Both the position numbers and the translations under genes were made by a program. The notes below the pieces were generated by a model. It ran no database searches. It saw only the letters and a list, made by a program, of their open reading frames with translations, and was not told the origin of the DNA. A stretch of DNA of 64,000 nt from the NCBI RefSeq assembly GCF_003987185.1, contig NZ_PIPS01000001.1, positions 496,001-560,000 on the forward strand, in the 5' to 3' direction. Shown here piece by piece: positions 1-64,000 of this stretch. Origin of the DNA: Idiomarina aquatica. GTDB lineage: Bacteria; Pseudomonadota; Gammaproteobacteria; Enterobacterales; Alteromonadaceae. The number at the start of each line of letters is the position of its first letter. The stretch's first letter is position 1.

Positions 1-102
1 CATCGGCTAAAAATTCCATATCCACTCCTACATTCCACAGTTCGCTTTAGTCTAGCACTTTTCCACACCGCTGTAGCCCCAAACCACCGGACAAGTGGCA
101 AA

Positions 103-160
103 GCGAGTGGCGAAGCCACAAGCACACCTAAAAAAGCAAGGCGAGTGGCGAAGCCACAAG
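103..160. repeat. 20-bp direct repeat pair
   Basis: A 20-bp sequence beginning GCGAGTGGCGAAGCC occurs at 103-122 and again, identically, at 141-160. Each copy contains a small palindrome (GTGGC gaa GCCAC). The segment 1-220 carries no convincing gene; these repeats and other GC-rich direct repeats (GCCAAGCAAGC) are all that is visible. Confidence 0.7.
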
Positions 161-213
161 CCGCCAAGCAAGCCCGCAGGGCGCCAAGCAAGCGGGCACC
201 GCCCGCGCCAAAC

Positions 214-242
214 AAAAAAAGGCCAGCGAAGCTGACCTTTTT
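214..242 (-). terminator. Rho-independent terminator of the lipase gene
   Basis: Read on the minus strand, GGTCAGC, loop TTC, GCTGGCC is followed by a run of seven T. A G-U pair on this strand, which would be a C-A mismatch on the plus strand, suggests it works leftward, just beyond the lipase stop codon. A second palindrome, GGTAAGGCGG aaca CCGCCTTACC (251-274), lies between the stop codon and this terminator. Confidence 0.75.
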
Positions 243-276
243 GCCAAGCGGGTAAGGCGGAACACCGCCTTACCTG

Positions 277-2670
277 CTACTGAACAACATCTTCGTTAGT
301 GACAGGCAGCATCAGCATATCCGAACCAAACCAGCTGAAAATCTGCGTTTGCATCTCGGTTGTCGCCGCCGCAGACGCTTCCGGCGATACCAACGACGCA
401 TGGTCACCAGCACTAAAGCGCACCGCACCCGATACCGGATTACCGTCTTCGGACTGCACCGTAGCCGATACCGAAGGCAGACCCATCAGACCAATCAATG
501 GCTCAGTACCTGCCAGTGGTTTACCCGCAACCGCATTTGGAATGGTTGCGTCACCCACTGCTTCGATTAAATGAACCGGCGTTTCGGTCGCCACAACGCC
601 CGCCGAATAGTTAACCGGGTCCGCCGAGTCAATCACCGCTTGCGCAGCAAAGGCAAACTGCTCAAAGGTTGCATTAATCTGCGCACGTTCAGCGTCCGAT
701 GCACCATCGATAAACTGCGTGTACACCTGTGCCAGCAATTCGCTGAAGCCTTCACCACCCGGCGTCACACCGGCCGCTTCCGCCTGTGCGTTAACCACTT
801 CGGCAAACTCTGCACTGGCTGAGTAAAGCAACTGGCTCTTAACCGGCACTTCGAAAGAACCTGACGCCAGCAAGAAGTTGGCAATGCTGCCGCCCGGCAT
901 ACCGAACGACGATGCCTGCACTTCAAACATTGGGCTTAACGGCTCAAGTTGTGGGTTAGACAATGGCGTATTCGCCAACGCGGTAAAGCCAACACCGGCA
1001 ATCGCGCCCAGCGAGTGACCGACAAAGTGCACGTCCTGACCGTTCAGCTGTGCGCCGTCCGCTGCCATGAAGTTATTCAGGCTCATACGCAAGCCGACAA
1101 GATCAGCAATCGACTGGCGAATGTTGTCGCGAGCGCCCAGCAGGTTAGCCAGGTTCATGTACGCCGTCACACCAGCCGGACTGGATGCGTCAATCGCACC
1201 AAAGGCACGGTCACCGTGTAATGGATGGTCAATGGCCACGGTGGCAAAGCCAGCGGCTGCTAATGAGCCGGCAATACCTGCGGCATTGGTCTTCTCACCG
1301 GTGATACCATGCTGGAAAATCACTACCGGCCAGCCGCCTTGTGGGACCGCTTCCAGTTCCGCCATGCCGCGCTCAGCACGAATCGCGTTAACGGTCGCCA
1401 GATCCGGAATGGTAATAAACGCCGGTACCGTTTGTGTGCCCTGAATGGCCGGAACCGGGTTGTACTTGGTTAAGTGACGTTCGTTATCCACACCCGGGAA
1501 GTCGAAACAATTATTCGGTGGCAACAGCAAGCTTGGATCCTCCAGCGCTTCAGCCGGAATACCCGCACCTGCAGGATCAATAACACCCTGTTCAATCGCA
1601 CCTAAAATCGATGCCGGGCTGTCACAGGCTGCCTGCCAGCGACCGTCAATCGGCGCGGTTGGGTTTTCAGCGGTTGGCAACGGTGAATAGTAAGGCAGGT
1701 TAACCTGACCACCGTACACGCGCGCTGCCGAAGCCGCAGCCAGCGCCGCCGGATCGGTGACACCGTTCTGCTGCAGCACCACGTCCAACGTATAACCTTG
1801 TGGAGCAGCCTGCATAACCGGCACTTCCGGCGACCAAGGTGTATCCACACCCGCCGCACTTAAGGCCAGCATCTGTTTAGTTGCGCCCAGCACATCACCG
1901 ACCGACTGGGTGGTAAAGTTGGACGCATAAATCACGTCTTCGGCATCCACACCAAACTGCGCCAGAGCGCCTTCATAGCTGTTGATTAAGCGCTGCAGCG
2001 ACACCGCCGACGGATCTGACGATACCGGATCGCTGTCGGCCGGACGTTTCATTAATGTGTAAGTTTGTGAGGGATGAACATCACGACCCAATTCGTCCTG
2101 AATGTTCGAGGTTAATGCCACGATGTAACCAGTTTTCGGTTTTAACGGCCGTAGCGGTACCACCGCAACGGTGTCTTCATCAACCGCCGATACGGTAAAG
2201 TCAACACCGTGTGTCAGCTCAGCTGTTACCGCACAAGCCGCCGCCGGGCTCGCTGCAGCACACTCGGCGCTTACGTCCGAGCCGCCCTGAATGGTTTCAA
2301 ACACACGAATCGCACCCTGCGCTTCGACACTGCTTGCTGCCACGGCTATCAGGTCGCCATTTTCATCACGCGGCAATGAGAAGTTAAAGGTCATGGTCGG
2401 GTGTGTCCCCCAACCGTCTAGGCCATTTAAAGCCACTTGTGGATCACTGCTGTCGCTTGGATCTGCAACCGGGATATTCAGCGTGCCATCAACGGTACCG
2501 CTCAACAACACGTTGGTTGGCGCCGGAATAATGCTGTTAGAAGGATCAAACTGAACACGCGTTGCAGCAATATTAATTTCTTCTTCTGTCAACGGTGCTT
2601 CATCACCGCTACCACAGCCGACCAGACTTAGTGCTGATCCAATCGCCAATGGGAGTAATAATTTTTTCAT
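277..2670 (-). CDS. VolA/Pla-1/cef-family extracellular lipase lipoprotein
   Basis: A 797-residue alpha/beta hydrolase predicted to act on lipids at the cell surface. The N-terminus is a lipoprotein signal with lipobox LVGC (Cys19), so the mature protein should be lipid-anchored. The nucleophile elbow GHSLG places the catalytic Ser at 553. Asp707 (GDATIP) and His757 (GDHASL) are the likely remaining triad members. A preceding FQHGITG motif fits an oxyanion-hole strand. Size and layout match the VolA / Pla-1/cef lipase family, where VolA releases fatty acids from lysophosphatidylcholine; the exact substrate here is inferred. It is transcribed alone, away from yciK, and ends at a terminator. 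Confidence 0.85.
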   Translation of the reverse strand: MKKLLLPLAIGSALSLVGCGSGDEAPLTEEEINIAATRVQFDPSNSIIPAPTNVLLSGTVDGTLNIPVADPSDSSDPQVALNGLDGWGTHPTMTFNFSLPRDENGDLIAVAASSVEAQGAIRVFETIQGGSDVSAECAAASPAAACAVTAELTHGVDFTVSAVDEDTVAVVPLRPLKPKTGYIVALTSNIQDELGRDVHPSQTYTLMKRPADSDPVSSDPSAVSLQRLINSYEGALAQFGVDAEDVIYASNFTTQSVGDVLGATKQMLALSAAGVDTPWSPEVPVMQAAPQGYTLDVVLQQNGVTDPAALAAASAARVYGGQVNLPYYSPLPTAENPTAPIDGRWQAACDSPASILGAIEQGVIDPAGAGIPAEALEDPSLLLPPNNCFDFPGVDNERHLTKYNPVPAIQGTQTVPAFITIPDLATVNAIRAERGMAELEAVPQGGWPVVIFQHGITGEKTNAAGIAGSLAAAGFATVAIDHPLHGDRAFGAIDASSPAGVTAYMNLANLLGARDNIRQSIADLVGLRMSLNNFMAADGAQLNGQDVHFVGHSLGAIAGVGFTALANTPLSNPQLEPLSPMFEVQASSFGMPGGSIANFLLASGSFEVPVKSQLLYSASAEFAEVVNAQAEAAGVTPGGEGFSELLAQVYTQFIDGASDAERAQINATFEQFAFAAQAVIDSADPVNYSAGVVATETPVHLIEAVGDATIPNAVAGKPLAGTEPLIGLMGLPSVSATVQSEDGNPVSGAVRFSAGDHASLVSPEASAAATTEMQTQIFSWFGSDMLMLPVTNEDVVQ

Positions 2671-2852
2671 GTGGATTCCCCAGTCCTTTTTTACATTTTT
2701 ATTATGAAGCCTTCGCTTAACGATTTTTATACACCTGTATGAATTAAGATAAAAGGCTTTTTCCGGAATTTCTATTCGTTTGCTGAGAAGTTATCCGAAT
2801 ATCAGTACAATAGCTTACACTGACGCTAACAGTCCAATGGAAAACGATAAAT
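2671..2852. promoter_or_regulatory. Divergent promoter region, lipase / yciK
   Basis: This 182-bp AT-rich gap separates two divergent genes and must hold both promoters. A possible -10 element TACAAT at 2806-2811 points toward the dehydrogenase gene, but no well-spaced -35 is visible. No conserved operator was recognised. Confidence 0.35.
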
Positions 2853-3605
2853 ATGCAAATCAAAACTGTACACGATTACCAAGCGCGTCCTGACCTGCTG
2901 AAGGACAAAGTCATTCTTATTACCGGCGCCGGTGACGGCATCGGCCGTCAGGCGGCGCTGTCGTTTGCGGAACATGGCGCTACCGTCATTCTGCTCGGTC
3001 GCACCGTGGCCAAGCTGGAAGCGGTCTATGATGAAATTGAACAAGCCGGTGGCGCGACCCCCGCGATTATTCCGCTCGACTTAAAAGGCGCGAGCAAACA
3101 AAATTACCAGGACATGGCCGCCACCATTAAAGAACAGTTCGGGCGCCTGGACGGATTGCTGCACAACGCCGGCATCCTCAGTATTCTGTCGCCGTTTACC
3201 CACATCGAGGAAGACGACTTCCGCGATTCGTTGCAGGTCAATGTTACCGGCCCGATGCTGATGACCCAGGCGTTGTTACCGGTTATGCAACTGGCACCGC
3301 AGGCGTCGCTGGTCTTTACTTCATCAGGCGTCGGTCGTAACGGGCGCGCTTACTGGGGCAGCTACTCGGTGTCGAAGTTTGCGACAGAAGGTATGGCACA
3401 GGTGATTGCTGACGAGTACGACACCACCACGGTTCGCACCAACGTCATCAATCCTGGGGCAACCCGCACCAGTATGCGCTCAAAAGCCTATCCGGCAGAA
3501 GATCCAAAACAGCTCAAAACACCGTTAGATCTGATGCCGACTTATTTGTATCTGATGGGCGATGATAGTACAAAAGACAATAACATTTGTTTCGACGCGC
3601 AATAG
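2853..3605 (+). CDS. yciK: SDR-family oxidoreductase, YciK type
   Basis: A 250-residue short-chain dehydrogenase/reductase. The NAD(P)-binding glycine motif TGAGDGIG starts at residue 24, the LHNAG motif follows at mid-protein, and the catalytic pair is Tyr171-x3-Lys175 (YSVSK). The N-terminal segment before the Rossmann fold and overall sequence look like E. coli YciK, an oxidoreductase of unknown physiological substrate. It is cytosolic, with no signal peptide. It stands alone; the next gene starts 28 bp beyond its stop codon and could be cotranscribed. Confidence 0.85.
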   Translation: MQIKTVHDYQARPDLLKDKVILITGAGDGIGRQAALSFAEHGATVILLGRTVAKLEAVYDEIEQAGGATPAIIPLDLKGASKQNYQDMAATIKEQFGRLDGLLHNAGILSILSPFTHIEEDDFRDSLQVNVTGPMLMTQALLPVMQLAPQASLVFTSSGVGRNGRAYWGSYSVSKFATEGMAQVIADEYDTTTVRTNVINPGATRTSMRSKAYPAEDPKQLKTPLDLMPTYLYLMGDDSTKDNNICFDAQ

Positions 3606-3633
3606 CGCGCGTCGCCACCACCAAGGTTGGTCT

Positions 3634-4698
3634 ATGCACATAAAACGCCATTTCGTTACATTGTTATTGGCATCGTCCGCACTCAGCGCTCCGGCGCTGG
3701 CGGTAGAGCCACCACAACTTGAAGTGTTCGACAATGTTGAGAAACAACTCTGGATAGGCGTTGCCCCCGTTAGCCGGTCAACGATCTGGTTATCCGGCGA
3801 AAATGGGCAGGTGGCGCACAGCGAAGACGGCGGCACGAACTGGCGTTACAGTCAGCCAGGCCAGGACGATTTGCAATTTCGGGATATCGAAGCCATCGAC
3901 AATCGTCAGGCGTATGTACTGAGTATCGGCGATGACGGTCAGTCGAAAGTTTACTTTACCGACAACAGCGGCGCCAATTGGCGTATGCGCTACCGCGCCG
4001 AAGCCGATACCTTCTTAAACTGCATGGGCATTTCGCCCAATGGTGAAGCCTGGGTATTCGGTGACAGCGTCGGCGATGAGTGGCGCATTGTGCGCAGTCC
4101 GAGCGGCCGCAACTGGATTAAAGCCAACAGTGCAATCAGCGAAAAGCCGCAGTCCAACGAGGGCGGTTTCGCCTCCAGCGGCAGCTGTGTGCGCTTTAAT
4201 AACGATACCTGGTTAATCGGTACCGGCAACGCGGATACCGCGCGAGTTTTGCGCAAAGGCGGATTCGGTATCCGTTTTGACGTCATCGACAGCCCGATGC
4301 AGGCCGGGCCTAACGCCGGTATCTTTGCAGTCTGGCCGCTTGATGATGAGCAGTTTTATATCGCCGGTGGTCACATTGATCCCGCCGAGGACGAAGGCAA
4401 GCGGTTGTGGTTTTACGACGGCAATGAATTCAACGCGCTGCCGGAACCTCCCCTGCAAGGGGCGCTGTACAGTCTCAGTGTGGTCGAACACAATGGCCGC
4501 TGGCTGCTCACCTCAAACCCTTCCGGCGCAGCCGCTTATCACGTGCCCAGCAGCCAATGGTTCACCCTCACCGATGCCAATGTCTGGAACGTCCAGTGCC
4601 ATGGCAACATCAGTTGTTGGCTGGTTGGCAAAGAAGGCTTTGTGGCTAAGCTTGTTTGGAAGCCAGAGCCAGACCGCCCAGAAGATGTCGGGTTTTAG
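3634..4698 (+). CDS. YCF48/BNR-repeat-like exported protein
   Basis: A 354-residue protein with an N-terminal signal peptide (LLLASSALSAPALA, cleavage near AVEPP) followed by beta-propeller-like repeats. Several segments of the type SEDGGTNW and TDNSGANW, each ending in an aromatic residue, are typical of BNR/YCF48-like (Hcf136-related) propellers. In heterotrophs such proteins are periplasmic and of unknown role. An upstream in-frame ATG at 3562 would overlap yciK and bury the signal peptide, so the ATG at 3634 is preferred. The last 53 bp overlap the 3' end of the convergent desulfurase fusion gene. Confidence 0.7.
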   Translation: MHIKRHFVTLLLASSALSAPALAVEPPQLEVFDNVEKQLWIGVAPVSRSTIWLSGENGQVAHSEDGGTNWRYSQPGQDDLQFRDIEAIDNRQAYVLSIGDDGQSKVYFTDNSGANWRMRYRAEADTFLNCMGISPNGEAWVFGDSVGDEWRIVRSPSGRNWIKANSAISEKPQSNEGGFASSGSCVRFNNDTWLIGTGNADTARVLRKGGFGIRFDVIDSPMQAGPNAGIFAVWPLDDEQFYIAGGHIDPAEDEGKRLWFYDGNEFNALPEPPLQGALYSLSVVEHNGRWLLTSNPSGAAAYHVPSSQWFTLTDANVWNVQCHGNISCWLVGKEGFVAKLVWKPEPDRPEDVGF

Positions 4699-6745
4699 TA
4701 AACCCATGACGACGCAGCGCGTTGGCAACAACGCCGCTGCGGTTACCCGAACGGCACACACAGATCAGTTCACGCTGCTGTAACTCACTGTTATCGTGAA
4801 TGAACTGCACCACCTGCGTAAGCGGGACGTTAATCACCTGGGCGCAACACGGCAAATCATCCACCATATGCTCCTGCCGTTCACGCACGTCAATGATAAT
4901 GACGTCCTCACGGCGCCAGAAATCTTCGTCACCAATCGCGATATCGATACCGGTCTGCGGCACGGCTAAGGCGCGGTCGTCCAATCGGGTGACCAACTGA
5001 GAGTCCGGATCATAGCCGGCACAGATGAGCGTACGTTCACCCAGACAGCGACACAAAGACTCCCGCGCAATGTCCTTGCCGATAAAGGCAAAATCAACAT
5101 GCAGTGCCTGCCGCTCCGCCACCGGTTCACTCAGCAGATACACCGGTAACCGGCTGCCGAAGCGGAACAAACGCCGGGCGCCGATATTAAGACAGCCATC
5201 AACACCGCTCTGACATTCTTGTGGGATGGCATCGCACTGGGCAATCGCGGCGGTTGGCCAGCCAAACAAATCGCTGTCGCCACTGGTTAGCGGTAACATA
5301 TCGCGCAACAGCGCCGCCGCATCGGCACACTCACCTTCTGCGGCGGTGCTCAACACCGCCGGTACCTGATAATGCTGACAACGGGCGATGTTCTCGATAC
5401 GCCCGGCCAAAGCCGGGTGCGGATCGATCACCACCATTTCTTTGGCGGCCCGATCAATCAGCAGATAACTGCAACTGTCGTCGTAGCGCAGTTGCACCAC
5501 GCCGTCCAGCAAACTGTCGTTGTCGTCGTTGGTATCCGCCACAATCAGGCACGACTGCTGTAGCGCGTCTGCGGCCTGTTGCAGGCGTTTGCAGGCTTCA
5601 TCAATCTCGGCCTGGGTGGTGGCCGGGCCAAACGACATCCGGATCGCCGACTCGCTACGCCAGGACGGCAACCCCATGGCATCCAGCACAAAACTGCGGG
5701 TCACTTTCGAGCTACAAGCCGAACCTGAACTAACGCGGATATGACAGGCATCCAGCACGTCCATGATGTCACGTGAAGAGACCCCCTGAACGGAAAAATT
5801 CAAGGTGGTAGGCACCGATACGGCAAAGTCGTTATTAAACACCACGCCGGGGAACGCCTTTTTCAGTGCCGCCGCCAGTTGCTCCCGATAGGCCGTCAGC
5901 GTCGCGTGCGAGGCAAAGCTCTTGTGTTCACCGTTCATGACCTCAAACAGCGCATTGAGCGCGGCAATGCCGGGCAAATTTTCGGTGCCCGAGCGGTAAC
6001 CGCTCTCCTGTCCGCCACCGATGATCAGCGGGGTAAAGGGCGCGCTGTCACGGATCGCCATAAAACCAATGCCTTTAGGGCCATACAGCTTATGACCACT
6101 GAATGGCGCGTAATCAATGCTGGTGTTGTCCAACTGAAGGTTTTGTTTGCCCAGCGCCTGCACACAGTCGACCATCCACGGAATCGTTGGCGCATGCTGA
6201 CGGATCACCTGCTCTAAACGGCTTAAGTCCTGCACTACGCCGGTTTCGTTATTCACCGCCATGGTACAAATCATTGCTGCCTGCGCCACGTGCGCGGCAA
6301 CAAAATCTAAATCCAGCCGCCCTTTTTCATCGACCGGAATGGCCAGCAACTCGGCGTTTAAGCCCAGTAATTCGTTCCAGTGGGCGAGCGCCTGCGGCAC
6401 CGCCTTGTGTTCGGTTGCACCATACAGCAAGTATTGCCGTGGCCGGTCGGGGTTCTGCACGGCAGCACGAATCGCCGACACCACCGCGGTCTGAATACCT
6501 TCGGTCGCGCCGCTGGTAAAAATCAGTTTGCTGTTAAAGGAGCCAATCGCCTCTCGCGCCTGCTGGCGAGTCGTGTCCAAAATGTAACGCGCTTTCAGGC
6601 CGGTAATATGGCTGCTGGAGGGGTTGCCAAAAATGGCTTCCATGGTGTGTGACACCGAGCGGGCAATATCGGGAAGAACCGGTGTGGTGGCGTTGCAGTC
6701 TAAGTAGATTTCCTGACTGTCCGGCTGTAACTCAAGTGGATTCAT
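4646..6745 (-). CDS. Cysteine desulfurase - degenerate MBL - rhodanese fusion
   Basis: A 699-residue three-domain protein. Residues 1-400 are a class V PLP-dependent cysteine desulfurase of the NifS/IscS type, with PLP lysine Lys219 (SGHKLYGP) and catalytic Cys344 (SGSACSSK). Residues about 415-600 resemble the metallo-beta-lactamase fold of persulfide dioxygenases (SYLLIDRAAKEMVVIDPH), but the zinc-ligand segment reads LSTAAEGEC (465-473) with no histidines, so metal binding is probably lost. Residues 605-699 form a rhodanese domain with active Cys664 (CRSGNRS). It should generate and transfer persulfide sulfur. A TTG 12 bp upstream is in frame, but GGGGGT lies ahead of the ATG at 6745. It follows nqrM by 66 bp and may serve Fe-S supply for Na+-NQR (inference). 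Confidence 0.8.
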   Translation of the reverse strand: MNPLELQPDSQEIYLDCNATTPVLPDIARSVSHTMEAIFGNPSSSHITGLKARYILDTTRQQAREAIGSFNSKLIFTSGATEGIQTAVVSAIRAAVQNPDRPRQYLLYGATEHKAVPQALAHWNELLGLNAELLAIPVDEKGRLDLDFVAAHVAQAAMICTMAVNNETGVVQDLSRLEQVIRQHAPTIPWMVDCVQALGKQNLQLDNTSIDYAPFSGHKLYGPKGIGFMAIRDSAPFTPLIIGGGQESGYRSGTENLPGIAALNALFEVMNGEHKSFASHATLTAYREQLAAALKKAFPGVVFNNDFAVSVPTTLNFSVQGVSSRDIMDVLDACHIRVSSGSACSSKVTRSFVLDAMGLPSWRSESAIRMSFGPATTQAEIDEACKRLQQAADALQQSCLIVADTNDDNDSLLDGVVQLRYDDSCSYLLIDRAAKEMVVIDPHPALAGRIENIARCQHYQVPAVLSTAAEGECADAAALLRDMLPLTSGDSDLFGWPTAAIAQCDAIPQECQSGVDGCLNIGARRLFRFGSRLPVYLLSEPVAERQALHVDFAFIGKDIARESLCRCLGERTLICAGYDPDSQLVTRLDDRALAVPQTGIDIAIGDEDFWRREDVIIIDVRERQEHMVDDLPCCAQVINVPLTQVVQFIHDNSELQQRELICVCRSGNRSGVVANALRRHGFTKTRHLLGGLALASKQA

Positions 6746-6811
6746 GACTACCCCCAATACGGCATTTACGGCGATGATTGAGGGTAGTTATATCGTTATA
6801 ACGTTTTGTGG

Positions 6812-7024
6812 TCAATGGATTTGGTTTTCTTTCCACTGCTGCTCTTTTTTCATCCGCGCTTTTTTCTTGTCGCACGGATCATCGCAGTCACAGGCTTTTT
6901 CCATACCCAATGAACTGATACCACCGCAACTTCCGGAAATGGTCTTGCGCTGTACAATGTAACCGACCGCCATAATCACTACGACGATCAAAAACAACGC
7001 CAGTACCAAAAGAAAGGTTTGCAT
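6812..7024 (-). CDS. nqrM: Na+-NQR maturation protein NqrM
   Basis: A 70-residue protein with one N-terminal membrane helix (residues 3-24) followed by a cysteine-rich tail: GSCGG, then CDCDDPCDKKK. This is the NqrM (DUF539) signature. NqrM is needed for assembly of functional Na+-NQR, probably delivering iron to the NqrD/NqrE cysteine site. It lies 12 bp downstream of apbE, the other NQR maturation gene, as in Vibrio. Confidence 0.92.
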   Translation of the reverse strand: MQTFLLVLALFLIVVVIMAVGYIVQRKTISGSCGGISSLGMEKACDCDDPCDKKKARMKKEQQWKENQIH

Positions 7025-7036
7025 GAGAACTCCTAA

Positions 7037-8068
7037 TCACTGCTCCGATAACAACGGCTCAAACGCCGGGCTAACCCACTCACCAAAGCCATCATCGGTT
7101 TTGTAAACCAATAACGCCGCGAGCTGATGTTTTTCCACAAACGCTTTTGCCTGTTCGGTTCCCATCACGAGCAACGCGGTTGCATAAGCGTCCGCCGACA
7201 TGCAGTCGTCGGTGTAGACACTTACGGACACCAAATTGTGCTGAATGGGTTCGGCTGTTAACGGATTAATAATGTGTGAATAACGACGTCCGTTCTCTTC
7301 ATAAAAATTACGGTAATCGCCTGAAGTGGCCAGTGCCCCTTCATTAAATGAGACAATTTCCTGAATCGATCGTTCCGTAGAAACCGGCTTCTCAACCGCT
7401 AGCCGCCAGGGCTGACCGTCCGGCTTGCCACCGCGGGTGCGGATCTCACCACCAATCTCAATCAGATACTGGGTAATCTCCAAATCGTCCAGCAGGTAAG
7501 CGACACGATCCACACCATAGCCTTTAGCGATGGTTGATAAATCGACGTATACCTTAGGATGCGCTTTGGTCAACTGATGATTTTCGATGCGCAATTTGCG
7601 GTAACCCACATAATCCCGTACCGCTTCCAGTTCTTCTGCCGTTGGCACCTGTTCCGGTTTTGCCTGTGGACCAAAGCCCCACAGATTCACCAGCGGGCCG
7701 ACGGTAACGTCCAGCAAACCATCAGTCTGTTCAGAGATCGCTAACGCCCGCCCGATAACCCGTTCCAGCGCACGGCTGATCACCACCGGTTGGGTCGATT
7801 CGTGACGGTTGAAACGCGACAGTTCCGAGTCCGGATCATAGGTCGACATCTGCGCGTTAACTTGCGCCAACACGGTTTCGACTTTTTTCTGAATCTCTGC
7901 CTGGGTATGGCGCGGATCTTTACTGTAAAGCGCGATACTGTAGGTGGTCCCCATGGTATCGCCACTAAAACGAATTTGCTTTGGCGCGTCCGAACATGAC
8001 ACTAAAAAGGCTAGTCCCAGAAGGACTAGCCACCATTTAGCGACCACGGATGGTTTAAAAGCCATCAT
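7037..8068 (-). CDS. apbE: FAD:protein FMN transferase ApbE
   Basis: A 343-residue lipoprotein (lipobox LVSC, Cys25) of the ApbE family, which attaches FMN through a phosphoester bond to threonines of NqrB and NqrC on the periplasmic side. Seen in the sequence: MGTTYSIAL near the N-terminus, DVTVGPLVNLWGFG, the IGGEIRTRG substrate loop and a C-terminal SADAYATAL segment with the metal-binding acidic residues. It starts 4 bp from the nqrF stop, so it is translationally coupled to the nqr operon whose subunits it modifies. Confidence 0.93.
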   Translation of the reverse strand: MMAFKPSVVAKWWLVLLGLAFLVSCSDAPKQIRFSGDTMGTTYSIALYSKDPRHTQAEIQKKVETVLAQVNAQMSTYDPDSELSRFNRHESTQPVVISRALERVIGRALAISEQTDGLLDVTVGPLVNLWGFGPQAKPEQVPTAEELEAVRDYVGYRKLRIENHQLTKAHPKVYVDLSTIAKGYGVDRVAYLLDDLEITQYLIEIGGEIRTRGGKPDGQPWRLAVEKPVSTERSIQEIVSFNEGALATSGDYRNFYEENGRRYSHIINPLTAEPIQHNLVSVSVYTDDCMSADAYATALLVMGTEQAKAFVEKHQLAALLVYKTDDGFGEWVSPAFEPLLSEQ

Positions 8069-8071
8069 GCA

Positions 8072-9304
8072 TTAACCACCGAAGTCGTCCAGCATGATGT
8101 TTTCATCTTCAACACCAAGCTCGTGCAACATGTTGATGACCGCCGCGTTCATGACCGGTGGACCACACATGTAGTATTCACAATCTTCTGGTGCTTCATG
8201 ATCTTTCAGATAACGCTCATACAACACGTTGTGGATAAAGCCGGTATCACCATCCCAGTTATCTTCGGGTTGAGGATCCGACAACGCCACGTGCCACTCG
8301 AAGTTGTCGTTTTCTTCTTGCAGCATGTTGAAGTCATCTTCATAGAACATTTCGCGCAGTGAACGTGCACCGTACCAGAAGCTGATCTTACGCTTAGTGT
8401 TAAGACGACGCAGTTGGTCGAAAATGTGCGAACGCATCGGTGCCATACCAGCACCACCACCGATAAAGACCATTTCGGCGTCAGTATCCTTCGCGAAGAA
8501 TTCACCAAACGGACCAGAAATCGTTACTTTATCACCTGGCTTCAGGCTGAAGATGTACGATGACATTTTACCCGCCGGCAAGCTCAGATCGTTCGGTGGC
8601 GGAGTCGCACAACGAACGTTCAACATGATGATGCCTTTTTCTTCCGGGTAGTTCGCCATTGAGTACGCACGAATTACTTCTTCGTCAACTTTAGACTCGA
8701 CGTCTAAGAAGCCGAAGCGTTCCCAGTCACCACGATACTCTGGCGCAATATCAAAATCTTTGTACTTAACGTGATGCGGTGGAGCTTCGATCTGAATGTA
8801 ACCACCGGCACGGAAAGGCACTTCTTCACCTTCCGGCAGCTGTACCACGAACTCTTTGATGAAGGTTGCAACGTTGTCGTTAGACTTAACGGTACAATCC
8901 CATTTTTTGATACCAAAGACTTCTTCCGGAAGCTCGATTTTCATGTCTTGCTTGACGTTAACCTGACAAGAAAGACGCACACCTTCACGCGCTTCGCGCT
9001 TGGTCACATGGTCAAGCTCGGTTGGCAGAATGTCACCGCCACCTTCTTTCACCGTAACCCGGCACTGACCACAAGAGCCACCGCCACCACATGCAGACGA
9101 TACGAAGATACCCGCGTTCGCCAGTGCACCCAACAGTTTGGTGCCCGGTTGGGTAACAATCTTCTTCTCTTCGTCCTCATTAATCAGGATTTCTACATCG
9201 CCCTGCGGTACCAACTTTGATTTAGCGACCATGATGATCGCCACCAAAATCAGTACGATGATGGTAAACATCCCTACACCGAGCGCTATCAGAGTAATAT
9301 CCAT
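8072..9304 (-). CDS. nqrF: Na+-NQR subunit F (NADH-oxidising)
   Basis: A 410-residue subunit with an N-terminal membrane helix, a 2Fe-2S ferredoxin domain (cysteines in [15 protein letters not shown] plus Cys of RLSCQV), an FAD domain with [11 protein letters not shown], and an NADH-binding domain ([21 protein letters not shown]). It takes hydride from NADH and passes electrons through FAD and the cluster into the complex. The length is normal for the family. It is the last structural gene of the nqr operon. Confidence 0.96.
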
Positions 9305-9343
9305 CGATTCGTACCTTTAACGTTTACTGATTCAACACACTGG

Positions 9344-9952
9344 TTAAAGAGATACGCCGGAGAACGACATAAAGCCCAAACCAATAAGACCTACTGACAT
9401 GAACGTCGCGCCCAAACCACGCAGACCATCCGGTACATCAGCGTATTTCAGTTTCTCGCGCACCGCTGCCAAGGCAACAATCGCCAAACACCAGCCCACG
9501 CCACTGCCGATACCGTAAACCACAGACTCGCCAAAGTTGTAGTCACGCTCAACCATGAACGACACGCCACCGAAGATGGCACAGTTAACGGTAATCAGCG
9601 GCAGGAAGATACCTAACGCGTTGTACAGCGCCGGTACGTATTTATCCAGTGCCATCTCAAGGATTTGCACCAGAGCCGCGATAACGCCGATAAAGGTCAG
9701 GAAGCGCAGGAAGCTCAGGTCCGCATCAGGGAAGCCCGCCCAATCCAACGCGCCCGGCGCCAGTATGTTGTGATAAACCAAGTTGTTAACCGGTACTGAA
9801 ATACCCAGTACCACGATAACCGCTACACCCAAACCAAAGGCTGTTTTTACCTTTTTGGACACTGCCAAAAAGGTACACATTCCCAGGAAGAACGACAGCG
9901 CTAAGTTTTCGATGAAAATCGCACGAATGAACAGGTTAATATATTGTTCCAT
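9344..9952 (-). CDS. nqrE: Na+-NQR subunit E
   Basis: A 202-residue integral membrane protein with six helices and the pseudo-symmetric fold shared with NqrD. The conserved cysteines in LGMCTFLA and VNCAIFGG correspond to the NqrE ligands of the intramembrane iron centre at the NqrD/NqrE interface. Length and sequence are typical. It is separated by 5 bp from nqrD upstream and by 39 bp from nqrF downstream. Confidence 0.95.
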
Positions 9953-9957
9953 GGCCG

Positions 9958-10590
9958 TTACTCCTTAGGTTCGACTTGTTCTGGGCGGAAGGTACGCAGT
10001 ACCCAGATAAAACCGCCGATGATGAAGAACGCACTTGGCGGCATCAGCAACAAGCCAACCGGCTCGTACCAACCACCTTCTGACACCAGTGGCATAATTT
10101 GTACGTCGAACAAGCTACCTGAACCAAACAGCTCACGGATAAAGCCAACCACCAACAATACGATAGAGTAACCCAGACCATTACCGATACCATCCAGTAG
10201 CGACATAAACGGCGTACTCTTCATCGCATAAGCCTCGGCACGGCCCATAACGATACAGTTGGTGATGATCAGACCAACGAATACCGACAACTCACGGGAA
10301 ATCTCGTAAGCGTAGGCTCGCAACACCTGGTCAACAACAATAACCAGACTCGCAATGATGGTCATTTGCACGATAATCCGCACACTCGAAGGAATGTGGT
10401 TACGGATGATCGAGATGAAAAAGTTTGATGCCGCAACAACCGCGGTTAGTGCGATACACATAACCAGCGTGTTGGTCATCTTAGACGTTACCGCCAGTGC
10501 TGAGCAGACACCGAGGATCTGCAGCGCAATGGGGTTATTCGCGAAGATCGGTCCGAATAAAACGGACTTCATTTCTTTTGCACTAGCCAT
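9958..10590 (-). CDS. nqrD: Na+-NQR subunit D
   Basis: A 210-residue membrane protein homologous to NqrE, with six predicted helices. The cysteines in LGVCSALAV and [12 protein letters not shown] match the NqrD half of the NqrDE iron site. It overlaps the end of nqrC by 8 bp, showing tight translational coupling. It is part of the Na+-translocating NADH:ubiquinone oxidoreductase in the inner membrane. Confidence 0.95.
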
Positions 10591-11359
10591 TGGTCAGCTC
10601 TCCTTTGCGAAGTTTAGCGAGTAACGGACCGTAAGCTTTGTCGCTCATCCAAAAGTCGATAAGCGCGTCAACGCCGTTACTGGTTAGGGTTGCACCTGAA
10701 AGGGCATCAACTTGATGCTCATTGCTTGCGCCACCTTTAACCAAGTCAAACTTCACATTGCCGTCGTCACCGAAAAGCTCTTTACCTTCCCAGGTTTTCA
10801 CCCAGCTAGGGTTAGTGATTTCACCACCGAGCCCCGGTGTTTCAGAATGTTCATAGAAGTTAACGCCACGTACGGTGTTCAGATCGTCTTCCAACGAGAT
10901 CAGTCCGTACATGGTGCCCCACAGGCCCTGGCCACGAATATGCAGTACCGCACCGTCGCGGTTGCCGTTTTCGTCCATCACCAGGTATACCTCGGTCATG
11001 GTTTCCATGGTACCGATGCCTGCGATATCTTCACTTTTTTGCAAGCGCGTGCTGGTGTCCGGGTCGCCTGCTGCCTTACGGTTATCAAAGTCCGCAGGAT
11101 TAACGTCCTGCTGTACTTGATAATCTTTCAGGCTAACAACCAGAGCATTAATACGCTCGTTGTAAACCGCAGGGATATCCATACCCGGTTCTAAAATACC
11201 GGCCGCATCCAGAATGTTACGTTGCATAGCCAACGCCGCGTTCTTTTCCTGCAGTGGCTTCAGCGCAACCGCTGAGCCAGCAACCAGAATCGAACACACC
11301 AAACAAAGAGCCAGCACCACACCGATGGTTTTGCCTAGACTTTCATTCTTCTTAGACAT
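10583..11359 (-). CDS. nqrC: Na+-NQR subunit C (covalent FMN)
   Basis: A 258-residue subunit with one N-terminal membrane helix and a periplasmic FMN-binding domain. The motif [10 protein letters not shown] carries the threonine (about residue 224-226) that receives FMN from ApbE. It overlaps nqrB upstream and nqrD downstream by 8 bp each. Confidence 0.95.
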
Positions 11360-12554
11360 TGCGTGCTAACCTCCGTTTGATGTTTGCCTGTGCTACAAAG
11401 TAGTCAAACAACGGTGCAAAGACGTTCGCGAACAAGATAGCCAGCATAATACCTTCCGGGAATGCCGGGTTGATGACACGAATCATCACCGTCATGAAAC
11501 CAATTAACAGGCCGTATGCAAATTTACCTTTGTTGGTGAATGACGCAGAAACCGGGTCGGTCGCCATGAACATCATCGCGAACGCAAAACCACCCAGCAC
11601 TAAGTGCCAGTACCACGGCATCGCAAACATTGGGTTGCTGTCGCTACCAATCAGGTTCAGCAGACCGGAGAACAGCACCATACCTACGAACACACCAGCA
11701 ACGATGCGCCATGAGGCGATGCGGAAGTAAATCAGTGCCAGACCACCGATTAGGATCATCAGCGTTGAAACTTCACCGACTGAACCCTGGATGTTACCCA
11801 GGAACGCATCCCACCACAGTTCCGTGTTAGCGTAATCGAGATTACCCAGCGCCGCTTTACCCAGGTTAGTCGCGCCAGAGAACCCATCGACCGCCGTCCA
11901 GATAGAGTCACCAGACATACTTGCCGGGTAAGCAAAGTACAGGAACGCACGACCGGTCAGTGCCGGGTTAAGGAAGTTACGGCCAGTACCACCGAAGATT
12001 TCCTTACCGATAACAACACCGAAGGTGATACCCAGAGCAACCTGCCACAGTGGCGTGGTCGCCGGCAGAATCAATGAGAACAGTACCGAGGTCACGAAGA
12101 AGCCTTCGTTAACTTCGTGCTTACGAATTGACGCAAACAGCACTTCCCAGAAACCACCGACAATAAAGGTTACCGCGTAGATCGGCAGGTACCAGCAGGC
12201 ACCGTACCACATCTTAGTTCCCCAGCCGGCGTCAGCGCCAAGATCGCCACCCAATAAGTGGAACAAGCCCACCTGCCAGGCGTCAGATAACTGATAACCG
12301 TCTGCCAGCGCCAGCGCCGCTTGGTTACCAACGTTGTACATGCCCCAGAACATAGCCGGGAAGGTCATCATCCAAACCAGGATCATGATGCGCTTCAGGT
12401 CGATGCGGTCACGAACGTGCGTGCGTGACTGGGTCACCGTACCTGGCGTGTAAAAGATAGTGGCTACTGCTTCATACAGCGCGTACCACTTTTCGTATTT
12501 GCCGCCCTTTTCAAACTGCGGCTCAATACGCTCGAGTGTATCTTTCAAGCTCAT
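11352..12554 (-). CDS. nqrB: Na+-NQR subunit B (covalent FMN, Na+ channel)
   Basis: A 400-residue membrane subunit with about ten helices. [10 protein letters not shown] contains Thr229, the expected covalent FMN site. NqrB also holds riboflavin and the quinone and Na+ pathways in characterised complexes. The length is typical. The start lies 2 bp downstream of nqrA. Confidence 0.95.
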
Positions 12555-12556
12555 GG

Positions 12557-13897
12557 TTAGCCTTCTTTCTCAATCTTAGTGAGACAATCGCGCAGCACCG
12601 GGCCGTACTCGTACTTCCCAGGGCAAACATAGGTGCACAATGCCAAATCTTCCTCGTCCAGCTCCAGACAACCCAGTTGTTGAGCTTCGTCGGTATCACC
12701 TGACAACAAGTCACGCAGTAACAGCGTTGGTACGATATCCAACGGCATCACGCGCTCATAGTTACCAATTGGCACCATCGAACGAGACGAACCGTTCAGT
12801 GAGGTGGTCATGCTGAACAGCTTCTTCGGATTGAAGTGGCCGGCATAAGCTCGGGTAACCGAGTGCAGGTCCGAACCTGGACGCAACCAGCCGAAGAATT
12901 CTTTGTGGTTACCCTCAGGGATAACACTGACTTGGGTATGGAAACGACCCAGCCATTGGTGCGCGTCGTCCACCTTGTGACCATTTAACACTGAACCACT
13001 GATAATACGGTAGTTATCGCCTTGCAGCTCACCGTCAGTCAGTTCACGCAAGTTGGCACCCATACGAGTACGCAACACACGAGGTTCTTTTACGCATTCA
13101 CCGGCAACCGCCACCATCCGATCGGTGAAGATTTCACCAGTGGTGAACAATTTACCGTAGGCAACTACGTCCTGATAGCCGATGTGCCACGCCGGACGCT
13201 TCAGGCTAACCGGATGCAAGAAATGCATATGAGTACCGACCAAACCAGCCGGATGCACGCCGCCGAAGGATTCCAGCTGTACTTTCGCATCGCCGGTATC
13301 AACTTCTGCATCACCCGCCTTAACCACGAAAACTTTTCCGTCGGTCAGGTTTGACAACACTTTCAAGCCATCGATGAAGGCTTGTTTGTGTTCGTTGATG
13401 AACAACGTTGGGTCCATGCACAGCGGGTTGGTGTCCATCGCATTAACGAAGATAGCCGTAGCTTCTGCGTCAAGTGCCGGAGCCTTGCTGTAGGGGCGAG
13501 TTCTGAGCGCTGGCCACTGACCAGACTCTACGAGAATTTCCTGAACTTTGTCGCGACCGATAGAGTCGAGCTTGTCGCTGTCGAATTTATCAAAGGTGAT
13601 CTGCTCTTCGCCATCACATTCGATAACTACTGCTTGCAATACGCGACGTTCGCCACGCGGGATGTCTTTAACAACACCCGCTGCAGGAGCAGTATATTTA
13701 ACGCCCGGATTTTTTTTGTCTTCAAAAATCACTTGACCTTTTTTCACACGCTCGTCAACTTTAACGTGCATGGTCGGGCGCATACCGACATACTCTTCTC
13801 CAAGGGTAGCGACCGTCGTCACGGCCTTACCGTCGGATACTTGCTGCTGGGGGGCTCCCTTAATCGGGATATCCAGCCCTTTCTTGATAGTAATCAT
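12557..13897 (-). CDS. nqrA: Na+-NQR subunit A
   Basis: A peripheral cytoplasmic subunit of about 446 residues. It begins [14 protein letters not shown] like its homologues if the ATG at 13897 is used. A GTG at 13909 in the same frame has a weak AACGAG just upstream, so the start is uncertain by four codons. [20 protein letters not shown] and the C-terminal [12 protein letters not shown] with two cysteines are family features. It is the first gene of the operon; its promoter must lie in 13910-14071. Confidence 0.95.
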
Positions 13898-13909
13898 ATG
13901 CGTTTGCAC

Positions 13910-14071
13910 TACTCGTTAGGGAAGATTCATCACAACCAGCCGGTAAGGGCTGGAAACCTGAAAAATCAATAAGTTACCGAGCATGGCAACGCCTACGCGA
14001 CCACCAGACTCCGTAACTTAAAAACGTATTCCACACTTATCGGGCGGATTTTAACACTTTTTCAGGTGCGC
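13910..14071 (-). promoter_or_regulatory. nqr operon upstream region
   Basis: A 162-bp gap between fabV (upstream, same strand) and nqrA. It should contain the nqr promoter. Inverted segments (CCAGCC near 13936 and GGCTGG near 13949) are visible, but no clear -35/-10 pair or terminator with a T-run could be identified by eye. Confidence 0.3.
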
Positions 14072-15250
14072 TTACCAGTTAACTTTTGGATTTACGTCAG
14101 CATCATAATCAATGTTATCAAAGCCAAACCCAAATAAATTCAAGAAGTCCTGATGGTAGCCTTTGTAGTCAGCCAGCTCATGAAAGTTCTCTTGTGTGAC
14201 CTGATCCCACAGCGCTTCGATCTTCGCCTGCGTGGCATCGTTGGTTTCGTAACCATCCATGTGCAAACGGCCGGCATCATCAAGTTCCGGGTTCTGCGCG
14301 TACAAGCCTTCGGTGAACAAACGATAGATCTGCTCAATGCAACCCTCGTGCGTGCCCTCTTCCTTCATTACTTTATAAATCAGCGAGATGTATAACGGCA
14401 TCACCGGAATCGCCGAACTGGCTTGTGTAACCAGCGCTTTAAGCGACGATACATAAGCTTTCAGGTTAATGTCCTGATAGTTTTTATCCAACTCACTGGA
14501 GGCACGGTCGAGGTCTTCCTTCGCACGACCAATGGTGGCGTGACCATAAATTGGCCAGGTCAGCTTTTTGCCGATGTAGGTATAAGCAGTAGTCTGACAG
14601 TCCTGCGCCAATACGCCGGCATCATGCAGTTGCTTGATCCAACGCTCCCAGTCTTCACCACCCATCACCTTGACGGTGTTGGCAATATCATCATCCGTAG
14701 CCGGGTCGAGCGTCACTTCGTGCACTTCATCGCGGTCAGTATTGTAGGTTTTGGTGGTGTACTGCTTGCCCACCGGCTTCAATACCGAACTGTAAACCTC
14801 GCCACTCTCCGGGTCCTTACGCTTCGGCGACGCCAGGCTGTACACCACCAAATCAATTTTGCCCATATTGGCTTTGATGTAATCGATGCTTTGCTGCTTG
14901 ATTTCATCAGAAAACGCATCGCCATTAATGGAATGGAAGTTCAAACCCTCAGCCGCAGCCTGCTCATGGAACGCCGCAGTGTTGTACCAACCGGCCGTAC
15001 CCGTACGTTTTTCAGTCGGTTCTTTTTCGAAGCAAACACCCAAAGTATGAGCGCCACTACCGAACGCCGCAGTAATCCGCGACGCCAGCCCATAACCCGT
15101 CGACGAGCCAATCACCAGCACATTCTTCGGCCCATTCTCAACCCGCGGCTGTTGCTTCACCCACTCAATCTGACGACGAACATTTTCCGCACAACCAGCC
15201 GGATGCGCGTTAGTACAAATAAACCCACGAATTTTTGGTTTAATCACCAT
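14072..15250 (-). CDS. fabV: Enoyl-ACP reductase FabV
   Basis: A 392-residue NADH-dependent trans-2-enoyl-ACP/CoA reductase of the FabV/TER family, catalysing the last step of fatty-acid elongation. The N-terminus MVIKPKIRGFICTNAHPAGC and the glycine motif VIGSSTGYGLASR are family signatures, and the catalytic Tyr-x8-Lys is seen as YGHATIGRAK. FabV enzymes are typically insensitive to triclosan (family knowledge). It is monocistronic, and its upstream side faces the first REP array. Confidence 0.95.
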   Translation of the reverse strand: MVIKPKIRGFICTNAHPAGCAENVRRQIEWVKQQPRVENGPKNVLVIGSSTGYGLASRITAAFGSGAHTLGVCFEKEPTEKRTGTAGWYNTAAFHEQAAAEGLNFHSINGDAFSDEIKQQSIDYIKANMGKIDLVVYSLASPKRKDPESGEVYSSVLKPVGKQYTTKTYNTDRDEVHEVTLDPATDDDIANTVKVMGGEDWERWIKQLHDAGVLAQDCQTTAYTYIGKKLTWPIYGHATIGRAKEDLDRASSELDKNYQDINLKAYVSSLKALVTQASSAIPVMPLYISLIYKVMKEEGTHEGCIEQIYRLFTEGLYAQNPELDDAGRLHMDGYETNDATQAKIEALWDQVTQENFHELADYKGYHQDFLNLFGFGFDNIDYDADVNPKVNW

Positions 15251-15330
15251 GTTAGAGGTTCCCTATTTTGAATTTGCTCTTATTGTAGCGGTTTCTTAGC
15301 ATTTAACAGATCATACCATTTTTTTGCCTA

Positions 15331-16843
15331 TGGCGATCCATGCGGCGCCCGGAGGCGGGAATGCCCTCCGCCGCGGGAATTTTTCGATATCGGGGATGAA
15401 TGCGGCCGGCGATCCATGCGGCGCCCGGAGGCGGGAATGCCCTCCGCCGCGGATTATTTCGATATCGAGGGCGCATGCGGCCGGCGATCATGCGGCGCCC
15501 GGAGGCGGGAATGCCCTCCGCCGCGGGATTTTTTCGATATCGAGGGCGCATGCGGCTGGCGATCGATGCGGCGCTCGGAGGCGGGAATTTTTTTGGCCCC
15601 GATCGGCACGCGAGGCTCCGCCTCGCTAAGCCGATGGGTACCCACGATCTGGGGGCGATGGGAACGCGGAATTTTTCAATATCGGTGCGGATTTGGGCGC
15701 GGATTATTTCGATATCGGGGGCGCATGCGGCTGGCGATCGATGCGGCGCTCGGAGGCGGGAATTTTTTTGGCCCCGATCGGCACGCGAGGCTGCGCCTCG
15801 CTAAGCCGATGGGTACCCACGATCTGGGGGCGATTTTCGGGAAGCGATAGGACCACGGATTTTTTCAATATCGGCGCGGATTTGGCCGCGGGATTTTTTC
15901 GATATCGGGGGCGCATGCGGCCGGCGATCGATGCGGCTCCGGGAGGCGGGAATGCCCTCCGCCCCGATCGGCACGCGAGGCTGCGCCTCGCTAAGCCGAT
16001 GGGTACCCACGATTTGCACGAGATTTGGGGATATTTTCAATGCCATGTTTTGAATTCGTGCGAAGGTCGTTTTCAATGCGGGATGCCGGCAATGCCACAA
16101 AACCCATTCATATCGTAAGTAGCCATCGGCTTAGCGGCGCAGCCGCGTGCCGATCGGGACCAAAAGAATCCCCACCGCCAAACGCCGCATCATCCGCCCG
16201 CCGCATGCGACCGCGATCCATAAAAAATCCCACCGAATTCGTGCAAGGGCGTTTTCAATGCGGGATGCCGGCAATGCCACAAAACCCATTCATATCGTAA
16301 GTAGCCATCGGCTTAGCGGCGCAGCCGCGTGCCGATCGGGGCCAAAAGCATTCCCGCCGCCAAAAGCCGCATCATCCGCCCGCCGCATGCGACCGCGATC
16401 CGGAAATATCCCACCCCCGAATTCATGCACGCGGGGATTCAATGCGAACCAACGGATTTTTCGATATCGGGGGCGCATGCGGCCGGCGATCCATGCAGCG
16501 CCCGGAGGCGGGAATGCCCTCCGCCGCGGGAATTTTTCGATATCGAGGGCGAATGCGGCCGGCGATCATGCGGCGCCCGGAGGCGGGAATGCCCTCCGCC
16601 GCGGGATTTTTTCGATATCGGGGGCGCATGCGGCCGGCGATCCATGCGGCCCCCGGAGGCGGGAATGCCCTCCGCCCCGATCGGCACGCGAGGCTGCGCC
16701 TCGCTAAGCCGATGGGTACCCACGATCTGGGGGCGATTTTGGGGGGCGATGGGAACGCGGATTTTTTCAATATCGGCGCGGATTATTTCGATATCGAGAG
16801 CGCATGCGGCGCCCGGAGGCGGGAATGCCCCATCCCAGGCAAT
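15331..16843. repeat. REP/BIME-like palindromic array, cluster 1
   Basis: A 1.5-kb gene-free GC-rich mosaic. REP-like hairpins (GTAG or GTAC, then ATCGGC-tta-GCG...CGC-gt-GCCGAT) occur on the minus strand at 15601-15641, 15776-15816, 15966-16006 and 16679-16719, and on the plus strand at 16119-16154 and 16301-16336. Between them lie tandem 74-76-bp units containing GATATC, GCATGCGGCCGGCGATC and GGAGGCGGGAATGCCCTCC (first copies at 15351, 15427, 15501, 15577; more at 16505-16680). Blocks of over 100 bp recur in cluster 2. The array reaches the 3' end of bolA. Open frames across it arise from repeat periodicity and GC-richness, not coding. Confidence 0.88.
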
Positions 16844-17142
16844 TACCTCCCTCCGCCCATGCAATTCGGGGAGTCGGGGGCTTGGCCTTGCCATTCGTCG
16901 GGGGTGTAGGTGTGCAGTGCCAGGGCGTGGATTTGTTGCAGTTCGTCGGCCAGCAGTTGGTTGATTGCGCGGTGGCGCTGCAGTAGGCGTTTGCCGGCAA
17001 ACTGGTCGGTGACCAAGGTCACTTTAAAATGTGACTGGGCGTGCGGGCCGCTGGCGTGCATGTAACTTTCATCGTCGACCTGCACGTGCACCGGCGCAAA
17101 TGCCTGCCGTAATTTTTGTTCAATCTGTTCTGCCATCTTCAT
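16843..17142 (-). CDS. BolA-family protein
   Basis: A protein of about 99 residues of the BolA/IbaG class. The region from KLRQAFAPVHVQVDDESYMH to HALALHTYTPDEW contains the family fold, with the conserved HFKVTLVTDQF and RHRAINQLLADEL stretches. BolA proteins partner with monothiol glutaredoxins in Fe-S trafficking or act in stress morphology. A GTG at 17151 is possible, but GGGTGAG lies correctly ahead of the ATG at 17142. Its last codons run into the REP array. Confidence 0.85.
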   Translation of the reverse strand: MKMAEQIEQKLRQAFAPVHVQVDDESYMHASGPHAQSHFKVTLVTDQFAGKRLLQRHRAINQLLADELQQIHALALHTYTPDEWQGQAPDSPNCMGGGR

Positions 17143-17157
17143 ACTGCTCACCCCGTT

Positions 17158-17640
17158 TTATTGTTCAACCACTGCTGTGTGACATATCACCCGCTGCGCT
17201 GCCAGCGTTGCAACGGCCGGGAACACCTGTTCGGCGACATCGCCGCGCGACAGCTCAGCCGGCATTACAATCCGGTAGCGTTGCGCGCTGACCGATCCGT
17301 CGGTTTGCCACAACATAAAGGATTCATTCGCCAAAATCTCCTGCAACGCCGCCAAGCCGTCTTTACGATACGGTGGAAACGCCGTCACATCACCGGTTAA
17401 ACGCCAGTTATTCAACTCCATTTCCGATGCCAGCAAGGCTTCGTTTACCGGGTTGCGACAAAAACTCAGTTCAATCACTGCCGCACTAAGCTGCCATTCG
17501 TCGTTCGGCAATAATTGCCGATCCAACTGCTGCATGGTGGTTTCCAGTTGTTGTTCCGCGGCCGGCTCGGACGCCGGTTCACAAGCGCTCAGCAACGACG
17601 CCAAGGCAACAGACAACAGCACAAAATACGATTTCTTCAC
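17158..17640 (-). CDS. Small lipoprotein of unknown function
   Basis: About 160 residues with a lipoprotein signal (lipobox LSAC) followed by an acidic, glutamine-rich linker and a small domain. No family is recognised. A GTG at 17640 preceded by AGAGAG is preferred; the ATG at 17679 has no ribosome-binding site and adds 13 basic residues ahead of the signal. It lies between pqiC and bolA on the same strand. Confidence 0.6.
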   Translation of the reverse strand: MKKSYFVLLSVALASLLSACEPASEPAAEQQLETTMQQLDRQLLPNDEWQLSAAVIELSFCRNPVNEALLASEMELNNWRLTGDVTAFPPYRKDGLAALQEILANESFMLWQTDGSVSAQRYRIVMPAELSRGDVAEQVFPAVATLAAQRVICHTAVVEQ

Positions 17641-17735
17641 GCCGCGCTCTCTTAGTGTTTTAAAAATAGTCTTCAACATGTGCCCGTAGTTTAGCAGAGC
17701 AACACCGGTAAATTATAGGCTTGTAGACGCCCACC

Positions 17736-18260
17736 TCAGTTGGGAATGGCGCTTTTAATATCGCTCAGCGTCTTACTCCAGGCGCGGTTAAGAGCGCTTA
17801 CCAGGGCGTCGTAACCGTCCTGCTGTAAGGCCTGGCGCTGATGAAATGAACCACTTAACTGCTGTTCGCCCTGCTGATAATGCCAGTGGCCGCTGACCAC
17901 CGCATGGCCCTGATTATCACCGTAAAAATCCATCACCGTAATCACCAGTTGGCCGTCACAATGCGGCTGATTCAACACCCGCTGTGCACTTTGCTGCAAC
18001 TGTTGCTCAAGCGAACCACTCCAGCGATGATTGCGGGCCGCATGAATGCGGGTTTCGCTGCGCTGCAATAAAATACCGTCGCTGAGCATCAGGTCGCTGA
18101 CCACCACCTGGCGGGCCGACGCCGGACAAAAACGCTCCGTTGCCTGATTCAGTATCGGCAGCCGGTAATCGCTGCGCTGCGTTTGCGGCACACTGCCGCA
18201 GGCACTCAGTGTTAGTGCCAGCAGCACACCGGCGGTTGCTTTTAAGGTCATGTTAATCAT
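17736..18260 (-). CDS. pqiC: PqiC-type ABC transport auxiliary lipoprotein
   Basis: About 174 residues with lipobox LSAC. The mature part (DYRLPILNQATERFCP, then VVSDLMLSDGILLQRS) fits the PqiC/YmbA (DUF330) family of outer-membrane lipoproteins that cap the PqiB channel. The ATG at 18260 overlaps the pqiB stop codon; longer starts inside pqiB lack support. Its position directly after pqiB is the main evidence for PqiC rather than another auxiliary lipoprotein. Confidence 0.8.
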   Translation of the reverse strand: MINMTLKATAGVLLALTLSACGSVPQTQRSDYRLPILNQATERFCPASARQVVVSDLMLSDGILLQRSETRIHAARNHRWSGSLEQQLQQSAQRVLNQPHCDGQLVITVMDFYGDNQGHAVVSGHWHYQQGEQQLSGSFHQRQALQQDGYDALVSALNRAWSKTLSDIKSAIPN

Positions 18261-19875
18261 TCGCTTTTGGCTCCGGATCAGCGGTTTCTTCAGGGGCAAA
18301 AATCAGTGAGTTCGGCTGTTCACGCAATTGCTCAATAAAGGGTTTTAAATCCCGCGTTAACTGCTCGATATTACTCAGCGAGCGGTGTAACTGACGCCGC
18401 GTCGCCGAACCATCGTCAACGCTGTCCAACAGTTGCTGCAACTGCACCAGGTTTTGCTGCAACAACTGTGGTAGCTCCTGCATCCCCGGTTGCGCCACAA
18501 TTTCGGCCACCGACTGTGCCAGTGCCTCAATTTCCTCGGCGCTGGTCTGGGTCGCCGTCATCGCCTCACTGAACTCATTCAGGCTGGCTTCCAACTGCAG
18601 CCCATTAAATTTATCCAGTAACTGATTCAGTTTTTCTTCCAGCCGGCTGAAATCACTCACCATCGACGGTAGCACCGGATAGCCGGCAAACTCCTGTTCG
18701 GCGACGGCTTCAGCTTCCGGATAAAAACGCAGGTCCACGTACAGGGTATTGGTGAGCAGATTCGAGGCGCGAATATTCGCCCGCAGACCCTGTTCAAACA
18801 GTTCCGGCAGTCGTTCGCGCCAATACTCAATGCGCGTATCCGGCACCAGTCCATCCATCCGCTCGGGTTCGTAACGAACCAGCACCGGGATCTGTTTCAG
18901 CGGTGCCTGGTCGTCATCGGTTGGGTTCCAGCGCAGCGGCACTTTTAATACCGTACCCACTCGTACCCCTTTGAACTGCACCGGCGCGCCCTCTTCCAGC
19001 CCGGCCACCGACTCATCCAGTAAAATCACGTAATCAATACCATTCACAAAACCCTGCTGACGAGCGGCTTCTTCACTGGCAAACAGCTCAAAGGTGCGGC
19101 TCTCGGCAATCTTTTCACCACTCGGCTGCCCTTCCGGCACACCAAAATTGATCCCCGCCCCCAACAACGACTCAAACGACCCCAGCGATACATCCAGACC
19201 GCTGGCATTCCAGCGCAGTGACAGGCCACTTTGCAACCAGAAGCGAGTGTTCTCGGTCAGCAGCTCGTCATAAGGTTGCTCGACGAACACCTGATATTCC
19301 ATGGTGCGGTTATCCACGTTAAAGGCCACTTTTTCGACCTGTCCCACCGATACACCGCGATATTGCACCGAATCCCCCACCACCACGGCGGCGTTTACCG
19401 AACTGGTCAGGGTAATACGACGGCCGGGCGTCTGCTGTGGCGTCACCGGCGGCTCCTCCAGCGCCTTAAAACGGGTCGTCGTCTGCTCGGCACTGCCGGG
19501 TTGTAAACGCAGGTAGGCTCCTGATAACAACGTCGACAGGCCACTTACCCCCTGCCGTCCAATCCGCGGCTTAACCACCCAGAATTCACTGTCGACCGCC
19601 AGCATGCGCTGGGTATTTTCATTCATATCAATGGTCAGTACTGCCGCACTCATGTCGTCATTAAGGCTGATTTCGCTGACCAGACCGACGTCGACGTTGC
19701 GTACCCGCACCGGTGTCTTCCCGGCTTCCAGCCCCTCGGCATCACTGATCAGAACCTGCACCTGCGGGCCGGCACCGGCGCTTTCCTGCCACACCATCCA
19801 TAACGCCACCGCCAACGCCAGTAACGGGATTAACCAAATCGGCGAGATCAGATTCTTGATTGCACTTCGGCTCAT
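18253..19875 (-). CDS. pqiB: MCE-domain lipid transport protein PqiB
   Basis: A 540-residue protein with one N-terminal membrane helix (residues 12-28), three successive MCE domains (LEAGKTPVRVRNVDVGLV; VVVGDSVQYRGVSVGQV; LEEGAPVQFKGVRVGTV) and a long C-terminal helical region ending in a Pro-rich tail. PqiB forms a periplasm-spanning hexameric tube for lipid transfer between membranes. It overlaps pqiA by 4 bp and pqiC by 8 bp, an operon arrangement like that of E. coli. Confidence 0.93.
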   Translation of the reverse strand: MSRSAIKNLISPIWLIPLLALAVALWMVWQESAGAGPQVQVLISDAEGLEAGKTPVRVRNVDVGLVSEISLNDDMSAAVLTIDMNENTQRMLAVDSEFWVVKPRIGRQGVSGLSTLLSGAYLRLQPGSAEQTTTRFKALEEPPVTPQQTPGRRITLTSSVNAAVVVGDSVQYRGVSVGQVEKVAFNVDNRTMEYQVFVEQPYDELLTENTRFWLQSGLSLRWNASGLDVSLGSFESLLGAGINFGVPEGQPSGEKIAESRTFELFASEEAARQQGFVNGIDYVILLDESVAGLEEGAPVQFKGVRVGTVLKVPLRWNPTDDDQAPLKQIPVLVRYEPERMDGLVPDTRIEYWRERLPELFEQGLRANIRASNLLTNTLYVDLRFYPEAEAVAEQEFAGYPVLPSMVSDFSRLEEKLNQLLDKFNGLQLEASLNEFSEAMTATQTSAEEIEALAQSVAEIVAQPGMQELPQLLQQNLVQLQQLLDSVDDGSATRRQLHRSLSNIEQLTRDLKPFIEQLREQPNSLIFAPEETADPEPKAND

Positions 19876-21140
19876 TCGATTGCTGTTTCCTGTTGTTCTT
19901 GATTTCGATCGATGGTGCGAAAAAACTGACGGGTATCAAAGGTCATCGCCGCCAGCATCGTCAGTATCACCGTCAGCGCGAACGCCAGCGCGGCGTTACC
20001 CGGGTACACCGACATTAACTGACCGCTGCGTACCAGCGCCACCAATACCGCCACCACAAAAATATCGATCATCGACCAACGACCAATCCAGTCCGTCACT
20101 TTGTACAGCCACAGTCGTTGTTTGGTTCGTGTTTCACTGCGTCGCTCGGCCAGCCACAGCAACACCAGCAAGGTTAAAATTTTCACCACCGGTATCACTA
20201 AACTAGCAACAAACACAATAATCGCAATAGGCGCGTCACCGCTTTGCCAAAGCTCAATAACCCCACCAATAATGGTATTGGGCTGGGTGCGCCCCAGTGT
20301 CGTGGTCTCCATCACCGGCAGTAGGTGGGCGGGGATCAGCAATAACGCGGCGGCAATCAACAGCGCCGTGGTTAAGCGCCAGCCACGCCAGCGCGCCAAT
20401 CGCATGCTCTCGCCACAGCGCCAGCACCGCGACGCGGTCAGGGTATTGGGGGCCTGACAACAGACACAACCCACCCGTTGCTGAGCCGTTGCATCACGTC
20501 CCACCTGCGACGGCGGTGCGTTGTCGTGCGGTAAACGGTGCCACAACTGATAACGACTGACGCGATCACCGGTCAGCAGCAACACCACCACAAAGCCGAT
20601 AAAGGTGTAAAAGCCGCTGTCCAGGTCAATCGCCGCCAGCCCGGATATTTTAATCAACGACACCAATGCTCCCAGCAGGAACACATCGGCCATCATCCAT
20701 ACCCGTAACTGCACCACCGTGCGAATAAAATAGAGCGTCACCGGCCCCAGCGCGCCCGGCAGCAACAATCGGCTAAAAATCCACAACACCGCGAGCAAAT
20801 ACAGCACCGGTATCACCCACACCGTGAACAACACCAGAATGGCGAGCAGGCGTTCGTGAAAATGCAGCAGTTCGGTGCTGGTGTCCAGCAATGTCATGGT
20901 TTGTGATACGCCGTTGGCTGAATAGCCGACAAACGGCAACAGCAGACTGACCAGCGCCAGGATCAGCGCCGTTAATGCCAGTGCTAAGGTAGTGGTTTCA
21001 TCAACCGCTTTGCCACCGCCAAGACCATGACCACAACGGGGACAGGTATAAGGTTCGGCGGATGTTACCGGAACATCCGCCACGCGGTCACAGTCAGGAC
21101 AGACGACCCGGTTATGCGTTGCTGCTCTTAGCGTCGCCAT
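19872..21140 (-). CDS. pqiA: Inner-membrane protein PqiA
   Basis: A 422-residue protein with two PqiA domains, each beginning with a zinc-ribbon-like cysteine pair (VCPDCDR/CPRCGHG at the N-terminus, CCQAPN/CWRCGES at about residue 225) followed by four membrane helices. It is the inner-membrane partner of PqiB. Its start lies inside the 3' end of the antiporter gene (29-bp overlap). Confidence 0.92.
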   Translation of the reverse strand: MATLRAATHNRVVCPDCDRVADVPVTSAEPYTCPRCGHGLGGGKAVDETTTLALALTALILALVSLLLPFVGYSANGVSQTMTLLDTSTELLHFHERLLAILVLFTVWVIPVLYLLAVLWIFSRLLLPGALGPVTLYFIRTVVQLRVWMMADVFLLGALVSLIKISGLAAIDLDSGFYTFIGFVVVLLLTGDRVSRYQLWHRLPHDNAPPSQVGRDATAQQRVGCVCCQAPNTLTASRCWRCGESMRLARWRGWRLTTALLIAAALLLIPAHLLPVMETTTLGRTQPNTIIGGVIELWQSGDAPIAIIVFVASLVIPVVKILTLLVLLWLAERRSETRTKQRLWLYKVTDWIGRWSMIDIFVVAVLVALVRSGQLMSVYPGNAALAFALTVILTMLAAMTFDTRQFFRTIDRNQEQQETAIE

Positions 21141-22926
21141 CTTTTTCCGGCGATATCATCGCAATAATCACCCAGCCCGGCATCGGTTTAAGCTCGCGCG
21201 AGGTACTGAAAATATGCACTTTCTTCTGATCATCCAGCGCAAACATCGGTACCGCCCGAGCGCCATACTGCTGCTGGTAATCCTCAAAGCTGAAGTTTTC
21301 GGTAATCGGTGTCGACTTCATCTTCGCGCCCTGAAAGTGCAGGCTCGCCAGTTTCGAATAGGTCACACTTTCACCGAACAGGTCGAGGGTATTTTTATAA
21401 GCCTCGGACAACTGGTGACTGGCACGAAAATCCGATTCGCCGCTGTTCAGGCCATGCACTTTATGGCCGCCGAACCAGTCCTGATAGTACACCGACACCA
21501 GTGGGTTCAGCTGTTTGTAAGGTGACATCACCAACAACTGTCCGATACCGGTCAAATCGATGTTATTCGAAGCGTGCTCAGAGGCCGGGTTACCAAAATA
21601 CACCGGCAGGTTATCCATCCGTGCCATGCGGATGTTCTCCCAGTTGGTGTCAGCCAGGCGCACCGGAATGTCATGTTCCTGCAAACTTTTGGCCACCGCC
21701 CGCGCCATTTGGTTGGCTCCGAAGATCAAAAAGCCCCGTGCCGGTGGTTCAATCAGTCCGAGTAACCGCGCCAGCGGTTTGGCGGTAAGGCTCTGCAGCA
21801 CCACCGTGGTCATGATCACCAGGAACACCAGCGGTACAATCGACTCGGCGCCATCCCAGCCTGACTGTTCCATTTTTAACGCAAACAGTGCCGACACAGC
21901 GGCCGCAACAATACCGCGCGGGGCAATCCACGACAGCAGCACCTTATCCTTAAAGCGCAACTCCGTGCCTATCGCCGACAGCCACACCGCCAACGGCCGC
22001 ACCGCAAACAGAATAATCGCCAGTAACACCACCGCCGGCAGACCCAGCGCGTCGAACTGGGCAAAATCCAGTCGTGCCGCAAGGATAATAAACAGTGCCG
22101 AAATCAACAGTACGCTGAGGGTTTCCTTAAACTCAAGGATCTCATCCAGGTTTAGGTTTTTGGTATTGGCCATCGCCATCCCCATCACCGTAACCGTCAG
22201 CAGCCCCGATTCGTGCTGAATCGCATTCGACAGCGCAAACACACCCAGTACGATGGTCAGCGTGGCCACGTTCTGCAGATAATGCGGGAACCAACCGCGA
22301 CCCAGCGCCAGCCCCAGTAATTTGGCCGCCACCCAGCCAAAGAAAAAGCCAATGCCGATGGTTTTGGCAAACGCCTGCATGGCGTGTAAAAACGCCACAT
22401 CCTGGCTGGCAATGATAAACTCATACACCAATACCGCTAACAGCGCGCCGACAGGATCAATAATAATGCCTTCCCAGCGCAGGATATTGGCCAGTTTATT
22501 GATCGGCCGGATAGACCGTATCATCGGCTGAATCACCGTTGGCCCGGTCACCACCACCAGCGCCCCAAATAAGGCCGACAATTCCCATTCCCAGCCCATT
22601 AAAAAGTGCGTGGCAACGCCAATCGCAACCCAGGTCACCACCATACCGACACTGACCAGGTTGGTTACCATGCGGCCATGGCCACGAATTTCGTCAAACT
22701 TAAGCGTTAAGCTGCCTTCAAACAGGATCACCGCAACCGCCAGCGACACCAGCGGAAACAACAGTTGATCAAACAACTGGTCCGGGTTCAGCCAGCCCAA
22801 CGTCGGGCCAATAATAAGGCCACACACCAATAGCGGTAAGATTGCCGGCGTCTTTAAACGCCACGCGAGCCACTGACACGAAATCGACAGCACCCCAATT
22901 AAGGCCAGCAGGGACAATTCAGACAT
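21112..22926 (-). CDS. CPA1-type Na+/H+ antiporter with TrkA-like C-terminus
   Basis: A 604-residue membrane protein. Residues 1-390 are about 12 helices of the NhaP/CPA1 exchanger family (VTGPTVIQPM, SWIAPRGIVAAAVSALFAL). The C-terminal 200 residues start with FLIFGANQMARAVAKSL, a Rossmann-like TrkA-N/RCK segment lacking the full GxGxxG. Ion exchange is the family function; the C-terminal region may be a regulatory sensor (inference). It overlaps pqiA by 29 bp, so both are probably co-expressed. Confidence 0.85.
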   Translation of the reverse strand: MSELSLLALIGVLSISCQWLAWRLKTPAILPLLVCGLIIGPTLGWLNPDQLFDQLLFPLVSLAVAVILFEGSLTLKFDEIRGHGRMVTNLVSVGMVVTWVAIGVATHFLMGWEWELSALFGALVVVTGPTVIQPMIRSIRPINKLANILRWEGIIIDPVGALLAVLVYEFIIASQDVAFLHAMQAFAKTIGIGFFFGWVAAKLLGLALGRGWFPHYLQNVATLTIVLGVFALSNAIQHESGLLTVTVMGMAMANTKNLNLDEILEFKETLSVLLISALFIILAARLDFAQFDALGLPAVVLLAIILFAVRPLAVWLSAIGTELRFKDKVLLSWIAPRGIVAAAVSALFALKMEQSGWDGAESIVPLVFLVIMTTVVLQSLTAKPLARLLGLIEPPARGFLIFGANQMARAVAKSLQEHDIPVRLADTNWENIRMARMDNLPVYFGNPASEHASNNIDLTGIGQLLVMSPYKQLNPLVSVYYQDWFGGHKVHGLNSGESDFRASHQLSEAYKNTLDLFGESVTYSKLASLHFQGAKMKSTPITENFSFEDYQQQYGARAVPMFALDDQKKVHIFSTSRELKPMPGWVIIAMISPEKDGDAKSSNA

Positions 22927-22966
22927 ACACGCTCCATGTAAAGCTCTTGACTTTCGTCAAAACACA

Positions 22967-23017
22967 AATGAGAATAGCTATCATTAAGTTGATAATGTGA
23001 TAGCCTACTCGAACTAT
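22967..23017 (+). promoter_or_regulatory. Fur-type site and promoter of fbpA
   Basis: An imperfect palindrome AATGAGAATAGCTATCATT at 22967-22985 resembles the Fur box. It lies just ahead of a plausible promoter: TTGATA (22989-22994), 17 bp, AACTAT (23012-23017). A related sequence precedes bfd (29344-29362; 14/19 identical). Iron-dependent repression of the importer is the expected effect. Confidence 0.55.
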
Positions 23018-23055
23018 CAAATTCTATACGCTAATTATCAGTAAGAGGTTTCTCT

Positions 23056-24090
23056 ATGGCAATAAAATTCAATAAGTTAACCACAGTACTGGCGCTGGCA
23101 AGCGTTGTCACGAGTTTATTGCCGGTCGCTGCCAGTGCCGCAGAGGTTAATGTTTACTCATCGCGCAAAGAAGCATTGATTAAACCATTACTCGATCAGT
23201 TTAGTGAAAAAACCGGTATTGAGGTCAATTTATTGACCGGTAATTCCGATGCGCTGTTGGCGCGTTTAAAGTCAGAGGGTGAATACACCGCCGCCGATTT
23301 GTTCCTGACCGTTGACGCCGGCGCCCTGCACCGTGCCGTATCCGCTGATGTCTTCCAGACCGTATCGTCGGCAAAAATTAACGCCATTGTACCTGAACAT
23401 TTTCGTTCCAGTGACGACCATTGGGTCGGCCTGAGCCTGCGTGCTCGCCCGATCTTTTATTCGCCGGAGCGAGTCGATCCGGCCGAACTCAACGATTATC
23501 TGTCGTTGGCCGACGAAAAATGGAACGACCGCATCTGCATCCGTTCATCGAACAACCTTTATAATCAGTCACTGGTTGCTGCTCTGATTGAACACCACGG
23601 CGCGGAAAACGTCGAAGACTGGGCCGAAGGTCTGGTCAATAACTTTGCCCGTCAGCCGGTCGGCGGTGACCGTGACCAAATCAAAGGTGTAGCATTTGGC
23701 GTCTGCGATATCGCCGTAGCAAACACTTACTATTTTGGTCATATGCTGAACTCTGACGACGCCGAAGAAAAAGCCGCCGCCGAAAAGGTGAAGATTTTCT
23801 GGCCGGCACAGCAAAGCAACGGTACCCACGTAAACGTTTCTGGTATCGGCATCACCAAGCACGCGAAAAACATCGACGAAGCCAAGCAGTTGATCGAGTT
23901 TTTACTCTCAGAATCGTCACAAAAATGGTATGCTGAAGCCAACTATGAGTACCCCGTCCGGGAGGGTGTTGCCTGGAGCGAGACTCTGCAACAATGGGGT
24001 GACTTCAAGCAAGACGATATTTCCATGGACATACTGGGCGAGAACAACGCCGAAGCTGTGCGCTTAATGAACCGCGCCGGCTGGAGATAA
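23056..24090 (+). CDS. fbpA: Ferric iron ABC transporter, substrate-binding protein
   Basis: A 344-residue periplasmic binding protein with a signal peptide cleaved near residue 28 (VAASAAEVNVYSSRKE). The start of the mature chain, NVYSSRKEALIKPLLDQF, and the tyrosine pair NTYYFGHM mark the FbpA/FutA/HitA ferric-ion-binding family, in which adjacent tyrosines ligate Fe3+. AAGAGG sits 7 nt before the ATG. It heads the fbpABC operon behind a Fur-type site. Confidence 0.92.
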   Translation: MAIKFNKLTTVLALASVVTSLLPVAASAAEVNVYSSRKEALIKPLLDQFSEKTGIEVNLLTGNSDALLARLKSEGEYTAADLFLTVDAGALHRAVSADVFQTVSSAKINAIVPEHFRSSDDHWVGLSLRARPIFYSPERVDPAELNDYLSLADEKWNDRICIRSSNNLYNQSLVAALIEHHGAENVEDWAEGLVNNFARQPVGGDRDQIKGVAFGVCDIAVANTYYFGHMLNSDDAEEKAAAEKVKIFWPAQQSNGTHVNVSGIGITKHAKNIDEAKQLIEFLLSESSQKWYAEANYEYPVREGVAWSETLQQWGDFKQDDISMDILGENNAEAVRLMNRAGWR

Positions 24091-24125
24091 GTCCTTAGAA
24101 ATTGCACGTTCAAGGAGAATTGCGA

Positions 24126-25751
24126 ATGACCCGCGGCCCGTTATTGTTGTTCGGCGTTGCGGCATTGATAGGGCTACCACTGATTGTGGTCGCCCTATCT
24201 TTGTTAAATCCCCAATGGGATATCCTCGCCCATCTGTGGCAAACGGTTATCCCCGAATACGTCAGCCATTCACTGATCCTATTGGTTTCGGTGGGCATTG
24301 GCGTGACCGTTTTAGGTGTCAGCACCGCCTGGTGCGTATCGCAATTCGACTTTCCCGGCTGGCGTTGGGTCAGTTGGGGGCTGTTGCTGCCGCTGGCCAT
24401 GCCAGCCTACATTACCGCCTACACCTACACTGGCTTGCTGGACTACGCCGGCCCGGTGCAACAAGCACTGCGCTCGGTGTTTGACTGGCAGTTAGGCGAG
24501 TACTGGTTTCCCAACATTCGCAGCCTGCCCGGCGCCATCTTCGTGCTCTGTGTGGTGCTCTACCCCTACGTCTATTTGATCACCCGTGCGGCTTTTATGC
24601 AGCAGTCCACCGCCGCCTTTGAAAGCGCCCGAACCCTCGGTGCCGGCCCCTGGAAAAGCTTTTGGCGGGTGGCCATGCCCCTGGCGCGGCCGGCCATCGC
24701 CACCGGCGTCACCCTGGCGCTGATGGAAACCCTCGCCGACTACGGCACCATGGAATACTTTGGCGTCACCGTATTTACCACCGGCATATTCAGAACCTGG
24801 TACGGCATCGGTGACACCCAGGGTGCGCTGCAGTTGGCGGCTATTTTGTTGCTGTTTGTGGTGGCGCTGATCCTGGTTGAACGCTATTCCCGCCGCCGGG
24901 CGAAATTCTATCAACGCCGCAGCGACGGCGACTCGATGCGCAAACCGCTGCGCGGACGCCACGCCGTGATGGCCTCGGTGGTGTGCTGGTTGCCAATTGT
25001 CTTAGGCTTTATCATCCCTGCCATCGAGCTGGTCATCTGGTCTATTGAACGCGCCGAAGTCTGGACTCAGCCAAGCTTCTGGCAACTGACCTTTAATACC
25101 CTCTGGCTGGGGCTGATGGCCGCGGCTATTACCGTATTACTGGCGCTGTGGCTGGCTTACGGCCGCCGTCGCCACCCGACCCGGCCACTGCGCGCGGCGG
25201 TCAGTCTGGCCGGACTGGGTTATGCCATCCCCGGCATCGTGATTGCCGTTGGCCTGCTGTCACCGCTGACCTGGATGGATCACCGCATCATCGATTTCAG
25301 CCGCTGGGCCTTTGATGTCAATCCAGGACTGCTGCTGTCGGGCACCGTGGTGGCGCTGCTGTTCGCCTACAGCGTGCGTTTTTTATCAGTATCGTTGCAG
25401 ACCGTCAGCTCGGGGCTGGAACAAATCACCCCGCAGATGGACGACACCGCCCGTACGCTGGGGGCGTCGCCGCGACGTATTTTATGGCGGGTACACCTGC
25501 CGCTGCTGCGCAGTTCGATTCTGGCGGCGCTGATCCTGGTGCTGGTGGACGTCATGAAAGAGCTGCCGGCGACGCTGGTGCTGCGGCCGTTCGACTTTAA
25601 TACGCTGGCCGTAAGGGCGTTCGAAATGGCGTCCGACGAGCGTCTTGCCGACGCCGGACCGCCGGCACTGATGATCGTTGCCGTGGGCTTAATTCCGGTG
25701 ATGATGTTATCGCGGGCGTTAAAAACCCAAAGCATAAAAACGGGAGAGTAA
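24126..25751 (+). CDS. fbpB: Ferric iron ABC transporter, permease
   Basis: A 541-residue fused permease with two halves of about six helices each. Each half carries an EAA loop (SARTLGAGPWKSFWRVAMP and TARTLGASPRRILWRVHLP). The in-frame TTG at 24102 is rejected because AAGGAG stands 9 nt before the ATG at 24126. It forms the inner-membrane channel for iron delivered by FbpA. Confidence 0.93.
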   Translation: MTRGPLLLFGVAALIGLPLIVVALSLLNPQWDILAHLWQTVIPEYVSHSLILLVSVGIGVTVLGVSTAWCVSQFDFPGWRWVSWGLLLPLAMPAYITAYTYTGLLDYAGPVQQALRSVFDWQLGEYWFPNIRSLPGAIFVLCVVLYPYVYLITRAAFMQQSTAAFESARTLGAGPWKSFWRVAMPLARPAIATGVTLALMETLADYGTMEYFGVTVFTTGIFRTWYGIGDTQGALQLAAILLLFVVALILVERYSRRRAKFYQRRSDGDSMRKPLRGRHAVMASVVCWLPIVLGFIIPAIELVIWSIERAEVWTQPSFWQLTFNTLWLGLMAAAITVLLALWLAYGRRRHPTRPLRAAVSLAGLGYAIPGIVIAVGLLSPLTWMDHRIIDFSRWAFDVNPGLLLSGTVVALLFAYSVRFLSVSLQTVSSGLEQITPQMDDTARTLGASPRRILWRVHLPLLRSSILAALILVLVDVMKELPATLVLRPFDFNTLAVRAFEMASDERLADAGPPALMIVAVGLIPVMMLSRALKTQSIKTGE

Positions 25752-26816
25752 ATGAGCGCGTTATTAAACCTGAACAATGTCTCCATCGAATTAGCCGGCC
25801 ACCGCATTGTCGACCAGCTGAGCATTGCGCTGGAGCCCGGTGATATTGGCTGTCTGATGGGGCCGTCGGGCTGTGGTAAAACCACTGTACTGCGCGCCAT
25901 CGCCGGTTTTAATCCGGTCAGTGCCGGCGAAATCTCACTGCACGGTGATGTGGTTTCGTCGCCGTCGTTGTCGTTACCGACCGAGCAGCGCAAAGTCGGC
26001 ATGATGTTTCAGGATTTCTCATTGTTTCCGCATTTAAACGTCGCCGACAACATCCGTTTTGGTATCGAACACCTGAGCACCAGCGCGCAAGACGCCCGCA
26101 TCAAGGAGTTGTTGCAGCGCATCGATTTAAGCGGTTATCAAAAACGCTACCCGCACGAATTATCCGGTGGCCAGCAACAGCGCGTGGCATTGGCCCGGGC
26201 ACTGGCACCTAAACCGCAGTTGATGCTGCTGGACGAGCCTTTCTCCAGTCTTGATGCCGAATTACGCGAATTGCTGGCACAGGATGTCCGGCAGTTACTG
26301 AAAGAAGAAGGCATCACCGCATTGCTGGTGACTCACGATCAGCAGGAAGCCTTTGCCATGGCCGACAAGGCCGGTGTCATGTACGCTGGGCAGTTATTGC
26401 AGTGGAACACGCCGTACGAGCTCTATCACGAGCCGGAACATCAACTGGTGGCGGATTTTATCGGCCGTGGTGTGTTGTTGCAGGGGCAGATCCGCGAGCA
26501 CCGCTTGCACTGTGCCTTCGGCGTGATTGACCATGAAATTCTGTGTGATCAGGGTGACCATGACGTGACGTTCTTGGTGCGCCCGGACGATGTGCTGATC
26601 ACCGATAAAAAGGACAGCAAATTAACCGCGATCGTGACCGGCCGCGGTTTCCGTGGTTCGCACTATCTGTACACGCTGGAGTTGCCGGACACTTCGCAGG
26701 TGCTGGCCGTAGGGCCATCGCATCAGGCGCTTAAAAACGGTACTCAGGTCGGCATCGACGTCGATTTCGACCACCTGGTGGTGTTCGACTCCGACCTTTG
26801 CGAATTACCCGATTAA
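25752..26816 (+). CDS. fbpC: Ferric iron ABC transporter, ATPase
   Basis: A 354-residue ABC ATPase. Walker A is GPSGCGKTT (about residue 37), the signature is LSGGQQQRVALARA, Walker B is LMLLDEPFSSLD and the switch His is in LLVTHDQQE. A C-terminal regulatory domain of about 120 residues follows, typical of the CysA/FbpC group. The ATG follows the fbpB stop codon without any gap. Confidence 0.93.
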   Translation: MSALLNLNNVSIELAGHRIVDQLSIALEPGDIGCLMGPSGCGKTTVLRAIAGFNPVSAGEISLHGDVVSSPSLSLPTEQRKVGMMFQDFSLFPHLNVADNIRFGIEHLSTSAQDARIKELLQRIDLSGYQKRYPHELSGGQQQRVALARALAPKPQLMLLDEPFSSLDAELRELLAQDVRQLLKEEGITALLVTHDQQEAFAMADKAGVMYAGQLLQWNTPYELYHEPEHQLVADFIGRGVLLQGQIREHRLHCAFGVIDHEILCDQGDHDVTFLVRPDDVLITDKKDSKLTAIVTGRGFRGSHYLYTLELPDTSQVLAVGPSHQALKNGTQVGIDVDFDHLVVFDSDLCELPD

Positions 26817-26829
26817 ACACCACCCGAAC

Positions 26830-27125
26830 CGTAGCTTGCGCCTTCGGCGCAAGTCCAACGCCGGTATTGTGTCGCGCATTACCAGAACCAGACGTAGCTT
26901 GCGCCTTTGGCGCAAGTCCAACGCCGATATTATGTCGCGCCAAAGGCGCGACCTACGGACCTTCGGCGCAAGTCCAACGCCGATATTGTGTCGCGCCAAA
27001 GGCGCGACCTACGGATCTTTGGCGCAAGTCCATCGCCGATGTTGTGTCGCGCCAGAGGCGCGACCTACGGACCTTCGGCGCAAGTCCAACGCCGGTATTG
27101 TGTCGCGCCAGAGGCGCGACCTACG
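26830..27125. repeat. 56-bp tandem palindromic repeat array
   Basis: Five copies of a unit beginning GGCGCAAGTCCAACGCCG start at 26846, 26909, 26965, 27021 and 27077 (spacing 63, 56, 56, 56). Each contains two hairpins, TTGCGCC tt(c/t)g GGCGCAA-like and TCGCGCC a(a/g)a GGCGCGA. The array fills the 320-bp gap between convergent fbpC and zntB and may act as a bidirectional terminator. The motif TTACCAGAACC from the zntB 3' end recurs at 26879, inside the array. Confidence 0.85.
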
Positions 27126-27136
27126 TGCGTTTGCGA

Positions 27137-28081
27137 TTACCAGAACCGGAGGCGGCGCAGCAGCAGGAATTCAATCACCGCGATGATGATCAAGGCGTAG
27201 GTGAAAATTTCGAACGCATCTTCATTTTCCACCCCCGGCATGCCACCGATGTTGATACCGAACACACCGGTCAGAAAACTCAAGGGTAAGAACACCCCCG
27301 CAATCACCGACAACCAGTAGGTATTGCGGTTCATCTTCTCCGCTACCGCCTGTTGCAGCAGTTCCCGTTGCATCCATAATTGTTCCAGCATCAAATCAAT
27401 CTGCTCGAGCAAACGCTGGGTGGTATCCCGTTCATTCAGCAGCCACTGGTGCATCTCATTGTCCATCACCCGCTCACTTTCGGTGGTGAACTTATCCAGA
27501 GCCGCCAACTGTGGCCGTACAAAGCGGTTCAGCCGCAACAAACGTCGGTGCAGACGACTCAGTTCCTGTTGCTGACCAGCGGTGTTGTCATAGCCTTCCG
27601 CTTCCATGTCCTCAATCTTGATTTCAACCGCATCAATCACATCTTCGATGCGTAAATTCAGTTGCTCAACCAGGTGCACCAAAAAGTCATTTAAACTCTC
27701 CGGGCCATCCTGCTTTTCCAGACTGTGACGAATATGGGTAATGGCCTTAAACGGCCGCTTACGGAAGGTATAAACCACGCCTTTGTAGGACAGAATACGC
27801 AGACTCAGCATATCCTCCGGCGCCGCCCCCTCATTCAGGTTAACGCCCCGCAACAACAGCACAAAACCTTCTTTCAGGCGCTGAAAGCGTGGCCGGGTGT
27901 CCTCTTCGGTCATAGCGTCAATCAACGGCTCGGGGATTTCCGCCTGCCGTAACCAATCCTGCAGCCCTTCGGTATCGCGCTGCAGGTGGTACCAGCAACC
28001 CACCTGCGGTTTATGGGTTAAATCCTCAACCCGAACCGGCGGCTGCTGGTTAAAGTCCCAGGCATCAATAATAAAGGACAT
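27137..28081 (-). CDS. zntB: ZntB/CorA-family metal transporter
   Basis: A 314-residue CorA-superfamily protein with a long cytoplasmic N-terminal region rich in coiled coil and two C-terminal helices. The signature loop reads GINIGGMPG, the ZntB-type variant of the CorA GMN motif, followed by an acidic ENED loop. ZntB moves Zn2+; the direction differs between reports. The start overlaps the bacterioferritin stop codon by 1 bp. Confidence 0.85.
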   Translation of the reverse strand: MSFIIDAWDFNQQPPVRVEDLTHKPQVGCWYHLQRDTEGLQDWLRQAEIPEPLIDAMTEEDTRPRFQRLKEGFVLLLRGVNLNEGAAPEDMLSLRILSYKGVVYTFRKRPFKAITHIRHSLEKQDGPESLNDFLVHLVEQLNLRIEDVIDAVEIKIEDMEAEGYDNTAGQQQELSRLHRRLLRLNRFVRPQLAALDKFTTESERVMDNEMHQWLLNERDTTQRLLEQIDLMLEQLWMQRELLQQAVAEKMNRNTYWLSVIAGVFLPLSFLTGVFGINIGGMPGVENEDAFEIFTYALIIIAVIEFLLLRRLRFW

Positions 28082-28548
28082 TATTTCATGCTCTGTAGGT
28101 AAATCTCCTCGCCCAGCTTGTCCATCAGGCCGAGCTGAATTTTCAACCAGTAAGCATGATCTTCTTCGGTATCACGCAAAATGCCAATCAGCATGTCGCG
28201 GGTTACGTAATCGCGCACTTCTTCGCAGTACTGGATAACTTCACGCAGCGTCCGCGCGTTGTTGTATTCCAGTTGCAGGTCGTTCTCCAGCATTTCGCGA
28301 ACGTCTGAGCCAATGGTGTGCGGCTCGCGGTTGCTCATGTTGGGCTTGCCCTCTAAGAACAAAATGCGGCGGATCAGTAAATCGGCATGGCCACGTTCGT
28401 CGTCAATTTCATGGTTGATGCGCTCGTACAGCTTCATCAGACCCATGTCTTCGTACTGACGCGAATGCGAGGTGTACTGGTCAATGGAAGTCAGTTCGAA
28501 AGCCAGCAAACGGTTCAACTGCTCAACAACGTTATTATCAGCCTTCAT
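28081..28548 (-). CDS. bfr: Bacterioferritin, ferroxidase-type subunit
   Basis: A 155-residue bacterioferritin. The diiron ligands are intact: Glu18, Glu51, His54, Glu94, then Glu128 and His131 after a one-residue insertion. The haem-ligating Met52 is replaced by Arg52 (DDERGHAD). It should oxidise Fe2+ but cannot bind haem by the usual ligand. Together with the neighbouring subunit it probably forms a mixed 24-mer. Confidence 0.92.
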   Translation of the reverse strand: MKADNNVVEQLNRLLAFELTSIDQYTSHSRQYEDMGLMKLYERINHEIDDERGHADLLIRRILFLEGKPNMSNREPHTIGSDVREMLENDLQLEYNNARTLREVIQYCEEVRDYVTRDMLIGILRDTEEDHAYWLKIQLGLMDKLGEEIYLQSMK

Positions 28549-28549
28549 A

Positions 28550-29026
28550 CTACTCCCCTTTTTCTACTTGAGATTGTAAATACAGTTCGTTACCCAGACG
28601 CGACATCAGATCGATTTGCGTTTCTAACCAGTCCAGATGCTCTTCCTGACTGTCGAGAATGTGGTTCAGCATATCGCGGCTGACGTAATCCTGATGCTCT
28701 TCGCACACTTTTACCGCGTCGCGGATCGCATTAACGTCCTGAAACTGTACCTTGTGATCCAGCTCGATCATTTCGCGCGGATCTTCACCGATAAACAGCT
28801 TGCCTAGCTCTTGCAGGTTTGGCATGCCTTCCAGAAACAGAATCCGTTCAATGACCTCATCCGCATGCTTCATCTCGTTGATGGACGCTTTGTAGATCAC
28901 TTTATTGAGATTTTCGAAGCCCCAGTTACGGTACATGCGGGCATGCAGGAAGTACTGGTTTATGGCGGTCAATTTGAGGGTCAGCACCTTATTCAGCTGC
29001 TGTATAACTTTTGCATCACCTTTCAT
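28550..29026 (-). CDS. bfr: Bacterioferritin, haem-type subunit without ferroxidase ligands
   Basis: A 158-residue bacterioferritin carrying Met52 (NEMKHADEV), the residue that binds bridging haem, but with Lys18, Gln94 and Gln127 in place of three ferroxidase glutamates. It is thus specialised for haem-mediated electron transfer and iron release, complementing the subunit encoded 1 bp downstream. Comparable split pairs are known in Neisseria and Magnetospirillum. The ribosome-binding site AAGGAG lies in a hairpin formed with the end of bfd. Confidence 0.92.
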
Positions 29027-29029
29027 AGA

Positions 29030-29082
29030 GTGTGCACTCCTTAAGTCATTCCATGGAAGAAATTAACTTAAGTGTAGCACAC
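29030..29082 (-). promoter_or_regulatory. Hairpin spanning bfd stop codon and bfr ribosome-binding site
   Basis: On the minus strand GTGTGCtacaCTTAAGT (29082-29066) can pair with ACTTAAGgagtGCACAC (29046-29030): 7 inner and 6 outer base pairs around a 4x4 internal loop. The first arm contains the bfd stop codon and the second arm the AAGGAG of the haem-type bfr. Translating bfd to its end would open the structure. Confidence 0.5.
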
Positions 29083-29304
29083 CGTTTGAGGATGTTTAGC
29101 GGGAAAAGCCAAGTCGGTTTGGGGTTTTTCTGTGCGTTCGCTCAATGCGTCGTTGAGCACATCTTTGGCGCACTGTTTACAACATCCGCACTGCGACGCC
29201 ACACCGTACTGCTGACGCAGGTCACGCATGTTGTCGACGTCACCACAGGCGACGGCTTTTTTGATGGTTTTGTCGGTCACGCCTTTGCACAAACAAACAT
29301 ACAT
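29068..29304 (-). CDS. bfd: Bacterioferritin-associated ferredoxin
   Basis: About 78 residues. Four cysteines in the pattern MYVCLC ... CGCCKQC ligate a 2Fe-2S cluster as in Bfd (BFD-like Fer2 domain). Bfd reduces the bacterioferritin haem to release stored iron. Homologues begin MYVCLC, so the ATG at 29304 is preferred over 29310. It lies 41 bp upstream of the haem-type bfr on the same strand. The C-terminal 20 residues are beyond the usual length. Confidence 0.9.
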   Translation of the reverse strand: MYVCLCKGVTDKTIKKAVACGDVDNMRDLRQQYGVASQCGCCKQCAKDVLNDALSERTEKPQTDLAFPAKHPQTVCYT

Positions 29305-29343
29305 TCGCATTCACCTCTCTACGTTAAAAGCTAGAATAGCGTA

Positions 29344-29362
29344 AATGCGAATAGTTTGCAAT
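29344..29362 (-). promoter_or_regulatory. Possible Fur-type site upstream of bfd
   Basis: AATGCGAATAGTTTGCAAT has dyad arms TGCGAA/TTTGCA and shares 14 of 19 bases with the site upstream of fbpA. It lies 40 bp upstream of the bfd start. Confidence 0.35.
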
Positions 29363-29381
29363 AGTGCTTGGAAAAGCTATA

Positions 29382-29431
29382 GGTCGTGCCTTTGCCACGA
29401 CCCGTTGCTGACCTTGCGCCAACGGCGCAAG
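29382..29431. terminator. Two hairpins between bfd and exchanger gene
   Basis: GGTCGTG...CACGACC (29382-29402) and CTTGCGCC aac GGCGCAAG (29413-29431) stand back to back just downstream of the exchanger stop codon. The second resembles the hairpin of the 26830-27125 array. Neither has a T-run. Confidence 0.45.
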
Positions 29432-30409
29432 CTACAGTGCCGGGGCGAAGCCCGTCGATACGAGGTAAATACAGTAAGCCACGTACATCGCCAGGAACGA
29501 AATACCGTGAATACGATTAATCCGGCCAATGCGATTGATGCGCAGTGAGAACAACAACAGCAACAGCGTCAGCGCCGCCATCGCCACCCAATCCCGGTAC
29601 AGCACCAGCGGTTCCAGAGACACCGGATGAATAGCACCGGCGATACCCACTACCGCCAGCGTATTAAACATATTCGAGCCAATCACATTACCCAGCGCCA
29701 AATCGTGCTCGTTCTTGCGCACCGCCGCGATCGCCGACGCCAGCTCAGGTAACGACGTACCTATCGCCACCACCGTCAAACCAATCACCAAATCGCTCAC
29801 ACCCAGCGCCTGCGAAATATTCACCGCGCCCCAAACCAGCGCGCGCGAACTCAGCACCAATAGCACCAAACCGATAATCAGCCAAATGATGGCCGGCTTC
29901 ATCGCCATCGGATGCGAATCGATTTCCTGAGTAAAATCAGCCGCCAGCGTATCTTCCTTGCCCTTAGCCCCCAGGTACACCGACCAGCCCATATAAACCG
30001 CAAAAATCGCCAGCAATAACCAGGCTTCCAGTTCACTGATGTTAAAGTCCCACAGCAATACCGCGCTGAACAGCGTGATCAAAATCAGCACCGGCATTTC
30101 GCGTTTGATCACCCCGGACTGCACCGTAATGGGCGCCAGCACCGCCGTCAGACCCAACACCAGCGCGATGTTAGTGATGTTAGAACCATAGGCATTACCG
30201 AGCGCCAGCGCAGGGCTGCCGTCCAATGACGCCAGTGCCGACACCACCATTTCCGGCGCCGAGGTACCAAACCCAATGATCACCATACCGATGATCAGCG
30301 GCGGCATCCCCAAATGACGAGCAACGGCGGCCGAACCATCAACAAAACGATCCGCACTCCAAACCAGTACCGCTAACCCAACGATAACTGCGACAATCGA
30401 TAACGCCAT
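29432..30409 (-). CDS. CaCA-family Na+/Ca2+ exchanger
   Basis: A 325-residue membrane protein with two homologous halves of about five helices. The alpha repeats are visible as GFGTSAPEMVVSALASL with GNAYGSNITN, and AIGTSLPELASAIAAV with GNVIGSNMFNT. This is the K+-independent YrbG-like branch. The role is calcium/sodium exchange across the inner membrane. Confidence 0.9.
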   Translation of the reverse strand: MALSIVAVIVGLAVLVWSADRFVDGSAAVARHLGMPPLIIGMVIIGFGTSAPEMVVSALASLDGSPALALGNAYGSNITNIALVLGLTAVLAPITVQSGVIKREMPVLILITLFSAVLLWDFNISELEAWLLLAIFAVYMGWSVYLGAKGKEDTLAADFTQEIDSHPMAMKPAIIWLIIGLVLLVLSSRALVWGAVNISQALGVSDLVIGLTVVAIGTSLPELASAIAAVRKNEHDLALGNVIGSNMFNTLAVVGIAGAIHPVSLEPLVLYRDWVAMAALTLLLLLFSLRINRIGRINRIHGISFLAMYVAYCIYLVSTGFAPAL

Positions 30410-30461
30410 TAATAACCCTTTGAATTCCGTTTAGTTAAAGGCGCATTTTACCCTGTTCCTG

Positions 30462-32360
30462 TTATCGATGGCTAGCCTTGCTTTGTTGCTCAATGCTCTG
30501 CTGAATGGCCGCAATGCTGTTGGGGTCATCGATGGTCGACGGAATCGCAACGTCCTCGCGCAGCAACAACTGCCGGATCAACCGGCGCAAAATCTTGCCG
30601 GAACGGGTTTTCGGCAGTTTCGGCACCACATACAGCGTTTTCAAACAGGCAATAGCACCGATTTTATCGCGAATGGTCTGTACCAGGTCGCTTTGCAGTT
30701 GCCCGGGGTCGATATCCGCTTCGTTCTTCAGGATCACCAGCCCAATCGGCAGCTCGCCCTTCAAGTCGTCCGGGGTACCGACCACCGCGCATTCCGCCAC
30801 CTCCGGATGGGCCGCCAGAATTTCTTCCATTTCGCCGGTCGACAGGCGGTGCCCGGCGACATTAATGACGTCATCGGTGCGTCCCATAATAAACACATAG
30901 CCGTCCTTATCGATGTAACCACCGTCGCCGCTGCAATAATAGCCGGGGAAGGCTTTCAAATAGCTGTCGCGCAAGCGTTGCTCATCGCCCCAGACCGTTG
31001 GCAGGCAGCCCGGCGGCAGCGGCAAGCGCACACAAATCGACCCCTCTTCTCCGGCGGGCAATGGCTTACCGGCGGTATCCAGCACGGCAATTTCATAACC
31101 CGGCACCGGCAGACTCGATGAGCCCGGTTTAACCGGCGTTGCGCCCACCCCAACCGGATTGGCGCACATCGGCCAGCCCGATTCAGTCTGCCACCAATGG
31201 TCATACACCGGTCGCCCGGTAACCTCGGTGGTCCACTCGTAAGTAGCAGGGTCCAACCGCTCGCCGGCCATGTAAATGCGCTGCAACGAGCCGATATCGT
31301 ATCGTTTCAGATAGTCCGCTTTCGGGTCTTCCTTTTTAATCGCACGGAATGCCGTTGGGGCTGAGAACACCGCGGTCACCTTGTGCTGCTCGATAACCCG
31401 CCAGAACGCACCGGCGTCGGGCGTATTCACCGGCTTGCCTTCATAAAGAATGCTGGTGCAGCCAAAAATCAGCGGCCCGTACACAATATAAGAATGGCCC
31501 ACAACCCAGCCGACGTCGGAAGCAGTGAAAAAGACCTCGCCCGGCTGCAGACCGTAAACATAATTCATGGAGAAGTTGAGTGCCACCGCATAACCGCCGT
31601 GATCCCGCACCACACCTTTCGGTCGCCCGGTGGTGCCGGAGGTATACAGAATATAAAGCGGATGGGTCGATGCCACCGGCACCGCCGCGACAGGCTCAGC
31701 GTGCTGCATCAACTGCTGCCAGTCGTGGTCGCGGCCACTTTGCAATGTCGCGGTTTCCTGCTCACGCTGAAACACAATCACGTTCTGCGGTGGCTTTTCC
31801 GCCTCTTTTAAGGCTTTATCAACGATCGGTTTGTACGCCAGGGTTTTCTTACCCTCGATACCACAAGACGCGGTCAGCAACAGCGCCGGTTCCGCGTCGT
31901 CGATACGGATCGCCAGCTCGTGCGCGGCAAAACCGCCAAACACCACCGAGTGGATCGCACCAACCCGCGCACAAGCCAGCATCGCAATCGCCGCCTGCGG
32001 AATCATCGGCATATAAATGATCACCCGATCGCCCTTGCCGACCCCCATCGACTGAATAACCCCGGCAAACTTCGCCACCTCATCCAGCAATTCACGATAG
32101 CTGTAGGTTTGCACATTACCGGTAACCGGCGAATCATAAATCAATGCGGTCTGCTCGCCACGGCCGGCCTCAACCTGAGCATCCAGCGCCAGATAACTGA
32201 CGTTCAGCTCACCGTCGGGGAACCAATCCGCCATGCCGTTTTTCTTTAACGTCGCCCCGACCGTTGGTTGCTTAAACCACGCCAGCCGCTGCGCCTGCTC
32301 CAGCCAAAAGCCTTCCGGATCCTGCTGCGCCTCCGCATAAATTTCATGATAAGCCTGCAT
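30462..32360 (-). CDS. prpE: Propionate-CoA ligase
   Basis: A 632-residue acyl-CoA synthetase of the ANL superfamily. Motifs: YTSGTTGRPKGVVRDHGGYA (P-loop), ASDVGWVVGHSYIVYGPL, YDHWWQTESGWP and the C-terminal catalytic lysine in LPKTRSGKILRR. The GVVRDHGGYAVAL segment separates PrpE from acetyl-CoA synthetase. It activates propionate for the methylcitrate route, but no prpBCD genes are nearby. It is monocistronic. Confidence 0.88.
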   Translation of the reverse strand: MQAYHEIYAEAQQDPEGFWLEQAQRLAWFKQPTVGATLKKNGMADWFPDGELNVSYLALDAQVEAGRGEQTALIYDSPVTGNVQTYSYRELLDEVAKFAGVIQSMGVGKGDRVIIYMPMIPQAAIAMLACARVGAIHSVVFGGFAAHELAIRIDDAEPALLLTASCGIEGKKTLAYKPIVDKALKEAEKPPQNVIVFQREQETATLQSGRDHDWQQLMQHAEPVAAVPVASTHPLYILYTSGTTGRPKGVVRDHGGYAVALNFSMNYVYGLQPGEVFFTASDVGWVVGHSYIVYGPLIFGCTSILYEGKPVNTPDAGAFWRVIEQHKVTAVFSAPTAFRAIKKEDPKADYLKRYDIGSLQRIYMAGERLDPATYEWTTEVTGRPVYDHWWQTESGWPMCANPVGVGATPVKPGSSSLPVPGYEIAVLDTAGKPLPAGEEGSICVRLPLPPGCLPTVWGDEQRLRDSYLKAFPGYYCSGDGGYIDKDGYVFIMGRTDDVINVAGHRLSTGEMEEILAAHPEVAECAVVGTPDDLKGELPIGLVILKNEADIDPGQLQSDLVQTIRDKIGAIACLKTLYVVPKLPKTRSGKILRRLIRQLLLREDVAIPSTIDDPNSIAAIQQSIEQQSKASHR

Positions 32361-32459
32361 ACACCAACCTCAACTCTTTGTTAACAACTTGATAACAGCA
32401 TAGGCGCCGGCAAATAAATTGGAATTCGACCTTGGTCGCAGGTTTGGGCGGGTGCAGAA

Positions 32460-33809
32460 TTACCGGGCGATCGGAATTCGCCCGGTGTAAACCGCCGCAC
32501 GGCGGATGCTGGGGATGGGCGCGATGCGAAATAGGTCGCCGTTGCGGCCGGTTAAGGTGCGTCGTACCCCAACCTCACGGGCGATCTCTGCGTGTTTTTG
32601 CAGGTGTGCTGCCTCGCCGTGGGTTGGTATCACCATCGCCGGCTGCAGCCAACTGTACATTTGCTTCAATTCTTCCTGATTTGGATGCCCCGAAGCGTGG
32701 ATCGGCAGCTCGGTATCGTCTTTCTGAATCACCGCAATGCCGCGGCCATGAAACTTTTGCACCAGCGCCTGCACATAGGCTTCGTTACCCGGAATCACCA
32801 TCGCACTCAGAATAACGGTATCGCCTTTATCCAGTGCCAATTGCGGGTGGCTGTCGTTCGCCAGCCGGCTGAGTGCCGCGCGCGGTTCACCCTGACAACC
32901 GGTTGCCACCACCATCACTTCTTCAGGCGGCAGATAACCCACGTCGCGGTGAGTGATCAGCTCTAACTCTTCCGGCCATAACCCAAAAGCCCGGGCTGTG
33001 GCTACATGCCGCTCCAGCGAGCGACCAAATACCGCCAGCCGGCGGCGGGTGCGCTGTGCCACACGCGCCAGCGTCACTAACCGTGCGATGTTACTGCTGA
33101 AACAGCCAACCACCACGCGCCCGGCGGCTTTTTGAGTTGCCGCCAGCAGGCCGTCAAAACACTCGGCTTCCGACACCGACCAACCCGGCTTGAGGGCATT
33201 GGTGGAATCGCCGACCAGCGCGTCGATAGGCTGTTCAGCCAGTCGTTGCAGCGCCCGCGCATCAATGGGCGCGCCAATCACCGGGTCACGATCGATTTTC
33301 CAGTCGCCGGTGTGCACAACCCGGGCTGCCGGCGTTTCAATCAATAAGCCGTATGGGTCGGGCAAAGAATGCGTCAGGCGTATCCAGGTGACCGCAAATT
33401 CACCAATGGTCAATTGCTCACCATCGCGGGCTTCGATGATGCGAACCTTATCGGCAAAATGCGTGTAACCAAGTTTGCGACGCAACACCGCGGCGGTGTA
33501 GGGCGTGGTGTAAATCGGGCATTTTAGTCGAGGCCAGAGGTCTTCCACCGCCCCGATGTGGTCTTCGTGCGCGTGGGTGATGATCAAACCCGCCAGTAAG
33601 TCGAGGTTATCAGTGATAAATTTCGGGTCCGGCGCCACCACTTCATGGTTAACCGCCCCCTCAACCCCCGGCGTCAGCGGTTCATCAAACGACAGTCCGC
33701 AATCCACCATCAACCACTGCCCGGCATGCCCATACAGGTTCATGTTCATACCGATTTCACCGGTACCGCCAAGCGGCAAAAACCAAAAATCACTGCTGCC
33801 CGGTAACAT
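32460..33809 (-). CDS. RNase J-like metallo-beta-lactamase hydrolase
   Basis: A 449-residue protein with a metallo-beta-lactamase core and beta-CASP domain. FLPLGGTGEIGMNMNLY opens the fold; the metal motif is His79-Ala-His81-Glu-Asp83-His84; VHTGDWKID and VVATGCQGEP follow, then IPTHGEAAHLQKHAEIA near the end. The sequence is of the RNase J family of 5' exo/endoribonucleases, but at 449 residues it lacks most of the C-terminal domain of RNase J1. Whether it is an RNase is inferred. Confidence 0.75.
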   Translation of the reverse strand: MLPGSSDFWFLPLGGTGEIGMNMNLYGHAGQWLMVDCGLSFDEPLTPGVEGAVNHEVVAPDPKFITDNLDLLAGLIITHAHEDHIGAVEDLWPRLKCPIYTTPYTAAVLRRKLGYTHFADKVRIIEARDGEQLTIGEFAVTWIRLTHSLPDPYGLLIETPAARVVHTGDWKIDRDPVIGAPIDARALQRLAEQPIDALVGDSTNALKPGWSVSEAECFDGLLAATQKAAGRVVVGCFSSNIARLVTLARVAQRTRRRLAVFGRSLERHVATARAFGLWPEELELITHRDVGYLPPEEVMVVATGCQGEPRAALSRLANDSHPQLALDKGDTVILSAMVIPGNEAYVQALVQKFHGRGIAVIQKDDTELPIHASGHPNQEELKQMYSWLQPAMVIPTHGEAAHLQKHAEIAREVGVRRTLTGRNGDLFRIAPIPSIRRAAVYTGRIPIAR

Positions 33810-33883
33810 AAGTCGCGCCTAACATCGTCGAGTAAGGTGTTGAGTTTACAACAATAAAGAAGCGTTTTTTAGCAAAGACTGAT

Positions 33884-33913
33884 AAAAATGCCCACGTCTC
33901 AGCGGGCATTTTT
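33884..33913. terminator. Bidirectional Rho-independent terminator
   Basis: AAAAATGCCC (33884-33893) pairs with GGGCATTTTT (33904-33913) around a 10-nt loop. The T-runs on both strands fit termination of the leftward lipoprotein gene 20 bp away. Confidence 0.88.
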
Positions 33914-33933
33914 ACGGTGCACACCGCAAGTGA

Positions 33934-34437
33934 TCAGTGAAGAGCAACCAGCCCTTCTCGGAGTGGCGCGGGCACATCTTCGAGCAACACAACGGAAATG
34001 CCGTTTGCTGATTCGTCGTTGTTTGCGTTTTGACCAGCCAATTGACCATTGACGTTTTCAGGCGACAAATTGTACATCGCTCCGGTCAATGGATCGATCA
34101 CCAGCCAGCCTAACAACCCACCAAAAACAAAGTTGCCGGCAAGGTACCAACCGTTGGGGCTGGAAGTTACCGTAATGGTTTGTGAGGAATACCCTGCTTT
34201 TTGAATTTGAACACTGTAGGTTTTGCCACCAAAATAACTGCCGTCACTTTTTTGTAGCGTAACCGTGGTTGGCGTTCTTCCCGAAAATACCGTGTTGCCC
34301 CGTTCATCAATGATAGTTACGTCCGCTTTTTCCGGGGTGCTGGAAATCGGAATCAACTGATTTCTATCACCAACTATCGTCGCGCAGCCAGCCAGTATCA
34401 ACGCCGACGTTACGATCACCGCTTTTATCGATTTCAT
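33934..34437 (-). CDS. Lipoprotein with PEGA-like domain
   Basis: A 167-residue protein with lipobox LAGC (Cys18). The mature part has a beta-rich domain (ISSTPEKADVTIIDERGNTV, TPTTVTLQKS, YSVQIQKAGYSSQTITV) like PEGA/carboxypeptidase-regulatory-like domains, then a glycine-rich hydrophobic stretch (LAGNFVFGGLLGWLVIDPLT). The function is unknown. It is monocistronic with a terminator downstream. Confidence 0.65.
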   Translation of the reverse strand: MKSIKAVIVTSALILAGCATIVGDRNQLIPISSTPEKADVTIIDERGNTVFSGRTPTTVTLQKSDGSYFGGKTYSVQIQKAGYSSQTITVTSSPNGWYLAGNFVFGGLLGWLVIDPLTGAMYNLSPENVNGQLAGQNANNDESANGISVVLLEDVPAPLREGLVALH

Positions 34438-34660
34438 GATTTGATTCCTGTTTTATTATTTTTATTGGAAAGGAATCAAGGATGCGTGACGGGGGGAGAG
34501 TCAACCAAACCAACATGCTGGTGTGTGTTTCATCCTTGAAAAGACTTTCCGCTCATATCTCAATGACATGAACAACGAAATATTAACAAGCTGTCTTAAC
34601 AATAACAATCAAAATGTATAACCGCGGTTCCCCGCGTATCAGACCGGATCGCCAGAGTTG
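34438..34660. other. Gene-free gap between RAYT and lipoprotein genes
   Basis: 223 bp without a gene. It contains widely spaced inverted copies TCAAGGATG (34477) and CATCCTTGA (34530), and a small hairpin CGCGG ttc CCCGCG-like near 34622-34637, just beyond the RAYT stop codon. Confidence 0.4.
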
Positions 34661-35191
34661 TCATTGTCCGGTCAGGTATTTCCAGCGTTCAGGGTACTTG
34701 CCCTGTTTGATGTAAGATCGCAGCGTTGAATAAGGCCAATCCCAGGCGGTTGCGGTATAGCCATGTTTGACCGGGTTGTAGAGGCAGTATTTTACGCAAC
34801 GTTCGTAATCCTGTTGGTCGGTAATGCGGTGGTCGTAAAACCGCAGATGCCAGAGCCTTCCCCGTTTCGCCCGCCGACGCCATTTGTAGCGGTTATTGAG
34901 GGTGTAGTTTTTATAAGAGAATTGCGAAAAGTCGCGCGTCATATGGCTTTTAAAACAACCAATAAAACGCCCCAGTTCAACGTGATGAGTGCGGATCACA
35001 AAATGCATATGATCCGGCATCACCACCCACGCATGATTTTCAAACGGATATTTCCCCTTAGCCAACGCCACCGCCCGCCGCAAAGACGCCAACATCTCCG
35101 GCTCAATCAACACCTTCTGCCACTCAAACGTATTCATGGTGATAAAATACAGACCGGCCGGATAATATTTTCGCAGTTTCCAAATCGTCAT
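34661..35191 (-). CDS. REP-associated tyrosine transposase (RAYT)
   Basis: A 176-residue Y1 HUH transposase-like protein. The HUH motif is His61-Met-His63 (MPDHMHFVI); the tyrosine of YCLYNPVKHG (Tyr135) is the likely nucleophile; LWHLRFYDHRI is a family hallmark. RAYTs (TnpA-REP) bind and cut REP palindromes preceded by GTAG-type tetranucleotides. The gene abuts cluster 2 of such palindromes. The ATG at 35191 is preferred over 35230, where 13 extra residues do not match the family. The gene appears intact. Confidence 0.9.
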   Translation of the reverse strand: MTIWKLRKYYPAGLYFITMNTFEWQKVLIEPEMLASLRRAVALAKGKYPFENHAWVVMPDHMHFVIRTHHVELGRFIGCFKSHMTRDFSQFSYKNYTLNNRYKWRRRAKRGRLWHLRFYDHRITDQQDYERCVKYCLYNPVKHGYTATAWDWPYSTLRSYIKQGKYPERWKYLTGQ

Positions 35192-35284
35192 CCCGCCATT
35201 AAAGACCAACCCCACACCCCCCGCCGCCAAAAATAACCCAAAATCCCCGACGACATCGGCACATTGTTGGGGGGTTTGGGCGCG

Positions 35285-36843
35285 GCATTTTTATGGATCG
35301 AGGGCGCATGCGGCCGGCGATCGATGCGGCCCCCGGAGGCGGGAATGCCCTCCGCCCCGATCGGCACGCGAGGCTCCGCCTCGCTAAGCCGATGGCTACC
35401 TACGATTTGCAAAAGATTTGGGGATATTTTCGGTGCCATGTTTTGAATTCGTGCGAAGGACGTATTCAATGCGAAATCCCGGCAATGCCACAAAACCCAT
35501 TCATATCGTGGGTACCCATCGGCTTAGCGGCGCAGCCGCGTGCCGATCGGGGCCAAAAATATTCCCGCCTCCGCAAGCCGCATCGATCGGGGCCAAAAAA
35601 ATTCCCGCCTCCAAACGCCCCATGGATCGCCCGCCGCATGCGACCGCGGGAATTTTTCAATATCGGGAATGAATTCGGGCGTGGATTATTTCGATATCGG
35701 GGGCGGATTTGGGCGCGGATTTTATCGATATCGGGGGCAGATTCGGGCGCGGGAATTGATTGATATCGGGGATGAATTCGGGCGCGGGAATTGATTGATA
35801 TCGAGGGCGCATGCGGCCGGCGATCGATGCGGCCCCCGCAGGCGGGAATGCCCTCCGCCCCGATCGGCACGCGAGGCTCCGCCTCGCTAAGCCGATGGCT
35901 ACCTACGATCTGGGGGCGATTTTCGGGGGCGATGGGACCGCGGATTATTTCAATATCGGGGGCGAATGCGGGCGCGGATTTTATCGATATCGGGGGCGCA
36001 TGCGGCCGGCGATCGGATGCGGCCCCCGGAGGCGGGAATGCCCTCCGCCCCGATCGGCACGCGAGGCTCCGCCTCGCTAAGCCGATGGCTACCCACGATT
36101 TGAGGGCGATTTTCGGCAGGCGATAGGACCGCGGATTTTTTCAATATCGGGGGCGGATTTGGGCGCGGATTTTATCGATATCGGGGGCGGATTTGCGCGC
36201 GGGATTTTTTCAATATCGGGGATGAAATCGGCCGCGGGAATTGATTAATATCGGGGGCGAATGCGGCCGGCGATCGATGCGGCCCCCGCAGACGGGAATG
36301 CCCTCCGCCCCGATCGGCACGCGAGGCTCCGCCTCGCTAAGCCGATGGCTACCTACGATTTGCAAAAGATTTGGGGATATTTTCGGTGCCATGTTTTGAA
36401 TTCGTGCAAGGGCGTTTTCAATGCGGGGGGCCGGCAATGCCACAAAACCCATTCATATCGTGGGTAGCCATCGGCTTAGCGGCGCAGCCGCGTGCCGATC
36501 GGGGCCGAAAGAATTCCCGCCTCCGCAAGCCGCATCGATCGGGGCCGAAAACATTCCCGCCTCCAAAGGCCGCATCATCCGCCCGCCGAATGCGACCGCG
36601 ATCCATAAAAATCCCACCGAATTCATGCGAAGGGCGTATTCAATGCGAAATCCCGGCAATGCCACAAAACCCATTCATATCGTGGGTACCCATCGGCTTA
36701 GCGGCGCAGCCGCGTGCCGATCGGGGCCGAAAGAATTCCCGCCTCCAAAAGCCGCATCATCCGCCCGCCGCATGCGACCGCGGGATTTTTTCAATATCGG
36801 GGATGAATTCGGCCGCGGGAATTGATTGATATCGAGGGCGAAT
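35285..36843. repeat. REP/BIME-like palindromic array, cluster 2 (interrupted by prophage)
   Basis: 1.56 kb of the same mosaic as cluster 1. REP hairpins: minus strand 35359-35399, 35862-35902, 36052-36092, 36312-36352; plus strand 35512-35547, 36464-36499, 36686-36721. The leading tetranucleotide is GTAG in five copies and GTAC in two. Between 35690 and 35810 a 33-35-bp unit (GATATCGGGGGCGGATT and variants) is tandemly repeated. Blocks containing CCACAAAACCCATTCATATCG recur three times here and twice in cluster 1. The array breaks off within a unit at 36843, where prophage DNA begins. Confidence 0.88.
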
Positions 36844-36910
36844 TGTAACCCACCACCTATTATGAAACAGAAACCACTGTGAAAATGAAACCGGGAGAAT
36901 GTGAAATCAT
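36844..36910 (+). other. Prophage left end with putative transposase-binding sites
   Basis: The terminal TG is at 36844-36845. ATGAAAC occurs at 36862-36868 and 36885-36891, and a related GTGAAAT at 36901-36907, resembling the repeated MuA sites of Mu ends. The five bases before the junction are CGAAT, the expected target duplication. Confidence 0.75.
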
Positions 36911-37214
36911 GCGGGAACAAATGAGTGGGATTCCAATAGTGGCGCGGATTACAGAGTAATCGTAGCTAACGAGCGCGAGTTCTAATGGTAAATAAATCAA
37001 AAGCCAATTTATTTACCGGCGGGCGGCGCTGGTGAAAATCTAGCTAAGCCTTATTTTATGAGGGTTAAAAGGCCATTTAACGGTTATGTTGCATTCTTTT
37101 TGGAGCCTGAAAAGGCCGTTTTTCAGAATAGCAGTAAATAAACTTCACAGGCCGCGTCAGTATTGAGTTATTCAGTAAATAAATGACGTTAATTTATTTC
37201 ATAAGTGGAAGTTA
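36911..37214. repeat. Left-end noncoding region with TAAATAAA inverted repeats
   Basis: About 300 bp without a gene. GGTAAATAAAT (36987-36997) and ATTTATTTACC (37007-37017) form a perfect 11-bp inverted repeat. AAATAAAT (37177-37184) and ATTTATTT (37192-37199) form an 8-bp one next to the repressor stop codon, and a single GTAAATAAA lies near 37135. They may end the repressor transcript or bind a protein. Confidence 0.7.
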
Positions 37215-38072
37215 TTAGCTGTAAGAGTCGATCCGAACCACCCTTCCTAAAACGCTCACCTTTTTAGCATCATCATCACTCAATACTTCGTTCGAGTAAT
37301 GCTCGCTGTCAGTCATTATAACTAGGCCGCGGATTCTTTGTTCTACTCTGCGGATAACTATCTTATCCTGGAAGCTCAGTGCATATAGTCCGCTGCCACT
37401 CAATGCCGCGCGGTCATCAATAATAGCTATCTCGCCCTGGTTAATTGTCGGTGCCATTGCATCGTCGCTCGGAAATACCGCTTTGAGGTGTTCGGGGTTC
37501 AGTTTTTTATTAGCAACCCAGCTACGCCGTACCGGGTGAAACTCATATAAATTAAGATCCGAACCGAAACTATGAAATGCAGACTCGTCTTTAGGATTAA
37601 TTACCGGCAACAAATAGAACGATTTAAAAGGTCTGGTTAGTTCGTGAATAAAAGTATAGAAGGCCGCATTGTTCTGCACTTCCATTTGTTCATAGAGCTC
37701 TTGAATTTCATCTACTCTAGATTGAGAGATATTCTGCTCAGTTAAGTTTGCAAAAATTAGGCTGAACGCCTCAACAATATCCCTACTTTCGATTTTTGAT
37801 TCTTCAGTTCTTTTGTATATATCTTTGGTCTTCGAATTAAGAAGCATCTCACCATTACCAGTAAGTATCCAAAGAGGGCTAATTCCATAGTCAGCCAACG
37901 CCTTTAGTATTATTGCTGAAGGAGTACTCTCGCCTCGCTCGTTAGATTGATAACCTCTCAAAGACATATCTGCTGTTTTGGCTAATTCAGTTTGGCTCAT
38001 CTTTAAGTGATTTCTTGCTTTTTTTAGCCGTTCTCCAAAACCAAGCTCCTTCAGCACGCTCACATTATGCAT
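37215..38072 (-). CDS. Phage repressor, HTH plus inactive S24 peptidase-like domain
   Basis: A 285-residue CI-type repressor. Residues 12-70 form a helix-turn-helix domain (MSQTELAKTADMSLRGYQ). The C-terminal domain is LexA/S24-like (DDAMAPTINQGEIAIID, then GLYALSFQDKIVIRRV), but the nucleophile position of the usual DSM motif is Ala205 and the general-base Lys position is Arg241. It should dimerise but not self-cleave. It is transcribed leftward, opposite to ner, as in Mu. GAGAG stands ahead of the ATG. Confidence 0.88.
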   Translation of the reverse strand: MHNVSVLKELGFGERLKKARNHLKMSQTELAKTADMSLRGYQSNERGESTPSAIILKALADYGISPLWILTGNGEMLLNSKTKDIYKRTEESKIESRDIVEAFSLIFANLTEQNISQSRVDEIQELYEQMEVQNNAAFYTFIHELTRPFKSFYLLPVINPKDESAFHSFGSDLNLYEFHPVRRSWVANKKLNPEHLKAVFPSDDAMAPTINQGEIAIIDDRAALSGSGLYALSFQDKIVIRRVEQRIRGLVIMTDSEHYSNEVLSDDDAKKVSVLGRVVRIDSYS

Positions 38073-38088
38073 TATTTTTCTCTCATTA

Positions 38089-38168
38089 ATTCAATATCTT
38101 AACCAAGATATAAGCAAAATATATCTTTACTTGTTGACGATAAGCGATTTTTAGCTCATTCTTTTAGT
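38089..38168. promoter_or_regulatory. Immunity operator and divergent early/repressor promoters
   Basis: ATATCTT aacc AAGATAT (38094-38111) is a perfect 7-bp dyad, with another half-site ATATCTT at 38121-38127. On the minus strand a repressor promoter TTGCTT (38117-38112), 17 bp, TTGAAT (38094-38089) has the dyad filling its spacer. On the plus strand TTGACG (38134-38139) could be the early -35; no good -10 is seen. Confidence 0.6.
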
Positions 38169-38522
38169 ATGTTTAACCAAACAAGCCGAAAAAAAACCAG
38201 GGTGGCACCTGGTCCTGCTTCTGACATGCACCCTGCCGACATCAAGTGTGCATTGGAAAAAGCAGGCTGGTCATTACGCCAGTTAGCGTTAAAAAACGAG
38301 CTGTCCGCTGCGTCGGTTGCCGTTGCCCTAAAAAAGCGCTGGCCTCGTGTGGAGAGCATTATAGCAGAAGCCCTTGGGATAAAGCCTTGGGAAATCTGGC
38401 CCTCTCGTTACGACAGCAATCACAAGCCAATCAAAAAACATCGAGGCTGGCCAACGTCGAAATCGTTCAAACCGAAGCATAGTACAGAAGCTTCAGATAA
38501 GCGACAAGGAGACTCCCAATGA
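38169..38522 (+). CDS. ner: Ner-like DNA-binding protein
   Basis: A 117-residue basic protein with a Ner/Nlp-type HTH (HPADIKCALEKAGWSLRQL, then LGIKPWEIWPSRY). Ner in Mu is a second negative regulator of early transcription. The first ATG lacks a ribosome-binding site; the ATG at 38226 would give the usual short Ner, so the start is uncertain. The stop overlaps the transposase start (ATGA). Confidence 0.88.
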   Translation: MFNQTSRKKTRVAPGPASDMHPADIKCALEKAGWSLRQLALKNELSAASVAVALKKRWPRVESIIAEALGIKPWEIWPSRYDSNHKPIKKHRGWPTSKSFKPKHSTEASDKRQGDSQ

Positions 38523-40756
38523 GCTCGTTTAAAACCATCTCTGTGACGGTGGATGAGCTTGTTGAAATTACCGGCTTGTCGAAACCGTCTTTGTCCAAAA
38601 AGAAAAAAGCCGAGAACTGGCTTACGGACACAAAAACTGTTCGGCGTGGTGATGTTGGTCGTGCCGCCCAGCTATACCTTATTGAGTCATTCCCCGAGGA
38701 CTTAAAAGCCAAGGTTTATGATCACTTTGAGCGTAAGGCTGTCGAATCGAAACTGGAGTCGGTGCAAGAGGCTCAGGAATATACTGAAACACAAATCTTG
38801 AGAGCGCGGGCGCGTTACGCATACGTCCAGGCGTACCGAAAAGCGAACCTCGAAGACCAACGCAAAAGAGGAAACCAGAAAGATTTAAGTCTACGCCGAT
38901 TCTGTAATGCTTTTGAGAGCGGTCAAATTGAAGTCGAACCTGAGTATTTGCCTGAAGCTCTTGAGGATAAAGGTATCAAGCTCGGTTTAAGTCCTGCGAC
39001 GCTGTGTCGTTGGTTAAAAGCTGTTGAAAAAGACGGAATCGACGGGCTTTTAAATAAGCCACGCGCATTACAGAAAACCAAGATAGAAAAGCAACCTGAA
39101 TTGGTAGAAGCCTTGCAAGCTATGTGGGGTGATCTGTCCCACCTTTTTGAAAAAAGAAACTTTACCAAAGTTAGAGAGCTTGTAGTGGCTTTTAAGGAAG
39201 GCCGAAACCTTGATTTTTCAGTTCCCTCAGTCAGTTCATTCCGTCGCTGGTATTACGGTCTTTCGGAAGAAGATTTACAGAAAATGACTTTCGTCACTAA
39301 CCCGACAAAGTTCACCAGTAAATATGAAATTCAGATAGGTGTTCACTATGCCGGCAACGCCCCAAACAGCATCTGGGAGTTTGATGGGACACCAGCAGAC
39401 GTAATGTGTGTTGATGGCCGCTACAAAATAACAGCGGGCATCGACACCTACACTCGCCGCGTTCGATTGTTGCTGGTACCGAGCCAAACAACCGATGCCA
39501 ACCTGGCGCTGCTTCGCCGAATGATTATGGACTTCGGACTGCCGTCTGACGACAGCGTCATGGTCACCGACAACGGCAGAGACTACATATCTCACAAGTT
39601 TCAGGAAGTGCTGGAGCGCCTTGGTGTTAAACGAGTTCAAACCCGCCCCTATTCAGGCAAAGAAAAGCCGTTCATCGAGCGATTCTTTGGCTCTATGGCT
39701 CGCGGATTTATAGCGACGATGCCCGGCTTTATCGGACACAATGTGGCGGATCGTAAACGCATTGAGGAAAAGCGTACTTTCGCCCATAAAAGAGCTGTTC
39801 GTCGAGGCAAGGACGTTCTCGCTGCTGACATTGCTGAGTTTGGCGCTACGATGACAGCCCAAGAAATTCAACAGATACTTGATGAATATTTAACCGAATA
39901 CTACGAGAAAAAACCTCACGCCGGGCTGGGCGACAAGACGCCCGAGCAAGTCTATATCGAGTCACGCTACCAACCTCGTGTCGTCAATTACGAGACCTTG
40001 GCTATTGCCACTAATCCAATTGGTCAACCAACGGTAAGAAACGGTTTTGTTCAACTGAACAAGGTGAGATACGTAGCGCCCGAGCTTCACGACCTCGTTG
40101 GCAAACGAATCGAAGTCTACCAGCACCCGGACGATCCTGAAGTGTTTGTCGGGAAGGACATTTCTAACGGCATCGCCAACGGCCAGGTGTTCCCTTTAAC
40201 TGACATTACATCAACCACCCAAGAGCAGCGCGCCGTGTTGCGAAGCAGCAAAAAACGCAAAGAGAAAGAGCTCATGGCCTTTCGTAGGAACATCATCAAA
40301 AAAGGCAAAGAGCTGGGCCTTAAAGATGCGCCAAACCTGCTTATCGCCGCAGCAAAAAGAAGAAATGCAGCTGTAGCACCATTCAAACAACGTCCAATTG
40401 AAATCGATAAGCCTGAATTTGAGGGCTTTGAGAAAGCAATGAAGTACGGCAGCTCTGACGCTATCGCAGACACAGTCGAGGCTAAAAGCATCAGCGAAAT
40501 GATTGCCGAGCAGCAGCGCGAGAAAGAGGAATTGAGGACTCAGGAAGCGCCTATCCGCGAGCGTCGCCAGAAAATCATCCGTACCGAGGCGGATCTGATC
40601 CAAATGCTCATTTACAAAGAGCTGGAGGAAGGTTTAACCGAAGAAGAGCAAATGAAAGTTGAGGATTACATGATGAGTGACGTTGGCGAAATGCAGGTTA
40701 AAGCATGGCGTCAAGTCGCAACCTACGAGCACGCTAAACGAGCCAAAAACGGTTAG
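38519..40756 (+). CDS. A: Mu-type transposase subunit A
   Basis: A 745-residue DDE transposase. An N-terminal Mu DNA-binding domain (VDELVEITGLSKPSLSKKK) is followed by HTH domains and the rve catalytic core with Asp289 (WEFDGTPAD), Asp351 (VTDNGRDY) and Glu387 (FIERFFGS). A Mu-type C-terminal region and an acidic, helical tail follow, which in Mu contacts MuB and ClpX. It should bind the TGAAAC-type end sites and carry out replicative transposition with MuB. Confidence 0.96.
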   Translation: MSSFKTISVTVDELVEITGLSKPSLSKKKKAENWLTDTKTVRRGDVGRAAQLYLIESFPEDLKAKVYDHFERKAVESKLESVQEAQEYTETQILRARARYAYVQAYRKANLEDQRKRGNQKDLSLRRFCNAFESGQIEVEPEYLPEALEDKGIKLGLSPATLCRWLKAVEKDGIDGLLNKPRALQKTKIEKQPELVEALQAMWGDLSHLFEKRNFTKVRELVVAFKEGRNLDFSVPSVSSFRRWYYGLSEEDLQKMTFVTNPTKFTSKYEIQIGVHYAGNAPNSIWEFDGTPADVMCVDGRYKITAGIDTYTRRVRLLLVPSQTTDANLALLRRMIMDFGLPSDDSVMVTDNGRDYISHKFQEVLERLGVKRVQTRPYSGKEKPFIERFFGSMARGFIATMPGFIGHNVADRKRIEEKRTFAHKRAVRRGKDVLAADIAEFGATMTAQEIQQILDEYLTEYYEKKPHAGLGDKTPEQVYIESRYQPRVVNYETLAIATNPIGQPTVRNGFVQLNKVRYVAPELHDLVGKRIEVYQHPDDPEVFVGKDISNGIANGQVFPLTDITSTTQEQRAVLRSSKKRKEKELMAFRRNIIKKGKELGLKDAPNLLIAAAKRRNAAVAPFKQRPIEIDKPEFEGFEKAMKYGSSDAIADTVEAKSISEMIAEQQREKEELRTQEAPIRERRQKIIRTEADLIQMLIYKELEEGLTEEEQMKVEDYMMSDVGEMQVKAWRQVATYEHAKRAKNG

Positions 40757-40795
40757 CGCGCTCGTAAATTACCACCCCAAAAGAGGACTTAAATT

Positions 40796-41506
40796 ATGAA
40801 ACATAAAGTGGTTACAGTCAAAAACGTTAACAAATCAATGAATCTGTTACGTAACTTACAGAGTCGGTCATCAATTATCCCTGGTCTGGGATTGATTCAC
40901 GGGCCCTCTGGCTTCGGTAAAACCACTACCGTTGTCTGGATGTTCAACCAAACCCGCAGCGTGTACGTGCGCTGCTACGCCACCGACACACCCAGCTCAT
41001 TCTTAGGGCGTGTGTTGCAGGAAATGGGTGAGGTGCCACGTCCACCGCTTTCCAACATGGTAGGGCAAGTTATTGAGCGCATGGTTATGGACCACTGCTC
41101 GCTGTTTATTGATGAGGCCGACCACATCGTCAATAACACCCGAATCATGGAAACCATTCGCGACATTTACGACAGCGCCGAAGAGCCAATTGTACTGATT
41201 GGCATGGAGCAAATTGCCCGTCGCATCAGCCACCGCAAGCAAATGTTTAACCGCATATCTGAGTGGGTCGAGTTTCAACCGGCTGACCTGGACGACATGG
41301 AAATGCTGGTTAAAGAGCTGTTCGAAATCAACCTGGACATCAAAGAGGACATGCTCAGCTACATCTGTAACGAGAGCGGCGGCGAAATGCGTCAAATACT
41401 CGTTGCCCTGGAGAAGATTGAGCGTTTTGCCATGGCAAACAAGCTCGACACCGTGGACCGCCGCAGCTGGGGTAAAGAGCCGTTGTTCCTGTTGCAACGC
41501 CGTTAA
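40796..41506 (+). CDS. B: Mu-type transposition ATPase B
   Basis: A 236-residue AAA+ ATPase. Walker A is GPSGFGKTTT (residues 36-45) and Walker B is LFIDEADH (Asp106, Glu107). It lacks the N-terminal HTH extension of Mu phage MuB (312 residues). MuB-type proteins bind target DNA and deliver it to the transpososome. AGAGGA precedes the ATG. Confidence 0.92.
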   Translation: MKHKVVTVKNVNKSMNLLRNLQSRSSIIPGLGLIHGPSGFGKTTTVVWMFNQTRSVYVRCYATDTPSSFLGRVLQEMGEVPRPPLSNMVGQVIERMVMDHCSLFIDEADHIVNNTRIMETIRDIYDSAEEPIVLIGMEQIARRISHRKQMFNRISEWVEFQPADLDDMEMLVKELFEINLDIKEDMLSYICNESGGEMRQILVALEKIERFAMANKLDTVDRRSWGKEPLFLLQRR

Positions 41507-41542
41507 CAGCAACCGTGCGCTAAAAATAATAAGGATAATCCA

Positions 41543-42079
41543 ATGGATCATAAAAAACTGTCAGTAACAGCAGAGTGTCAGTTAGCCGTTATGCGCGAGC
41601 TCGGCCAGTTCACCCGCTACGATGTGATGCGCAAGCTCGATGTGTCTCGCACTCATGCGCAAACCATGGTTAACCGTCTTCGCCGCAAGGGCTATGTCGA
41701 AGAAGTGGGCTTTACTGAAGGCCGGTTAAAAAAGCGTTTAAAGGTCTTTCAAGTGACCAGCAAACCCATCGACCTTGCCCTGCCGGCGCGGCAGAAAATC
41801 TGGAACACCCTGCGTATTTGCCGGGCTTTCACCAAGCCCGAAGTGTGCGCCGCGGCTGATGTCAGCATGGCGCTGGTTTCACGCTACGTGAACGAGCTTA
41901 TTCGCTGGGGTTACGTGCGCAAAGTCAACAATGGCCGTCCTGGCGAAGTGGCTGGTTATGCCCGCTATCGTCTGCTACGCAATACGGGCCCTGACTACCC
42001 TCGCGTTGCCCCGCAAACCTGCTCTGACCCTAATACCGGTGAGGTACGCAAAGTGGAGGCTGAATCATGCAATGGATAG
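41543..42079 (+). CDS. Early protein with two winged-helix domains
   Basis: A 178-residue protein with two winged-helix segments: residues 10-60 (ELGQFTRYDVMRKLDVSRTH, then VNRLRRKGYVEEV) and 85-145 (FTKPEVCAAADVSMALVSRY, then VNELIRWGYVRKV). It is probably a DNA-binding early regulator; no precise family is recognised. AAGGATAA precedes the ATG. It overlaps the next gene by 13 bp. Confidence 0.65.
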   Translation: MDHKKLSVTAECQLAVMRELGQFTRYDVMRKLDVSRTHAQTMVNRLRRKGYVEEVGFTEGRLKKRLKVFQVTSKPIDLALPARQKIWNTLRICRAFTKPEVCAAADVSMALVSRYVNELIRWGYVRKVNNGRPGEVAGYARYRLLRNTGPDYPRVAPQTCSDPNTGEVRKVEAESCNG

Positions 42080-42585
42080 ACGTGTTAAAGCGCGAAGTCA
42101 GCAAACAAGGCCTGGGCGCTGTGGCTGAAATGATGGAGACCAGCCGTGCGGCAGTCTCCCAGCTGGTGAACGGCAAATACCCCGGCAACCTTGAACGGAT
42201 GAAAGCGCGCGTTGAAGGCGTGTTCTTTAACCGTACCGTGGAATGCCCCGTCGCCGGTGAAATACCGGCACAGCAATGCTTCAGCAATCAGCGCAAGAAG
42301 CCTGGTAGCAATCCGATGAATCTACGTTTCTTCAAAGCCTGTCGCAGCGGCTGCCCGCACAGCCAGCAAAAGCAACAGTTCGGCGGTGAGGTTATTCCCA
42401 CGCTGTACGTCAGCACTGACGAACCACAGGAATACAACCCGCATCGCACGTTGCATCTGTTAAAGACCCAGGCAACCAGCCAGGAAGGCAGCAGCAAAGA
42501 CGCGCAACTAACTTACATTCAGCTGCTTGAGAGCGAAGTACACAACCTCGCAGCACGCCTAAAAACAGCAAACAAAGGTGATTGA
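42067..42585 (+). CDS. HTH and cysteine-motif early phage protein
   Basis: A 172-residue protein. The N-terminal 60 residues form a small HTH (GAVAEMMETSRAAVSQLVNG). A cysteine-containing segment follows (CPVAGEIPAQQC, then FFKACRSGCPH), which could bind metal, and a C-terminal helix. Similar proteins are common after transposition genes in Mu-like phages; the role is unknown. Confidence 0.6.
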   Translation: MQWIDVLKREVSKQGLGAVAEMMETSRAAVSQLVNGKYPGNLERMKARVEGVFFNRTVECPVAGEIPAQQCFSNQRKKPGSNPMNLRFFKACRSGCPHSQQKQQFGGEVIPTLYVSTDEPQEYNPHRTLHLLKTQATSQEGSSKDAQLTYIQLLESEVHNLAARLKTANKGD

Positions 42586-42586
42586 T

Positions 42587-42853
42587 ATGACCAAACAACA
42601 ACAAAACTGGGCCGTCGCAATTCAGGCAGTGGAAAAGCTTCAGGCGCTCAACATTACCGTTTGCAATGTGTGTATCTCGGCCAGCAAGCCGGTGATCACC
42701 ATTGAACCACCCAAGGGCGTGCGCTTTGCGCAGCGCCCTGCCGAAGTCTCAATCCGCCGTGGCGGCGGTGAGCTTGTAAGAATCCGTACCGGAATGTTCG
42801 AAGGCTGCGCTGTGCGCTGGCTGAACGAACGCATCATTGACCAAGTGCACTAG
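42587..42853 (+). CDS. Hypothetical early phage protein
   Basis: An 88-residue protein starting MTKQQQNW. The ATG at 42587 is preferred over a GTG at 42578 because AAGGTG is then correctly spaced. The central region is beta-rich (TVCNVCISASKPVITIEPPK). No family is recognised. It overlaps the gene downstream by at least one codon in another frame. Confidence 0.55.
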   Translation: MTKQQQNWAVAIQAVEKLQALNITVCNVCISASKPVITIEPPKGVRFAQRPAEVSIRRGGGELVRIRTGMFEGCAVRWLNERIIDQVH

Positions 42854-42863
42854 GGGAATACCA

Positions 42864-43466
42864 ATGCAACAAGAGCAGTATAAAAAAGACGCCAAAGGCC
42901 GTCTGATTCCGATTGACCAGATCCACGAGTTGGACATTTTAAAAGACGACTTTGTGAACGAAATGGTCACCAAAGCCAAAGAGAAAAACGGCGATTTAAA
43001 AGCCTTTAAAAAGGCGTTATTCGACGACTTTGGAACCTTCATGGAAATGATAGCCGAGCGCTACCAAACCACAGTGGGCGGCAAAAAAGGCAACGTGACC
43101 ATCTATTCATTTGATGGTCGTTACAAGCTGTCAGTTGCTGTCCAGGACCGCATCACCCTGGGCCCTGAATTACAGGTGGCGGAAAAACTCATTAAAGAGT
43201 GCGTCCGCGACTGGTCACAGGATGCCCGCTCCGAGCTTAAAACCTTGGTTGAACGTGTATTCGAGACCGACAAAGAAGGCAACATCAACACCCGCGAAGT
43301 GCTGGCACTGCGTCGTTATGAAATTGAGGACGAGCGCTGGCAAAAAGCCATGGACGCTATTTCTGACGCCATCAACGTGGTCGGCAGCAAAGAGTACATG
43401 CGCTTTTACGAGCGTGACAGCGCGGGTGATTACAAGCCTATTTCCGTCGATTTTACCAAGGTATAG
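42864..43466 (+). CDS. DUF3164 family phage protein
   Basis: A protein of about 200 residues matching the DUF3164 family of Mu-like phages (YKKDAKGRLIPIDQIHELD, FEDxR-type GGKKGNVTIYSFDGRYKL, ALRRYEIEDERWQKAM, VVGSKEYMRFYERD). The function is unknown. The ATG at 42864 follows the preceding stop by 10 bp and has GGGGAA ahead; an in-frame ATG at 42837 lies inside the previous gene. Its TAG stop codon lies in the first strand of the hammerhead ribozyme downstream. Confidence 0.85.
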   Translation: MQQEQYKKDAKGRLIPIDQIHELDILKDDFVNEMVTKAKEKNGDLKAFKKALFDDFGTFMEMIAERYQTTVGGKKGNVTIYSFDGRYKLSVAVQDRITLGPELQVAEKLIKECVRDWSQDARSELKTLVERVFETDKEGNINTREVLALRRYEIEDERWQKAMDAISDAINVVGSKEYMRFYERDSAGDYKPISVDFTKV

Positions 43467-43529
43467 CGAAACGCCCGTTCGCGGGCGTCTGTCAGGCGTG
43501 GCGGCCTGGCACTGATGAGCAGCTAATAC
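43461..43529 (+). ncRNA. Type II hammerhead ribozyme 1
   Basis: All core bases are present: GAAA (43468-43471), GUC with cleavage after C43489, and CUGAUGA (43512-43518). Stem III is ACGCCCG/CGGGCGT with a UUCG loop (43471-43488). Stem I is 8 bp, TGTCAGGC/GCCTGGCA with loop GUGGCG (43490-43511). Stem II is GC/GC, an internal loop with AGCTA on the 3' side, then GTAT/ATAC. Stem II open, stems I and III closed: type II. The 5' strand includes the stop codon of the DUF3164 gene. Confidence 0.93.
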
Positions 43530-43554
43530 GAAACACAAACAACGAGGCAGAACA

Positions 43555-44169
43555 ATGAAACTCGATTTTTTAAAGACCTTGCAGGAGGTGCAACCCTGCG
43601 GCCTACGGGCAGTTATCGAGCCACTGGATGAAAGCTATCCGGTGATGGCGTATTCCGACTGGAAAGAGCTGGCAGCGCAACTGGTTGATGCTTGCTTTGT
43701 TAAGCGCCTGGGTAACGGCCAGTACACGGTTACGCCAGCAGGCAAAGAAGCTATTGCCCAGGGCGAAGAGTTCCTTGAGCAGGCGCTTGGCAGCGAGCAA
43801 GAGCCCGAAGACCCGGAGTCCAATGACATCCTGGCGGGAACAGTGCAAGCGGGAACAGTGCAAGCGGAGTCAGCATCATCGAAGCCTGCACCGGAGCACC
43901 CGTGGCGTAAGCCATTATTGGCCAGCAACCCCATCACAGAGGAAGTTCAGCGTAAAGAGCGAGAGCAAAAGCAGGCTGATTCGGCCAACGATTCCAGCAT
44001 GAAATTTTACGCCTGGACGACCAAAGCTGATTTGGAAAAGGTTGGCACGGATGAACTGCTAAGCCGTCACCAGGTGCTTAAAGAGCACCTGAACGAAATC
44101 AAGGAAGTGGTTAACCGCCGTGTGACCACCTCGTTTTATGGTCCGGTAAAGCAGGAGAGTCTTTCATGA
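43555..44169 (+). CDS. Hypothetical protein between two hammerhead ribozymes
   Basis: A 204-residue protein. Residues 30-70 look like a winged helix (WKELAAQLVDACFVKRLGNG, YTVTPAGKEAI). A low-complexity acidic linker contains a perfect 15-bp tandem duplication at 43834-43863, encoding AGTVQ twice. A helical C-terminus follows (ADLEKVGTDELLSRHQVLKE). No function is known. It overlaps the double-HTH gene by 4 bp and would lie on the RNA released by ribozyme cleavage. Confidence 0.65.
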   Translation: MKLDFLKTLQEVQPCGLRAVIEPLDESYPVMAYSDWKELAAQLVDACFVKRLGNGQYTVTPAGKEAIAQGEEFLEQALGSEQEPEDPESNDILAGTVQAGTVQAESASSKPAPEHPWRKPLLASNPITEEVQRKEREQKQADSANDSSMKFYAWTTKADLEKVGTDELLSRHQVLKEHLNEIKEVVNRRVTTSFYGPVKQESLS

Positions 44170-44900
44170 GAATTGCTGAAAAGGAGTTCCAGTCTAATTT
44201 TGGTGAGCGCCTGAAGTTGTTTAGAAAAAGCATGAAGCTGACGCAGGCTGAAATGGCAGAAAAAGTCGGTATGTCGCTTAAAGGGTACCAGGGCAATGAG
44301 CGAGGAGTTGCGTCCCCTTCCGCGATGCTAGTCGATTCGTGCGTAGACCTTGGCGTAAACAGTAATTGGCTTCTAACTGGCAAGGGCGACATGTTGCTAA
44401 AAGATGCTGGGGTAGAAAAACATCAGGGACCACGGAAAGCAGAGGCAGTCATGTCTGACCGTCAAAAATTCGTACCTAAAGATGATAACGGCATTGGCGC
44501 TCGCCTCTTCACAGCGCGTAATCATCTCAATTACACGCAAGGCGAAATCGCTGAACGGCTGGGAATGTCAACCAAAGGCTATCAACACAATGAAAAGTCA
44601 TATTCGATCCCCAACGCGCTAACTTTGGTGTTTTTCGTACAAAGAGGGTTTTCAGCACGGTGGTTACTCACTGGCCAAGGCGAAATGCTTGCTAGTAGTG
44701 AGTCGAATGAGCTTTTAGCAGAGCCAAGCCCACTGGAAGCCCAGGTCAACGATAACAAAGAGAAAATAAAAACCCTTTGGGAGTGCGCCCGGGATATGAA
44801 CATTGCCATTGACTGCTTGCGGAAGATGCACGAGCGCACTCGCCAGCCACTCATTAAGCGCGTGTGGGATTGGGTGTTCGGCAACAACATAAAAGCCTAA
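44166..44900 (+). CDS. Double helix-turn-helix repressor-like protein
   Basis: A 244-residue protein made of two consecutive CI-type HTH domains: residues 11-78 (KLTQAEMAEKVGMSLKGYQ ... WLLTGKGDML) and about 110-178 (NYTQGEIAERLGMSTKGYQ ... WLLTGQGEML). Both resemble the HTH of the phage repressor (MSQTELAKTADMSLRGYQ). A helical tail replaces the S24 domain. It may compete at the immunity operators or bind paired half-sites (inference). Its TAA stop codon lies within hammerhead ribozyme 2. Confidence 0.75.
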   Translation: MRIAEKEFQSNFGERLKLFRKSMKLTQAEMAEKVGMSLKGYQGNERGVASPSAMLVDSCVDLGVNSNWLLTGKGDMLLKDAGVEKHQGPRKAEAVMSDRQKFVPKDDNGIGARLFTARNHLNYTQGEIAERLGMSTKGYQHNEKSYSIPNALTLVFFVQRGFSARWLLTGQGEMLASSESNELLAEPSPLEAQVNDNKEKIKTLWECARDMNIAIDCLRKMHERTRQPLIKRVWDWVFGNNIKA

Positions 44901-44963
44901 GCGAAACGCCCTACGGGGCGTCTGGCTGGCGTGGTTGCCAGTCACTGATGAGCAGCCGAGGTG
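44895..44963 (+). ncRNA. Type II hammerhead ribozyme 2
   Basis: Core: GAAA (44903-44906), GUC with cleavage after C44922, CUGAUGA (44945-44951). Stem III is ACGCCC/GGGCGT with a UACG loop (44906-44921). Stem I is 8 bp, TGGCTGGC/GCCAGTCA with loop GUGGUU (44923-44944). Stem II is GC/GC, an internal loop with AGCCG on the 3' side, then outer pairs GCCT/AGGT. Compared with ribozyme 1, stem I shows compensatory changes at two pairs. The outer stem II includes part of the gemA ribosome-binding site GAGGTG. Confidence 0.93.
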
Positions 44964-44967
44964 AATA

Positions 44968-45528
44968 ATGAATAGCAAGGCAAAACTGATACAGCTGATC
45001 CACGTGGCCAAGCGTGAATTGCGTCTCGATGACGAGACCTATCGCGCTGCATTGCAGGGTGTTTGCCAAAAAACATCCTGTAAAGACATGACTCTGGCCG
45101 AGCTGCAAAAGGTGCTCAATCACTTTGAAGACAAGGGGTTTAAAAAGCGCGCTAAAAAAAGCAAAAAGCGTCAATCGCCGTCATCCAGCAAGCCGGTTAA
45201 GTGGCCTGAAATTAGGGTCATTCGCGCTATCTGGATACAAGCGGCCAACGACAAACTGTTAAAAGACGGCTCGGAAGAAGCCCTGGATAAATGGGTGTTT
45301 CGCATGACCGGCGTTCGTCACGTTGGCTGGCTGAGCTACGACCGCGCCTTTAAAGTGCTTGAGTCATTAAAAAAATGGCATAAGCGTTTGATGATCAATT
45401 GGTTAGACACCAAATTCGGGTATAGTTATGCGCTCTTGGACAAGGACGAGCTATTGCCGTACTCACAGGTGACCGAGGTCTTTGAGGCGTGTCGTAAGGC
45501 TCACAAGGAGCGTAAAAATGCAGAATGA
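44968..45528 (+). CDS. gemA: GemA-family regulatory protein (DUF1018)
   Basis: A 186-residue protein of the Mu GemA/gp16 family: LIHVAKRELRLDDETYRAAL near the N-terminus and VRHVGWLSYDRAFKVLESLK later. In Mu, GemA alters host gene expression and DNA relaxation. Its ribosome-binding site GAGGTG overlaps stem II of the upstream ribozyme. It overlaps the Mor/C-family gene by 11 bp. Confidence 0.9.
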   Translation: MNSKAKLIQLIHVAKRELRLDDETYRAALQGVCQKTSCKDMTLAELQKVLNHFEDKGFKKRAKKSKKRQSPSSSKPVKWPEIRVIRAIWIQAANDKLLKDGSEEALDKWVFRMTGVRHVGWLSYDRAFKVLESLKKWHKRLMINWLDTKFGYSYALLDKDELLPYSQVTEVFEACRKAHKERKNAE

Positions 45529-45928
45529 AATGTTCGAAGACGATAAAAACCTTGATGAATTGTTGAGCAAAGCGGAAGATATAGAGCTTGATTCAACAGC
45601 ATGGCCGCACGCATTGGCCGAGCTGGTCAGTATTTTTAAAGACGAAATGACAAGCTCTGCTAAGCTGGATGAGAGCAAGGCGCTTAAGTTAGCAAAACGT
45701 CTGGTCGCACGTCAGGCGCACCACATGGGCGGTCGTCAGTACTACTTGCCGCGTGATGAGCGACTGAAAAAAGCCTTGCGCGATGTAGACATTTGGCAAC
45801 GCTACAATGGCCGCAACATTGACGTTCTGCAACGTGAGTACGGCTTGACCAGTCAGCAGATATACGCGATTTTGCGCGAGCAACGGCAGTTAGAGCGCGA
45901 CCGCCGTCAACATAAACTATTTGGGTAG
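45518..45928 (+). CDS. Mor/C-family transcription activator
   Basis: A 136-residue activator of the Mor family. An acidic N-terminal dimerisation region is followed by a C-terminal HTH (NIDVLQREYGLTSQQIYAIL) with a basic end. AAGGAG precedes the ATG at 45518. Mu has two such genes (mor for the middle promoter, C for late promoters); only one is seen here, so it may do both jobs. It is the natural candidate to bind the boxes at 46376 and 54740. Confidence 0.9.
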   Translation: MQNEMFEDDKNLDELLSKAEDIELDSTAWPHALAELVSIFKDEMTSSAKLDESKALKLAKRLVARQAHHMGGRQYYLPRDERLKKALRDVDIWQRYNGRNIDVLQREYGLTSQQIYAILREQRQLERDRRQHKLFG

Positions 45929-45936
45929 GGAGACCT

Positions 45937-46386
45937 ATGAGTGATAAATCAAAGTACTTAACTAAAGAAAACGTTTACATTACTGCGTTTCTTTTCGCCG
46001 TAGTCGCTCTAGTAATTCTGTTCGTATCATCAATACCAGAAGACCCAAAGGCAAAAGAAGTCAGAATGGTCAAAGATGGTGCATTCAGCGAGTGTCGTGG
46101 GCTGGTTATCGATGACACTAGAAAAGCCGGTCGAAAAGTCTGGAACTCGGATTTTTCAACAATGAAGGTGCACAAACTAGAAGAGCATAGATTCATTGTT
46201 TGGGGAAAATATCTAGCAACCAGAAGTAATGGTTCAGATGGACGACATTGGTACTATCTTTGCGACTTGAACCATAATCCTAGGTATAGCAAAGACGATC
46301 CGGGCGCATATGAGATCATTTATGGTTTCATTAACGGCCCATTCAACCCAATGCCTGAATACAAAAACAGCCCTTTCAAAAAGTAG
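45937..46386 (+). CDS. Membrane-anchored hypothetical protein (possible moron)
   Basis: A 149-residue protein with one N-terminal membrane helix (ITAFLFAVVALVILFVSSI) and a soluble domain, probably periplasmic, with three cysteines. It is more A/T-rich than its neighbours. It sits between the late activator and the first late promoter, a typical slot for accessory genes. No homologue is recognised; a lysis or superinfection role is possible. Its last codons and stop lie inside the late-promoter box. Confidence 0.6.
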   Translation: MSDKSKYLTKENVYITAFLFAVVALVILFVSSIPEDPKAKEVRMVKDGAFSECRGLVIDDTRKAGRKVWNSDFSTMKVHKLEEHRFIVWGKYLATRSNGSDGRHWYYLCDLNHNPRYSKDDPGAYEIIYGFINGPFNPMPEYKNSPFKK

Positions 46387-46436
46387 CAAAACGCTTTAAT
46401 CCCCACGTTTGACCAATAGCCGCCACTATGGCGGCT
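46376..46436 (+). promoter_or_regulatory. Putative late promoter Plys
   Basis: A 28-bp box (46376-46403) containing CAAAAAGTAGCAAAAC and TTTAATCCC matches the box at 54740 in 27 of 28 positions. It lies exactly 60 nt from the lysozyme ATG, measured from its first C (46377). CACTAT (46424-46429) could be the -10. The dyad AGCCGCC actat GGCGGCT precedes the ATG. Confidence 0.7.
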
Positions 46437-46988
46437 ATGAACAAAAAAACACTTTTCTCAGACCAAGACGCCGAGCTCCAGAAAACCTTTGAACTGGGGC
46501 TGGCCTTTGTATTTGAGGTTGAAGGCATTGAGTCCGACGACCCCGACGACAAGGGTGGCTTAACGCGTTTCGGCATCGCGCAAAACTACAACCCGGACGT
46601 GGACGTGGCCCGTATCACTCGCGACCAGGCCGAACTGCGCTACCTGACCAATTACTTCTATCCGGCCAGCTGCGAGGATTTACCGCGCCCTATCGCCATA
46701 GCGGTGTTTGATGCGTCGGTTAATCATGGCTCGATAACCGCCGTTAAGCTGCTCCAGTCAGCACTGCGTGTCAAAGCCGATGGACTCATTGGTCCGGTAA
46801 CTATTGCCGCGATTGAGTCACGCAACCAGCAGCAATTGCTCATTGATTTTCTGTCGCATCGCGCGCTGAGGTATCACGAAATTGCCGCAGAAACGCCGTC
46901 GCAAACCAAGTTTATACGCGGCTGGATGCGCCGCTTATTCAAGCTTCAGCAATACCTTAATAACCTTTCAAAAGGGGTTCGGCAATGA
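46437..46988 (+). CDS. Phage endolysin, glycoside hydrolase family 108
   Basis: A 183-residue muramidase. FEVEGIESDDPDDKGGLTRF is the GH108 active-site region, in which the Glu of the EG motif is catalytic in the family. A C-terminal peptidoglycan-binding part follows (LRVKADGLIGPVTIAAIE). There is no signal peptide, so export depends on a holin. The ATG at 46437 is preferred to the one at 46428, which lies in the promoter hairpin. This gene position equals Mu lys. Confidence 0.88.
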   Translation: MNKKTLFSDQDAELQKTFELGLAFVFEVEGIESDDPDDKGGLTRFGIAQNYNPDVDVARITRDQAELRYLTNYFYPASCEDLPRPIAIAVFDASVNHGSITAVKLLQSALRVKADGLIGPVTIAAIESRNQQQLLIDFLSHRALRYHEIAAETPSQTKFIRGWMRRLFKLQQYLNNLSKGVRQ

Positions 46989-47323
46989 ATGGGCGCAAGA
47001 TCCAATTGCCTGCCCCGACCTTTCCGACTACGGGGTTTCATGGCTTTAAGAAACGCTTTGTGGAGGGCTGGAACGAGCGCTTGATTGCTGAGTTTAACCA
47101 TCGTTTAAACGGCACTGAAATCATCTTTAAAAATCCGTTTGGGCCGGTTCACTTAGCCGGAAGCTATGAAGCCGGCTGGTTCGCTGTGAGCGACATTGAT
47201 ATTGACCAAATGATGGTCATGAATGAGCGCACCGTCAGTAATGATGACGCTGGCCGCCGCCTGTTTAACCAAACCCGCCAACGTTTGTTTGGCAAACGCT
47301 ATGGAGCATCTCATGTGGGATAA
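46985..47323 (+). CDS. Hypothetical protein in lysis cassette
   Basis: A 112-residue protein overlapping the endolysin gene by 4 bp (ATGA) and the holin-like gene by 11 bp. It has no membrane helix or cysteine pair. The segment FGPVHLAGSYEAGWFAVSDI is the most distinctive. The operon context suggests a lysis or accessory function; no family is recognised. Confidence 0.5.
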   Translation: MNGRKIQLPAPTFPTTGFHGFKKRFVEGWNERLIAEFNHRLNGTEIIFKNPFGPVHLAGSYEAGWFAVSDIDIDQMMVMNERTVSNDDAGRRLFNQTRQRLFGKRYGASHVG

Positions 47324-47852
47324 AGTAAAAGAGTTTATCGGCGGTGCGGCTCCGGTCGTTGGCTCACTGTTAGGTGGACCGGCGGGCGGTGCGACCGGCT
47401 CATTAATCGCCAGTTGGCTGGGTGTAGAAGACAGCCCGGAAAAGGTCTTAGAGAAGCTACAGACTGACCCGAAAGCCATGGTTGAGCTGAAGCGAATGGA
47501 AAGCGAAGAGCGCAAACAGTTGCGTGAGCTGGAGCACCAGGCGGCGATGGCCAAGTTAAAGGACCGGCAGCACCAACACGAGCAACAACAAGAAACCATT
47601 CGAAGCGGTGACAACGCCGAAGATGAGTACGTGCGCCGCACTCGCCCGAAGATTGCACGGCGGGCGTTTTACTTCGGCTTTGCCTATATCGCGTTGTTTG
47701 AGTTGCTGGCGGTGTTCGATAAAGGCGACGGTGCCAGCTGGGAAATTGCCGGCATGTTCTTAGCTCCGACGCTGGCTTATATGGGCTTCCGCACGCTCGA
47801 TGGCTTCGGTAACAAATTTAAGTTTTTGGGTAAGAAGAATGGATCAGTTTGA
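47313..47852 (+). CDS. 3TM holin-family protein
   Basis: About 179 residues. It begins MWDKVKEFIGGAAPVVGSLL with a glycine-rich amphipathic helix, followed by a charged helical segment with many Gln and His residues and two membrane helices (FYFGFAYIALFELLAV and AGMFLAPTLAYMGF). It resembles the 3-TM holin family found next to endolysins. GGAG stands 8 nt before the ATG at 47313. Confidence 0.7.
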   Translation: MWDKVKEFIGGAAPVVGSLLGGPAGGATGSLIASWLGVEDSPEKVLEKLQTDPKAMVELKRMESEERKQLRELEHQAAMAKLKDRQHQHEQQQETIRSGDNAEDEYVRRTRPKIARRAFYFGFAYIALFELLAVFDKGDGASWEIAGMFLAPTLAYMGFRTLDGFGNKFKFLGKKNGSV

Positions 47853-48060
47853 CCGCGCCCAGAAGCTGGAGCAAATGCATCGCGACAAGGCCATCAAGGC
47901 CGCGAAAAGACGACCGTCCGAGCAACCGATGTTTGTCGAGGGCATTCAGGTCTGCATTGATTGCCTGGACGACATTGACCCAGCGCGCCTTAAGCATATT
48001 CCCGATGCGGTGCGCTGTATAAGTTGCCAACAGGATTACGAACGGAGGAAGGGGCAGTGA
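47839..48060 (+). CDS. TraR/DksA-type zinc-finger protein
   Basis: A 73-residue protein with a C4 zinc-finger pattern (CIDC ... CISC) near the C-terminus and a helical N-terminus. Short DksA/TraR-like proteins are common in Mu-like phages and may act on RNA polymerase. It overlaps the holin gene by 14 bp and the next gene by one base (TGATG). Confidence 0.8.
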   Translation: MDQFDRAQKLEQMHRDKAIKAAKRRPSEQPMFVEGIQVCIDCLDDIDPARLKHIPDAVRCISCQQDYERRKGQ

Positions 48061-48377
48061 TGCAGTGGTTAGTGGACTTTGCGCCTTACATTATCGCGGC
48101 GCTTCAGATATTGGCGTTTCTGGGGTTCTTGGTGCTGTCCAAGCATTTCGCCTCACGTACTGCCCAGGAGAAAAACGAACACGAGCTGCAAAAGGTTAAC
48201 TTGCGCCTGACTCGCGTAGAAGACGCGGTAGAGAAAGCGCCGAGCCATGGCGAAATCAGGCAGCTGGAGCGACAGCTCGGGCAAGTTAGTTCGGATATTA
48301 AGCGGTTGGAGCCGTCCATAAAACAGCTTAGCAACCACGTCGATATGCTGTTCGAAAAGGAGCTTAACAAGAAATGA
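48060..48377 (+). CDS. DUF2730 family phage protein
   Basis: A 105-residue protein with an N-terminal membrane helix (IIAALQILAFLGFLVL) and a coiled-coil tail (VNLRLTRVEDAVEKAP ... LEPSIKQLSNHVDML). This matches the DUF2730 proteins of Mu-like phages. The topology resembles an i-spanin (Rz), so a lysis role is possible. AGGAAGGGG precedes the ATG. Confidence 0.75.
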   Translation: MQWLVDFAPYIIAALQILAFLGFLVLSKHFASRTAQEKNEHELQKVNLRLTRVEDAVEKAPSHGEIRQLERQLGQVSSDIKRLEPSIKQLSNHVDMLFEKELNKK

Positions 48378-48664
48378 GTTTGCGCCAAATTCGGGCGGAG
48401 AGCTTCCGCCTATCGATCTTAATTGCGTTGGTCAATGAGCCCAGTTACCGGATGAATGATAGCGAAATTCGCACGGTGTGTGCGCACTTTGGTAACTCGA
48501 TGAGTAGCGACGAATGTCGGGGCAATCTGCACTGGCTGGAGACTCAGGGGCTGGTCACGTTGGACTCTCATACCGGCTACACCATTGCCAAGTTGACAAC
48601 CCAGGGGCAGGACGTGGCCGAGGGCATCATTACATGGCCGGGCGTAAAACGCCGGAGAGCCTGA
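48374..48664 (+). CDS. Winged-helix phage protein (Mu gp26-like)
   Basis: A 96-residue protein resembling the VpaChn25_0724 family found ahead of gp27 in Mu-like phages. The winged-helix-like pattern is LNDSEIRTV-type MNDSEIRTVCAHFGNSMS, then LHWLETQGLVTL and a wing. It overlaps the preceding gene by 4 bp. Confidence 0.7.
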   Translation: MSLRQIRAESFRLSILIALVNEPSYRMNDSEIRTVCAHFGNSMSSDECRGNLHWLETQGLVTLDSHTGYTIAKLTTQGQDVAEGIITWPGVKRRRA

Positions 48665-48665
48665 C

Positions 48666-49226
48666 ATGAGTAAAAAAACACGCGGCAAACCCAGCAAAGT
48701 GGATCAGTTACCGGGGCAAATTAAAGAGCGCCTGGACAAACTGTTGCGCGACGGCCGGCTGACTCAGGCGGACATTCTTGAGCAGGTCAATCAGGCCATT
48801 GATGCGTCAGGCCTGCCGGATGAGCTCAAGCTGTCTCGCTCGGGCTTAAACCGCTACGCCACCTCGATGGAGACTGTGGGTCAACGCATTCGAGAAGCGC
48901 GCGCCGTTTCTGACCAGTGGATAGCCAAGCTCGGTACCGAGCCCTCCGGCGAAGTGTCACAACTGCTTATTGAGATGGTGCGAACGCTCGCCTTTGACCA
49001 GGTGTTGAAGATGAGCGACAGCGGTGAAGCGGTCGAACCGAAGATGTTAAAAGACCTTTCACACGCCATTGAACGGCTGGAAAAAGCCGCCGTTGAGTCA
49101 ACTAAGCGCGAGCTTGAATTGCGCAAACGCATGGCTGAAGACGTTGAGAATGACTTGCGCGGTGTGGATGGCATGTCGGAAGAGCTGGAAGACCGAATTC
49201 GCGGCATTCTGCTGGGCCGGGAATAA
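48666..49226 (+). CDS. Small terminase-like protein (Mu gp27, DUF3486)
   Basis: A 186-residue protein of the DUF3486 family. The start, KVDQLPGQIKERLDKLLRDG, and the HTH-like LTQADILEQVN are characteristic. It lies directly before the large terminase, where it probably acts as the small subunit recognising phage DNA. Confidence 0.85.
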   Translation: MSKKTRGKPSKVDQLPGQIKERLDKLLRDGRLTQADILEQVNQAIDASGLPDELKLSRSGLNRYATSMETVGQRIREARAVSDQWIAKLGTEPSGEVSQLLIEMVRTLAFDQVLKMSDSGEAVEPKMLKDLSHAIERLEKAAVESTKRELELRKRMAEDVENDLRGVDGMSEELEDRIRGILLGRE

Positions 49227-49244
49227 CCATGACAGGATATAGCG

Positions 49245-50876
49245 ATGGCTAAAATGAAGGTGCGGCCAACGGCACCACCGCGCAAGATAGACTTGCGCGA
49301 AGAGTGCCAACTGGCCGGGGTGGATGCCCATGACAGCGACTTGCGACTTTCACCGGCCAAACAGCCGGTGTTACTGCCTTATCAGGCGCGCTGGATGGAA
49401 GATGACGCCAACATTAAGATTGCCGAAAAGTCGCGCCGGACAGGTATCACCTGGGCGGAGGCCAGCGATAACGTATTAACCGCGTCAAAGCCTAAGCACC
49501 GCGGCGGCGGCAATGCCTTCTATGTCGGCTCAAAAAAGGAAATGGCGCTGGAGTACATTGCCGCCTGTTCGTTGTTTGCCAAAGCTTACAACCAGCTCGC
49601 TCAAGCCGATGTGTATGAGCAGCCATTCTGGGATGAAGGCAAACAGGAAGAAATACTCAGTTATATGATCCGCTTCCCGAACAGCGGATTTAAGATCCAG
49701 GCACTCAGTTCGCGTCCCTCGAACCTTCGTGGTTTGCAGGGTGATGTGATCATTGATGAAGCCGCATTCCATGAGTCCCTGGACGAGCTGTTAAAAGCGG
49801 CCATGGCGTTAACTATGTGGGGCAACCGCATCCGCATCATATCGACCCATAACGGCGTTGATAACCTGTTTAACCAGTACATTAACGATGCCCGGGCGGG
49901 CAAAAAGGACTATTCGGTCCACACCATTACCCTGGATGATGCTATTGAGGAAGGGCTTTATAAACGCATCTGCTTTGTGACCGGCCAGGAATGGTCTTTA
50001 GAGAAGCAACAAAAGTGGCGCGATGACCTCTATAAGAACGCCCCGGATGAAGCCTCGGCCAATGAAGAGTATGGCTGCGTGCCCAAGCAGTCAGGCGGTC
50101 ACTACATTAAGCGGGTACTGATAGAAAACGCCATGGTGCGCGACCGCTCCATCCCGATTGTGACGCTACAAGCCCCGAAAGACTTTGAGTTGCGCACCGA
50201 GGAAGCTCGCAATCTCTTTATTGATATGTGGTGCGAAACACACCTGCTGCCGCTGCTGGAGCAATTAAACCCACTAAACCAGCACGTCTTTGGTGAGGAC
50301 TTTGCCCGTCGCGGCGATATGTCGGTATTTTTGCCGCTGGAAATAAAGCCGGACTTGTCCAAACGCACTCCGTTTGTTGTGGAGCTATCCAAGCTGACCT
50401 ATGACGGCCAGCGCCAGATCATGTTTTACATTTTAGAGCGCCTGCCCCGCCTGCGCGCCATGGCGTTTGATGCAACCGGTAACGGCGGTTATCTGGCCGA
50501 GGCGGCGGCGCTGAAGTACGGCGTCGAAATGGTGGACCAGGTCATGCTAAACGACAACTGGTACCGCGAGTGGATGCCGAAGCTAAAAGCCTCATTTGAA
50601 GACGGCATGTATGAGTTGCCGCGTCATCAGAACGTCCTGGATGACTTTGCCAAGGTTCAGGTTAAAAACGGCGTTCCCAAAATTGATAAAGGCAGCGACA
50701 AACAGTCTGACGGCACTCAGCGCCACGGTGACTTTGCGGTTGCCTTGGCGATGGCCGAGCGCGCCAGTTGGATGGACGGCTCGCCGATTGAGTTCGAGGC
50801 GCTGCCGGCGAAACGCAGTGAGTGGGATGATGACGATGATGTCGATGTTTACGAGCCGTTCGACGGTGCATGGTAG
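49245..50876 (+). CDS. Terminase large subunit (Mu gp28-like)
   Basis: A 543-residue packaging ATPase/nuclease. The Walker A-like motif is EKSRRTGITWAEA, Walker B is GDVIIDEAAFHE, and the nuclease domain contains GEDFARRGD and AFDATGNGGYL. AGGATA stands ahead of the ATG. It packages phage DNA into proheads from the integrated copy, in Mu by a headful mechanism with host flanks. Confidence 0.92.
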   Translation: MAKMKVRPTAPPRKIDLREECQLAGVDAHDSDLRLSPAKQPVLLPYQARWMEDDANIKIAEKSRRTGITWAEASDNVLTASKPKHRGGGNAFYVGSKKEMALEYIAACSLFAKAYNQLAQADVYEQPFWDEGKQEEILSYMIRFPNSGFKIQALSSRPSNLRGLQGDVIIDEAAFHESLDELLKAAMALTMWGNRIRIISTHNGVDNLFNQYINDARAGKKDYSVHTITLDDAIEEGLYKRICFVTGQEWSLEKQQKWRDDLYKNAPDEASANEEYGCVPKQSGGHYIKRVLIENAMVRDRSIPIVTLQAPKDFELRTEEARNLFIDMWCETHLLPLLEQLNPLNQHVFGEDFARRGDMSVFLPLEIKPDLSKRTPFVVELSKLTYDGQRQIMFYILERLPRLRAMAFDATGNGGYLAEAAALKYGVEMVDQVMLNDNWYREWMPKLKASFEDGMYELPRHQNVLDDFAKVQVKNGVPKIDKGSDKQSDGTQRHGDFAVALAMAERASWMDGSPIEFEALPAKRSEWDDDDDVDVYEPFDGAW

Positions 50877-50885
50877 GAGAGCCTT

Positions 50886-52463
50886 ATGAAACCAAGAGTA
50901 AAAGTTTATAACGGCGATAAGATTGATTTAACCGCTCTTCAAGAGGCGCAAACAGAGCGCTCTGAAGTTGCGCACTTATTGCAGCACTTTAGCAACCACC
51001 CATCACGTGGACTGACCCCGACCAAGCTGGCCGCCATACTAAATGACGCCGAGCTGGGTAATATCGTGGCCCAGTGCGAATTGGCTGAAGACATGGAAGA
51101 AAAAGACGCCCACATCTTTAGTGAGCTGCAAAAACGTAAGCGCGCCATGCTGGGCGTAGACTGGACCATTGAACCACCCAAGGACGCCAGCAAAGCCGAA
51201 AAACGTGACGCCGAGATGATCACCGAATGGCTTGAAGACGGCGACTTCCTCGATGACCTGATCCTGAATATGGGTGATGCTATCACCAAAGGCTTCAGCG
51301 CCACTGAAATGAAGTGGCAATACGAGCAGAAGCTATGGACACCCGAACTTGAGTGGCGTGACCCAGCCTGGTTTAAAACCCATACGCTCTATCGCAATGA
51401 GCTGCGACTGCGTGATCACACGCCGGAAGGTGCGGCACTCGAACCGCTCAACTGGATAGTGCACCGCCACCAGGCTAAAAGCGGTTACGTTGCCCGTACC
51501 GGTCTGGTGCGTGTACTGGCCTGGCCGTTCCTGTTTAAGAACTACTCCGTGCGTGACTTGGCCGAGTTTCTTGAGATTTACGGTCTGCCGCTGCGCCTGG
51601 GCAAATACCCGACCGGAGCCACCCGCGATGAAAAAAGCACCCTGCTGCGGGCGGTGATGTCGATTGGCCATAATGCCGGCGGCATCATTCCCAAAGGCAT
51701 GGAAATCGAATTTAAAGACGCGGCCAAAGGCTCATCCGATCCATACAAAACCATGATCACCTGGGCGGAGCAATCGCAGTCCAAAGCAATCCTTGGTGGT
51801 ACACTGACCTCGCAGGCCGACGGCAAGACCTCGACCAATGCGCTCGGCAACGTGCACAACGAAGTGCGCCAGGAGCTGCGTGACTCGGATGTTAAGCAAA
51901 TTGGCCGCACACTGACCTCACAGCTCATCATGCCGTTTTATATGCTGAACGGCACCAGCTTTACCAGTGAGCATCGCCGCCTGCGCTTTAAGTTCGACAC
52001 CAAAGACGCCGAGGATTTAAAAAGCTTCAGCGAGTCGGTACCGAAACTGGTGGGCATGGGGATGCGTATTTCTAAGCAGTGGGCGCATGAGAAAACCAAC
52101 ATTCCCGAAGCCAAAGACGATGACGACTTGCTGGTTGTCTCCAATAGCAAATCATTGGTACCACCGGCAGAGCCCGAGCCAAAAGCCGCGAATCGGCGCA
52201 TTGTATCATTGCGTCGTGAGAGCGATATTGACGATGACGCGACCGATGATTTTATCAGCCAGCTGCAACAGCGCATGGCTCCCATGCTGGAGAATATGAC
52301 CGACGAAGTGCGTCAGCTCGTTGAGCAGGCCGAGTCCCTGGAAGAGCTTCAGGACGCACTGGCGGAGCTTGATATTGACAGCGAGCAAATGGGCAACCTG
52401 ATAGCACAGTCAATGCTGGCCGCAGAGCTGGCCGGTCGCTCGGATGTGGAGGACGGTGAGTAA
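50886..52463 (+). CDS. Portal protein (Mu gp29-like, DUF935)
   Basis: A 525-residue DUF935 portal. LTPTKLAAILNDAELGNIVA, then KRKRAMLGVDWTIEPP and a conserved LRLGKYPTGATRDEKSTLLR are family hallmarks. The portal forms the ring through which DNA enters the head. The stop overlaps the next start (ATG within TAATG). Confidence 0.92.
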   Translation: MKPRVKVYNGDKIDLTALQEAQTERSEVAHLLQHFSNHPSRGLTPTKLAAILNDAELGNIVAQCELAEDMEEKDAHIFSELQKRKRAMLGVDWTIEPPKDASKAEKRDAEMITEWLEDGDFLDDLILNMGDAITKGFSATEMKWQYEQKLWTPELEWRDPAWFKTHTLYRNELRLRDHTPEGAALEPLNWIVHRHQAKSGYVARTGLVRVLAWPFLFKNYSVRDLAEFLEIYGLPLRLGKYPTGATRDEKSTLLRAVMSIGHNAGGIIPKGMEIEFKDAAKGSSDPYKTMITWAEQSQSKAILGGTLTSQADGKTSTNALGNVHNEVRQELRDSDVKQIGRTLTSQLIMPFYMLNGTSFTSEHRRLRFKFDTKDAEDLKSFSESVPKLVGMGMRISKQWAHEKTNIPEAKDDDDLLVVSNSKSLVPPAEPEPKAANRRIVSLRRESDIDDDATDDFISQLQQRMAPMLENMTDEVRQLVEQAESLEELQDALAELDIDSEQMGNLIAQSMLAAELAGRSDVEDGE

Positions 52464-53893
52464 TGCCGAGCGCTCAGTACGGCTCCCTGCCGTTTGAAGA
52501 GGCGATAAAGTACTTCCGGCAAAAGCTCAACGTGCCAACGGAGCGCTGGGCCGATGTCTGGGCTAAAGCGCACGACCGTGCCTTTATGGTCGCCGGCGCA
52601 ATGAAAGATGATTTGCTCAATGACTTTCGCATGGCCGTGGATGATGCCATTGCAAACGGCCGGTCAATTAGCTGGTTTAAACGTGAGTTCAAAAGCATTG
52701 TGGCACGTCATGGCTGGTCGCATACCGGCAACGCGAACTGGCGCTCCCGGGTTATCTATGAGACCAACGTCCGGCAGAGTTACAACGCGGGCCGCTACGC
52801 TCAGTTGCAGCGCTTCCCTTTCTGGGAGTATCGCCACGGTGATTCCATTGTTCCGCGCCCGTTGCATTTGTCCTGGGACCGTTTGGTATTGCCAAAAGAC
52901 GATCCCTGGTGGGCGAAGCACTTCCCGACCAACGGCTATGGTTGCAAGTGCAAAGTTTATGGCCGCTCTGAAAACGAAATGCAGCGCCGTGGCCTGACAC
53001 CAGGCAACGCCCCCAATGACGGCACGTATGAGTGGACCGACACGGTCACGGGTGAGGTCTTTGAGATGCCGCGCGGCATTGACCCGGGCTTTGACTACGC
53101 GCCCGGCTCAGGTGTTGAAACCCGCTCATTGGCACAGGTGGCCGAGCGCAAAGCCAAAATCTATGAGCCGCCCGAGCGGGTGGTACCGGATTTATTTTCG
53201 ACCGCCAGAGGCGTCACCAACGATACCTTTAACGCGATATGGCAGCGCGCTCCGGATGAGCTGAAACCCTCGGTTGATACGCTCAGCCGGTTTATGGCCG
53301 TGCACCCGACCAAGACACTCTTTATTAAGCAGACCGAAATTGGCACCAACAATAAAGCCTCGCGCAACATCCAGGAGGACGTGGCCGCTTATCTTGGCCT
53401 CGATGCCCGCGACCGCCAGTGGACGTATGGGCGCGCAACCCGTGCTGCTGGTTATACAGCAGTGCCCTGGGACTTCACTGTCGTAAAGGTGAAAGCCGAT
53501 ACGCGCTTCTCTAACGTCGATTTAACGCGCATTCAAACCGAGTTAAAAACGCTTTTGGACGAGCGGCGCGACGGCAAGCTCGAATGGTCAATGTCTCGCC
53601 GTTTGCGGCAGAAAGGCTATAATGATGAAGGCGTGTTAATTACCTGGCTGCATGAGCTTGGTCATCAAATTCACTTTTGGGGCGGCCAGGCTAACTGGAA
53701 TCCGCGCATTCGTGGCACAGTCATTACTCGTTACGGCGGCACCAATGCTGAAGAGTTCTTTGCCGAGCACTTTGTGATGTGGTTTTTTGCCCGCGACGAG
53801 CTGCGCCGATGGTCGGTCGATTTGGCCGACTGGATAGAAGAGCAGATAGACAGTGCCATGACATCAACGCAAAAAGGAAACTGGAAACGATGA
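52463..53893 (+). CDS. Mu F-like head protein with C-terminal zincin domain
   Basis: A 476-residue protein. Residues 1-230 are the SPP1 gp7/Mu F-type minor head protein (YETNVRQSYNAGRYAQLQRF, FPTNGYGCKCKVYGRSENEM). Residues 240-476 are a different domain with His397-Glu398-x2-His401 (HELGHQIHF) and a later glutamate pair Glu430/Glu431 (NAEEFFAEHF), the pattern of a gluzincin-like metallopeptidase. Phage head proteins of this group often carry effector domains ejected with DNA (polyvalent-protein concept). A host-acting or maturation protease is inferred. Confidence 0.82.
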   Translation: MPSAQYGSLPFEEAIKYFRQKLNVPTERWADVWAKAHDRAFMVAGAMKDDLLNDFRMAVDDAIANGRSISWFKREFKSIVARHGWSHTGNANWRSRVIYETNVRQSYNAGRYAQLQRFPFWEYRHGDSIVPRPLHLSWDRLVLPKDDPWWAKHFPTNGYGCKCKVYGRSENEMQRRGLTPGNAPNDGTYEWTDTVTGEVFEMPRGIDPGFDYAPGSGVETRSLAQVAERKAKIYEPPERVVPDLFSTARGVTNDTFNAIWQRAPDELKPSVDTLSRFMAVHPTKTLFIKQTEIGTNNKASRNIQEDVAAYLGLDARDRQWTYGRATRAAGYTAVPWDFTVVKVKADTRFSNVDLTRIQTELKTLLDERRDGKLEWSMSRRLRQKGYNDEGVLITWLHELGHQIHFWGGQANWNPRIRGTVITRYGGTNAEEFFAEHFVMWFFARDELRRWSVDLADWIEEQIDSAMTSTQKGNWKR

Positions 53894-54087
53894 GTAAAGG
53901 TGTCGTAGAGACCGCACAAGAGATCGTTAATCAATCGCCGACCATTGAGAACGCGCGGCGGTTAAACCGGCTCATTCGTGCGGCCAAAGGTGAAGAGAAA
54001 GACTTTATTTATGACTTGGTCGAGTCGTTTCTGATGCAGGTGGAAGAGCCCGGCCAGCGCGACGCACTGCTCAAGGAGATAGACTAA
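53890..54087 (+). CDS. Small hypothetical phage protein
   Basis: A 65-residue helical protein (IENARRLNRLIRAAKGEEKD) joined by an ATGA overlap to the head-protein gene and by a 1-bp overlap to the G-like gene. No family is recognised. Confidence 0.6.
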   Translation: MSKGVVETAQEIVNQSPTIENARRLNRLIRAAKGEEKDFIYDLVESFLMQVEEPGQRDALLKEID

Positions 54088-54524
54088 TGGCCGGTGCACG
54101 CGTTGTTGTCGATGGCAGTACCGCCATTATTAAACAGGCGCTTGATGCGCTGCGCAAGCAAGGGACCGACTTAACCGAGCCCAATGCCGAGATTGGCGAG
54201 TACCTGATTGAGTCGCACCAGGATCGTTTTGACCGTGCCGAATCGCCGGACGGTGATGCCTGGGCCCCGCTGTCTGATGATTACAAGAAACGTTCAAAGC
54301 GTCCCAGCGACATACTCATAGAAGACGGCACGTTAAAAGGGACACTCAACTACAACGCTTCCAAAGAGCAACTGCTGTTCGGTACGCCGATGGAATACGG
54401 TGCGGCCCACCACTTTGGTTACGAGAAACGAAATTTACCCGCCCGCCCCTGGCTCGGATTATCCGATGAGGATGAAAACGTCGTTATCGCGATTTTTCGG
54501 GCGCACCTCTCAGAAGCATTTTAA
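54087..54524 (+). CDS. Virion morphogenesis protein (Mu gpG-like)
   Basis: A 145-residue protein of the phage virion morphogenesis/tail completion family (Mu gp31/G). SPDGDAWAPLSDDYKKRS and the C-terminal YEKRNLPARPWLGLSDED are the conserved segments. It acts late in head or tail joining. It is the last gene before a 276-bp gap. Confidence 0.85.
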   Translation: MAGARVVVDGSTAIIKQALDALRKQGTDLTEPNAEIGEYLIESHQDRFDRAESPDGDAWAPLSDDYKKRSKRPSDILIEDGTLKGTLNYNASKEQLLFGTPMEYGAAHHFGYEKRNLPARPWLGLSDEDENVVIAIFRAHLSEAF

Positions 54525-54739
54525 GCGCCTTAAATGATTTATCCGCTACGATGGTTCAAAGTCACCCCTGAAAATGCCGTGGCGGAAAATTTAAACGGGT
54601 TTTAAACGGGGTCATGGTGTTTTGCGCGGGTGTGATTTTCCACCCGCGCGTAATAACCCACAACTTTTGATTGAAAACTGACCCGTTGTTCAGGATAGTA
54701 ATAGCGCCTGGTCAACCCCCGACCACCACAGCTACCCTC
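54525..54739. other. Gene-free gap with strong hairpin
   Basis: No gene is seen. GCGCGGGTG (54624-54632) and CACCCGCGC (54641-54649) form a perfect 9-bp stem with an 8-nt loop, but without a T-run. It may terminate or process the early-head transcript before the late promoter downstream. Confidence 0.6.
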
Positions 54740-54800
54740 TCAAAAAGTAGCAAAACACTTTAATCCCAACCTCACCCCGAGTGTCGCCAATATGGGCGGC
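54740..54800 (+). promoter_or_regulatory. Putative late promoter PI
   Basis: A 28-bp box (54740-54767) with CAAAAAGTAGCAAAAC and TTTAATCCC, 27/28 identical to that ahead of the lysozyme gene. Its first C (54741) is again exactly 60 nt from the ATG (54801). CAATAT (54788-54793) may be the -10. The position matches PI of Mu. Confidence 0.7.
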
Positions 54801-55967
54801 ATGAAAACGAAAAAGCACCCAAACCCAATTGTCGCTCTGACGACCCGCCGCCCGGACAGTGATGTGTCTGGCATGGCCGTTATGAGCACCATCATTACGC
54901 TCGCCGGTTCCGGCAAGCGTCGCGTCCAGTTGTTGCCTGACGGTGAGTTCCGCGCTAAAGACGGCCGTCCGTTCGATGCCCCGCACTGGGTAATGAACCA
55001 GGACGTGGCCGACCGTTTGATTAGCAAGGTTTCTGCCCGCGCTAACGATCTGCATTTTGACTACGAGCACCAGACCCTGAACTCCGAAGCCAACGGCAAA
55101 GAAGCGCCGGCGGCGGGCTGGTTCCGTGAGCTCGAATACGTGCCTGGTGAAGGACTGTTCGCGCTGGAGCCGCGCTGGACAGCCAAAGCCAAAGCTTACA
55201 TCGATAACGAAGAATACCGCTATGTGTCGGCTGTGTTCGCCTACGACAAAGAGACCGGCGAAGTCACCGACCTGTATCACGCTGCGCTGACCAACGACCC
55301 CGGTTTAGACGGCATGAAGTCGCTGGCGGCCATGAAGCACTTTACCCCTACGCCCGAGTCCTCGGGCATTCAACCACAACAGGAAGATAGTCCGATGAAC
55401 GAAGCACTGAAACTGCTGCTGACGACGTTAGGCATCGACTTTGAGGATAAAGACCTCGAAGACAAAGCCGCCTGTAAAAAGCTCGCCGACAAGGCTGATG
55501 AGGCAATTGCTGCATTGAAGGCAAAAGCCGAGGCCTCGGATGAGCTGACGACAGAAGTCGCAGCACTGAAACAACAGCAGGCCGATCCGGCCAAGTACGT
55601 TCCGATTGAAGTGGCTAACGAGTTGCGCACGCAAATCGCTGCCCTCAAAAGCGGCGGTGATGAAGCAGCGATTGCTGCTTTGATTGACACGGCGCGCTCG
55701 GAAGGTCGTTTACTGGCCTCGGAAGAAGCCTGGGCGAAACAGCTGGCTGAAAAGCACGGCGTTGAAGCGCTCAAATCGAACCTTGAATCACGCCCGTCGG
55801 TTGCGGCGCTTACGCGTGACAACAAGGACAAGGCATCCGGCAAAGACGATAAGACGGTCACTAAGCCTGATGGAGAAGAAACCGAGTTAACAGCGGACGA
55901 GTTGGCGGTTTGTAAAGCCTGCAATATCGACCCTGAAGACTACAAGAAACAGCGAGGTGGTCAGTAA
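54801..55967 (+). CDS. Prohead protease and scaffold (Mu gpI/Z-like)
   Basis: A 388-residue protein. The N-terminal 190 residues are the Mu gpI-type protease (VQLLPDGEFRAKDGRPFDAP, HFDYEHQTL, RYVSAVFAYD). The C-terminal part is a charged, coiled-coil-rich scaffold (ELTTEVAALKQQ). Conserved His and Ser residues for catalysis lie in the first half. The ATG at 54801 is preferred over 54792 because of its fixed distance to the promoter box. An internal start produces the scaffold alone. Confidence 0.85.
   Translation: MKTKKHPNPIVALTTRRPDSDVSGMAVMSTIITLAGSGKRRVQLLPDGEFRAKDGRPFDAPHWVMNQDVADRLISKVSARANDLHFDYEHQTLNSEANGKEAPAAGWFRELEYVPGEGLFALEPRWTAKAKAYIDNEEYRYVSAVFAYDKETGEVTDLYHAALTNDPGLDGMKSLAAMKHFTPTPESSGIQPQQEDSPMNEALKLLLTTLGIDFEDKDLEDKAACKKLADKADEAIAALKAKAEASDELTTEVAALKQQQADPAKYVPIEVANELRTQIAALKSGGDEAAIAALIDTARSEGRLLASEEAWAKQLAEKHGVEALKSNLESRPSVAALTRDNKDKASGKDDKTVTKPDGEETELTADELAVCKACNIDPEDYKKQRGGQ
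55395..55967 (+). CDS. Scaffold protein from internal start
   Basis: In frame with the protease gene, the ATG at 55395 (MNEALKLLLTTLGIDFEDKD) is preceded by AGGAAG with 8 nt spacing. It would give a 190-residue scaffold, as gene Z does inside gene I of Mu. Supported by the ribosome-binding site and the Mu parallel. Confidence 0.6.
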   Translation: MNEALKLLLTTLGIDFEDKDLEDKAACKKLADKADEAIAALKAKAEASDELTTEVAALKQQQADPAKYVPIEVANELRTQIAALKSGGDEAAIAALIDTARSEGRLLASEEAWAKQLAEKHGVEALKSNLESRPSVAALTRDNKDKASGKDDKTVTKPDGEETELTADELAVCKACNIDPEDYKKQRGGQ

Positions 55968-56365
55968 TGCCATTAACGAATGACCGCGATACACATCGCT
56001 CAGACCTGACGCTGGTCACCGACCCGGTGGCAGCATCCACCCGCATTTTTGGCGGCTCGATTGTGATGCTGGACAGCTCCGGCAACGCCGTGCCGGGTGC
56101 GACAGCAACCGACCTCGTGGCTCGGGGCATTAGCCAGGAGCACGTGGACAACTCTGCCGGCAGTGCCGGCGAAAAGAACGTCCGCTCGCGCCGGGGTGTT
56201 TTCTGCCTGACGAATGACGGCAGCGTGACCCGCACGGATATTGGTGGCCAGGCATACGTAGTCGATGACGAAACTGTGGCAAACAGTGACGGCACCGGCA
56301 CCCGCTCGGCCTTGGGCAAAATCATTGACGTGGACACCAAAGGTGTCTGGGTCGAAATCGCTTAA
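55967..56365 (+). CDS. Head structural protein, possible decoration protein
   Basis: A 132-residue beta-rich protein (SDLTLVTDPVAASTRIFGGS, SVTRTDIGGQAYVVDDETVA) situated between scaffold and capsid. This is the usual place for a capsid cement/decoration protein. It overlaps the protease stop codon by one base. Confidence 0.65.
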   Translation: MPLTNDRDTHRSDLTLVTDPVAASTRIFGGSIVMLDSSGNAVPGATATDLVARGISQEHVDNSAGSAGEKNVRSRRGVFCLTNDGSVTRTDIGGQAYVVDDETVANSDGTGTRSALGKIIDVDTKGVWVEIA

Positions 56366-56376
56366 GGGGCGTTGTA

Positions 56377-57255
56377 ATGATTGTTAATAAACAGAACCTG
56401 AGCACGCTTTACGTTGCGATTAAAACTGCGTTTAACAAGGGTTTAAAAAGCAACGAAGTGCTATGGAGCCGCGTGGCGACGGAAGTCCCATCGAGCACCA
56501 AAGAAGAAAGCTACAAGTGGCTGGGTCAGTTCCCGCGCCTGCAAAAGTGGATTGGTGACCGTGTCATCAAAAACTTAAAAGCGCACAGCTACTCAATCAC
56601 TAACGAGAAATTCGAGTCAACCGTCGCTATTCCGCGCGACGACATCGAAGACGATACCTACGGCGTGTTCACCCCGTTGTTTGAAGAGATGGGTTATTCC
56701 GCACTGACACACCCAGATGAGCTGGTGTTTGGTCTGTTGGCCAAAGGCTTTGATGAGCTGTGTTACGACGGCCAGAACTTCTTCGACACGGATCACAAAG
56801 TCGGTGATACCTCAGTCAGTAACATGCAAGCCGGCAGCGGTGTGCCATGGTTCCTGCTCGACACCAACCGTCCGTTAAAACCGATCATCTTCCAGAAGCG
56901 TCGCGATTATGACTTGAAGGCGCGTCAGGATGATACCTCGGAAGCGGTCTGGTCGCGGGATGAGTTTGAGTACGGCGTCGATGCGCGGGTTAACGCAGGC
57001 TTTGGCTTGTGGCAGTTGGCCTTTGGCTCGAAAGCTGACCTCACTAGTGCCAACTTCGATACCGCCATGGAATCCATGATGGGCTTGAAGTCAGACGAAG
57101 GTCGTCCGCTGGGTGTCCGTCCTAACTTGTTAGTCGTTGGCCCGAAGAACCGCGCCAAGGCGAATCGGGTGATCGAAGTGATGAACGAAGAAGGCGGCGC
57201 GAGTAACCCGAACTACAAAGCCGTTGAAGTGTTAGTGGTTAGCTGGCTCGACTAG
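56377..57255 (+). CDS. Major capsid protein (Mu gpT-like)
   Basis: A 292-residue member of the Mu major head subunit family: LYVAIKTAFNKGLKSNEVLW at the N-terminus, SYKWLGQFPRLQKWIGDRVI, and a C-terminal RPNLLVVGPKNRAKANRVIE. The length fits family members near 300 residues. A terminator follows. Confidence 0.93.
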   Translation: MIVNKQNLSTLYVAIKTAFNKGLKSNEVLWSRVATEVPSSTKEESYKWLGQFPRLQKWIGDRVIKNLKAHSYSITNEKFESTVAIPRDDIEDDTYGVFTPLFEEMGYSALTHPDELVFGLLAKGFDELCYDGQNFFDTDHKVGDTSVSNMQAGSGVPWFLLDTNRPLKPIIFQKRRDYDLKARQDDTSEAVWSRDEFEYGVDARVNAGFGLWQLAFGSKADLTSANFDTAMESMMGLKSDEGRPLGVRPNLLVVGPKNRAKANRVIEVMNEEGGASNPNYKAVEVLVVSWLD

Positions 57256-57281
57256 ACGATTGAGCTGATGTTCTCCCTGGA

Positions 57282-57314
57282 GCCGCCTGTGCAGTAACGG
57301 CGGGCGGCTTTTTT
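57282..57314 (+). terminator. Rho-independent terminator after capsid gene
   Basis: GCCGCCTG (57282-57289) pairs with CGGGCGGC (57301-57308), followed by six T. The next gene starts 17 bp later in the same direction, so partial readthrough presumably sets capsid mRNA high relative to tail mRNA. Confidence 0.85.
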
Positions 57315-57330
57315 CAACCGAGGAAAGACG

Positions 57331-57792
57331 ATGTCTAAGAGTAAATTAATTACAGCCATTGCTATGGTCGCCGCCCATGACGGTTACCGCCGTGCCGGCA
57401 TTGACCTGGTCAAAGGCGAAAACAAGCTGGAAGTGACCGAAGCACAGTTTGCGCAGCTCGATGCTGACCCGCGCATTTCCGTGCAGCGTGTGGCCGAAAG
57501 CAAATCATCAACCAGTCAAAGCACCGGAGGCGATAAAAAAGAGCCGACGAAAGTGACCTTTGATGCCGAAGCGCCGGACGAGCTGGACTTATCTAAGTTC
57601 GAGCCGGAAGGTTTGGCGCATTACGTGGCCGCTATTCACGCTCAACACAAAGCCGGCAAGCTGGAGCTTAATGCCGACGGTAAACCGAGCGTGGGTGACT
57701 TAGCGGTGGAAGTGGACGGTAAAACGGTCAAGCCAAGCGCAACCGACCGCGACACTGTTTGGGAAGGCTACAAAGCGTTAATTGGAGCCTAA
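57331..57792 (+). CDS. HI1506-like phage protein (Mu gp35-like)
   Basis: A 153-residue protein. The N-terminal part (YRRAGIDLVKGENKLEVTEA, QLDADPRISV) resembles the HI1506/Mu gp35 family; a flexible Ser/Thr/Gly linker and a second small domain follow. The role in the virion is unknown. AGGAAA precedes the ATG. Confidence 0.65.
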   Translation: MSKSKLITAIAMVAAHDGYRRAGIDLVKGENKLEVTEAQFAQLDADPRISVQRVAESKSSTSQSTGGDKKEPTKVTFDAEAPDELDLSKFEPEGLAHYVAAIHAQHKAGKLELNADGKPSVGDLAVEVDGKTVKPSATDRDTVWEGYKALIGA

Positions 57793-57795
57793 GCG

Positions 57796-58218
57796 ATGAG
57801 TTATTGCTTAGTGACTGACCTTGTGGCGCGTTTTGGTGAACGTGAGCTGATGGCGCTGACGGACCGCGACGGGACAGGCTCTGTCTCCGATGTGGTTGCT
57901 CAACATGCAGTCGATGACGCCTCGGCGCTCATTGATGGTTATTTGCATGGCCGTTATAACCTGCCCCTGAATCCGGTTCCCAGTGTGCTGACCTCGCTGT
58001 GTGCAGATATAGCCCGCTATAAGCTGTACGACAACGATGCGCCTGAGGTCGTCACTAAGCGATACGACACCGCGATTGCCTTTTTAAAATCGGTGGGTCG
58101 TGGCGAGGTGACGCTTGGCGTCAACACGGACAATAGCGCCCCAAGCTCGACCGACCTGCCGGATATTCAGTCAGGTGGCAATGTGTTTAACCGCGACAAA
58201 TCAAAAGGCTTTATCTGA
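57796..58218 (+). CDS. DUF1320 neck/connector protein (Mu gp36-like)
   Basis: A 140-residue protein: LVARFGERELMALTDRDGTG, VDDASALIDGYLHGRYNLPL. This is the DUF1320 family, thought to be head-tail connector proteins. It overlaps the next gene by one base. Confidence 0.85.
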   Translation: MSYCLVTDLVARFGERELMALTDRDGTGSVSDVVAQHAVDDASALIDGYLHGRYNLPLNPVPSVLTSLCADIARYKLYDNDAPEVVTKRYDTAIAFLKSVGRGEVTLGVNTDNSAPSSTDLPDIQSGGNVFNRDKSKGFI

Positions 58219-58667
58219 TGATGCGCGAGTTGATTGAGCAGCGACTGAAAGCACTCACGCTGGATGGCCAGCCGGTGTTTCAGCATATCGAGTCCGCCAC
58301 AAATCTCGACTCGGTCATCAAAAATAACCGTATTGCGGCGGACACAGCCTTCGTTATTCCGATGACGGACCGGGGCGCAGCTGACCAGCTGAACACTTAT
58401 CAATTTCAGCAGCCCATTACGACCGGCGTCGGTGTAGTGATTGCCTGTCGCAGCATTAACGATCGCCTGGGCAGTGATGCCATTGAGCGCATGGAGTCGC
58501 TGAAAGTTCACGTTCGCCGGCATCTTTTAGGCTGGGAGCCAAGCGAAACTTATGAGGCCTTGCTGTTTGACCAGGGCCGCATTGTGTCATTTAGCAAAAC
58601 AGCGGCCTTTTGGTTAGAGCAGTACCGCAGCCGCTTCACATTCAGAGGACAAGACCATGTCTCGTAA
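58218..58667 (+). CDS. Tail-terminator-like protein (gp37-type)
   Basis: A 149-residue protein (LKALTLDGQPVFQHIESATN, RHLLGWEPSETYEALLFDQG). Position between DUF1320 and the tail tube, and the pattern of the sequence, suggest a tail terminator. It overlaps the tube gene by 11 bp. Confidence 0.6.
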   Translation: MMRELIEQRLKALTLDGQPVFQHIESATNLDSVIKNNRIAADTAFVIPMTDRGAADQLNTYQFQQPITTGVGVVIACRSINDRLGSDAIERMESLKVHVRRHLLGWEPSETYEALLFDQGRIVSFSKTAAFWLEQYRSRFTFRGQDHVS

Positions 58668-59580
58668 GACGAAAAAACGCCTGTTGCTGGCCGCGCTACA
58701 AGATGGCGGCGGTTACGGCGAAGATCACATTATCGACAATGCGGTGACACCCAAAGCCATGCAGACAATGGATTTGGAAGTCACGCCGATTGAAGCGACG
58801 GAAGTGGACCGTGAGTTCGACAACGGTCGCCCGGGCAATAACAAGTTTCTGGTCGTGGGTAAGCACTGCAAAGTGACGTTCTCAGTTGAGCTGACCGGCG
58901 GCAGCGACCCGATTACGCCGGCCAATTACACAACGGTGCTTCAGGCCTGCGGCTTTAGTGAGACCGTCGGTACCACCGAAGTGACGTACGAGCGTATTGA
59001 CGACAACACCGAGAAAGACGTGACGCTTCACGCCTATATCGATGGTGTGAATCACAAAGTGTTGGGCGCGCAAGGCACCTATAAATACATCGCCAAAATT
59101 GGCGAAGTGCCCAAGATTGAGTTTGAGTTCACCGGTCTGTTTGGTGGCTTAGCGGGTGAAAGTATCCCGGAAGCTGACTTTAGCGGCTGGCAAATTCCGG
59201 CCACGGTCGGTGCTAAGCACACCACCATGACGCTGGACAGCACTGAGTTGTCAATGCACGAATTTGAGCTCGACGGTAAGAACGAAGTCATTTACAGCGA
59301 AAACACCAAGTCTGAGCAGGTATACATCACCGACTGGAAGCAAGACGGCAAGATTGTGTTTGAAGCGCCCGCACACGCCGACTTTGATCCAACCTCTATC
59401 TATGTTGCCGGGGCCACCATGCCACTGACACTGGTGCACGGTACAGTCGCTGGCAACATCGTCACCATCGCCAGTGCGGCCATCCAGTTAGGTAAGCCAA
59501 CCTACGGCGATAAAGACGGTGTACTGACGTTCGACTGCCCGTTCCGGGTTATTCAAGATGAAACGCTGGTGACCGCGTAG
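58657..59580 (+). CDS. Major tail tube protein
   Basis: A 307-residue beta-rich protein (MDLEVTPIEATEVDREFDNG, FSVELTGGSDPITPANYTTV, VPKIEFEFTGLFGG) of the siphovirus tail tube type. No sheath gene accompanies it, supporting a non-contractile tail. Confidence 0.8.
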   Translation: MSRKTKKRLLLAALQDGGGYGEDHIIDNAVTPKAMQTMDLEVTPIEATEVDREFDNGRPGNNKFLVVGKHCKVTFSVELTGGSDPITPANYTTVLQACGFSETVGTTEVTYERIDDNTEKDVTLHAYIDGVNHKVLGAQGTYKYIAKIGEVPKIEFEFTGLFGGLAGESIPEADFSGWQIPATVGAKHTTMTLDSTELSMHEFELDGKNEVIYSENTKSEQVYITDWKQDGKIVFEAPAHADFDPTSIYVAGATMPLTLVHGTVAGNIVTIASAAIQLGKPTYGDKDGVLTFDCPFRVIQDETLVTA

Positions 59581-59606
59581 TCACCGGCTAACAGGGAGAA
59601 ATAGAC

Positions 59607-59921
59607 ATGGGTTTTAAGTTTAAACGCGTTAATGAAATTACCTGGCCGGTGACTGCCGACGTTCCTCAGGATGGCGGTAAAACCGAAAAGCACGACTTCT
59701 TTTGTCGGTTTCGCTACATCACCCGCTCTGAATTTAATCGCATTCAGGCGCTGGGTGAAGAAGCGCTGATGCGTCATGTGATTGTCGGTATCGGTGAGAC
59801 CAAAGAAGACATCGATACCGCTGAAGAAACGATCCGCGAAGTGACCGAAGTGCCCTATTACACCTCGGCCATTTACCAGGCATTTCTAAAAGTACTGATA
59901 GGGGCTGAAGCAAAAAACTAG
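59607..59921 (+). CDS. Tail assembly chaperone (G-like)
   Basis: A 104-residue protein between tube and tape measure, the fixed position of the lambda G chaperone. FKFKRVNEITWPVTADVP and RYITRSEFNRIQALGEEALM are the notable parts. The final codons GCA AAA AAC TAG contain the heptamer A_AAA_AAC directly before the stop, so a fraction of ribosomes should shift -1 and make a longer protein. Confidence 0.8.
   Translation: MGFKFKRVNEITWPVTADVPQDGGKTEKHDFFCRFRYITRSEFNRIQALGEEALMRHVIVGIGETKEDIDTAEETIREVTEVPYYTSAIYQAFLKVLIGAEAKN
59912..59918 (+). other. -1 ribosomal frameshift site A_AAA_AAC
   Basis: The heptamer is in the correct frame (X_XXY_YYZ), one codon before the stop of the chaperone gene. 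The -1 frame is open from here to 60277. A 9-bp hairpin (59950-59958/59975-59983) lies 31 nt downstream, further than usual for a stimulator. Confidence 0.8.
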
Positions 59922-60277
59922 AGTCCGTGGCCCATCAGCTTGCTAAAGGAAACGCCGCCGACCCGAAAGAAGACGCGGCGTTTATCAAGCAGATGGAAGC
60001 TGCGGGAGCTCCGAAAGAGCTGATAGAAAAACAGCGCATGAGCGCCGCCAGCAGTGATGAGATTGAGGTGTTAAACGCCTGTTATCCGGCGGTTGAATGG
60101 TTCTTTCAGGTGTATGACCTGCTGCGCTGGAACCAGCATTTTTGTTTAGGGCTGGATGTGGTGGCCGTAGAAGCGGATGCACGAATGCGCGGTATCGAGA
60201 TAAACCCAACCGATTATCAGAATCTGCGCACGCTAACCGCTTACTACAGCGATGCGATTAACGAGGAGAGCGCGTGA
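59918..60277 (+). CDS. Frameshift extension of tail chaperone (GT-like)
   Basis: 119 codons in the -1 frame, joined to the first 104 residues to give a 223-residue fusion, like lambda gpGT. The sequence (KQMEAAGAPKELIEKQRMSA, WFFQVYDLLRWNQHFCLGLD) resembles the DUF1799-type partner. A separate start at GTG 59927 lacks a good ribosome-binding site, so frameshifting is preferred. It overlaps the tape measure start. Confidence 0.75.
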   Translation, partial: LESVAHQLAKGNAADPKEDAAFIKQMEAAGAPKELIEKQRMSAASSDEIEVLNACYPAVEWFFQVYDLLRWNQHFCLGLDVVAVEADARMRGIEINPTDYQNLRTLTAYYSDAINEESA

Positions 60278-63252
60278 GTAACGATTTAAGCTTGATGATA
60301 CGCCTTAAGGGTGAATCCTCAGACCTGGTCAATGCACTCAGTAAAGCCAGCGCCCAGAACCGGGTGTTAAATGGCGAACTGCGCGCATCCGGCGCAAGCT
60401 CTCAAGCCGCATCGCGTGGCTTTGACCAGGTAACACGGAAAAGCACGGCCATGGGCGGTGCACTTCGCACTGCCGGCATTGCCATTACGACGTACTTCGG
60501 TGTCACCCAACTCCAGAACATGGCCACCAACCTGACCAGCGCCGCCGGCAAAATGCAGGATGCGGAGGTTCGTCTTCGCAACCTGACCGGCTCATCTGAA
60601 GAGTTTGCCGAGGCGCAAAGCTTTATCAGCGAAACGGCTGAGCGCCAGAGCCGTGACATACTGGTTTTAACCGACTCTTATGCGCGCTTGTTGGCGCTTC
60701 AAAGCGGCGGCATTGTCACCGGTGCCGAGACCCGCGAAATCATGCTCGGCATTAACGATGCAGCGGCGGGCTTGGGGGCGACATCCTCGCAGGTGCAGCA
60801 AGTCATGTACGGCTTATCACAAGCACTGGCCTCGCCGGTTGTGCGTGCTGAAGAGCTAAACCAAACCGTTGAGTCGTTGCCATCATTGCTGCAAGCCATG
60901 GACAAGGCATCCGGTGCCGGTGAAGGTGGCTTCCGCCGGATGGTCAATGAGGGCCAAGTGACCTCGGAGTTTTTCAAAACGACGTTGATCCAGGCGCTGA
61001 AAAAGTGGGAAGGCGCTGCCGAGTCCACTTACGACAATATCAATTCAAAGATACAGCGTAACCGCAACAGCTATTACGCCATGGCTAACGCCTTCGAAGA
61101 TCCGATTGATGATGCGTTGACCCCGCTGTTAAACGCACAATCTGCCGCGATGGAGTTTGCGGCCAATAATGCCCAGACCCTTGCCACCGCATTGCAAGGC
61201 ACTCTGATTGCGGGCGTTGGCTCACTGACCGGTATGCTCGGTGCCTATATCGTGGCACGTGCACGTGCCACCCAGGAAGAAACCCGATCACTGGTGGCCA
61301 AACAGCGCTCGCTTCAGGCGGAATATCAGCAGGCGGTAGCGGCGCAGCGCACCGCACAATTTGAATTGAACAAGGCGGCAGCGTTTCGTACCTCAACCGC
61401 CGGACTGACGGCTGCAACCGCGGCAACCAACCGCTACACCGCCGCACAAACCGCGCTAACGGCAGCAAACGCGCGCGTCACGGCGGCGCAAACCGCCAAT
61501 GCAGCCGCAACAGCAGCGCTTGCCGGTCGTATGAGTATGCTGGGTCGCATTGGCGGTGGTGTTTTACGTTTGTTGGGTGGTTGGCCGGGTCTACTTATTA
61601 CTGGTGGCCTGGCATTGATGACCTTTGGCGGGCGTGCTAAAGAAGCCGCTGAAGACACGTTCGAATACTCTGACTCGCTTTACACCTTATCAGACGCCAT
61701 TACCAAAACGGTGGACCAGCTCAAAGCAGACCAACAAGCGGCTGGTAACGAACTGGACAAGTTGAATGCGCACCTCGATGGACTGGTAAAGAAAAAAGAA
61801 GAGCTTGAGAAAAAGGTAACCAGTGGCGAACAAAATATCTACGCCGGTGCACGTGGCACTTCGCCGGAGCTTCGCAGCGGACAAATGCGCCGGGAGCTTG
61901 AAGAGTTAAAGCTGCTCATTGAGGAAGTCACGGAAAAACGCGACAAGCTGGTGGAAACCAATGACAAACGCACCGACACCATCGATGACAAGAAAAAGCA
62001 AAATAACCAGGCAGAGCAAGAGAAAGAAAAAATGCGCCTTAAGTCTGTCCAGGAGCAGGCGCAAAAAATGCTGGAAAGCCTTGAGAAACAAAAGCAACTT
62101 CAGGGGCAGGTGTCAGAAGCGGCTAAGGTTCGCTATGAAGTGGAGCACGGCGCATTAAAAGAAATCGAAGCCACTACCAAGCAGTTGCTGATTGAGAAAG
62201 CCAAAGAGCTGGATGCTGAAAAAGAGCGTCAGGAGCTTCAGTCGACCGCTAAAGACTATCTGGCCAACCTGCGCGAGCAGGCGAACGTGCACAACATTAC
62301 CACCGAGCTTGCCCGGGTTCGTTACCAAATCGAGCACGGCGAGCTTCAGGGCATCAATGCTGAGCTGGAGAAGCGCTTATTAAACGAAGCGCGCCTGGCC
62401 GATGCCGCCCGCCAAAAAGAAGAGCAAAAACAGGCCGACAAGCAAACTGAGCAGCAGTTTAATTCGATGACCGGGTCAATGGAAAACGATCTGATGTCAC
62501 CGGAGCAACGCATCCAGGCTGAGTATGACAAAAGACTGGAGCTGATAGATAAGTATGGCCAGCTTGAGATCGCCAAAACTGAAGAGGTAGAGCGGGCAAA
62601 AATCAATGCGAAGAAGTTATTCGACAAGCAAACCGAAGAGCTTCAGCGCAAGCAGTTGCAAACCCAGCTTTATGCCGGCCAGCAAATCTTCGACGGCATG
62701 GCGGGTCTGGCTAAGGCCTTCGGCGGTGAACAGTCATCCGCCTACAAAGCGATGTTTGCAGTGAGCAAAGGCTTTGCTATCGCGCAGGGCGTGCTGAACC
62801 TGTCAACGGCCATATCCAATGCGTTTGCCCTGCCGTTCCCAACCAACATACCGGCCATGGCTACTGCTGCGTCTGAGGGGGGCAAACTACTGACCACCAT
62901 CAAAGGCACAACTTACCAGGGACAAGCGCACGACGGCATCGCGCGCGTGCCGGCATCCAATGAAGGCACCTGGATGCTGCGCCGTGACGAGATGGTGCTT
63001 AACCCGCGTCAGCGCGACAACTTCGAAAACCTCGTTAACCGTGTTGACAACATGGCCGGTGGCCGTGGTGGCGCTCAAGTGGTCGAGTTTAAACCACAAA
63101 TCGCCATTGATGCCCGGGGTGCTGCCGAAGGTGTCGAGAGCCGTTTAGAAGGCGTTATGGACGAGATGATGGAGCAAATGAAACAAGAGCTGTACGACGA
63201 CTTTGCTAACAACGGTCCGTTGTCGCAGCGGTTACGGAGTAACGCGGCATGA
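60274..63252 (+). CDS. Tape measure protein
   Basis: A 992-residue protein with an N-terminal lambda-like tape measure domain (ATKMQDAEVRL-type KMQDAEVRLRNLTGSSEEFA, QVMYGLSQALASPVVRAEEL), a hydrophobic region (LLGGWPGLLITGGLALMTFG), long coiled coils (residues 480-620) and an Ala/Gly-rich C-terminus. It sets tail length. The start is GTG in a GTGA overlap with GAGGAGAG ahead. Confidence 0.92.
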   Translation: MSNDLSLMIRLKGESSDLVNALSKASAQNRVLNGELRASGASSQAASRGFDQVTRKSTAMGGALRTAGIAITTYFGVTQLQNMATNLTSAAGKMQDAEVRLRNLTGSSEEFAEAQSFISETAERQSRDILVLTDSYARLLALQSGGIVTGAETREIMLGINDAAAGLGATSSQVQQVMYGLSQALASPVVRAEELNQTVESLPSLLQAMDKASGAGEGGFRRMVNEGQVTSEFFKTTLIQALKKWEGAAESTYDNINSKIQRNRNSYYAMANAFEDPIDDALTPLLNAQSAAMEFAANNAQTLATALQGTLIAGVGSLTGMLGAYIVARARATQEETRSLVAKQRSLQAEYQQAVAAQRTAQFELNKAAAFRTSTAGLTAATAATNRYTAAQTALTAANARVTAAQTANAAATAALAGRMSMLGRIGGGVLRLLGGWPGLLITGGLALMTFGGRAKEAAEDTFEYSDSLYTLSDAITKTVDQLKADQQAAGNELDKLNAHLDGLVKKKEELEKKVTSGEQNIYAGARGTSPELRSGQMRRELEELKLLIEEVTEKRDKLVETNDKRTDTIDDKKKQNNQAEQEKEKMRLKSVQEQAQKMLESLEKQKQLQGQVSEAAKVRYEVEHGALKEIEATTKQLLIEKAKELDAEKERQELQSTAKDYLANLREQANVHNITTELARVRYQIEHGELQGINAELEKRLLNEARLADAARQKEEQKQADKQTEQQFNSMTGSMENDLMSPEQRIQAEYDKRLELIDKYGQLEIAKTEEVERAKINAKKLFDKQTEELQRKQLQTQLYAGQQIFDGMAGLAKAFGGEQSSAYKAMFAVSKGFAIAQGVLNLSTAISNAFALPFPTNIPAMATAASEGGKLLTTIKGTTYQGQAHDGIARVPASNEGTWMLRRDEMVLNPRQRDNFENLVNRVDNMAGGRGGAQVVEFKPQIAIDARGAAEGVESRLEGVMDEMMEQMKQELYDDFANNGPLSQRLRSNAA

Positions 63253-63842
63253 ACCTATTCCCTGACATTGAGCCAACACGCAGCGGCTTTACCATAAGCT
63301 TCGCTACGAAACCCATGCTTTCGCCTTATAACCAGGTTGAGGAAATTTGGGAAGAGCCCGGCGATAAGTGGCACATATCCTTGCGCTGGGCGTTTCTGAC
63401 TAAAGCGGAAGGCCGCCGGTTACGCGCTCACTTGCTGGCTCTGCGTGGCCATAGTGGCGTGACCTTTATCGAAGACACCGCACACAGCAACGAAGGCAGC
63501 TGGAACGGTACGCCGGTAGTGCACGGCTCAAACCAATACGGCGTTCAATTAACCGCGCGGGGCTTTGCAGCGTCACAAACGGTCGCTAAAGCCGGTGATC
63601 GTTTTCAGTTGGGCAACCGGCTGCACGAGTTAACCGAAGATGCGGTCAGCAACGCTAGTGGCATTGTCACGCTGAACTTCCAACCGGAAATTATCACCAT
63701 ACCACTGGATGGGGATTTTCTGAACCACAACCGGCCACGTGTGCGCGCCATGCTCAAAGACCCGGACAAGCTGCCCTCGTTCTCTGGCACCAAAGCGGGG
63801 TTCCGTAATATCCAGGTCGACTTTCAGGAGGCGTTGCGATGA
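63249..63842 (+). CDS. Tail tip/distal tail-like protein
   Basis: A 197-residue protein directly after the tape measure (4-bp overlap), the usual place for lambda M/L-like tail-tip genes. WHISLRWAFLTKAEGRRLRA and GDFLNHNRPRVRAMLKDPDK are notable. No precise family is recognised. Confidence 0.6.
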   Translation: MNLFPDIEPTRSGFTISFATKPMLSPYNQVEEIWEEPGDKWHISLRWAFLTKAEGRRLRAHLLALRGHSGVTFIEDTAHSNEGSWNGTPVVHGSNQYGVQLTARGFAASQTVAKAGDRFQLGNRLHELTEDAVSNASGIVTLNFQPEIITIPLDGDFLNHNRPRVRAMLKDPDKLPSFSGTKAGFRNIQVDFQEALR

Positions 63843-64000
63843 GCCGTTTTACCGAGCCAAGCATTGAGCAGGTCCTGCTAGGCACCGACCCCAAGCGTCA
63901 GCTGGTATTCGCTGAGCTTGAGTTCCCCAGCGGCTGGGTGCGGGCGCATACCGGCGTCGGTGAACGAACCTACAACGGCCAGGTGTATTTGGGCGTGGGC
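63839..64000 (+). CDS. Tail protein, partial at window end
   Basis: Starts at an ATGA overlap with the previous gene and runs open to the window end: 54 residues, beginning MSRFTEPSIEQVLLGTDPKR. It continues the tail-tip module. The family cannot be judged from this fragment. Confidence 0.65.
   Translation, partial: MSRFTEPSIEQVLLGTDPKRQLVFAELEFPSGWVRAHTGVGERTYNGQVYLGVG

What the first reader, a model, noticed from the sequence alone, without database searches (positions are those of the whole stretch)
43461..43529. Hammerhead ribozyme on the stop codon of the DUF3164 gene
Seen: every conserved core base (CUGAUGA, GAAA, GUC) in the type II order, stem III with UUCG loop, 8-bp stem I, 2+4-bp stem II. 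Known: type II hammerheads occur in bacterial and phage genomes. Inferred: it self-cleaves after C43489, detaching the transposition mRNA from the downstream genes. The first strand of stem II includes the stop codon, so a terminating ribosome would block folding and couple cleavage to translation.
Basis: partly seen in the sequence, partly recalled or inferred. Interest (0 to 1): 0.9.

Follow-up and report, generated by a model that had tools for sequence, protein, structure and literature searches.

The report
Stop-codon hammerhead ribozyme in Mu-like prophage
By its sequence the spot is a genuine self-cutting RNA (a type II hammerhead ribozyme) sitting on a gene's stop codon in a Mu-like prophage, with a second copy further along, so that the two bracket an inserted gene pair; the ribozyme kind is known, but its habit of sitting next to stop codons gives a testable idea of what phage hammerheads do.

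Summary
The ribozyme is real by sequence. Core, 2-bp stem II, cleavage site C43489 and UUCG-capped stem III hold.

The stop-codon placement is common: an upstream stop ends 1-3 nt before GAAA in 72 of 134 viral and 21 of 39 genome examples and 12 of 16 Rfam-found same-family ones, but only 5 of 15 located phylum-wide. Seven of seven loci (two lineages) with a hammerhead on the DUF3164 stop have another just before gemA, bracketing an insert; in 19 of 31 relatives without one there, the next start lies within 2 nt.

Best reading: an end-of-message module that cuts the early operon and insulates inserted genes. Cleavage and ribosome coupling are untested. Clustered type II hammerheads in prophages were published in 2011; my ten searches of open papers listed nothing on the stop-codon rule.

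The parts
43464..43528 (+). Hammerhead ribozyme 1 (type II), Rfam RF02276; predicted self-cleavage between C43489 and U43490
   Evidence: 72.5 bits, E 3.6e-13; descriptor hit
43464..43466 (+). Stop codon TAG of the DUF3164 gene; its G is the first base of stem II; 1 nt (C43467) between stop and G12
43466..43467 (+). Stem II 5' strand (GC), pairs with 43519-43520
   Evidence: 2-bp stem II
43471..43488 (+). Stem III hairpin (7 bp, UUCG loop); 43471-43489 folds at -12.1 kcal/mol; would end the upstream mRNA flush with the cut
43490..43511 (+). Stem I hairpin (8 bp); 43490-43520 folds at -14.0 kcal/mol; would start the downstream mRNA from its first base
43499..43502 (+). Loop I UGGC, proposed pseudoknot partner of tail 43522-43525 (GCUA)
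   Evidence: covariation across 144 classified type II hammerheads
43512..43518 (+). Core CUGAUGA (C3-A9)
43522..43525 (+). Tail GCUA, proposed pseudoknot partner of loop I
44899..44961 (+). Hammerhead ribozyme 2 (type II); predicted self-cleavage between C44922 and U44923; stop TAA 44898-44900 lies 2 nt before G12 (44903)
   Evidence: 66 bits, E 1.8e-11
42864..43466 (+). DUF3164 gene (PF11363; phrog_846), ends in ribozyme 1
43555..44169 (+). Inserted gene, 204 aa, no Pfam or PHROG family at E 0.001; starts 88 nt after the DUF3164 stop
44166..44900 (+). Inserted gene, 244 aa, HTH domains in two stretches; its start overlaps the previous stop (ATGA), no ribozyme between them; ends at ribozyme 2
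44968..45528 (+). gemA (PF06252), start 16 nt after A9 of ribozyme 2
45494..45928 (+). mor (PF08765), overlapping the end of gemA
38519..41506 (+). Mu-type transposase (rve, Mu-transpos_C) and AAA/TniB ATPase genes: upstream early operon

Best explanation
It is a type II hammerhead ribozyme used as an end-of-message module in the early operon of a Mu-like (B3-like) prophage. As the transcript is made, ribozymes 1 and 2 cut it just after the stop codons of the DUF3164 gene and of the HTH gene. This splits it into a transposition message, an inserted two-gene message and a gemA-mor message. Each cut leaves a flush hairpin on both new ends (stem III on the upstream piece, stem I plus pseudoknot on the downstream piece), held together beforehand only by a 2-bp stem II, so the pieces should part at once and resist trimming. 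The cut also stands where related phages have close, probably coupled, stop-start junctions, so genes can be inserted without tying the output of their neighbours together. Shown by sequence: ribozyme anatomy, position, bracketing of the insert, and close stop-start spacing in relatives without the ribozyme. Inferred: cleavage in the cell, stabilised ends, insulation, and that coupling was lost rather than gained.
For: Rfam scores; descriptor against 60 shuffles; pseudoknot covariation. In the window and L024-L029 (7 of 7 with a hammerhead on the DUF3164 stop; two lineages, since L024-L027 have 98-100% and L028-L029 74-75% DUF3164 identity to the window) A9 of another hammerhead lies 16-18 nt before gemA. 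In L044, L046 and L056, without hammerheads, GemA (PF06252) starts 1, 1 and 8 nt after the DUF3164 stop, so the ribozymes bracket what stands between two genes that are neighbours elsewhere. The next start is within 2 nt of the DUF3164 stop in 19 of 31 loci without a hammerhead there (mechanical ORFs of 40 aa or more). In stretches of 6 annotated phages the 19 junctions with an Rfam hammerhead have gaps of 48-299 nt; 32 of the 48 others have gaps of 2 nt or less. Inside the window's insert the two genes overlap (ATGA) with no ribozyme. No promoter-like site and no + strand terminator-like site at 42500-45600. Perreault 2011 (PMC3088659; passages and section 7 read) reports cleavage during in vitro transcription of three tandem bacterial hammerhead sets, cleavage in E. 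coli of one of them, and pseudoknot formation in the 3' strand alone.
Against: No cleavage or RNA data for this locus. A junction holding a 60-nt element is spaced by construction, so the gap contrast shows that close spacing is absent there, not why; 16 of the 19 junctions come from three related Streptomyces phages. Ribozymes are patchy: of 38 DUF3164 loci (window plus L024-L060) 10 carry one by my descriptor, so many do without. Nine loci (L038, L042, L047-L050, L053, L054, L058) have 1.3-3.4 kb between DUF3164 and gemA and no hammerhead (Rfam agrees). In phage R4, 4 of 7 Rfam hammerheads lie inside annotated genes, perhaps through misplaced starts. End stabilisation rests on recalled knowledge of RNase E, RppH and 3' exonucleases. 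ViennaRNA (no pseudoknots) prefers another fold for ribozyme 2.
Confidence: 0.6

Rival explanations
1. Translation-coupled cleavage: a ribosome ending on the stop covers stem II, GAAA and the start of stem III, so the ribozyme folds and cuts only when ribosomes have left; cleavage reads out translation of the upstream gene.
For: Stops end 1-3 nt before G12 in 72 of 134 viral examples and 4-9 nt in 29 more, which puts G12 under a terminating ribosome (footprint about 10-11 nt past the stop; recalled). The stop triplet at d=2 ends an ORF of 50 aa or more in 52 of 63 thinned cases.
Against: Any compact operon gives this geometry. Upstream flank A at -4 is common even without an ORF stop at d=1-3 (49 of 68), so part of the match is ribozyme sequence preference. 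Cleavage after the stop does not threaten the upstream protein. Phylum-wide only 5 of 15 located examples have d=1-3.
Confidence: 0.2
2. Genome economy only: phage genes are packed, the ribozyme is the whole spacer, and its A-rich 5' flank doubles as a stop codon. The ribozyme cleaves, but its position carries no regulatory meaning.
For: Downstream starts are also close (first start median 19 nt after A9; 148 of 159 within 120 nt). Flank preference for A.
Against: Explains stop adjacency but not why both edges of the insert carry a ribozyme in 7 of 7 loci of two lineages, nor an array with a ribozyme after successive small genes (L099).
Confidence: 0.25
3. The hammerhead DNA is mainly a recombination joint for exchanging gene cassettes.
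For: The window's ribozyme 2 matches ribozyme 2 of L026/L027 on its upstream side and their ribozyme 3 on its downstream side; between those two, relatives hold one gene each: a protein in L024 with only a 14-residue match to the others (in the part where both ORFs read the ribozyme), one in L025, and a pair in L026/L027 (63% to each other, 29-30% to L025).
Against: A general test failed: homology breaks at hammerhead junctions in 35 of 64 pairs against 554 of 1215 at other junctions, per-junction Mann-Whitney p=0.39; at 80% identity or more 6 of 28 against 198 of 586. Conserved ribozymes can blur a breakpoint.
Confidence: 0.1
4. Decayed or selfish ribozyme without present function.
For: Patchy distribution (16 of 395 family genomes; of 19 genomes of the genus only the window's own).
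Against: Core bases intact in both copies; pseudoknot compatible in both; L099 keeps 11 Rfam hammerheads, and the ten read by descriptor have differing stems and follow successive small ORFs.
Confidence: 0.05

Closest known systems
Hammerhead_II (Rfam RF02276); type II hammerheads of Perreault et al. 2011 (PMC3088659; passages and section 7 read, supplements not seen)
   Same: Core, open short stem II, hairpin-closed stems I and III, loop I-tail pseudoknot, clusters flanking genes in prophages, proposed cutting of long phage transcripts into shorter mRNAs
   Different: Main text has no occurrence of 'stop codon', 'translation' or 'ribosome' (finds); stop adjacency and the contrast with close stop-start junctions are added here
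Enrichment of bacterial hammerhead and twister ribozymes near Mu-like phage genes (stated in PMC10085705, one passage read, citing its refs 25 and 26)
   Same: Same genomic neighbourhood (Mu-like phage genes)
   Different: That passage says the biological reason is unknown; here a junction-level rule and a bracketing pattern are given. The cited papers were not read; one likely DOI (recalled) is not held
Synthetic ribozyme insulators such as RiboJ (recalled, no call)
   Same: Works like: a hammerhead between elements makes a message independent of its neighbour
   Different: Engineered, placed upstream of one gene, derived from another hammerhead (recalled); not a membership claim
Streptomyces phages R4, Paedore, phiELB20, VieEnRose; Vibrio phages martha 12B12 and 1.028.O; Alteromonadaceae phage B23; Chromohalobacter phage YPCBV-1; Pelagibaca phage vB_PeaS-P1 (stretches of the records seen)
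   Same: Carry RF02276 hammerheads near annotated stops
   Different: R4, Paedore and phiELB20 (Arquatrovirinae; not Mu-like, recalled) have 3-5 bp stem II and stops 4-14 nt away in the 12 hammerheads read by descriptor

Membership tests
Hammerhead_II (RF02276) | Covariance-model score above gathering (37 bits) | tested here: met
   72.5 and 66 bits
Hammerhead_II (RF02276) | Invariant core CUGANGA and GAA, A15.1-U16.1 pair, H17 not G | tested here: met
   Both copies
Hammerhead_II (RF02276) | Permutation with stems I and III closed and stem II open | tested here: met
   Full-length model match; sequence
Hammerhead_II (RF02276) | Loop I-3' tail pseudoknot | tested here: met
   UGGC/GCUA (one G-U) in copy 1, UGGU/GCCG (two U-G) in copy 2, by reading; family covariation 140 of 144, 15 of 159 examples unclassified, relatedness not corrected
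Hammerhead_II (RF02276) | Self-cleavage after H17 | not testable with these tools
   No bench or RNA-seq data
Mu-like (B3-like) prophage early operon as host element | Mu-type transposase, ATPase, DUF3164, gemA, mor in order | tested here: met
   Pfam hits
Natural ribozyme insulator (functional class) | Neighbour genes become independent because of cleavage | not testable with these tools
   Only spacing and bracketing evidence
Intrinsic terminator | Hairpin followed by a T run on the + strand | tested here: not met
   No + strand terminator-like site at 42500-45600; the 6 found are on the - strand

The most novel reading that the evidence does not exclude
Phages of several lineages carry a portable stop-ribozyme-start module: a type II hammerhead joined to a stop codon that replaces translational coupling, cuts the operon after each gene, and leaves hairpins flush on both new ends. 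It makes single-gene messages and lets new genes be plugged in, in arrays of up to eleven (L099; also R4-type phages). Natural insulators, in other words, with cleavage gated by the terminating ribosome.
Probability: 0.25. Interest if true: 0.8.

Novelty: new member of a known kind. Interest (0 to 1): 0.55.

Why it matters
What hammerheads do in bacteria and phages was left open in the 2011 paper, and the 2023 passage that I read still calls the reason for their association with Mu-like genes unknown. A positional rule tied to stop codons, a contrast with close stop-start junctions in related operons, and cultured phages that carry arrays (R4 on Streptomyces coelicolor, Paedore on S. lividans, hosts as given in the records) make the question directly testable.

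Tried and rejected
Outer 4-bp stem II: dropped; kept in L026/L027, absent in L024, L025, L028, L029, and in competition with the pseudoknot. Intrinsic terminator: dropped. Hammerheads as general recombination hot spots: tested and not supported; one slot shows the pattern. Other ribozymes as a control for stop adjacency: Hammerhead_1 in 274 genomes and twister-P1 in 299 gave no hit, and the tool warns that this does not show absence, so the control failed. Other RNA families at the DUF3164 stop of relatives: 29 of the 31 loci L030-L060 scanned with Rfam (L052 and L060 not given); only L037 and L051 had hits, RF02276 and not at that stop. GemA search in genome contigs confirmed no relative among 40 pattern matches. 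Fold z-scores of whole ribozymes are modest (-1.22, -2.27).

Counts differ between scripts because of filters: 190 distinct contexts, 11 without ORF; its printout was cut; 180 with GC before GAAAC and 200 nt upstream; 159 after thinning; includes the window and its relatives; 134, 39 and 16 under one ORF rule, from 150, 40 and 29 validated. Only 40 hammerheads passed the structure check in 119 genome stretches, so most stretches were probably chance matches. The family sample of 16 includes the window; one search excludes it (12 of 16 after 5 of 21 were dropped as redundant). In the phylum sample 5 of 20 could not be located by my pattern and were left out. My descriptor missed the vB_PeaS-P1 hammerhead and others that Rfam finds; I therefore recounted the annotated junctions with the Rfam hits. 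ORFs from scripts are mechanical; the L024, L025 and L026 cassette ORFs start inside the ribozyme, so their lengths are too long.

Full report
What is there. Rfam RF02276 (Hammerhead_II) matches the window at 43464-43528 (+, 72.5 bits, E 3.6e-13) and again at 44899-44961 (+, 66 bits, E 1.8e-11); no other family passes its gathering score in the 64 kb, and the own genome shows only these two. A separate hand-written descriptor finds just these two in the window, against 0.033 per dinucleotide shuffle, and none of 60 shuffles meets the strict stem lengths. From the sequence: ribozyme 1 has stem II GC/GC (43466-43467/43519-43520), GAAA 43468-43471, stem III 43471-43477/43482-43488 with UUCG, C17 43489, 8-bp stem I and CUGAUGA 43512-43518. 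Ribozyme 2 has GAAA 44903-44906, C17 44922 and CUGAUGA 44945-44951. Cleavage is predicted after C43489 and C44922.

A correction to the anatomy. Loop I (UGGC 43499-43502) can instead pair with the tail (GCUA 43522-43525), the pseudoknot described by Perreault et al. 2011. Across 144 classified examples the varying loop and tail base are G-C 124, C-G 10, A-U 4, G-U 1, U-A 1, with 4 mismatches: 140 compatible against a permuted mean of 116.6 and maximum of 125; 15 of 159 examples could not be classified. Relatedness is not corrected. Perreault's section 7 (read) reports, for one metagenome-derived ribozyme, large activity loss when the pseudoknot is broken and also when stem II is lengthened.

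Neighbourhood. Pfam gives a Mu-type transposase at 38519, an AAA/TniB ATPase at 40796, DUF3164 at 42864, HTH domains at 44166, GemA at 44968 and Mor at 45494; the 204-aa gene at 43555 has no family. This is the early region of a Mu-like (B3-like) prophage; phage records with a DUF3164 relative (all 106 below 60% identity) include Pseudomonas phages B3 and LPB1.

The stop-codon rule. With d the number of bases between the stop and G12, ribozyme 1 has d=1 (TAG C GAAA) and ribozyme 2 d=2 (TAA GC GAAA). In hammerheads found in viral contigs by a pattern that does not read the bases before GC, 134 non-redundant cases give d=1-3 in 72, 4-6 in 17, 7-9 in 12, 10-12 in 6, 13-15 in 4, 16-30 in 6, 31-120 in 10, zero or less in 1, and no ORF in 6. 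In bacterial genomes 39 cases give 21, 6, 6, 0, 1, 2, 2, 1 and 0. In hammerheads found by Rfam, 12 of 16 in the host's family and 5 of 15 located phylum-wide have d=1-3; 13 of 16 and 11 of 15 have d up to 9. So the tight form is commonest in the host's family and looser elsewhere. Of 63 stop triplets at d=2 in the thinned set, 52 end an ORF of at least 50 aa, more than the third expected by frame alone. The flank itself favours A at -4 even where no ORF stop lies at d=1-3 (49 of 68), so part of the effect is shared sequence. Depositors' own annotation agrees for the one hammerhead checked in each of six records: the annotated stop ends 2-3 nt before G12 in martha 12B12, Vibrio phage 1.028.O, vB_PeaS-P1, B23, YPCBV-1 and VieEnRose (three further VieEnRose hits not checked). 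In R4, Paedore and phiELB20 the 12 hammerheads read by descriptor have d of 4-14; of the 7, 9 and 8 Rfam hits there, 4 in R4 lie inside annotated genes and none in the other two, which may be misplaced starts in R4 but counts against the rule as annotated.

The bracketing pattern. In the window and L024-L029 a hammerhead sits on the DUF3164 stop and A9 of another lies 16-18 nt before gemA (7 of 7); these are two lineages, not seven independent cases. L024-L027 have a third between them. In L044, L046 and L056, which lack hammerheads, gemA follows the DUF3164 stop after 1, 1 and 8 nt. In 19 of 31 loci without a hammerhead at the DUF3164 stop the next start of an ORF of 40 aa or more lies within 2 nt, a spacing that suggests translational coupling. 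Whether the insert was gained in one lineage or lost in others is not resolved. Nine loci have 1.3-3.4 kb between DUF3164 and gemA and no hammerhead, so an insert does not require one. In stretches of six annotated phages, the 19 junctions with an Rfam hammerhead have gaps of 48-299 nt, while 32 of 48 others have gaps of 2 nt or less; a junction with a 60-nt element is spaced by construction, and 16 of the 19 come from three related Streptomyces phages. In the window the inserted pair itself overlaps (ATGA at 44166-44169) with no ribozyme between.

One cassette slot. The window's ribozyme 2 aligns upstream with ribozyme 2 and downstream with ribozyme 3 of L026 and L027. Between those two ribozymes relatives carry one gene: in L024 a phrog_5671 protein, in L025 one without a family, in L026 and L027 a pair with 63% identity that is 29-30% identical to L025. 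So the slot holds different genes and is empty in the window, with the joint at the ribozyme. A general test over 157 loci found no excess of homology breaks at hammerhead junctions (35 of 64 pairs against 554 of 1215; p=0.39). I therefore do not claim a recombination function.

How it most likely works. Type II geometry puts the cut between two closed hairpins. The upstream RNA would end stop-(G)C-GAA-hairpin-C; the downstream RNA would begin with stem I and the pseudoknot, which Perreault reports forms in the 3' strand alone. Segments holding stems III and I fold at -12.1 and -14.0 kcal/mol in copy 1 and -11.3 and -14.3 in copy 2. Only 2 bp of stem II join the two pieces. From general knowledge (recalled), a hairpin flush with a cyclic-phosphate 3' end and a hairpin at a 5'-OH end should slow exonucleases and 5'-end-dependent RNase E. 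I infer a module that ends one message and starts the next, and keeps inserted genes from being coupled to their neighbours. Ribosome gating of cleavage is possible but unproven: a terminating ribosome would cover stem II and GAAA, yet packing alone gives the same geometry.

What is known. Perreault et al. 2011 described type II hammerheads, clusters around prophage genes and the idea of cutting long phage transcripts; the main text has no 'stop codon', 'translation' or 'ribosome' (supplements not seen). The 2017 review PMC6155905 (passages) ties prokaryotic hammerheads to phages and calls their roles open. PMC10085705 (one passage) states that hammerhead and twister enrichment near Mu-like phage genes was found earlier and is unexplained. 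Neighbours in the viral set agree: upstream HU-like 15, DUF3164 6 and Gam 4 of 77 proteins scanned (of 123 listed); downstream DUF2786/DUF7168 9 and GemA 5 of 73 (of 118 listed). In ten literature searches of open-licence papers, no listed title or abstract opening concerns stop-codon placement of phage hammerheads; some lists were cut, most listed papers were not opened, and most subscription papers are not held.

Verdict. The ribozyme is a new member of a known kind in a known kind of place. The stop adjacency and the bracketing of an insert are the parts worth a specialist's time. The mechanism is at about 0.6, ribosome coupling at about 0.2; the check changed facts and caveats but not these odds.

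Noticed in passing
44899-44961: Second type II hammerhead in the same operon, not in the finding, on the stop of the HTH gene and just before gemA.
   Followed up: yes
L099 2817-6749 (IMGVR_UViG_3300017605_000570): Eleven Rfam type II hammerheads in about 4 kb; 9 of the 10 read by descriptor have the stop of an ORF of 35 aa or more 1-2 nt before the core.
   Followed up: partly
L306, L307, L311, L314 (Streptomyces phages R4, Paedore, phiELB20, VieEnRose): Cultured phages carry hammerhead arrays (7, 9, 8 and 4 Rfam hits in stretches of 5-6 kb), with no ribozyme feature listed in the annotation seen; a tractable test system.
   Followed up: partly
L024-L027 between the second and third hammerhead: A gene slot bounded by very similar hammerheads holds different proteins in different relatives and is empty in the window.
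   Followed up: partly
34661-35230 and about 35190-36900: An ORF that looks like a REP-associated (RAYT-type) transposase (motif recalled, no call) lies beside a stretch in which the same peptide phrases recur on both strands in the ORF list, as in a REP/BIME array.
   Followed up: no
44901-44958: ViennaRNA's minimum-energy fold of ribozyme 2 pairs GGUUGC with GCAGCC, an alternative that would undo stem I; could be an artefact of ignoring the pseudoknot or a real competing fold.
   Followed up: no
42587-42850: 88-aa protein matches phrog_6381, annotated as Kil protein for septation inhibition (E 1.7e-07).
   Followed up: no
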